The notes under the pieces were generated by a model. It was not told the DNA's origin. It did no database searches and saw nothing but the letters and a program-made list of their open reading frames with translations. Below, piece by piece: positions 1 to 25,722 of a DNA stretch of 25,722 bases. The position numbers and the translations under genes were made by a program. Source of the DNA: a virus; IMG/VR virus record IMGVR_UViG_3300021964_000459, positions 1 through 25,722 of that record; one strand, 5' to 3'. Positions within the stretch are counted from its first letter, which is position 1. Each line of letters opens with the position of its first letter.

Positions 1-113
1 CAGAAGGTTCAAGTAATCAGTATTATGCTAATTCACTAGTAGACACTCACTTAGCAGACGCAACTTCATCTAAAACTTTGAACAATGTTCAAATAGACGG
101 AGGTAGCATCTAA
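1..113 (+). CDS. 3' end of a fibre-like structural protein (partial)
   Basis: The frame that ends at the TAA at 111-113 is open back to the window edge, reading from base 3. The visible 36 residues contain EGSSNQYYANSLVDTHLA. This closely parallels EGSTNQYFTDARV...VDTHI in the next gene, so the two proteins share a module found in phage fibre or surface structural proteins. Its stop overlaps the next start (TAATG), so the two are translationally coupled. The start lies outside the window and the exact function cannot be told from this tail. Confidence 0.65.
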   Translation, partial: EGSSNQYYANSLVDTHLADATSSKTLNNVQIDGGSI

Positions 114-1744
114 TGGCAGGTGAAAAGAATTTTAATATCAAAAACGGGTTATCCGTTGGTGGTGTAGAAGTAATCAACTCATCGGGTGACTTAGTTGCTG
201 GTGGTGTAGGAGCTGCAGTTCAAGAAGCAATCGCAGATAAAATCGGTGGAATAATTCAAGGGTCAGGTTCAACAACAGTCACATATGATGACGAAAATGA
301 TACGATTACAATCTCATCAACAGGAAAAACAGAAGAAGAAATACAAGATATCATTGGTGCCGCATTAGCAACTAATGGTTCACATACTGGTTTATCAGTA
401 GCATACGATGATGCTGGTGACGGTGCAATCGACATAACTGTAGATTACAGTGCAATTGCAGCTGACCTAATTCCTGATGGAAACGAAACAAGAGATTTAG
501 GTAGTTCAACAAACAGATGGAGAGATTTATATCTTTCAGGTTCAACTATTAACTTAGGTGGAACAGAACTATCAAAAGATACAGACGGAAACGTTGAAGT
601 TTCTTCAAGTGGAACATTAAAATCACTTAAAGTTGCAGAAATTGAAATTGGAACAGGTTCAGATGTTCTTGTTCTTAAAAGAGACTCTAATGGTAAACTT
701 CAATCAAGAAGTAAGAACACTTCAACAAAAGCTGAAACTGCTACAGATATAGATTTATCTAATAACGATACAGACGACCTTTCAGAAGGCTCAACAAATC
801 AATATTTTACAGATGCAAGGGTGATGACTTCACTTGCAACTGTAGATACACATATCGTTCCAACTGCTGATGTCACATACGACTTAGGTTCTTCTTCATT
901 ACAATGGAGAGATATCTATGTTGGGCCAGGTTCATTATATGTTAATGGACAACAAGTGGTTTCCGATAATTCAGGAACAATTACTGTTTCTGCAGACGAT
1001 GACCAAAATGTATCACTTCAAACAGGTGGTTCAGGTGATATCGAATTAGATGCAACTGGAACAGGTAATATACAAATTAAAGCACCGATGCAGATACAAG
1101 CATCAAATGCAATATCTTCATCAGATGGAAATGCAATTGAATTTTCAAACTCAATTGATGTAGATGCAATCGAGTCAAGAAGTGCAGACACTAACTTAGT
1201 GTTAACAGGTAATGGGACAGGTAATGTCACAGTTAATGACTCTTTATCAGTCACAGGTAATTTAACAGTTTCAGGAACTACAACAACTGTAAACTCAGAG
1301 ACTATTTCACTTGCAGATAACATTATTGCATTAAACAGTAATTTCACTTCAGGTTCACCAACAGAAGACACTGGTATCAGTGTGACTCGTGGTGGTTCTG
1401 CTTCTAAGACACTTCTTTGGGACGAAACAAATGACAAATGGTCAGTTGGTTCAGAAACTTTTGTTGCTGCAACATTCGAAGGAAACTTAACTGGTAATGT
1501 CACTGGTAATGTGTCAGGAAGTTCAGGTTCAACAACAGGTAATGCTGCTACAGCAACTCTTGCTACAAATGCTCAAGGATTGACTGGAACTCCAAATATT
1601 TCAGTTGGAACTATTGCTTCAGGTGCAATTACAATCACCAATGCAACGAATGCTGGTGGAACTGCAAGAAATATGTACCAATCAACATCAGCACCTTCAA
1701 GTGGTGATGGTGCAGTTGGTGATATGTGGATTCTTTACTCCTAA
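113..1744 (+). CDS. Tail-fibre-like virion structural protein
   Basis: A 543-residue protein rich in Ser, Thr, Gly, Asn and Asp and poor in Cys and Trp, as expected for an extended beta-structured fibre. Two copies of a DLGSS-x-RWRD(L/I)Y module start near residues 128 and 257, each followed by a G-rich N/G-x-Q/E-L/V segment. An EGSTNQYFTDARV motif lies near 225-237. The C-terminal third has GNVTGNVTGNVSG and TGTPNISVGTI runs, ending in a compact APSSGDGAVGDMWILYS tail. These modules are familiar from fibre or structural proteins of marine T4-like phages (family knowledge). Start chosen: ATG at 113 overlapping the upstream stop. It probably belongs to the distal tail or host-recognition apparatus; the exact fibre position is unknown. 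Confidence 0.7.
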   Translation: MAGEKNFNIKNGLSVGGVEVINSSGDLVAGGVGAAVQEAIADKIGGIIQGSGSTTVTYDDENDTITISSTGKTEEEIQDIIGAALATNGSHTGLSVAYDDAGDGAIDITVDYSAIAADLIPDGNETRDLGSSTNRWRDLYLSGSTINLGGTELSKDTDGNVEVSSSGTLKSLKVAEIEIGTGSDVLVLKRDSNGKLQSRSKNTSTKAETATDIDLSNNDTDDLSEGSTNQYFTDARVMTSLATVDTHIVPTADVTYDLGSSSLQWRDIYVGPGSLYVNGQQVVSDNSGTITVSADDDQNVSLQTGGSGDIELDATGTGNIQIKAPMQIQASNAISSSDGNAIEFSNSIDVDAIESRSADTNLVLTGNGTGNVTVNDSLSVTGNLTVSGTTTTVNSETISLADNIIALNSNFTSGSPTEDTGISVTRGGSASKTLLWDETNDKWSVGSETFVAATFEGNLTGNVTGNVSGSSGSTTGNAATATLATNAQGLTGTPNISVGTIASGAITITNATNAGGTARNMYQSTSAPSSGDGAVGDMWILYS

Positions 1745-1763
1745 CATAGGGGTTTAGAGTCTT

Positions 1764-1771
1764 TATAAATA
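1764..1771 (+). promoter_or_regulatory. T4-type late promoter (TATAAATA)
   Basis: An exact TATAAATA octamer lies in the gap after the fibre gene, 25 bases before the ATG at 1797. It matches the T4 late promoter -10-like element read by the gp55 sigma factor. It would drive the two repeat-protein genes. Confidence 0.7.
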
Positions 1772-1796
1772 CTAACAATAATTAATGGATAACTAA

Positions 1797-2552
1797 ATGG
1801 CAACAGGTTCACAGAAGGTCAAAACACCTACAGGTTGGAATGCAACCCAAGGTGCTTGGGTAAAAACTGGTAGTACTACTTGGAAAGCAGTAGACCAAAT
1901 ATATGTTAAAACACCTACAGGGTGGAATAATGCATCGGGCCAAACTAATGTACAACAACCTTATCCGTACATTGCAAATGCACAAAATCCTTATATTGCA
2001 AATGCTCAGCAACCGTACCCATATATTGCTAATAGTCAGACTCCATATATTGCAAATGCTCAGCAACCTTATCCATATATTGCTAATAGTCAGACTCCAT
2101 ACATTGCTAATGCACAACAACCGTATCCGTATATTGCAAACAGTCAGACTCCTTACATAGCAAACGCACAGCAACCGTATCCTTACATTGCTAATGCAAG
2201 ACAACCATATATTGCAAATGCTCAGAGTCCATATATTGCAAATGCTAGACAACCAAATAATGCAAGACAACCAAACAATGCAAGGGCACCTTATATTGCA
2301 AATGCAAGACAACCAAACAATGCAAGACAACCATTTACATTCAGAGCTCCATTTACGTATAATGCAAGGACACCGTTTACATATAATGCAAGAACACCGT
2401 TCACTTATAATGCAAGGACACCATTCACGTTCCAAGCACCATTTACGTTCCAAAACCCATCTATAGCTAGTGCTAGGCAACCTACACCGTATCCGTTTGG
2501 AGGATTCCTGAAGTTTAGTGGTTTCGGCCCATCATTTGGTGAGGAGGTATAA
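1797..2552 (+). CDS. Low-complexity repeat protein, first of a tandem pair (putative virion surface protein)
   Basis: A 251-residue protein of unknown function. Residues 1-50 form a small non-repetitive head with two VKTPTGWN copies flanking a WKAVDQIYV stretch, similar in style to short fibre-associated domains. The remainder is almost entirely repeats. Five 18-residue units of the type QQPYPYIAN(S/A)QTPYIANA come first, then 8-residue ARQPYIAN, 5-residue ARQPNN and 8-residue ARTPFTYN units. The tail FGGFLKFSGFGPSFGEEV is not repetitive. The repeats lack Cys, Met, Asp, Glu and Lys; Arg is their only charge. All repeat lengths are multiples of three bases, so frame is preserved. The late promoter just upstream and the fibre neighbours suggest a late virion or adsorption protein (inference). 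Confidence 0.6.
   Translation: MATGSQKVKTPTGWNATQGAWVKTGSTTWKAVDQIYVKTPTGWNNASGQTNVQQPYPYIANAQNPYIANAQQPYPYIANSQTPYIANAQQPYPYIANSQTPYIANAQQPYPYIANSQTPYIANAQQPYPYIANARQPYIANAQSPYIANARQPNNARQPNNARAPYIANARQPNNARQPFTFRAPFTYNARTPFTYNARTPFTYNARTPFTFQAPFTFQNPSIASARQPTPYPFGGFLKFSGFGPSFGEEV
1953..2222 (+). repeat. Five tandem 54-bp units
   Basis: Consecutive 54-base units begin at 1953, 2007, 2061, 2115 and 2169, each encoding QQPYPYIANxxxPYIANA. Copies differ mainly at third codon positions, so the amino-acid pattern is more conserved than the DNA. Shorter 24- and 15-base units follow to about 2440. Confidence 0.85.
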
Positions 2553-2553
2553 A

Positions 2554-3162
2554 ATGCCTATAGGGTTCTACCAATTACCATTCACTTTCCAATCAAGACA
2601 GCCGAATAATGCACGTCAACCAAACAATGCAAGGTCGCCTTACATTGCAAATGCAAGACAACCATATATTGCAAATGCAAGGCAACCATATATTGCAAAT
2701 GCAAGGCAACCGAATAATGCCCAAAACCCGTTTACGTTCAGAGCCCCATTTACATATAATGCAAGAACACCATTTACGTTCCAAGCACCATTTACATTCA
2801 GAGCTCCATTTACGTATAATGCAAGGTCTCCATTTACATATCAGGCAAGAACGCCTTTTACATATGCAAGACAAGGTAGAACACCATTTACATATCAAAA
2901 TAGACAGCCAGGCACATATGCAAGACAAGGTCAAACTCCTTTCACATATCAAAATAGACAGCCAGGCACATATGCAAGACAAGGTCAAACTCCTTTCACA
3001 TATCAGAACAGACAGCCAGGCACATATGCTAGACAAGGTCAAACTCCTTTCACATATCAGAACAGACAACCTACTACCTATGCAAGACAAGGTAGAACAC
3101 CTGTTATTAGATGGGATAATGATTTGAGTAATAACTGGCCAGCAACACCCGTTACCAGTTAA
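2554..3162 (+). CDS. Low-complexity repeat protein, second of the pair (paralogue)
   Basis: A 202-residue paralogue of the preceding gene. A GTG at 2518 would lengthen the frame, but the ATG at 2554 has a strong GAGGAGGT ribosome-binding site at 2541-2548 and follows the upstream stop by one base, so I chose it. After MPIGFYQLPFTFQS the protein runs through ARQPNN, ARQPYIAN and R(A/T)PFTYNA units. It then has four 18-residue units TYQNRQPGTYARQGQTPF, and ends in a short non-repetitive WDNDLSNNWPATPVTS. It is strongly basic through Arg. The two genes share blocks nearly identical at DNA level, suggesting duplication and continuing repeat turnover. Function unknown; probably a virion surface or fibre component. 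Confidence 0.6.
   Translation: MPIGFYQLPFTFQSRQPNNARQPNNARSPYIANARQPYIANARQPYIANARQPNNAQNPFTFRAPFTYNARTPFTFQAPFTFRAPFTYNARSPFTYQARTPFTYARQGRTPFTYQNRQPGTYARQGQTPFTYQNRQPGTYARQGQTPFTYQNRQPGTYARQGQTPFTYQNRQPTTYARQGRTPVIRWDNDLSNNWPATPVTS
2890..3105 (+). repeat. Four tandem 54-bp units
   Basis: Units begin at 2890, 2944, 2998 and 3052 and encode TYQNRQPGTYARQGQTPF. The last copy is degenerate. The unit length equals the 54-bp unit in the upstream paralogue although the encoded peptide differs. Confidence 0.85.
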
Positions 3163-3189
3163 ACACTAAATAAGTGTGTAAAACACTTA
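3163..3189 (+). promoter_or_regulatory. CTAAATA late-promoter-like motif embedded in alternative hairpins
   Basis: CTAAATA at 3166-3172 is the shorter late motif form reported for marine T4-like phages. It lies inside ACACT-AAATA-AGTGT (3163-3177). The right arm can instead pair with the next element as TAAGTGT-GTAAA-ACACTTA (3171-3189), so two hairpins are mutually exclusive. The next ATG is at 3205, with no clear ribosome-binding site. Confidence 0.45.
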
Positions 3190-3204
3190 ACAGTTAGATA
3201 TATT

Positions 3205-4788
3205 ATGTTAGAAACAATCACATCTTTTGATGAATTTGAATCCAAAGTACCCGATATTGATTGGGACGTAATAACCCATAAAGAATTAAACGAACTTCCA
3301 ACCCTTCAGTTGGGTAGAATTAGCAATGTTTTAGATATGACAGAAAAGGACAAGGAAATTCTTGTCCTTTGGAAAGAAGTATTCAAAAATAAACTCCCAC
3401 CATTAAAAAAGTTTGTATGGGGTGATATACTAGAAAAAAGACAAAACAAAGAGTTCACTGGTTTTAATGGATTGAATAGTGAGTCTCATGCTTATAATAA
3501 GTTTTTACCACATGGATTTACATGTGAAAACTTTGACCATGAAAGAATGCATAGTGGAATGGGTATAGAGACACTTAAAGATGGTAAAAATGTTGTTGAT
3601 ATAAGAGACTTAACTGAATTAACAGAGGAAGAAAAATTACTTGAAAATGGTCAAGAAGTTTTATCTTCAATGTACTATCATGCAAGTAAAGCACATTGGT
3701 TAATTCAAAGTATACAAGAAGAAGGATTGAGAGCACCCATTCAAGGGTTTACAGTCAAACATCCAAATAATCACTTTTCACTTCAGATACATCCAGGCTC
3801 AATTCGTTCAGGATGTTTTGAAGAGATGGAAGACCCGACCCATGAGCTTTTAATATTTGATACACAGAACGCTCTTCCACATATCGACTCAGTTTCTATA
3901 GAAGAAATATTAGAGTATTGGGGCAAAAAGATAGAATCAAAAGGAGAAAAACCTGAAGTTGGTTTATTATACACTAGAGGTATTGTGGAGTGGCAAGTGA
4001 CCTTTACGGGTATAGATTTCAGAGAAGAAGTATATGCCCATGCTAAAAAAGTTCACACACTTTCAAAGGGCAAACCATTAAACATTTATGTAGGATATGA
4101 TTCAACACACAATGGTTTAGAAAAGGTTTGTATAGAATCTATCTATGAAAGCATAGATAGTGGATTGGGTAGTGGTTATTTTGTGAACCCAACACGGTTT
4201 ACACCCGAAATCAAATTACTTGACATTTCTAAACTTCCCGACTATAATAGGGAGTATGCAAATCAGTCCACTGAATTTACTTACAGCAGATTTCTAATAC
4301 CACATTTAGAAAACTATGAAGGATTTAGTATCTTTGTAGATGATGATTTCATATTCAAAAAGAACTTATTACCCATGTTCTATTATCTAAATCCCGATGA
4401 TGCTGTTGCATGTATTCAATATCCACAATACAAACATGACAGTGTTAAGTTTGATGGAGAGGTTAATATAGACTATCCTAAAAAGTTGTGGTCTAGTATG
4501 ATGATATTCAATAATGGACATGAAGACTGTAAAAAGTTGACACCCGAAGTTGTTAACACTTGGACTGGTAAACAATTACACCAATTTGAGTGGACAGATA
4601 AAATAAGTAAGATACCCGAAAAGTATATCTTTGTTGAGGGATATGACAATCCTAAAGAGAAATGGAGATACAGTGGAGTACATTACACTAGAGGTGGGCC
4701 ATGGATAGATGGGATGAATACAGACAACATAAATAACTTAGAGGTATACGAGAAGTATAAAAACCTCTTGCAAAATAAAAAGATATAG
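3205..4788 (+). CDS. Glycosyltransferase (GT8-like) fused to a ParB/sulfiredoxin-like N-terminal region
   Basis: A 527-residue protein. The C-terminal half (about 290-505) reads as a nucleotide-sugar glycosyltransferase. LNIYVGYDS near 292-300 is the entry strand, TEFTYSRFLIPHL near 356-368 follows, then a DDD metal-binding triad at 379-381 in the context FSIFVDDDF, and a final HYTRGGPW near 493-500 where such enzymes carry a conserved His/Gly cluster. The middle region (about 155-205) has SIQEEGLRAPIQG followed by HPGSIRSGCFEEM, which recalls the ParB/sulfiredoxin-like fold (weak, by eye). Residues 1-150 are unrecognised. It may modify virion proteins, DNA bases or host surface sugars; the sequence does not say which. 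Glycosyltransferase half about 0.75 sure; N-terminal assignment about 0.35. Confidence 0.65.
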   Translation: MLETITSFDEFESKVPDIDWDVITHKELNELPTLQLGRISNVLDMTEKDKEILVLWKEVFKNKLPPLKKFVWGDILEKRQNKEFTGFNGLNSESHAYNKFLPHGFTCENFDHERMHSGMGIETLKDGKNVVDIRDLTELTEEEKLLENGQEVLSSMYYHASKAHWLIQSIQEEGLRAPIQGFTVKHPNNHFSLQIHPGSIRSGCFEEMEDPTHELLIFDTQNALPHIDSVSIEEILEYWGKKIESKGEKPEVGLLYTRGIVEWQVTFTGIDFREEVYAHAKKVHTLSKGKPLNIYVGYDSTHNGLEKVCIESIYESIDSGLGSGYFVNPTRFTPEIKLLDISKLPDYNREYANQSTEFTYSRFLIPHLENYEGFSIFVDDDFIFKKNLLPMFYYLNPDDAVACIQYPQYKHDSVKFDGEVNIDYPKKLWSSMMIFNNGHEDCKKLTPEVVNTWTGKQLHQFEWTDKISKIPEKYIFVEGYDNPKEKWRYSGVHYTRGGPWIDGMNTDNINNLEVYEKYKNLLQNKKI

Positions 4789-4799
4789 TATATACTATA
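4768..4799 (+). promoter_or_regulatory. Sigma-70-like promoter overlapping a perfect 16-bp palindrome
   Basis: TTGCAA (4768-4773), a 17-base spacer and TATACT (4791-4796) form a plausible host-type promoter before the gene at 4815. A perfect palindrome TATAGTATATACTATA (4784-4799) covers the -10 element and the stop codon of the upstream gene, and could be an operator. No late motif is visible here. Confidence 0.45.
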
Positions 4800-4814
4800 A
4801 GTGAGGACTAAAAA

Positions 4815-5381
4815 ATGAATAACAACTGTTTTATATATACAGAAGAAAGTAAACTAATAATTAGAAAACCTAATGGGTTGCAATATGAATTTGATAATGT
4901 TGATAAGCCAGAACTTGGTTTTGACTATGATGTTATTGTTTATGATGATATAGAAATGAAAGTAATTAAGTGGGACAATTCAAAATCTTCTTTTGATGAA
5001 CAAGACCGAACCCCTTTATCTCCATCTGATATGGATGCTATTGAAAATTATATAGAACATTCAGAACCACCTATCGGAATAACACTTTCAAATCAGTATT
5101 GTGAAGATATAACTAACTTCTGTAATCAACAAGTTGACATGTCTTGTGAATGGACTGGATTTGAATCATTAACAGAGTGCCTCATTGCAGGAAGAGAAGG
5201 GTCAAATCATCCACAAAGAAGTAATGCAAGAAGTGTATTAGAGTTTTGTGATGCAATAGCATCTGTATCAGAACAGATACAAATGGATATTCAATCTACA
5301 AGAGAAGACCATTTAAAACCTTTAGAAGAATATATGAGTTATATTCCTAGAGCTCAAACTCCAATTGATGCCCCTAGATAA
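4815..5381 (+). CDS. Hypothetical protein, 188 aa
   Basis: I do not recognise this protein. The N-terminal 60 residues look like a small beta domain (IIRKPNGLQYEFDN, YDVIVYDDIEMKVIKWD). The sequence PLSPSDMDAIENYIEHSEPPIG near 67-88 resembles short helices seen in small phage virion-associated proteins. The C-terminal half is helical and acidic with four Cys between about 97 and 128. There is no signal peptide or membrane segment. Its stop overlaps the next start (TAATG at 5379-5383), so it is coupled to the 2OG oxygenase downstream. Confidence 0.55.
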   Translation: MNNNCFIYTEESKLIIRKPNGLQYEFDNVDKPELGFDYDVIVYDDIEMKVIKWDNSKSSFDEQDRTPLSPSDMDAIENYIEHSEPPIGITLSNQYCEDITNFCNQQVDMSCEWTGFESLTECLIAGREGSNHPQRSNARSVLEFCDAIASVSEQIQMDIQSTREDHLKPLEEYMSYIPRAQTPIDAPR

Positions 5382-6106
5382 TGGACTCAACTCCCGAAGT
5401 TGTCTTTATAGATAAACCCTTTAGAGTTGAAACACTTCCTCTAAAAGATATCTATGTTTTAGATAATTGGTTGCCTTCTTCACTTCATTATTTTTATGAC
5501 ACACAAATATCAAGTGCAAATTTTTGGTCTAAAGGAAATGAAGTAAGAGGAGACAGTCCAACAGGATTACCTCATCATCAATTTTGGGGAGTGTCCATAC
5601 TTAGTGGTTATGATAAAAATAAAAGACCTATGTCTGTAGATGATATAGAAGATAAATACACTTACTTTCCTAGATACCTTAATAAAAAATTACAAACAGA
5701 ATTTGGATTTAAGTGGGAAAGATTTCAGTTCATGGGATTAAACTCACAGACACAAGGATTACATGGAACTTGCCATCAAGACTGTCCACCCGAAGATGAT
5801 TGGAATATATCATTCTTATACTACACAAATAAATTTTGGGAAGACTCTTGGGGTGGAGATTTGAGATTCTATTCAACAGCAGAACATGGAATACATGCAA
5901 GAGATAACAATAAAGAGGTTGCATCAGTTAAGTTTAAACCAAATAGATTAATTATGTTTGATGGTAGAATACCACATGGTGCAGATGCACCAACAACAAA
6001 GGCACGATATGTAGATAGAAAGTCTGTTGTTGTTCGTGGTGATGAAGTCAGACTTGTAGATAAGGAGGAGTTTTACGATGCCAACGATAGACTTTCACAC
6101 ATATAA
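5381..6106 (+). CDS. 2-oxoglutarate/Fe(II)-dependent oxygenase, prolyl-hydroxylase type
   Basis: A 241-residue enzyme with the double-stranded beta-helix signature of 2OG-Fe(II) oxygenases. The iron ligands are H132-x-D134 in GTCHQDCP and the distal H199 in RIPHGADAP, with a candidate 2-oxoglutarate-binding Arg at R213 (VDRKSVVVR). The segment FLYYTNKFW-x4-GGDLRFY is typical of the prolyl 4-hydroxylase branch. Such enzymes hydroxylate protein or small-molecule substrates; the substrate is not evident here. It overlaps the upstream stop by one base and the next gene by 29 bases, so it is part of a tightly coupled accessory operon. Confidence 0.8.
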   Translation: MDSTPEVVFIDKPFRVETLPLKDIYVLDNWLPSSLHYFYDTQISSANFWSKGNEVRGDSPTGLPHHQFWGVSILSGYDKNKRPMSVDDIEDKYTYFPRYLNKKLQTEFGFKWERFQFMGLNSQTQGLHGTCHQDCPPEDDWNISFLYYTNKFWEDSWGGDLRFYSTAEHGIHARDNNKEVASVKFKPNRLIMFDGRIPHGADAPTTKARYVDRKSVVVRGDEVRLVDKEEFYDANDRLSHI

Positions 6107-6992
6107 TCCTATAACAATAAAGGACTTTAAACCCATACTTGCAAAAGATTTAATTCCCGATTGGTGGAAACAATCAAAGGTAGGTGAGGCTGTAAATGGA
6201 GTTAAACAACAAACTATAAGAGCATGTCCTGCAATGGATGATTGGTTGAAGATGGGTTGGTACTTATGTGCAAATAGAGATATGGAAGTTGTACAAGGAG
6301 TTTCTCTTGAAGATGAGGAAGGTCTCAATTGGGCATCTGTTAGAGATTTAGATGCAAAAAAATGGTTAAAGGGGACAGCCTCTTCTTCTCATCCACACAC
6401 TCAACTTATGGATGGGTTTGCATATATGGACAAGTCAGAAAATCCTCCAGTTAAAGATGCATTTAAAATGAGAAACCCATGGTGCATCACAACACCCGAA
6501 GGATATTCTACATTTTACTTAGACCCATTTCTACATCAGAATAAATACTTTTCTACATGGCAAGGTATAATTGATACCGACAAATTTAACAATGGTATAG
6601 ATAATGCACAAATTATTTTTTATCCAAAAGTTGACCACAATTTCACTATTCTTAAAGGAACACCTCTTTGTCAGATTATTCCATTTAAAAGAGAAGAGTG
6701 GGTTGGAACATATGCACTTAAAACCCCAAAGTCTGAAATGTTAAGTTCATCTCGTCTAACAACAGAAAGGGAGACAATAGGAATGCCAGAAGCATTCAGA
6801 ATGTTGGGTGTTGAGGATGGTAGGGATGCTAAAACAAAAACTGTAGGGCCCTATAAGAAGATGAAATATTGGAATCCTAAACAAAAATACTTTAGTGAAG
6901 AGTCTCCACCACCCGAATGTCCATATCATGTAAGTGAAGACTCACCCGAAATACAGTTAGAATTACCAATAGGAGATAAAGATGGCAGTTAG
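6078..6992 (+). CDS. DUF6065-like conserved phage protein, 304 aa
   Basis: The start at 6078 is supported by AAGGAGGAG at 6062-6070, inside the end of the oxygenase gene. The protein contains IPDWWKQSK near 26-34 and IRACPAMDDWLKMGWYLCANRDMEV near 47-71. Later come GYSTFYLDP, a WQGIIDTDKFNNG segment and LKGTPLCQIIPFKREEW. The order (a CP-x-DW-x-GW motif, then a long beta region ending in G-x-PL-x-IIPF) resembles DUF6065-type proteins of phages and bacteria, recalled from memory only. No catalytic motif is obvious. Two flanking 2OG oxygenases overlapping it on both sides suggest a shared pathway (inference). Confidence 0.55.
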   Translation: MPTIDFHTYNPITIKDFKPILAKDLIPDWWKQSKVGEAVNGVKQQTIRACPAMDDWLKMGWYLCANRDMEVVQGVSLEDEEGLNWASVRDLDAKKWLKGTASSSHPHTQLMDGFAYMDKSENPPVKDAFKMRNPWCITTPEGYSTFYLDPFLHQNKYFSTWQGIIDTDKFNNGIDNAQIIFYPKVDHNFTILKGTPLCQIIPFKREEWVGTYALKTPKSEMLSSSRLTTERETIGMPEAFRMLGVEDGRDAKTKTVGPYKKMKYWNPKQKYFSEESPPPECPYHVSEDSPEIQLELPIGDKDGS

Positions 6993-7680
6993 ATTGATGT
7001 TTCCAACATTTATTTTTCATAGAAATATGTTAAATGCTGGTGAGAATAGAGGATTTGCAAAGGATTATTTGGTATTACTACAAACAGAAATCGATAGCAT
7101 GAGAAGAAACGACCCAAAAGGTAGGCAAATATCAAATCAATACACTGGATGGCAATCAAACGATGGTTGTGAAAGTTCTCCTATATTCCAAAAACTAATG
7201 AATGAAATTATTATTACATTTAATGATGAGGTTTTACCTTTCAATGGATTGAATCCACATACTGCTAAAGTGTCCATAGGAAACTCTTGGGCAAATATTA
7301 ATGACAAAGGTGCATGGAATATGCCACATAGTCATGCAGGTTGTTGGTATAGTGGTGTTTTTTATATAAAAGCAGATGGTGATGAAGGGGACTTAGTTAT
7401 GATTGATAATAGTGAAAAAGTTCTTTCAGAATTTCCTCCAAGTCAAAGAACTAATAATAACTGGAAGTTTACACCCACTAGTGGAGAACTTGTTCTATTT
7501 CCAAGTGGTGCAACACATATGGTTGAACCAAATCAAACCGATAAAGAAAGGTACTCAATATCATTTAACATAAACATGCATTACACTGAAAGCAATGCAA
7601 ACTATGGTGATATTGATAACTATAATCCAAACGAATTTGTCTTTGATTTAGACCAAAATGGAAACCCCATAATGAGTTAA
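6982..7680 (+). CDS. 2OG-Fe(II) oxygenase, TIGR02466/PF13759-like
   Basis: A 232-residue protein that opens with LMFPTFIFHRN, the usual start of this family (LFPTPIW-like). The core MPHSHAGCWYSGVFYI gives H116 and H118, followed by GELVLFPSGATHMVEP with the distal H179 and ERYSISFNINM with a candidate 2OG-binding R190. This order matches the putative 2OG-Fe(II) oxygenase family PF13759 common in marine phages. The start at 6982 has AGGAG at 6971-6975 and overlaps the preceding stop by 11 bases. It closes the accessory operon. Substrate unknown. Confidence 0.8.
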   Translation: MAVRLMFPTFIFHRNMLNAGENRGFAKDYLVLLQTEIDSMRRNDPKGRQISNQYTGWQSNDGCESSPIFQKLMNEIIITFNDEVLPFNGLNPHTAKVSIGNSWANINDKGAWNMPHSHAGCWYSGVFYIKADGDEGDLVMIDNSEKVLSEFPPSQRTNNNWKFTPTSGELVLFPSGATHMVEPNQTDKERYSISFNINMHYTESNANYGDIDNYNPNEFVFDLDQNGNPIMS

Positions 7681-7681
7681 T

Positions 7682-7698
7682 TATCCTAAATAAGGATA
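7682..7698 (+). promoter_or_regulatory. CTAAATA motif in the loop of a 6-bp inverted repeat
   Basis: TATCCT-AAATA-AGGATA occupies 7682-7698, with CTAAATA at 7686-7692. The right arm touches the ATG at 7698. A late transcript starting a few bases downstream would begin at or inside that gene. The element may therefore serve downstream genes, or be an RNA hairpin rather than a promoter. Confidence 0.4.
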
Positions 7699-7958
7699 TG
7701 GAAATAGTAATCGACACCCATCTCTTATGGAATCTTATGATAACATTCGTGTTAGCACCACTAGGTTTTCTCATAAGAAGTCTTTTATCTGAGCAGAAAA
7801 GAATAGACATACTTGTTAACAAGACAAGAGAAGAATTAGCAAAGGATTATGTCACTAGAGAACAGATAGAAGTGGACTTTGAAAGAATCATGGCTACTAT
7901 GACAAGGATAGACGAAAAGATAGACCGTCTACAATCTAAGACTTACTTCCAAGAATAG
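7698..7958 (+). CDS. Small membrane-anchored coiled-coil protein, 86 aa
   Basis: Residues 7-30 (THLLWNLMITFVLAPLGFLI) form one hydrophobic membrane segment. The following 55 residues are charged and helical with heptad-like spacing (EQKRIDILVNKTREELAK, RIMATMTRIDEKIDRLQSK). One N-terminal membrane helix plus a cytoplasmic coiled coil is an architecture seen in small phage lysis or membrane-associated proteins, but there is no specific motif, so holin or spanin assignments would be guesses. It lies between the accessory operon and the gp13 late promoter. Confidence 0.6.
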   Translation: MEIVIDTHLLWNLMITFVLAPLGFLIRSLLSEQKRIDILVNKTREELAKDYVTREQIEVDFERIMATMTRIDEKIDRLQSKTYFQE

Positions 7959-7970
7959 ACTTAAAATTCG

Positions 7971-7997
7971 TATAAATAGTATTATAGATTTAATACT
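7971..7997 (+). promoter_or_regulatory. Late promoter (TATAAATA) with leader hairpin, before gp13
   Basis: Exact TATAAATA at 7971-7978 lies 30 bases before the gp13 ATG. The predicted start region is followed by AGTATT-(8 nt)-AATACT (7978-7997), which would form a hairpin near the 5' end of the neck-gene transcript. Confidence 0.7.
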
Positions 7998-8008
7998 GGA
8001 ATACAATT

Positions 8009-8824
8009 ATGTCAAAACCAAACTCGAAAGCAACATTCAAAGAGTACATTAAAAGAAAACTGGGTGCTCCAGTCTTAGAAATCAACGTGGATGATGACCA
8101 GTTTGATGACAGAATAGATGAAGCTTTGCAATACTTTCGTGAATTTCACTATGAGGGTTCAATCAAGTGTTATCTAAAACATCAGATTACACAAGAAGAG
8201 ATTGATTCCTTTAAGACAAATGAAACACATAATGCAGCTACAACTGGAACTCAAGCAATTTCAAACCAAACATATGGTGAGGGACAGAACTATATAACAC
8301 TACCCGAACATGTGTTAAGTGTTATACAAATATTCCCTTTCTCAAGTGGAACAACTTCCAATATGTTTGATATCCAATATCAATTGAGACTTAATGATTT
8401 ATGGGACTTGACATCAACAAGTGTTTTATATTACTCACAAGTACAATCACACTTATCACTTTTAAACGACATCTTAGTGGGTCAAATACCTATAAGATAT
8501 AACATGCATTCTAATAGGCTTTACATTGACTATAATGCAAACAAATTAGTTGCAGGTGAATACATTGTTATAGAGTGTTATAGGAAGATAGACCCAACAG
8601 ACATGACAGATATCTTTGATGACATGTGGTTGAAGAAATATGCAACTGCATTAGTTAAGTATCAGTGGGGAGAAAACCTTTCTAAGTTCTCAGGAATTGC
8701 ATTGCCAGGCGGAGTGACACTTGATGGACAACAAATGAAGGACGAAGCAAAAGAAGAAATTTTAAGATTAGAAGAAGAGTCAAGACTGAACTATGAAATG
8801 CCAGTTCTTGATATGATGGGATAA
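8009..8824 (+). CDS. 13: Neck protein gp13
   Basis: A 271-residue homologue of T4 gp13 (309 aa), a head-to-tail neck protein. The N-terminus KATFKEYIKRKLGAPVLEINVDDDQFDDRIDEALQYF is the characteristic start of gp13 in marine T4-like phages: a Lys/Arg-rich helix followed by an acidic helix. The C-terminus carries KKYATALVKYQWGENLSKF, also typical. It is first in the canonical 13-14-15-16-17-18-19-20 order, directly behind a late promoter. The next ATG follows its stop by three bases. Confidence 0.85.
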   Translation: MSKPNSKATFKEYIKRKLGAPVLEINVDDDQFDDRIDEALQYFREFHYEGSIKCYLKHQITQEEIDSFKTNETHNAATTGTQAISNQTYGEGQNYITLPEHVLSVIQIFPFSSGTTSNMFDIQYQLRLNDLWDLTSTSVLYYSQVQSHLSLLNDILVGQIPIRYNMHSNRLYIDYNANKLVAGEYIVIECYRKIDPTDMTDIFDDMWLKKYATALVKYQWGENLSKFSGIALPGGVTLDGQQMKDEAKEEILRLEEESRLNYEMPVLDMMG

Positions 8825-8827
8825 ACC

Positions 8828-9685
8828 ATGCCAACAAACGTATTCTTTAACCATGCAGTAAGTAGTGAACAACATCTTTATGAAGATTTGGTTGTTGAGT
8901 CTATGCGTTTCTATGGTCATGAAACATTTTACTTACCGAGAGAGGTCGTAGAAGAAGACACCATTCTCAATGAAGATGTGCAATCTACATTTGGTGATGC
9001 ATATTCAGTAGAAATGTATTTAGAAAATACAGAAGGATTTGAAGGAGAGGGAGACTTATTCAGTAAGTTTGGTGTTCAAGTAAAAGACCAAGCAACCTTT
9101 GTAATTGCATTGAGAACATGGGAAAGATTCATATCACTAGATTCTAATCTTGCAACATCAATGAGACCCAACGAAGGAGATTTAATATACTTCCCTCTCA
9201 GTGGTTCAATGTTTGAAATCAAATTTGTAGAACATGAAAATCCTTTCTATCAAGTTGGAAAACTATTCGTGTTCAAAATGCAATGTGAACTCTTTGAATA
9301 CAGTGGAGAAGATTTCGATACTGAAATAGGTACTATAGATGTTATAGAAAATGAAAATGCTTATGCATTAGACTTAACTATGGAGGATAGTGGGTCGGGT
9401 TCTTACACTATAAATGAACCAGTGACACTTAATGGTACTGTAGTTGGAGAGGTTTCTGCATGGTCAGGTACAACAAGGAAACTAAATCTTGTACACAACA
9501 CTTCAACACTTGCAGTTGGTGACACTATCGTAGGTTCTACTTCAGAAACATCTCGTACTATTGCATCAATTACAGATGTAATGACAATGGAGAATGATGG
9601 TCAAGCACAAAACAAAGACTTTGAAGACAAGGCAGATGGATACTTAGATTTCTCAGAGACTAACCCATTCGGTGAGGTCACATAA
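8828..9685 (+). CDS. 14: Neck protein gp14
   Basis: A 285-residue homologue of T4 gp14 (256 aa). The N-terminus MPTNVFFNHAVSSEQHLYEDLVVESMRFYGHETFYLPRE is diagnostic. The core NEGDLIYFPLSGSMFEIKFVE and LFVFKMQCELFEYSGEDFDT matches the family. Residues about 190-270 carry an extra Gly/Thr/Val-rich beta region (LNGTVVGEVSAWS, AVGDTIVGSTS), the kind of C-terminal insert seen in marine homologues but absent from T4. The stop overlaps the gp15 start (ATAATG). Together with gp13 it completes the head so that the tail can join. Confidence 0.85.
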   Translation: MPTNVFFNHAVSSEQHLYEDLVVESMRFYGHETFYLPREVVEEDTILNEDVQSTFGDAYSVEMYLENTEGFEGEGDLFSKFGVQVKDQATFVIALRTWERFISLDSNLATSMRPNEGDLIYFPLSGSMFEIKFVEHENPFYQVGKLFVFKMQCELFEYSGEDFDTEIGTIDVIENENAYALDLTMEDSGSGSYTINEPVTLNGTVVGEVSAWSGTTRKLNLVHNTSTLAVGDTIVGSTSETSRTIASITDVMTMENDGQAQNKDFEDKADGYLDFSETNPFGEVT

Positions 9686-10734
9686 TGTTTGGGACACATT
9701 TTTATCATGAAACAATTAAACGAAGTGTATCAATCTTTGGAACACTATTCAATAACATATCTGTAGTAAAAAGAAAGGCAGACGGAACAGTACTTAGTAA
9801 AAGTTTAGTTCCTATTGCATATGGCCCTAATGCAAAGTGGTTATCACGATTAAATCAAGAGCCCGATTTAAATGATGGAAATAGAAGTCAAGTAAGTCTT
9901 CCAAGAATGGCATTTGAGATGAACTCATTTGAATATGATGCAACGAGACAACAAAACAAACTTATACGAACACAAAAGAAATTACTAGAAACTGGTGATA
10001 CTGGTAAAAGAGGATTTCAATATGCACCAGCACCCTACAATATAGGATTTACACTTGGCATTCTTGCAAATCAAGTTAATGATGCAATCCAAATCGTAGA
10101 ACAAATTGTTCCATATTTTCAACCCGAGTATACTGTGACTATGAACATGATTGACTCAATGAGTGAAAAGAGAGATGTTCCTATAACACTTAATAGTGTA
10201 TCAATGGAAGACACATATGAAGGTGGTTTTGAAGACAATAGAATAATAGAATATACTTTAGACTTTACAATGAAAGTTTACTTCTTTGGCCCTGTGTATA
10301 CGGGAGAGGTTATTAAGAGTGTTATTGAAAGAGACTATGTCAATATCGATGCAGGTGGATTTACAACTTCACAAATAGATGCATCAGGTCTTGTTAAAGA
10401 GGTTAAACACTATGAACCTGCATTTGGAGAGGTTGCAGATGCAGTGTCTAATAGTACTAATGTGTCGTTTGGAACTGTAATAAATAGTAAGATAAGTGTG
10501 GGAGATGAAGTATTTGGTACTAACTTAGATACCAACCCGACAGTCACTGCTGTTGGTTCAGATAAACTTACTGTAACACTAAGTTCTGCAATCACTATTG
10601 ATGCTGACACTACACTTAAGTTTGTTGGTTCTGTAGACCCAAGTGATACATTTGTTGTTGCAGAAACAGTTACATTTTATGATGACGGTGTTGATTCTAC
10701 ATTTGCAGAAGATAAAGTCACCGATGCGAGTTAA
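9685..10734 (+). CDS. 15: Tail sheath stabilizer/completion protein gp15
   Basis: A 349-residue protein. Residues 1-225 correspond to T4 gp15 (272 aa), which caps the sheath and tube end and mediates head-tail joining. MFGTHFYHETIKRSVSIFGTLFNNI and the VPIAYGPNAKWLSRL motif are diagnostic. Residues about 245-349 form an added acidic, Thr/Val-rich C-terminal extension (KISVGDEVFGTN, VTAVGSDKLTVTLSSAI) of the same beta style as the gp14 extension. It overlaps the gp14 stop by one base and lies three bases before gp16. Confidence 0.85.
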   Translation: MFGTHFYHETIKRSVSIFGTLFNNISVVKRKADGTVLSKSLVPIAYGPNAKWLSRLNQEPDLNDGNRSQVSLPRMAFEMNSFEYDATRQQNKLIRTQKKLLETGDTGKRGFQYAPAPYNIGFTLGILANQVNDAIQIVEQIVPYFQPEYTVTMNMIDSMSEKRDVPITLNSVSMEDTYEGGFEDNRIIEYTLDFTMKVYFFGPVYTGEVIKSVIERDYVNIDAGGFTTSQIDASGLVKEVKHYEPAFGEVADAVSNSTNVSFGTVINSKISVGDEVFGTNLDTNPTVTAVGSDKLTVTLSSAITIDADTTLKFVGSVDPSDTFVVAETVTFYDDGVDSTFAEDKVTDAS

Positions 10735-10737
10735 TAT

Positions 10738-11136
10738 ATGGCAAAAATTGAAGACCAATTAGATGATGTTCTAAACATTTCTAAAGAAATAAAACAAGAA
10801 ACCCAAGTAGTCAAAGTCCCTCAAAGAGTTGAGAGTATGGAGAACGACTATAAGTATGGTCGTGAGACCCTCTATGGGCTCGTAGAAAGGGGTCAGGATG
10901 CAATTGATGGAATACTAGACTTGTGTAAGGAAACAGAACACCCACGTGCTTACGAGGTAGCAGGTCAACTTATAAAGACTGTTGGGGATACTGCAGAGAA
11001 GTTATTAGACTTGCAGAAAAAGATGAAAGATTTAAACAATGAGAATGAAGGAGTGAAGACTCAACATAACCATCTTTATGTTGGTTCAACATCAGAGTTG
11101 CAGAAGTTCCTAAAGAAAGAGAATAAGAAAGATTAA
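10738..11136 (+). CDS. 16: Small terminase subunit gp16
   Basis: A 132-residue homologue of T4 gp16 (164 aa), the DNA-recognition subunit that stimulates the packaging motor. It is almost wholly helical and charged; RETLYGLVERGQDAIDGILDLCKETEHPRAYEVAGQLIKTV near 41-81 is the conserved central segment that forms the oligomer in T4-like phages. The stop overlaps the gp17 start (TAATG at 11134-11138), the usual coupling of the two terminase subunits. Confidence 0.85.
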   Translation: MAKIEDQLDDVLNISKEIKQETQVVKVPQRVESMENDYKYGRETLYGLVERGQDAIDGILDLCKETEHPRAYEVAGQLIKTVGDTAEKLLDLQKKMKDLNNENEGVKTQHNHLYVGSTSELQKFLKKENKKD

Positions 11137-12716
11137 TGGTTAAACCCACAAATGAAGGATATCTTGGTAATAATTTAATCAAGAGAGCAGGTATTGAACA
11201 ACAATACACTGAAGATGAGTTTAAAGAATACTTGAAGTGTTCTAAAGAACCCGTCCATTTTATAGAAAACTATTGTCAAATTATATCACTAGATGAAGGT
11301 CTTGTCAAATTTAAACTTCGTGGGTATCAAGGAAATCTGATAGAACATTATGATGAAAATCGATTTAATGTAGTTCTTGCATCTCGTCAGAGTGGTAAAT
11401 CAATCACCTCTTGTGCATATCTCTTATGGTATCTATTGTTTCATCCCGAAGTGACTGTAGCTGTACTTGCAAACAAAGGTGCAATTGCAAGGGAGATGAT
11501 ATCCCGTATTGTCACTATGTTAGAGAGTGTACCGTTTTTCTTACAGCCAGGTGTTAAAATTCTTAACAAAGGTAATATAGAATTTGCAAATGATTCTAAG
11601 GTCGTTGCAGCTGCAACATCTTCGAGTTCTATTCGTGGATTGTCTATAAACCTCTTGTATCTTGATGAGTTTGCATTCGTAGAAAATGCAGAAGAGTTCT
11701 ATACTTCAACATATCCCGTTGTCACATCGGGTAAAAATTCAAAGGTTATTATCACATCTACTGCAAATGGTGTTGGTAATATGTTTTATAAGATATATGA
11801 AAGTGCAGTTCAGAAACAATCTGAATATAAACACTTCCTTATCAACTGGTTTGATGTGCCAGGCAGAGATGAAGAGTGGAAAAAACAAACCATTGCAAAT
11901 ACATCTGAGACTCAGTTCGAACAAGAATATGGTAATTCATTCTTGGGAACTGGTAATACCCTTATAAACAGTAATGTTTTACTAGGACTAAGGAGTGTAG
12001 ACCCTGATTGGAATCGAGATAACATAAATATATACGAAAGACCTAAAGAGGGGCATTCATATGTATGTACAGTTGATGTTTCTAAGGGTAGAGGAATAGA
12101 TTATTCAACATTTAGTATTTTTGATGTGAGTAGTCAACCATTTAAACAAGTTGCAACATTTAGAGACAATATGCTCTCACCTATGTTACTTCCTGATATG
12201 ATAAATAAGTATGTAAAACCATATAATGAAGCATTGGTGATAGTAGAGAACAATGCAGAAGGTGGTACAGTTGCAACCCAATTACACTATGATATAGAAT
12301 ATCCTAATGTTTTTGTGCAGGGGATGACAAAACAAGAAGATATCGGTGTAACAATGAACAGGAAAATCAAAAGGATTGGTTGTTCAACATTAAAAGAATT
12401 ATTAGAAGAAAATAGATTAGAATTAATAGACCGTGCAACAATAACAGAATTACTAACATTTGTTAATAAAGGTAATTCATATGAAGCAGCAAAAGGATAT
12501 CATGACGATATGGTTATGAACTGTGTATTATTTGCATGGTTTGTAACAACAGAATTTTTCTATCATTTAACGGATTCACAAGTTAAAGACTTGTTGTATT
12601 CAGAACAACAAAAATTGATTGAAGAAGACCTATTACCAGCAGGAGTATTTGGTTCAACCCCTGCAGAAGAAGTCTCATTTGTAGATAAAGAAGGGGATAG
12701 GTGGTTTCAATCATAA
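11136..12716 (+). CDS. 17: Large terminase subunit gp17 (packaging ATPase/nuclease)
   Basis: A 526-residue homologue of T4 gp17 (610 aa). The ATPase domain shows the terminase-type Walker A SRQSGKS at 83-89 (Lys88) and Walker B LLYLDEF with D177/E178. The RNase H-like nuclease domain has D314 in CTVDVSKGRG, E371 in VIVENNAEGG and D457/D458 in YHDDMVMN, giving the acidic metal-binding set. The protein translocates DNA through the portal vertex and cuts concatemers. The shortness relative to T4 lies mostly at the N-terminus, as is usual in marine relatives. Confidence 0.93.
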   Translation: MVKPTNEGYLGNNLIKRAGIEQQYTEDEFKEYLKCSKEPVHFIENYCQIISLDEGLVKFKLRGYQGNLIEHYDENRFNVVLASRQSGKSITSCAYLLWYLLFHPEVTVAVLANKGAIAREMISRIVTMLESVPFFLQPGVKILNKGNIEFANDSKVVAAATSSSSIRGLSINLLYLDEFAFVENAEEFYTSTYPVVTSGKNSKVIITSTANGVGNMFYKIYESAVQKQSEYKHFLINWFDVPGRDEEWKKQTIANTSETQFEQEYGNSFLGTGNTLINSNVLLGLRSVDPDWNRDNINIYERPKEGHSYVCTVDVSKGRGIDYSTFSIFDVSSQPFKQVATFRDNMLSPMLLPDMINKYVKPYNEALVIVENNAEGGTVATQLHYDIEYPNVFVQGMTKQEDIGVTMNRKIKRIGCSTLKELLEENRLELIDRATITELLTFVNKGNSYEAAKGYHDDMVMNCVLFAWFVTTEFFYHLTDSQVKDLLYSEQQKLIEEDLLPAGVFGSTPAEEVSFVDKEGDRWFQS

Positions 12717-12736
12717 AAAATGATGTGTTGGTGGGT

Positions 12737-12757
12737 TTTTATTTGTTATAAATAAAA
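12737..12757 (+). promoter_or_regulatory. Late promoter (TATAAATA) inside an 8-bp inverted repeat, before gp18
   Basis: TATAAATA at 12747-12754 drives gp18. It overlaps a perfect inverted repeat TTTTATTT-GTTAT-AAATAAAA (12737-12757). The 80-base gap to the gp18 ATG holds no gene. Confidence 0.7.
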
Positions 12758-12797
12758 CAGTAAACAACACTTTTTACATTAACAGGAGTAAAAGAGT

Positions 12798-14786
12798 ATG
12801 ACATTTCAAGTATCACCAGGCGTTCAAATCTCAGAAATAGATTTGACAAATGTTGTTCCAGCAGTATCCAGTACAACTGGTGCATTTGCAGGTTCATTTA
12901 ATTGGGGCCCTGTTGATGAAGTTGTAACAGTTTCAGATGCAAAGGGTTTGGTAGACAATTTTTCTTCACCAGCAAATTCAGTTGCAGGAGCTGAAGACTT
13001 CTACACAGCAGAATCCTTCCTTAAATATGGTTCTTCTTTAAGAATCGTTAGGGTAAACACAAACGGTCTTTTCAGTGCAAATGCAAGTGGAGATGCCTCA
13101 TCATTATTAAAAAACAACGATGACTATGTAAACACTTATAAGAGTGGTGGACAAGCAGGAACTGCAGGACAGTGGATAGCAAGAAACCCAGGCTCATTAG
13201 GTAATTCATTAAAAGTATCATCATGTGCTAGTGCAAACGCATATTTCAACGAGAACGTAACTACAGTAGACGGAAATGAAGGAACAGGACAAACCGTTAT
13301 CACTATGACTAGTGGTGCAGTGTTTATCGTTGGAGACATAATCAGATTTGCAGGACACAATACAGAATACAAAATTACTGCAATTAGTACAAATGATGTC
13401 ACAATCGAAGCAGTAGGTCAACCTGCTGGAACTGGTTTAACAGTTGATGTTGCAGATGGAGTACAGGTATCAAGATACTGGGAACATTATGCATTATTCA
13501 GTAAAGCACCAGGCACATCTTCAGGTGCTACACTTGCAGGTGCAGGTGCAGACGAACTACACATTGTGGTTGTAGATGAAGATGGTTTAATTTCGGGTGC
13601 ATCAGGAACAGTTTTAGAGTCATACGGTTTCGTATCACTTGCATCAGACGCTAAAGATGCACAAGGTGGTTCATTATACTATAAAGATGTAGTATCAACT
13701 GGTTCATCATGGGTATATTGGAGTGGACATAACACTGCAACAGACCTAACAGTTTCAGAAAATAGAACACTTGCTGACTCAGTAAGTGATGCATTCACTG
13801 GCCCATCAACACCTTTCTCATCATCACTAAGTGGTGGTGCTGATGGTAGAATATCTACTGCAGGTGAAAAACATGGTGCATGGTCAACTCACTTCGGTGA
13901 TGCAGAGACTATAGACTTCTCATTATTATTAGTAGGTTCAACAAGAACTGATAATGGAAGTGGTGTTCAACAAGATATTCTTGCAGACTGGACAACATTA
14001 ACAAACCAAGCAATCCTTCTTTGTGAAACAAGAAAGGACTGTATGGCAATATGTTCACCAAGATATGCAGATGTCGTTGGTGTTTCATCAGAAGCAACAC
14101 AATCAAGTAATGTAATCACAACTGCAAATACAGCAACATCAAGTTCATATGCAGTTATCGATTCAACATGGGTATATCAATATGATAGATTCCATGACAC
14201 ATATAGATGGATTCCTGCAAACGGACATACTGCAGGTATTATGGCAAGGTCAGACCTATTGAGAGATGCATGGATATCTCCTGCTGGTTTCTCAAGAGGA
14301 CAATACTTAGGTATTACTAAACTTGCATTCAATCCAAAACAAGGTTCAAGAGACGATTTATATCGTGCAAGAGTTAACCCTGTTGTCACATTCCCTGGCC
14401 AAGGTACATTGTTATATGGAGATAAAACTGCATTAACAACACCTAGTGCTTTTGATAGAATTAATGTAAGAAGGTTATTCATTGTATTAGAGAAAGCAAT
14501 TGCAACTGCAGCTAAAGCTCAGTTATTTGAGTTCAATGATGCATTCACTCGTGCTCAGTTTAGAAGTGCAGTAGAACCATTCTTAAGAGATGTTAAAAAC
14601 AGAAGAGGATTAGTAGATTATTCAGTTATTTGTGATGAAACAAACAATACAGACACTGTTATAGACAGAAACGAGTTTGTATGTTCAATCTTCGTGAAAC
14701 CTGCAAAATCTATCAATTTCATAACTTTGAACTTTATTGCTGCTAGAAGTGGTGTTGAGTTTGAAGAAATATATAGTGCAGTTTAA
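12798..14786 (+). CDS. 18: Tail sheath protein gp18
   Basis: A 662-residue homologue of the T4 contractile sheath protein gp18 (659 aa). The N-terminus SPGVQISEIDLTNVVPAVSSTTGAFAG matches the sheath N-terminal strand. The C-terminal domain RGLVDYSVICDETNNT...NEFVCSIFVKPAKSINFITLNFIAARSGVEFEE is nearly diagnostic. It also has LFVVLEK-like and RAQFRSAVEPFL sheath motifs near 560-600. The variable middle (about 130-400) contains beta inserts such as VFIVGDIIRFAGH. The ribosome-binding site is CAGGAG (12783-12788). The sheath polymerises around gp19 and contracts on infection. Confidence 0.93.
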   Translation: MTFQVSPGVQISEIDLTNVVPAVSSTTGAFAGSFNWGPVDEVVTVSDAKGLVDNFSSPANSVAGAEDFYTAESFLKYGSSLRIVRVNTNGLFSANASGDASSLLKNNDDYVNTYKSGGQAGTAGQWIARNPGSLGNSLKVSSCASANAYFNENVTTVDGNEGTGQTVITMTSGAVFIVGDIIRFAGHNTEYKITAISTNDVTIEAVGQPAGTGLTVDVADGVQVSRYWEHYALFSKAPGTSSGATLAGAGADELHIVVVDEDGLISGASGTVLESYGFVSLASDAKDAQGGSLYYKDVVSTGSSWVYWSGHNTATDLTVSENRTLADSVSDAFTGPSTPFSSSLSGGADGRISTAGEKHGAWSTHFGDAETIDFSLLLVGSTRTDNGSGVQQDILADWTTLTNQAILLCETRKDCMAICSPRYADVVGVSSEATQSSNVITTANTATSSSYAVIDSTWVYQYDRFHDTYRWIPANGHTAGIMARSDLLRDAWISPAGFSRGQYLGITKLAFNPKQGSRDDLYRARVNPVVTFPGQGTLLYGDKTALTTPSAFDRINVRRLFIVLEKAIATAAKAQLFEFNDAFTRAQFRSAVEPFLRDVKNRRGLVDYSVICDETNNTDTVIDRNEFVCSIFVKPAKSINFITLNFIAARSGVEFEEIYSAV

Positions 14787-14799
14787 GGAGAAATAAAAC

Positions 14800-15297
14800 A
14801 TGGCAACAATAGACCAATTTAAAGCACAATTAATCGGTGGTGGGCCAAGAGCCAACAGATTTAGAGTGTTTGTTCCTAGGACAGGAAATAAAATAGAGTT
14901 TTTGTGTAAAGCAACAAGTATACCTGCTGCTACAATCACTCCAGTAGAAGTCCCGTTTAGAGGTCAAATACTTAAACTTGCAGGTGATAGAACTTTTGAA
15001 GATTGGAGTATTACTGTTATAAACGATAATGAGTTCTCTGCAAGAACTGCTTTAGAAGCATGGCAAGAAGAAATCCAAGGATTTGGAACTTCTGATGGTG
15101 CAACTTCAACTGATTACTTAATTTCTCGTGCATTCGTAGAACAGTTAGGTAAAGATGATTCAGTCCTTGCGAGATATGAGTTCTTTAATATGTTCCCAAA
15201 TTCAATCGGTTCAATAGATTTATCTTATGAAAACGGTGATGCTTTGGAAGAATTTGAAACAACATTCTCATATTCTCACTGGGAAAGAGTCGTTTAA
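14800..15297 (+). CDS. 19: Tail tube protein gp19
   Basis: A 165-residue homologue of T4 gp19 (163 aa), the inner tube subunit. FLCKATSIPAATITPVEVPFRGQ near 32-54 and LAGDRTFEDWSITVINDNEFSARTALEAWQ near 58-87 are the family hallmarks. The C-terminal ENGDALEEFETTFSYSHWE resembles the final tube strand. It follows gp18 by 13 bases with AAGGAG before the ATG, and no separate promoter is visible, so it is probably cotranscribed with the sheath gene. Confidence 0.93.
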   Translation: MATIDQFKAQLIGGGPRANRFRVFVPRTGNKIEFLCKATSIPAATITPVEVPFRGQILKLAGDRTFEDWSITVINDNEFSARTALEAWQEEIQGFGTSDGATSTDYLISRAFVEQLGKDDSVLARYEFFNMFPNSIGSIDLSYENGDALEEFETTFSYSHWERVV

Positions 15298-15314
15298 GTA
15301 GAATTAAAGTGAAA

Positions 15315-15341
15315 ATAACACTCAAGAAGGTGTTATAAATA
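15315..15341 (+). promoter_or_regulatory. Late promoter (TATAAATA) overlapping a 7-bp inverted repeat, before gp20
   Basis: ATAACAC-(8 nt)-GTGTTAT (15315-15336) overlaps TATAAATA at 15334-15341. The gp20 ATG is at 15347, where the late transcript itself should start, so the leader would be close to zero. The only ribosome-binding-like sequence (AAGAAGG, 15324-15330) lies upstream of the promoter. Confidence 0.6.
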
Positions 15342-15346
15342 ATAGT

Positions 15347-16876
15347 ATGGAAATATTTGGATTTGAAATATCTCGTAAAAAAGACGAGTTAAGAGCAACG
15401 ACTGTCAATCAAGGACAGTCATTTGTTGCACCTGTAGATGATGATGGAACACCCGTCATTGCTCAACAGGCAGGTTATATCGGTGGTGGTGCTTATGGTT
15501 CCTATGTCGATATGGATGGTGGTATTAAGAATGAGGTTGAACTTATTCGTAGATACAGAGAAACATCCCTAGTACCTGAATGTGACGCTGCTATTGAAGA
15601 CATTATAAATGAGTGTATCACATCGGATAGTGCAGATAGGATTGTGACACTTGACTTAAGAGATGTTAAACTCTCAGACAGCATCAAGAAAAAGATGCAA
15701 GACGAATTTAGTCATATCCTATCCTTAATGAAGTTCAATCAGAACTCTCATGAATTATTCAGAAAATGGTACGTAGATGGAAGAATATACTTCCATAAAG
15801 TCGTTGACTCTAAAAGACCTAAATTTGGTCTTGTAGATTTACGAAACGTAGACCCTCTTAAGATTAAGAAAGTTAGAAATGTAGAAGAAGAGAAGGGTAA
15901 AGACGGGATTAAAAGAATCAAATCTATTGAAGAATTTTATGTCTTTAATGATAAAGGATTCGACAAGAGTAGTGCTGTAGAAGGTTCTACACTTAAAATT
16001 GCACCTGAGGCAGTATGTTATACTACTTCGGGTCTTTTAGACTACAATAAAAATGCAGTTATCGGGTATCTGCATAAAGCATTGAAGACTGCAAATCAGT
16101 TATCAATGATGGAAGATGCACTTGTAATTTATAGATTATCAAGAGCTCCCGAAAGAAGAATTTTCTACATTGATGTAGGAAACCTTCCAAAAGCAAAGGC
16201 AGAACAGTACCTTGCAGAGACTATGAATAAGTATAGAAATAAACTTATTTACAATGCAGATACTGGTGAAATAAAAGACGATAGAAAACATATGAGTATG
16301 TTAGAAGACTTTTGGTTGCCAAGAAGAGAGGGTGGTAGAGGAACAGAGATTACCACTTTGCCTGGCGGACAGAACCTTTCAGAGATTGATGATATAGAAT
16401 ACTTTAAGAAGAAACTATACCAATCACTAAATGTTCCTTCGTCAAGAATGGAGGCGGACAATGGGTTTAACATGGGTCGGTCTTCAGAGATTAGTAGAGA
16501 CGAACTTAAGTTTAATAAGTTCACTAACAGACTTCAGAAGAAGTTTGCTAGAACATTTACAGACATTTTAAGAACTCAAGTTATTCTTAAAGAGATTGTA
16601 AGTCAAGAAGAATTTGATAAGTTTAAAGACTTTATCCAATACGACTTTACTGCAGATAATCACTTTACAGAACTAAAAGAACAAGAGATTTTTAAAGAAA
16701 GATTAGATGCATTACAAGGTGCATCAGAGTATGTCGGTCAATACTTCTCACATGAATATGTAAGAAAGTATATACTTAGACAAACTGAAGAGGATATTGA
16801 ACTTCTTGACCAGCAAATAAAGACTGAAAAAGAAACAATGCCAGACCAAGACGATGACGGTTTTTCATCATATTAG
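15347..16876 (+). CDS. 20: Portal vertex protein gp20
   Basis: A 509-residue homologue of T4 gp20 (524 aa), the dodecameric DNA channel of the head. Characteristic segments are IKNEVELIRRYRETSLVPECDAAIEDIINECI near 61-92 and SMMEDALVIYRLSRAPERRIFYIDVGNLPKAKAEQYLAE near 252-290. HMSMLEDFWLPRREGGRGTEI and SLNVPSSRMEADNGFNMGRSSEI follow. The C-terminal TEKETMPDQDDDGFSSY is acidic. The start lies immediately after the late promoter and lacks a well-placed ribosome-binding site. Confidence 0.93.
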   Translation: MEIFGFEISRKKDELRATTVNQGQSFVAPVDDDGTPVIAQQAGYIGGGAYGSYVDMDGGIKNEVELIRRYRETSLVPECDAAIEDIINECITSDSADRIVTLDLRDVKLSDSIKKKMQDEFSHILSLMKFNQNSHELFRKWYVDGRIYFHKVVDSKRPKFGLVDLRNVDPLKIKKVRNVEEEKGKDGIKRIKSIEEFYVFNDKGFDKSSAVEGSTLKIAPEAVCYTTSGLLDYNKNAVIGYLHKALKTANQLSMMEDALVIYRLSRAPERRIFYIDVGNLPKAKAEQYLAETMNKYRNKLIYNADTGEIKDDRKHMSMLEDFWLPRREGGRGTEITTLPGGQNLSEIDDIEYFKKKLYQSLNVPSSRMEADNGFNMGRSSEISRDELKFNKFTNRLQKKFARTFTDILRTQVILKEIVSQEEFDKFKDFIQYDFTADNHFTELKEQEIFKERLDALQGASEYVGQYFSHEYVRKYILRQTEEDIELLDQQIKTEKETMPDQDDDGFSSY

Positions 16877-16880
16877 GAGA

Positions 16881-16888
16881 TATAAATA
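16881..16888 (+). promoter_or_regulatory. Late promoter (TATAAATA) between ribosome-binding site and start of gp67
   Basis: Exact TATAAATA directly abuts the ATG at 16889, with the ribosome-binding site AGGAGA (16875-16880) on its upstream side. Transcripts initiated here would lack both that site and the gp67 start, so this promoter would serve gp68 and gp21, while gp67 would be made from gp20 read-through. Confidence 0.6.
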
Positions 16889-17065
16889 ATGAGTAGTGAA
16901 ATAGCAAAAAAGATAGTAGATACCATAGAAACTGGTAATCTTTCGGATGCAAAAGAACTAATAGACCAAGGTATCAAACAGAAAGCTGCAGAGACCGTGG
17001 ACATGAAAAGAGTAGAACTACAAGTTGATTGGATGAATCAATCATCAGAAACACAAGGGATGTAA
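16889..17065 (+). CDS. 67: Prohead core protein gp67-like, 58 aa
   Basis: A short frame of 58 codons: MSSEIAKKIVDTIETGNL, then a helical segment ending MNQSSETQGM. It sits exactly where gene 67 lies in T4 (between portal 20 and 68), has AGGAGA at a good distance, and its stop overlaps the next start (TAATG at 17063-17067). T4 gp67 (80 aa) is a small core protein degraded by gp21 during head maturation. The assignment rests on position, size and the charged, helical composition; sequence similarity cannot be judged by eye. Confidence 0.65.
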   Translation: MSSEIAKKIVDTIETGNLSDAKELIDQGIKQKAAETVDMKRVELQVDWMNQSSETQGM

Positions 17066-17361
17066 TGAAAAGTTTTTCTTCAATGCAAATAGAACTAAAC
17101 GAGGCAAAGTTTAAACTTCCTCGTGGGGAGAAAGAATTGAAGAGAGATGCAACCAAAGTTGGTTCATCAAAAGTAGAAATAGTATACACTGATAACAAAG
17201 GTAAGGTTAATGTGTATATTGATGGTAATTTATTCAGTGAGAAACCTTACAAAGATTTAAAAAGTGCAGAGAAGGAGATGAAACAGATAAAATCTATCAT
17301 GTCATCATCTGATATGCAAGAAGTAAAATTAGAGGACATTATAAATGAAATTAATAGCTGA
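17065..17361 (+). CDS. 68: Prohead core protein gp68-like, 98 aa
   Basis: The longer frame from 17029 also exists, but the ATG at 17065 (overlapping the gp67 stop) gives MKSFSSMQIELNEAKFKLPRGEKEL and is preferred. The protein is basic and helical, with a small beta segment KVEIVYTDNKGKVNVYIDG near 36-54. By position between gp67 and the protease gp21 it corresponds to T4 gp68 (141 aa), a minor scaffold/core component. It overlaps the gp21 start by 17 bases. Confidence 0.65.
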   Translation: MKSFSSMQIELNEAKFKLPRGEKELKRDATKVGSSKVEIVYTDNKGKVNVYIDGNLFSEKPYKDLKSAEKEMKQIKSIMSSSDMQEVKLEDIINEINS

Positions 17362-17995
17362 ATTTAACGAGACAATATCTCCAATCATCACCGAATCAAA
17401 AGATGGTAAAGGTAAAGACTACTTTATAGAAGGAGTCTTTATGCAAGCAGACATAAAAAATAGGAATGGTAGAATCTATCCTATGGAAGTAATGCAAAAA
17501 GAAGTTGACCGATATACAAAGGAGTTCGTAGAGAAAGACCGTGCATTCGGTGAGTTAGGACATCCTGAAGGGCCAACTATAAACTTGGATAAAGTGTCTC
17601 ATTTAATCCAATCTCTTACACTAGAAGGTAAGAATTTTGTCGGTAAAGCAAAAATTTTAAGTACTCCTAATGGAGAAATAGTTAAAGCACTTATCAATGA
17701 TGGTGCAAAATTGGGTGTATCATCTAGAGGTCTAGGTTCACTAGAACAGAAAGGTGGCGCACAAATGGTAAAAGGTGACTTCCAACTTGCAACAGCAGGT
17801 GATATCGTTGCAGACCCGTCTGCACCTGAAGCATTCGTTGAAGGAATAATGGAAGGAGTCGAATGGGTATATCAGAATGGTATACTTACTGCAGTTCAAG
17901 TTGAGCAGATGCAAAACGAGTTAAAAACTGCAAAACTAAATAAATTGGAAGAAACCAAGTTAAATCTATGGAAAAGGTTCGTTGAGAGTCTATAA
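17345..17995 (+). CDS. 21: Prohead core protease gp21
   Basis: A 216-residue homologue of T4 gp21 (212 aa), a serine protease of the herpesvirus-assemblin fold that cleaves scaffold and capsid proteins. The N-terminal half has KNRNGRIYPMEVM. The catalytic His is H73 in FGELGHPEGP, and the Ser is in GVSSRGLGSL (S126/S127). A QLATAGDIVADPSAPEAFVEGIMEG region follows. Length and motif order match the family. The start overlaps gp68. Confidence 0.92.
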   Translation: MKLIAEFNETISPIITESKDGKGKDYFIEGVFMQADIKNRNGRIYPMEVMQKEVDRYTKEFVEKDRAFGELGHPEGPTINLDKVSHLIQSLTLEGKNFVGKAKILSTPNGEIVKALINDGAKLGVSSRGLGSLEQKGGAQMVKGDFQLATAGDIVADPSAPEAFVEGIMEGVEWVYQNGILTAVQVEQMQNELKTAKLNKLEETKLNLWKRFVESL

Positions 17996-17997
17996 CA

Positions 17998-18005
17998 TAT
18001 AAATA
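17998..18005 (+). promoter_or_regulatory. Late promoter (TATAAATA) before gp22
   Basis: Exact TATAAATA directly follows the gp21 stop, 41 bases before the gp22 ATG. The leader contains a small ATTAG-AAA-CTAAT hairpin (18019-18031) and AGGAG before the start. Because no motif precedes gp23, this promoter probably also supplies the major capsid message. Confidence 0.7.
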
Positions 18006-18045
18006 AATTAAGTAGTTCATTAGAAACTAATAACAGGAGAAAAAA

Positions 18046-19389
18046 ATGGCAGATTTAGAAAACAACCTAGAAAGTATCGAAGAGGTAAAACAACCTCATG
18101 ACGGTGCTGAGAAAGGAGATTCAAAACCAGTCAAACAAGGTTCATCTGATGCCGCAGAAATTGGAAGTGGTAAAGTTGAAGTCGTCAAACCCGAAGAAAA
18201 TCCTGTTGACAAAGCAGTTGCATCAGTAAAGAAAGCTGAAACAGCACCGTCTAACGAAGGTGACGTTCAGAAGAAAAACGCTGGTAAATCTGAAAAAGCA
18301 GATTCAATTAAAGAAGATGAAGAAGAGTCTAAAAAAGACGAAGTCAAATCTTCAAAAATGGAATCAATCAAAGCTATCGTCAACAATATGAAGGAAATGA
18401 CTAAGGAAGACATCCAATCAGTATTGGGAACAATATCTGAAGAAGAAGTTGACGAAAGTTTGACAAAAGCAGAAGTTGCTAGAAAAGTAGTAGAGTCTTT
18501 AAAGTCTATGACTGAAGAAGAAGTTGCAGAAACTTATGGTAAACTTAACGCAAACAAGAAGACAGAAGAGGAAGAAGAAGTTAAAGAAGAAACTGAAGAA
18601 GTTTCAGAAGAAATTTCATCTGAATTAGAATCATCTCTTGTTGAAATTGAAATAGATGACGACCTATCAGCAATTTCAGAAGCATTAGACCTTTCTGAAG
18701 AAAATGCAGAAAAGGCAAAAACAATCTTCAAGGCAGCAGTTTCAAGTAAGGTACAAGAAGTATCTGAAGAATTGAAATCGCAGTATGAAGCAGAATTAAA
18801 AACCACAGTTGAGACTGTCAAAGGCGACCTATCGGAAGCAGTTGATAAGTACTTAACGTATTGTGCAGAAGAGTGGACGAAAGAAAACGAACTTGCTATA
18901 GAACGTGGTTTAAGGTCAGAAATGACAGAAAACTTTATTGAAGGTTTGAAAACATTGTTCGTAGAACATTATGTTGACGTTCCTGAAGATAAGTATGATG
19001 TTATTGATGAACTTGCAAATCGTCTTGACGAGATGGAACAAAAACTTGACAGTGAAGTAAATAGAAATATGGACATCACTGAAGAGTTAGATACACTCAA
19101 AAGAGATAACGTAGTTTCAGAAGCATCGAAAGATTTGACTGAAACACAAAAAGAGAAACTATCTTCACTTGCTGAAGGAGTAGACTTTAAAGATGCAGAA
19201 GACTTCGCTGAGAAGATTTCTGAAATCAAAGAAGCATACTTTCCTGCAGAAGGTGAAAGTGTAGTTGAAGAAACTTTAGTTGTTGAAGGTTCTGAAGAAT
19301 TTAAAGTAGAGGAATCTACTGAAGTTCAGACTGACCCTACAATGGCAAAGTATACACAAGCAATCAGTAAGTTAAAACCATTAGGTTAA
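18046..19389 (+). CDS. 22: Prohead core scaffolding protein gp22 (enlarged)
   Basis: A 447-residue highly acidic, Glu/Lys/Ser-rich protein in the gp22 position between protease and capsid genes. It is much longer than T4 gp22 (269 aa). Residues 1-110 are disordered and low-complexity. The section about 105-170 contains two related helices ending in (M)TKEDIQSVLG and MTEEEVAETYG. The remainder is predicted coiled coil through ELANRLDEMEQKLDSEVNRNMDITEELDTLKRDN. The final MAKYTQAISKLKPLG matches the conserved C-terminus of gp22 homologues. It forms the inner core around which gp23 assembles and is degraded by gp21. Confidence 0.88.
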   Translation: MADLENNLESIEEVKQPHDGAEKGDSKPVKQGSSDAAEIGSGKVEVVKPEENPVDKAVASVKKAETAPSNEGDVQKKNAGKSEKADSIKEDEEESKKDEVKSSKMESIKAIVNNMKEMTKEDIQSVLGTISEEEVDESLTKAEVARKVVESLKSMTEEEVAETYGKLNANKKTEEEEEVKEETEEVSEEISSELESSLVEIEIDDDLSAISEALDLSEENAEKAKTIFKAAVSSKVQEVSEELKSQYEAELKTTVETVKGDLSEAVDKYLTYCAEEWTKENELAIERGLRSEMTENFIEGLKTLFVEHYVDVPEDKYDVIDELANRLDEMEQKLDSEVNRNMDITEELDTLKRDNVVSEASKDLTETQKEKLSSLAEGVDFKDAEDFAEKISEIKEAYFPAEGESVVEETLVVEGSEEFKVEESTEVQTDPTMAKYTQAISKLKPLG

Positions 19390-19413
19390 GACTTACTCAA
19401 TAAAGGAAAAAAA

Positions 19414-20715
19414 ATGTTTTTATCAGAAAACTTACAAGAAAAGTGGCAACCGATTCTAGAACACTCCGATTTACCAAAAATCGAAGACAACTACAAACGT
19501 GCTGTTACTGCTGTTATCCTTGAAAACCAAGAGAATGCTCTAAACGAAGACAGAGCTCAATTGGCGGAAGCAGCACCTTTAAATGCTACTGGTAGTTCAA
19601 TTTCTAATTGGGACCCGATTTTAATCTCCCTAGTTAGAAGAGCTATGCCAAATCTCGTTGCGTACGACATTTGTGGCGTTCAACCTATGACTGGCCCGAC
19701 AGGACTTATCTTTGCTATGAAAGCAAGGTATAACGACTATCCATCAGAATCTGTTGTAAATAAAACTGAAGCAATGGGAATCAACGAAGTTGAGACACGT
19801 TATTCTTCAGAAAACCAAACAGTGGCTGACGGTTTACAAGCTACGGCTAACTCAGACCCTTTTAACTCTGACTATGCAACTCATACTGGTTCAGGTATGA
19901 CAACTGCAACTGCAGAAGCATTAGGTGATGTTGAAGCAACCAACGGTTTTGCTCAGATGGCATTCTCAATAGAGAAAGCAACTGTGACTGCAAAATCAAG
20001 AGCATTAAAAGCAGAATACACATTAGAACTTGCACAAGACCTCAAAGCAATCCACGGTCTTGACGCTGAGTCAGAACTTGCGAATATTCTTTCATCAGAA
20101 ATTCTTGCAGAGATTAACAGAGAAGTTGTTAGAACAGTAAACGTACAAGGTAAAACAGGTGCATCAGCAACTGCAGTGCCTGGTACTTTCAACTTAGACG
20201 TTGATGCAAACGGAAGATGGTCTGTTGAGAAATTCAAAGGTTTATTATTCCAAATCGAAAGAGAATCAAACACAATTGCTAAAGAAACAAGAAGAGGAAA
20301 AGGAAACTTTATCCTATGTTCTTCAGACGTAGCAAGTGCATTGTCAATGGCGGGTGTATTAGATTACGCTCCTGCTCTTTCAACTAACCTAAACGTAGAT
20401 GACACAGGCAATACTTTTGCTGGTGTTCTTAACGGAAGAGTTAAAGTATATGTTGACCCTTATGCAGGTGTTGACTACTTAACAGTAGGTTATAGAGGTA
20501 CTAACCCTTATGATGCTGGTCTTTTCTATTGCCCATACGTTCCATTACAAATGGTTCGTGCAGTAGGTGAGAACACATTCCAACCAAAAATCGGTTTCAA
20601 AACTAGATATGGTATGGTTTCAAATCCATTTGTCGGTACTACACCAGCAAACGGACTTGCATCAGCAGGTACTAACCAGTACTACAGAAAATTTGCAGTG
20701 TCAAACATTCTGTAA
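19414..20715 (+). CDS. 23: Major capsid protein gp23
   Basis: A 433-residue homologue of T4 gp23 (521 aa). The N-terminus LSENLQEKWQPILEHSDLPKI and the segment WDPILISLVRRAMPNLVAYDICGVQPMTGPTGLIFAMK near 66-103 are the hallmark of T4-like capsids. The C-terminus has FVGTTPANGLASAGTNQYYRKFAVSNIL. A likely gp21 cleavage site is L50-A51-E52, in AQLAEAAPL, fitting the (L/I)xE rule and removing about 52 residues. It is followed by a tetraloop hairpin and a strong terminator, marking the end of the capsid transcription unit. Confidence 0.95.
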   Translation: MFLSENLQEKWQPILEHSDLPKIEDNYKRAVTAVILENQENALNEDRAQLAEAAPLNATGSSISNWDPILISLVRRAMPNLVAYDICGVQPMTGPTGLIFAMKARYNDYPSESVVNKTEAMGINEVETRYSSENQTVADGLQATANSDPFNSDYATHTGSGMTTATAEALGDVEATNGFAQMAFSIEKATVTAKSRALKAEYTLELAQDLKAIHGLDAESELANILSSEILAEINREVVRTVNVQGKTGASATAVPGTFNLDVDANGRWSVEKFKGLLFQIERESNTIAKETRRGKGNFILCSSDVASALSMAGVLDYAPALSTNLNVDDTGNTFAGVLNGRVKVYVDPYAGVDYLTVGYRGTNPYDAGLFYCPYVPLQMVRAVGENTFQPKIGFKTRYGMVSNPFVGTTPANGLASAGTNQYYRKFAVSNIL

Positions 20716-20727
20716 GACGAAAGTCTC

Positions 20728-20743
20728 ATTACCTTCGGGTAAT
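20728..20743 (+). promoter_or_regulatory. CUUCGG tetraloop hairpin after gp23
   Basis: ATTACC-TTCG-GGTAAT: a 6-bp stem closed by a C(UUCG)G tetraloop, 13 bases after the capsid stop. UUCG loops are exceptionally stable and recur between T4 genes. Here the hairpin probably protects the 3' end of the gp23 message or assists the terminator downstream. Confidence 0.75.
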
Positions 20744-20744
20744 A

Positions 20745-21064
20745 CTAAAAAGGTCTCTTACGAGACCTTTTTTTTTGTTTAATGACTTTAATCGTTCAAT
20801 GTCTAGGGAATACCCTATTCTTTACACCGTGTCCTTCAAGTGGAGCCTTACTCCAATTTTATCTAGGTCAATAGGTAGTGACCATAAAGAAATTCGTTTA
20901 CCACACCTTCCCAATTCGTCAAAAATTTCAAGTGTTTCTCTGTTCGGATTCTATCCACACCTCACGATTATATGCCACGTCTTAATTGACTTTAACAGTG
21001 TGGAACACCTTTTCTATACGGAACAACCTCTCACAACCATCTTACTTCCGTCTCGATTTCCTAC
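20745..21064 (-). ncRNA. Putative structured non-coding RNA, opposite to all genes
   Basis: Downstream of a - strand promoter-like pair and ending at the bidirectional terminator is a ~320-base stretch. Its - strand has stops scattered in every frame and only tiny start-to-stop runs. Read on the - strand it folds into consecutive perfect stems: ACGGAA/TTCCGT (21046-21051 with 21018-21023) and TCCACAC/GTGTGGA (20998-21004 with 20954-20960). Then come GAAATT/AATTTC (20924-20929 with 20889-20894), GGTCA/TGACC (20879-20883 with 20866-20870), TGGAG/CTCCA (20851-20855 with 20841-20845) and TAGGG/CCCTA (20813-20817 with 20804-20808). It seems locally richer in G+C than neighbouring genes. I do not recognise a known RNA family. 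The 5' end is predicted, not observed. Confidence 0.5.
20747..20776 (+). terminator. Rho-independent terminator, usable in both directions
   Basis: The stem AAAAAGGTCTC / GAGACCTTTTT (20747-20757 and 20762-20772) has a TTAC loop, and the + strand T-run continues to 20776. On the - strand the same stem is followed by CCTTTTTAG, so it can also end the opposing RNA proposed at 20745-21064. Confidence 0.85.
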
Positions 21065-21070
21065 TTTACT

Positions 21071-21100
21071 AGTATACCAAAAAGTAGAGGGGATTGTCAA
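21071..21100 (-). promoter_or_regulatory. Sigma-70-like promoter on the - strand
   Basis: Read on the - strand: a perfect TTGACA (21095-21100), an 18-base spacer and TATACT (21071-21076). Transcription would start near 21064 and run toward the gp23 terminator. It is the only convincing - strand promoter I see, and it would be read by the host polymerase early in infection. Confidence 0.55.
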
Positions 21101-21101
21101 C

Positions 21102-21108
21102 CTAAATA
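21102..21108 (+). promoter_or_regulatory. CTAAATA late-like motif in a short inverted repeat
   Basis: CTAAATA lies within ACCT-AAATATA-AGGT, next to the -35 of the opposing promoter, and 50 bases before the gene at 21159. It is the likely late promoter for the small genes that follow. Late initiation here would compete with - strand early initiation. Confidence 0.45.
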
Positions 21109-21158
21109 TAAGGTAAAGAATAATCTTTACATTACACATACACACACAGGAGAAAAAT

Positions 21159-21377
21159 ATGAGTAATTCAACAAAATCGGGGTTCGAAATCAGAGCCGAC
21201 TTATTATCACAAGCAGAAGGTCTTTTAACCTCTAATTATCAGAGGGAAGTTGATGCTATCTATGCACACAACGATTCATTCCCAAATGATAAGAAACCTT
21301 TACCACTAAGAGAAATCACTGGTGAAGAGGTTATTAGAGTTGCAAGACAATTGAATGAGTTCGTCATCGAAAAATAA
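21159..21377 (+). CDS. Conserved small phage protein, 72 aa
   Basis: A short acidic, helical protein with N-terminal SGFEIRADLLSQAEGLLTSNYQREVDAIYAHN and C-terminal PLREITGEEVIRVARQLNEFVIEK. AGGAG precedes the ATG at a good distance. Proteins of this size beginning with a YEIR/FEIR-x-LL-x-A pattern are common beside gp23 in marine T4-like phages, with no known function (memory-based). Its end overlaps the next gene by 23 bases. Confidence 0.65.
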   Translation: MSNSTKSGFEIRADLLSQAEGLLTSNYQREVDAIYAHNDSFPNDKKPLPLREITGEEVIRVARQLNEFVIEK

Positions 21378-21750
21378 TATTTGTCTGTCGTGCAATTTGT
21401 GTTGTTCACAGCCGAATGAGACAATCCACCTCTTTGATAAAGAATACGAACTATTCGATGTAAAGGATATTACCTCATATGAAGGTGAAAGCTTTACACA
21501 TAGTGTGACTTTTGATAGGGGTGGTTGCACAAACCTAACACCAAATGGCATATGCAGGGTTTATGATAAACGACCATACACTTGCAGAAAATTTGAGTGT
21601 GGAGTATTAGTAAAATACAAAAAAGGTGAGTATGATTATGATAAATCCAAACGACTCATACAACTTGTTAAAAATGGTGACATAAAAGTTTGGAGAGAGG
21701 AATTTGAGAAAGACTCTATTTCACCAAAAACGGTGATGAAAAAAACATAA
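21355..21750 (+). CDS. CxxCxxCC (YkgJ-like) putative metal-binding protein
   Basis: A 131-residue protein with eight conserved-pattern cysteines: C10-x2-C13-x2-C16-C17 near the N-terminus, then C58, C67, C77 and C82 in GGCTNLTPNGICRVYDKRPYTCRKFEC. This matches the CxxCxxCC zinc- or iron-chelating domain (PF03692, YkgJ), where the RP-x-x-CR-x-F-x-C segment is typical. It probably binds a metal or an Fe-S cluster; partner and reaction are unknown. The start lies inside the preceding gene. Confidence 0.75.
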   Translation: MSSSSKNNICLSCNLCCSQPNETIHLFDKEYELFDVKDITSYEGESFTHSVTFDRGGCTNLTPNGICRVYDKRPYTCRKFECGVLVKYKKGEYDYDKSKRLIQLVKNGDIKVWREEFEKDSISPKTVMKKT

Positions 21751-21753
21751 ATA
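21747..21753 (+). promoter_or_regulatory. Possible late promoter (CATAAATA variant)
   Basis: ATAAATA preceded by C, one base off the full octamer, overlaps the stop of the cysteine protein. It lies 20 bases before the ATG at 21774, which has GGAGA in front. It could drive the 73-residue gene and the tail-type structural gene after it. Confidence 0.4.
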
Positions 21754-21773
21754 ACTGTATAACGGAGAATAAA

Positions 21774-21995
21774 ATGACAGATTATGAAAGAACAGTGAAA
21801 GTTTTAGAAGGCCCTTGGTCAGATAAAGCATTTCCAAATGGTGAAGAAACAACCAAAGGAGTTATCAGTAGAAAAATCATTACACTATACGAACAAGACG
21901 GATACCTATGTGAAGAAGTCGTCACTAGAGAGTATAGAGAAAATGATTATCAAGATACTTCAACAAACAAGAGAGTAATAAAACTTGGCAACTAA
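21774..21995 (+). CDS. Hypothetical protein, 73 aa
   Basis: Unrecognised. A compact beta-type protein: YERTVKVLEGPWSDKAFPNG, then GVISRKIITLYEQDGYLCEEVVTREY, consistent with three or four strands. ACGGAG precedes the ATG. The last four codons overlap the TTG start of the next gene, so the two are coupled, and a role in assembling or regulating that structural protein is possible. Confidence 0.6.
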   Translation: MTDYERTVKVLEGPWSDKAFPNGEETTKGVISRKIITLYEQDGYLCEEVVTREYRENDYQDTSTNKRVIKLGN

Positions 21996-22524
21996 TATCA
22001 ATACATCTATTCTTAATAAGAATAATTTCAGACTTATTATAGACAAGATTCCTACAGTGGAATACTATGTTAGGTCTGTTAATATCCCTGGCTTACAGTT
22101 TACAGAAGTGGAGACTGGTGCAGGTGTCGGAGTGGATGCATTTTTTCCAGGCGACAAAGTTTCCTTTGATAACTTAGAAGTACAGTTCCTTGTTGATGAG
22201 GATTTAGAAAACTTTAAAGAGGTGTATGATTGGATGAATGCAATTATACCAATCAAAGACCCTTCAGACTTTAAAAACTATGTTTCATCAACCACTAATG
22301 CAACTGGAGAGTTGTCAGCAATCAACAATGACTTAAATCAATATTCAATGATTACACTTGTAATGAACACTAATAAGAACATTCCAAATAGATTCTTAAG
22401 ATTCTATGACTGTTTCCCTACAGGAATTAGTGGAATGGAATTGGAATCGGGTTCTGAAACTGAACCAGTAGTGTGTACAGCAACATTTAGATTTACTTAT
22501 TACGATATAGAAACCACTTCATAA
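21985..22524 (+). CDS. Tail-type virion structural protein, possibly gp3-position (TTG start)
   Basis: A 179-residue protein with N-terminal MATNINTSILNKNNFRLIIDKIPTVEYYVRSVNIPGLQF, then a FPGDKVSFDNLEVQFLVDEDLENFKEVYDWM segment and a C-terminal VCTATFRFTYYDIE strand. This plan (an N-F-x-L/F-I start, an IPG turn, a DLEV-x-F-VDE strand and a helix ending in W) resembles tail-tube-like fold proteins. Gene 3 (tail completion) often lies between 23 and uvsY in marine relatives, so gp3 is one candidate and a gp54-like tube initiator another. The only in-frame start before conserved sequence is TTG at 21985, with GAGAG at 21971-21975. Structural role fairly sure; exact identity not. Confidence 0.65.
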   Translation: MATNINTSILNKNNFRLIIDKIPTVEYYVRSVNIPGLQFTEVETGAGVGVDAFFPGDKVSFDNLEVQFLVDEDLENFKEVYDWMNAIIPIKDPSDFKNYVSSTTNATGELSAINNDLNQYSMITLVMNTNKNIPNRFLRFYDCFPTGISGMELESGSETEPVVCTATFRFTYYDIETTS

Positions 22525-22546
22525 AACCCACTTTTTGTGGTATAAT
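22518..22546 (+). promoter_or_regulatory. Sigma-70-like promoter before uvsY
   Basis: TTCATA (22518-22523), a 17-base spacer and a perfect TATAAT (22541-22546). The spacer contains a CCAC-TTTTT-GTGG hairpin (22528-22540). The uvsY ATG at 22554 lies only eight bases beyond the -10, so the message would be nearly leaderless. No late motif is present, consistent with early or middle expression of the recombination genes. Confidence 0.5.
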
Positions 22547-22553
22547 ATACAGT

Positions 22554-22997
22554 ATGAACTTAGATGAATTAAAAACCATGTGGAAAGAAGATTGTGAGAT
22601 AGATGATATCGAACTAGATAATGCATCCCTCGAAGTCCCTAAACTACATGCAAAATACCAAGACTTACTAACCAGTAAACTTTTACTAGCAAAACAATAC
22701 GAATTTAAATACAACGAACTACTCAAAGATAAGTGGTTGTGGTATAATGGTAAAATGGACATGGATAGAATTAATGAATTGGGATGGGAACATGACCCAC
22801 TTGATGGTGTCAATGTCATGAAAGCAGACATGCATTACTTTTACAATTCAGATAAAGACCTTATGGAAATGAAGGCAAAACAAGATTACTTAAAGATAAC
22901 AATAGATTTTCTCAAAGAGTGTATGCAAAACATTACTTGGAGACACCAAACAATTCGTAATACGATTGATTGGAGAAAGTTCATGGCAGGAAGTTAA
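22554..22997 (+). CDS. uvsY: UvsY recombination mediator
   Basis: A 147-residue homologue of T4 UvsY (137 aa), which loads the UvsX recombinase onto gp32-coated single-stranded DNA. The N-terminus MNLDELKTMWKEDCEID matches the family (xLEELQ-x-x-W-x-x-D). The C-terminus LKECMQNITWRHQTIRNTIDWRKFMAG, with its I-RN-x-IDW-x-F ending, is characteristic of marine UvsY proteins. The protein is mainly helical and very Lys/Asp-rich. It precedes uvsW, with an oxygenase gene in between. The next ATG follows the stop directly. Confidence 0.85.
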   Translation: MNLDELKTMWKEDCEIDDIELDNASLEVPKLHAKYQDLLTSKLLLAKQYEFKYNELLKDKWLWYNGKMDMDRINELGWEHDPLDGVNVMKADMHYFYNSDKDLMEMKAKQDYLKITIDFLKECMQNITWRHQTIRNTIDWRKFMAGS

Positions 22998-23672
22998 ATG
23001 ATACTAAAAAATTATATTTGGAATGCACCGTCCTTTTTCAATGATAGGGAAGTAGAACTTTTCCATAAAGTTGCAGATAGAATTGATTTTATGGATGCAC
23101 AGATTGGATTGGGACAAAAAGACCCCGATGCAGATGGTGAACTAAAAGGAGATTTTGATGAGGAGATTAGAAGTTCAAAAGTAAAATGGCTTGGTGGAGA
23201 TGTGATTCCACAAGAACTTATAGATAAAACGTATGAAGCATTATCTCTTGCATGTAGTGAAAGTGGTTGGTCTGATTTAATTACGGAGAATGAAGCACCT
23301 CAGTATACAGTTTACGATGCACAACCTAATAAGAAGAAAGGGGATTTCTATACATGGCATACTGATGCAGGGCCAGAACCATTACCAAGTGGGGTTATAA
23401 GAAAATTAAGTATGACTATACAATTATCAGACCCCGATGATTACGAGGGTGGTCATTTCCAATGGTTAGAACCACATAGACAATTAGATAAAATAACACA
23501 AGAGAACACCAATATTGATTTAAATCAATCTATAAGAACCGTTCCATTTTCTGCAAAGGAAAAAGGAAGTGTAGTAGTATTCCCTTCGTTTGTTTATCAT
23601 CAAGTGACACCAGTTTTAAGAGGTACAAGAAAATCACTAGTTGTGTGGTTTAACGGTCAACCTTATGTCTAA
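22998..23672 (+). CDS. 2OG-Fe(II) oxygenase, PiuC/PKHD-like
   Basis: A 224-residue enzyme. Iron ligands are H121 and D123 in YTWHTDAG and H201 in FVYHQVTPV, with R211 in GTRKSLVVWF for 2-oxoglutarate. The segment RKLSMTIQLSDPDDYEGGHFQW is the PKHD-type hydroxylase hallmark (PiuC-like). Homologues are widespread in marine T4-like phages, often between uvsY and uvsW or near iron-related genes; the substrate is unknown. Its end overlaps the UvsW start by eight bases. Confidence 0.85.
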   Translation: MILKNYIWNAPSFFNDREVELFHKVADRIDFMDAQIGLGQKDPDADGELKGDFDEEIRSSKVKWLGGDVIPQELIDKTYEALSLACSESGWSDLITENEAPQYTVYDAQPNKKKGDFYTWHTDAGPEPLPSGVIRKLSMTIQLSDPDDYEGGHFQWLEPHRQLDKITQENTNIDLNQSIRTVPFSAKEKGSVVVFPSFVYHQVTPVLRGTRKSLVVWFNGQPYV

Positions 23673-25122
23673 TACAGTTCGTGTCTCTAAGATAGACGAA
23701 GTTTTTTTAAAGGTAGAATGTCCTGATGATGGTCTTGCAAAAGACTTGTTTGACTTCTTTTCCTTCACAGTTCCAAATGCAAAGTTCATGCCTTCCTATA
23801 GAAATAAATGGTGGGATGGTAAGGTTCGTTTGTTTTCAATCAAAACAAGAAAGATATACATAGGATTACTTCCTTATATAGATGAGTTCTGTAAAGAACG
23901 AGGATATAATTTTGAAGGTGTCGAAGATGTCATTGGTGATAAGAATAGAATGTCAGATGAGGATATAGATTTCTTTATCAATGGTGACGATTTAATTCCA
24001 GGCTTGGGACTTCCATTTCAACCAAGAGATTATCAGATAGATGCATTCAATACTGCAGTGCAATATGGTAGACAATTATTACTTTCACCCACTGCAAGTG
24101 GTAAGTCATTAATCATATATATGCTATGTAGATGGTTTGAAGGAGAAATGTCTCTACCAAACTTTAAATCAGTTATCATCGTTCCAACCACTTCACTAGT
24201 AGAACAGATGACAAAAGACTTTGAAGAGTATGGATACAAGGAAAAGGTCTGTAAAATATATCACGGACAAGAAGTGTTTGATGCACCAATAACAATCACC
24301 ACATGGCAATCATTCGCAAAAGCACCAAAGGAGGTGTTAAGTTCTTTTGATATGGTTGTCGGTGATGAAGCACATTTATTCAAAGCAGATGTTCTTAAAG
24401 GTATCTTAGAAAAGATGAAAAAGACTGCAATACGATTTGGAACTACTGGAACACTTGATGGTTCAGAGGTTCATAGATTACAACTCGAAGGTTTGTTCGG
24501 CCCAGTCAAAAAGGTTATATCAACTAAAGATTTAATGGAAGATGGAACTATTGCAAATCTTTCAATTGATTGTATCATACTTCGTCATACTAAACAGAAG
24601 AAAGGAAACTACCAAGAAGAGATGGACTACTTGGTCAGCAATGATAGTAGGAACGAATTTATATGTAATCTTGTATATTCACTCAAAGGAAATACATTAG
24701 TCTTGTTTCAATATGTAGAGAAACATGGTGCAGTCTTACATGGTAAAATGTTTAAGAGACTTGATGATAAACTACACTATGTTTACGGTGGAACAGATGT
24801 GACCGATAGAGAAGAAGTCAGAACAATCGTAGAGAAAGCAGAAGATAATGTTATTCTTGCATCATACGGAACATTCTCAACTGGTGTTAACATTAAAAAG
24901 ATTGACAATGTAGTCTTTGCATCCCCATCTAAATCAAGGATAAGAAATCTACAGTCTATTGGTAGGGGTCTTCGTAAGACTGAAGGCAAGACTGAAATGA
25001 GATTATTTGATATTGCAGATGATTTACAATGCAATAACTACACACTCAACCACCTTAAAGAAAGAATAAATATCTATAACGAAGAAGGTTTTAAATACGA
25101 AATTAAACAATTCAATCTATGA
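23665..25122 (+). CDS. uvsW: UvsW DNA helicase (SF2)
   Basis: A 485-residue homologue of T4 UvsW (503 aa), which unwinds R-loops and branched DNA and switches replication from origin- to recombination-dependent. A TTG at 23641 would add eight residues, but the ATG at 23665 overlapping the upstream stop is preferred. The N-terminal domain FFSFTVPNAKFMPSYRNKWWDGKVRLF matches T4. Helicase motifs are SPTASGKS with K147, DEAH at 234-237, TTGTL (motif III) and QSIGRGLRKTEGK (motif VI). It is coupled by ATGA overlap to the next gene. Confidence 0.92.
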   Translation: MSNTVRVSKIDEVFLKVECPDDGLAKDLFDFFSFTVPNAKFMPSYRNKWWDGKVRLFSIKTRKIYIGLLPYIDEFCKERGYNFEGVEDVIGDKNRMSDEDIDFFINGDDLIPGLGLPFQPRDYQIDAFNTAVQYGRQLLLSPTASGKSLIIYMLCRWFEGEMSLPNFKSVIIVPTTSLVEQMTKDFEEYGYKEKVCKIYHGQEVFDAPITITTWQSFAKAPKEVLSSFDMVVGDEAHLFKADVLKGILEKMKKTAIRFGTTGTLDGSEVHRLQLEGLFGPVKKVISTKDLMEDGTIANLSIDCIILRHTKQKKGNYQEEMDYLVSNDSRNEFICNLVYSLKGNTLVLFQYVEKHGAVLHGKMFKRLDDKLHYVYGGTDVTDREEVRTIVEKAEDNVILASYGTFSTGVNIKKIDNVVFASPSKSRIRNLQSIGRGLRKTEGKTEMRLFDIADDLQCNNYTLNHLKERINIYNEEGFKYEIKQFNL

Positions 25123-25565
25123 GATACGAAGTAATAAAAATAATAACAGGTGCTGAGATTTGTGGTATGGTCGAAGAGGTGGGAGACACTTTAAGGATTA
25201 CTGCACCAATGATATGTCAACTTTCAAGACTGGATTTAACCAATACTCTTGCAACCTTCGTACCTTACACACCTGTAAGTTCAGATTCAATGATTACCTT
25301 AGATATTGAACATATTCTACATAGAAGTAAAATGAGTGAACAATACATCCCCTTTTATGATGAAGCATCTTCCAAATGGTTAACCCTTGTTGAAACCGAG
25401 TCAATCCCTTTGACCAACAAGATGCCAAAGATGGAATACATCAAAGACACCATCAACAAATTAGTTGCAGGGATGTCAGATGAAGAATTAGATAAACTGG
25501 AAGAGGAACAATTCTTAGAAGAAGATTCTCTTCTTGCACCAACCGACCCTAAGAAAATTCATTAG
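25119..25565 (+). CDS. Putative LSm/Hfq-like phage protein
   Basis: A 148-residue protein whose first ~70 residues look like a small Sm-type beta barrel. VIKIITGAEICGMVEEVGDTLRITAPMI (residues about 4-31) has the ITG-x-E-x-x-G-x-V turn and following strands of LSm proteins, and a later ATFVPYTPVSSDSMITLDIEHIL would supply the last strands. The C-terminal third is helical and very acidic (SDEELDKLEEEQFLEEDSL), unlike Hfq cores but similar to the acidic tails that tune them. I recall this family being noted in marine phages; the fold assignment is by eye. If right, it would bind RNA. Confidence 0.5.
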   Translation: MRYEVIKIITGAEICGMVEEVGDTLRITAPMICQLSRLDLTNTLATFVPYTPVSSDSMITLDIEHILHRSKMSEQYIPFYDEASSKWLTLVETESIPLTNKMPKMEYIKDTINKLVAGMSDEELDKLEEEQFLEEDSLLAPTDPKKIH

Positions 25566-25568
25566 GAT

Positions 25569-25597
25569 TTTACTTTGTCTAAATATGTGCGTATAAC
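25569..25597 (+). promoter_or_regulatory. Sigma-70-like promoter overlapping a CTAAATA motif
   Basis: TTTACT (25569-25574), a 17-base spacer and TATAAC (25592-25597). CTAAATA at 25579-25585 lies in the spacer, so the last gene could be read both early and late. The 85-base gap from 25566 to 25650 otherwise holds nothing I can identify. Confidence 0.4.
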
Positions 25598-25650
25598 ATA
25601 GATTTATATCACATTATACAAAAAACTTATAACTTACTTTTAGGAAAACC

Positions 25651-25722
25651 ATGACCACAGCAACTTATTTTGCGAAGAGCATGGTACGAAAAGCTAGAGA
25701 AGTCAACCATGTCATTCGTCCT
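25651..25722 (+). CDS. N-terminus of an unidentified protein (runs off the window)
   Basis: An ATG at 25651, preceded by TAGGAAAA, opens a frame to the window edge. The visible 24 residues begin MTTATYFAKSMVRKAREV and look like a basic N-terminal helix. Too little is visible to name it. It has its own promoter-like region and is not coupled to the gene before it. Confidence 0.5.
   Translation, partial: MTTATYFAKSMVRKAREVNHVIRP

Follow-up and report, generated by a model that had tools for sequence, protein, structure and literature searches.

Does the long gap downstream of the capsid gene of this phage hold a gene of its own, and what would its product do? The window, by which we mean the whole 25.7-kb stretch of viral DNA analysed here (a T4-like myovirus record, IMG/VR IMGVR_UViG_3300021964_000459), carries a gp23-type major capsid gene on the + strand at 19414-20715 (PHROG 138, E 2.1e-160), followed on the same strand by genes for tail tube, UvsY-like, 2OG-Fe(II) oxygenase and helicase proteins. 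A first-pass annotation of this DNA proposed that the gap behind gp23 encodes an independent RNA of ~320 nt on the - strand. We will argue, on the evidence of related contigs, their covariation and the strand asymmetry of the pairing, that an autonomous gene for a structured non-coding RNA of about this size very probably lies there, at 20741-21067 on the - strand and convergent with gp23. This reading rests on a promoter and a terminator that are kept among relatives, on covarying helices and a covarying loop contact, on sequence constraint, on a fixed genomic place, and on the presence of a single full copy in each of 10 contigs.

The gap and its signals

The gap between gp23 and the tail-side genes extends over 20716-21158 and is long and non-coding, as the annotation had described it. 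The - strand promoter reported there is also present, at 21100-21071, with a -35 hexamer TTGACA (21100-21095), an 18-nt spacer and a -10 hexamer TATACT (21076-21071) preceded by TG, so that 11 of the 12 hexamer bases agree with the consensus. It is the best of the 15 promoter-like sites listed between 19000 and 23000, a number that is itself at chance level (shuffles 12.4, sd 3.1). The predicted 5' end of the RNA falls at about 21067-21064 and the 3' end in the U tract after 20747. The terminator, likewise present in the - direction, is a stem-loop at 20747-20772 with an 11-bp perfect stem and T runs usable in both directions, and it is common to gp23 (+) and the RNA (-). Adjoining the promoter, a CTAAATATAA element is found on the + strand at 21102-21111, which, judging from its resemblance, may serve the tail genes as a late promoter.

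On the far side of the gap there is a small + strand protein gene (21159-21377) for which PHROG and Pfam searches give no match; of the 59 RNA loci extending to that side, 41 have a relative of it. Also near the RNA, 21355-21750 encodes a protein in which Pfam PF03692, the CxxCxxCC domain with a putative role in chelating zinc or iron, is matched at E 7.5e-08.

It is important to point out that the window by itself says little. Six consecutive perfect-stem hairpins had been claimed, but we count four perfect Watson-Crick hairpins (arms of at least 5, loops of 3-10) against a shuffle mean of 1.96, and 32 of 300 shuffles reach four; the longer-range pairings TCCACAC/GTGTGGA and ACGGAA/TTCCGT are present as well and may have been included in the six. 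The folding energy of the RNA is -74.2 kcal/mol (z -1.18, with 9 of 100 shuffles equally good), and the + strand gives nearly the same z, -1.17. No - strand open reading frame of at least 50 aa exists in 20745-21100, in line with the annotation, and the interval holds one + strand frame, with a TTG start, at 20775-21116 (113 aa). Since promoter number, hairpins and folding are all near chance in the window, the case for the gene rests on its relatives.

Relatives, constraint and structure

Relatives were collected from IMG/VR by exact-word scans, which reach close relatives only and returned 36, 84, 44 and 71 stretches, chance matches included (17 of the 84 in the second); two of the entries, L081 and L082, correspond to the window. 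The first relative, L006, was a gp23 relative that matches at 89% over 344 nt, with compensating changes in the hairpins and with the promoter hexamer pair unchanged across a changed spacer. In total, the RNA is found in 70 IMG/VR contigs, which are probably marine, judging from their kin. Among the 66 mapped contigs, the RNA occupies this gap and converges on gp23 wherever the contig extends far enough: gp23 lies on the expected side and strand in 55 of the 55 contigs that reach it, the tail-side genes are as expected in 59 of 59, and both sides are seen in 48, with no exceptions. Both promoter hexamers are kept in all 64 loci with at least 90 nt upstream (window included), as TTGACA-18-TATACT in 58 and TTGACA-18-TATAAT in 6, over 29 distinct upstream stretches in which the middle of the spacer varies and the hexamers stay constant.

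The distribution is patchy and, within the sample, restricted to one gp23 clade. Run over the entire length of 10 RNA-bearing contigs (47-154 kb), a covariance model of the RNA, R1, detects a single full copy per contig, with an additional 9.5-bit match in one of them, and it detects no copy in three RNA-free contigs of the gp23 clade. By capsid protein identity the closest isolates are Melnitz (66.9%), HTVC008M (64.9%) and Mosig (64.8%), whose gene order around gp23 is similar; the whole records of these three contain no copy detectable by R1 (best E 0.11, over 38 of 275 positions, in Mosig). No diverged copy appeared among the 79 other gp23 loci listed (best 13 bits, E 0.11). Blastn against 50,697 phage records found nothing beyond 13 short matches with E about 4, and against 72,556 plasmid records no match at all. 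A host copy was considered as well, and rejected: an exact 19-mer scan of GTDB led to a single acidobacterial contig, the flanks of which are unlike the RNA.

The gp23 tree has 93 rows, with identical rows merged and 11 loci of undetermined state left out, and RNA presence was scored on it by exact words. It draws on 80 of at least 600 gp23 matches, a sample that is biased for judging presence and absence. All 25 RNA-bearing rows fall in one group of 33 (support 100/99), and the three isolates sit in a separate RNA-free group of 45 rows. The RNA appears to be dispensable in places, because 8 rows of the 33-row group are without it among the matches listed. Six changes of state are needed on the tree, and well-supported branches make a minimum of two of these unavoidable.

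In most relatives the RNA is conserved above the capsid gene. Among the 28 relatives, gp23 could be measured in 23, and for these the mean identity to the window is 96.2% in the 5' domain of the RNA, compared to 82.2% for gp23 DNA and 68.4% at its third codon positions. Two close relatives, L085 and L103, have gp23 genes that are 96-97% identical, about equal to the RNA. Over the whole RNA the identity to the window is 89-97.5%, apart from 78% in L094. The two genes have recombined: L104 has a window-like gp23 (97%), but its RNA is exactly the one found in L006, where gp23 is at 83%.

The structure was modelled on an alignment of 29 distinct full transcripts (55 contigs and the window). Ten incomplete transcripts and L110, L086, L170, L175 and L176 were left out, and the terminator ends of L088 and L115 were placed by hand. 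The resulting model is pseudoknotted, with 59 pairs in 11 helices, and 98.2% of its 1701 cells are paired, a figure that is favoured by the choice of the helices from folding and a covariation scan of the same alignment, where many chance pairs are also present. Six controls in which the partners were slid by 1-3 columns reach 33-51%. Two-sided changes are seen at 16 pairs and in 86 cells, compared to 21.1 in shuffled alignments, and none of 500 shuffles is as high; the count of further pair types is equalled in 4 of 500. When the terminator is excluded, 99.3% of 1527 cells pair as the - strand and 91.4% as the + strand.

Because related rows inflate covariation counts, we also used a tree-aware null of our own, in which the substitutions are redistributed along a tree of the 25 distinct rows. 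Five of 53 structure pairs then pass at E <= 0.05 (two in hairpin A and one apiece in hairpin C, P1 and P4), and the other 48 fail. With all 39,903 possible pairs tested, a single one is significant, and it lies within the structure, in hairpin C (E 0.017).

The 5' domain (20888-21061) is closed by helix P1, in which 21061-21056 pair with 20893-20888 and one pair is A-U in 21 sequences and G-C in 8 (tree-aware E 0.028). Within it, P4 (20935-20931 with 20907-20903) has 95.2% of its cells paired and a change from C-G to U-A at one pair (E 0.033), and P3 (21004-20997 with 20961-20954) changes from C-G to A-U at one pair and from U-G to U-A at another, each in 2 of 29. Helix P2, ACGGAA/UUCCGU (21051-21046 with 21023-21018), and a tentative three-pair hairpin in the P3 loop (20990-20988 with 20981-20979) are both invariant, and covariation is silent on them. 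The pseudoknot helix P5 (20969-20964 with 20795-20790) is 100% paired with a single U-G change, so that covariation is compatible with the helix and does not prove it. As most of the 5' domain is invariant, P2, the small hairpin and P5 are predicted from complementarity alone.

The 3' part is more variable. Hairpin A (20866-20883) has one pair that is C-G or G-C and another that is A-U, C-G, G-C or G-U (tree-aware E 0.0021 and 0.0018). Three bases of its loop, 20876-20874, are predicted to pair with 20828-20826 in a pseudoknot or kissing contact, read as ACC/GGU, AGC/GCU or GCC/GGC across the sequences; the contact is 97.7% paired and two of its three pairs have two-sided changes, none at a tree-aware E of 0.05. 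Hairpin B (20841-20855) has two pairs with two-sided changes, is not significant in the tree-aware test, and is missing in L094. In hairpin C (20804-20817) one pair is A-U in 18 sequences and U-A in 11. The terminator has two-sided changes in 5 of 6 scored pairs and 88.5% of its cells paired in the MAFFT alignment.

Six of the 29 distinct transcripts have an optional 3' domain before the terminator, ~60 nt long and 94 in L094. A profile of it matches 16 loci, all of them RNA-bearing (L085 605-665, L090 3409-3469, L150 4739-4800, L094 1575-1637 and 12 others), and nothing else in the sequence compared; the conserved core is around GATARTAARGC and GATGYAGTC. A string in this domain resembles the group I intron element AAGAUAUAGUC. 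We rejected a group I intron, as the helix order on our own reading does not fit and no Rfam model matches.

The proposal of an independent gene is thus upheld by the promoters and the covariation of the relatives, even though the window alone is not above chance.

Expression and possible action

In T4-like phages, early genes use host sigma-70-like promoters and late genes a TATAAATA-type element. The promoter of the RNA belongs to a class, roughly TTGACAATGnnnnnnACTTTTTnGTATACT with an 18-nt spacer, that recurs before many reading frames in the RNA-bearing contigs G001-G003 (L181-L203) and the RNA-free G011 and G012 (L204-L218). The pattern used for it was TTGACA or TTGACT, a spacer of 18 nt in which a run of T lies close to the -10, and a TATA-like hexamer. 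As raw counts without a shuffled control, there are 10, 8 and 8 sites in the three large RNA-bearing contigs, the RNA's own included, and 5 and 1 in RNA-free relatives. Of the 23 further sites, 22 are on the strand opposite to the RNA and 19 stand within ~320 nt before an ATG open reading frame of at least 40 codons. Because the class precedes reading frames, and the RNA runs opposite to the late-type capsid and tail genes, we infer that the RNA is transcribed early by the host RNA polymerase.

For the action of the RNA we suggest the following mechanism. Transcribed early by the host enzyme, the RNA would present its near-invariant 5' domain, with long unpaired stretches, as a surface on which a protein or ribonucleoprotein of the host (or an early one of the phage) docks. 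It would act in trans, occupying or redirecting the docked partner early in infection, framed and stabilised by its terminator, by the optional 3' domain and by the 3' hairpins, which vary more. Constraint on unpaired bases beyond what the helices need fits a conserved partner, and the sequestration of a host protein, one of the roles raised in the annotation, is compatible with the data. That the autonomous gene and this early, trans-acting, protein-docking mechanism hold jointly is plausible, if somewhat short of probable. As to partners, 3 of 196 reading frames of G002 occur in all three RNA-bearing contigs and in neither of two RNA-free ones, a raw count without chance control; all three encode small proteins of no known family.

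The invariance of the 5' domain fits conserved base-pairing targets equally well as a protein. The RNA could then be a trans-acting antisense regulator, whose near-invariant unpaired stretches would base-pair with mRNAs of the phage or the host and so control how these are translated or how stable they are. A duplex scan over translation starts places those of a gp44-like clamp loader and a CsgG-like protein (both on our own reading) near the top in all three contigs, with the best trio reached by 1 of 60 permutations and the second by none of 60. However, the pairings inspected in G001, in G002 and at L200 of G003 involve the hairpin B region, a variable part of the RNA that L094 lacks. In 13 of 60 permutations, too, the gp44-like start comes out as the best target, and the starts of orthologous genes do not count as independent. 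On average, the duplex energy (-15.28) equals that of permuted RNA (-15.35, sd 0.34). We regard the two targets as a weak, non-independent hint that is not counted as evidence, and antisense regulation as rather unlikely. CsgG-like proteins, again on our own reading, are encoded in two RNA-bearing contigs, which fits a pelagimyophage neighbourhood, curli genes being reported for pelagimyophages in an excerpt of PMC7029224.

Decidedly less likely is a homo-oligomeric particle, a dimer or cage of the sort suggested by analogy with GOLLD, ROOL and OLE, in which the loop contact would join copies of the RNA. The RNA is phage-borne, pseudoknotted and strongly conserved, and the covarying three-base contact could be intermolecular. 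It is, on the other hand, far shorter than GOLLD, many members of which exceed 800 nt, and tRNA islands are frequent neighbours of GOLLD and ROOL (both points from an excerpt of PMC12286853), but ARAGORN calls no tRNA gene in the window; a match to Rfam is missing as well.

We give little credence to a device acting mainly in cis, where - strand transcription damps convergent late transcription or insulates gp23 and the RNA is a by-product. The convergence with gp23 in 55 of 55 loci and the shared two-way terminator of the window would suit it, but a by-product would not keep covarying helices and a 5' domain at 96% identity. In L088, L115, L094 and L112, furthermore, gp23 is 583-650 nt from block B and not within 450, and in the three of these that were scanned (L088, L115, L094) a glutamine riboswitch intervenes. 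The regulation of late genes that had been suggested thus lacks direct support, as the transcript is convergent and in the window meets gp23 only at the shared terminator.

A ribozyme or ligand-binding RNA is very improbable: the 5' part is pseudoknotted and nearly invariant, as such a function might demand, yet the RNA ends in a terminator and so controls no downstream gene, unlike a riboswitch, and no known Rfam ribozyme matches, the forms with the extra 3' domain included. Finally, a mere coincidence of motifs or a 113-codon + strand protein gene, to which near-chance window statistics and the frame that is open in the window might point, is in our view already refuted at the sequence level by covariation, strand-specific pairing and the longest + strand stop-free stretch across the transcript, which shrinks from 105 codons in the window to 59-73 in 27 of 28 relatives (100 in L094), the frame having no PHROG or Pfam family.

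Relation to known structured RNAs

The annotation had recognised no known family, and Rfam 15 (4227 models) agrees, giving no match on the window at the gathering cut-off. The best model below it is STnc50, over the terminator end (27.5 bits against a threshold of 55, E 0.013), and the forms with the extra 3' domain stay far below gathering too (best E 0.011 for L085, 0.048 for L094). In the stretch of G002 that carries the RNA, only tRNAs are matched. Neither 6S nor RNase P RNA is matched, whether at the gathering cut-off or with the limit relaxed to E 5, the window has no match to the glutamine riboswitch RF01739, and tmRNA is found there neither by ARAGORN nor by Rfam. By eye, there is no excess of GGA motifs as in Hfq- or CsrA-type sRNAs. 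A description of such an RNA was not found among the matches listed from the open-licence PMC literature.

The gap itself emerges as a site where RNA elements gather: besides this RNA, glutamine riboswitch aptamers (RF01739, single or tandem) are found between gp23 and the tail genes in L088 (10782-10898), L115 (9296-9359), L094 (1835-1898) and L009 (5381-5495). In the first three they lie beside but outside the new RNA, and L009 has the aptamer without it; by eye, the aptamer leads a small open reading frame in L009, L088 and L115.

T4-like phages are usually regarded as protein machines. If the mechanism suggested here is correct, a T4-like phage uses an RNA, and not a protein, for part of its takeover of the host. 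A conserved, free-standing structured RNA with an early-type promoter, in 70 contigs of a clade akin to SAR11/OM43 phages, would then add to marine viruses a takeover or regulatory factor of a new sort. We can tentatively envisage it as the first of a new family of phage RNAs, expressed early, pseudoknotted several times over and acting in trans by capturing a protein or ribonucleoprotein of the host. With the alignment, the structure and the covariance model at hand, the RNA can be searched for and tested.

Among known systems, 6S RNA and RNase P RNA are stable, free-standing structured RNAs that work with proteins; the new RNA is free-standing and structured like them, and differs in having no Rfam match. 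Melnitz, HTVC008M and Mosig resemble the window in capsid protein and in gene order around gp23, and model R1 finds no copy of the RNA in them. According to an excerpt of PMC9004378, Melnitz-like phages have a glutamine riboswitch and a two-piece tmRNA, which like the present RNA are non-coding and belong to marine myoviruses from one broad group; unlike these, the present RNA matches nothing in Rfam or ARAGORN and has no downstream gene. The manA and wcaG motifs come, in the part of PMC2864571 consulted, from marine metagenomes and T4-like cyanobacterial phages, compared to which the new RNA is a free-standing gene with promoter and terminator, and again without Rfam match. GOLLD and ROOL are presented in the excerpt of PMC12286853 as phage- or prophage-encoded structured RNAs whose function is unknown, ROOL with several pseudoknots. 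The likeness to GOLLD and ROOL is that of a phage-borne structured RNA, pseudoknotted as in ROOL; the difference from these two and from OLE lies in a length of ~320 nt, a promoter of its own opposite to capsid and tail genes, no covariance match and no tRNA gene in the window. The RNA thus joins phage-borne structured RNAs such as GOLLD and ROOL, and differs from them in size, setting and sequence.
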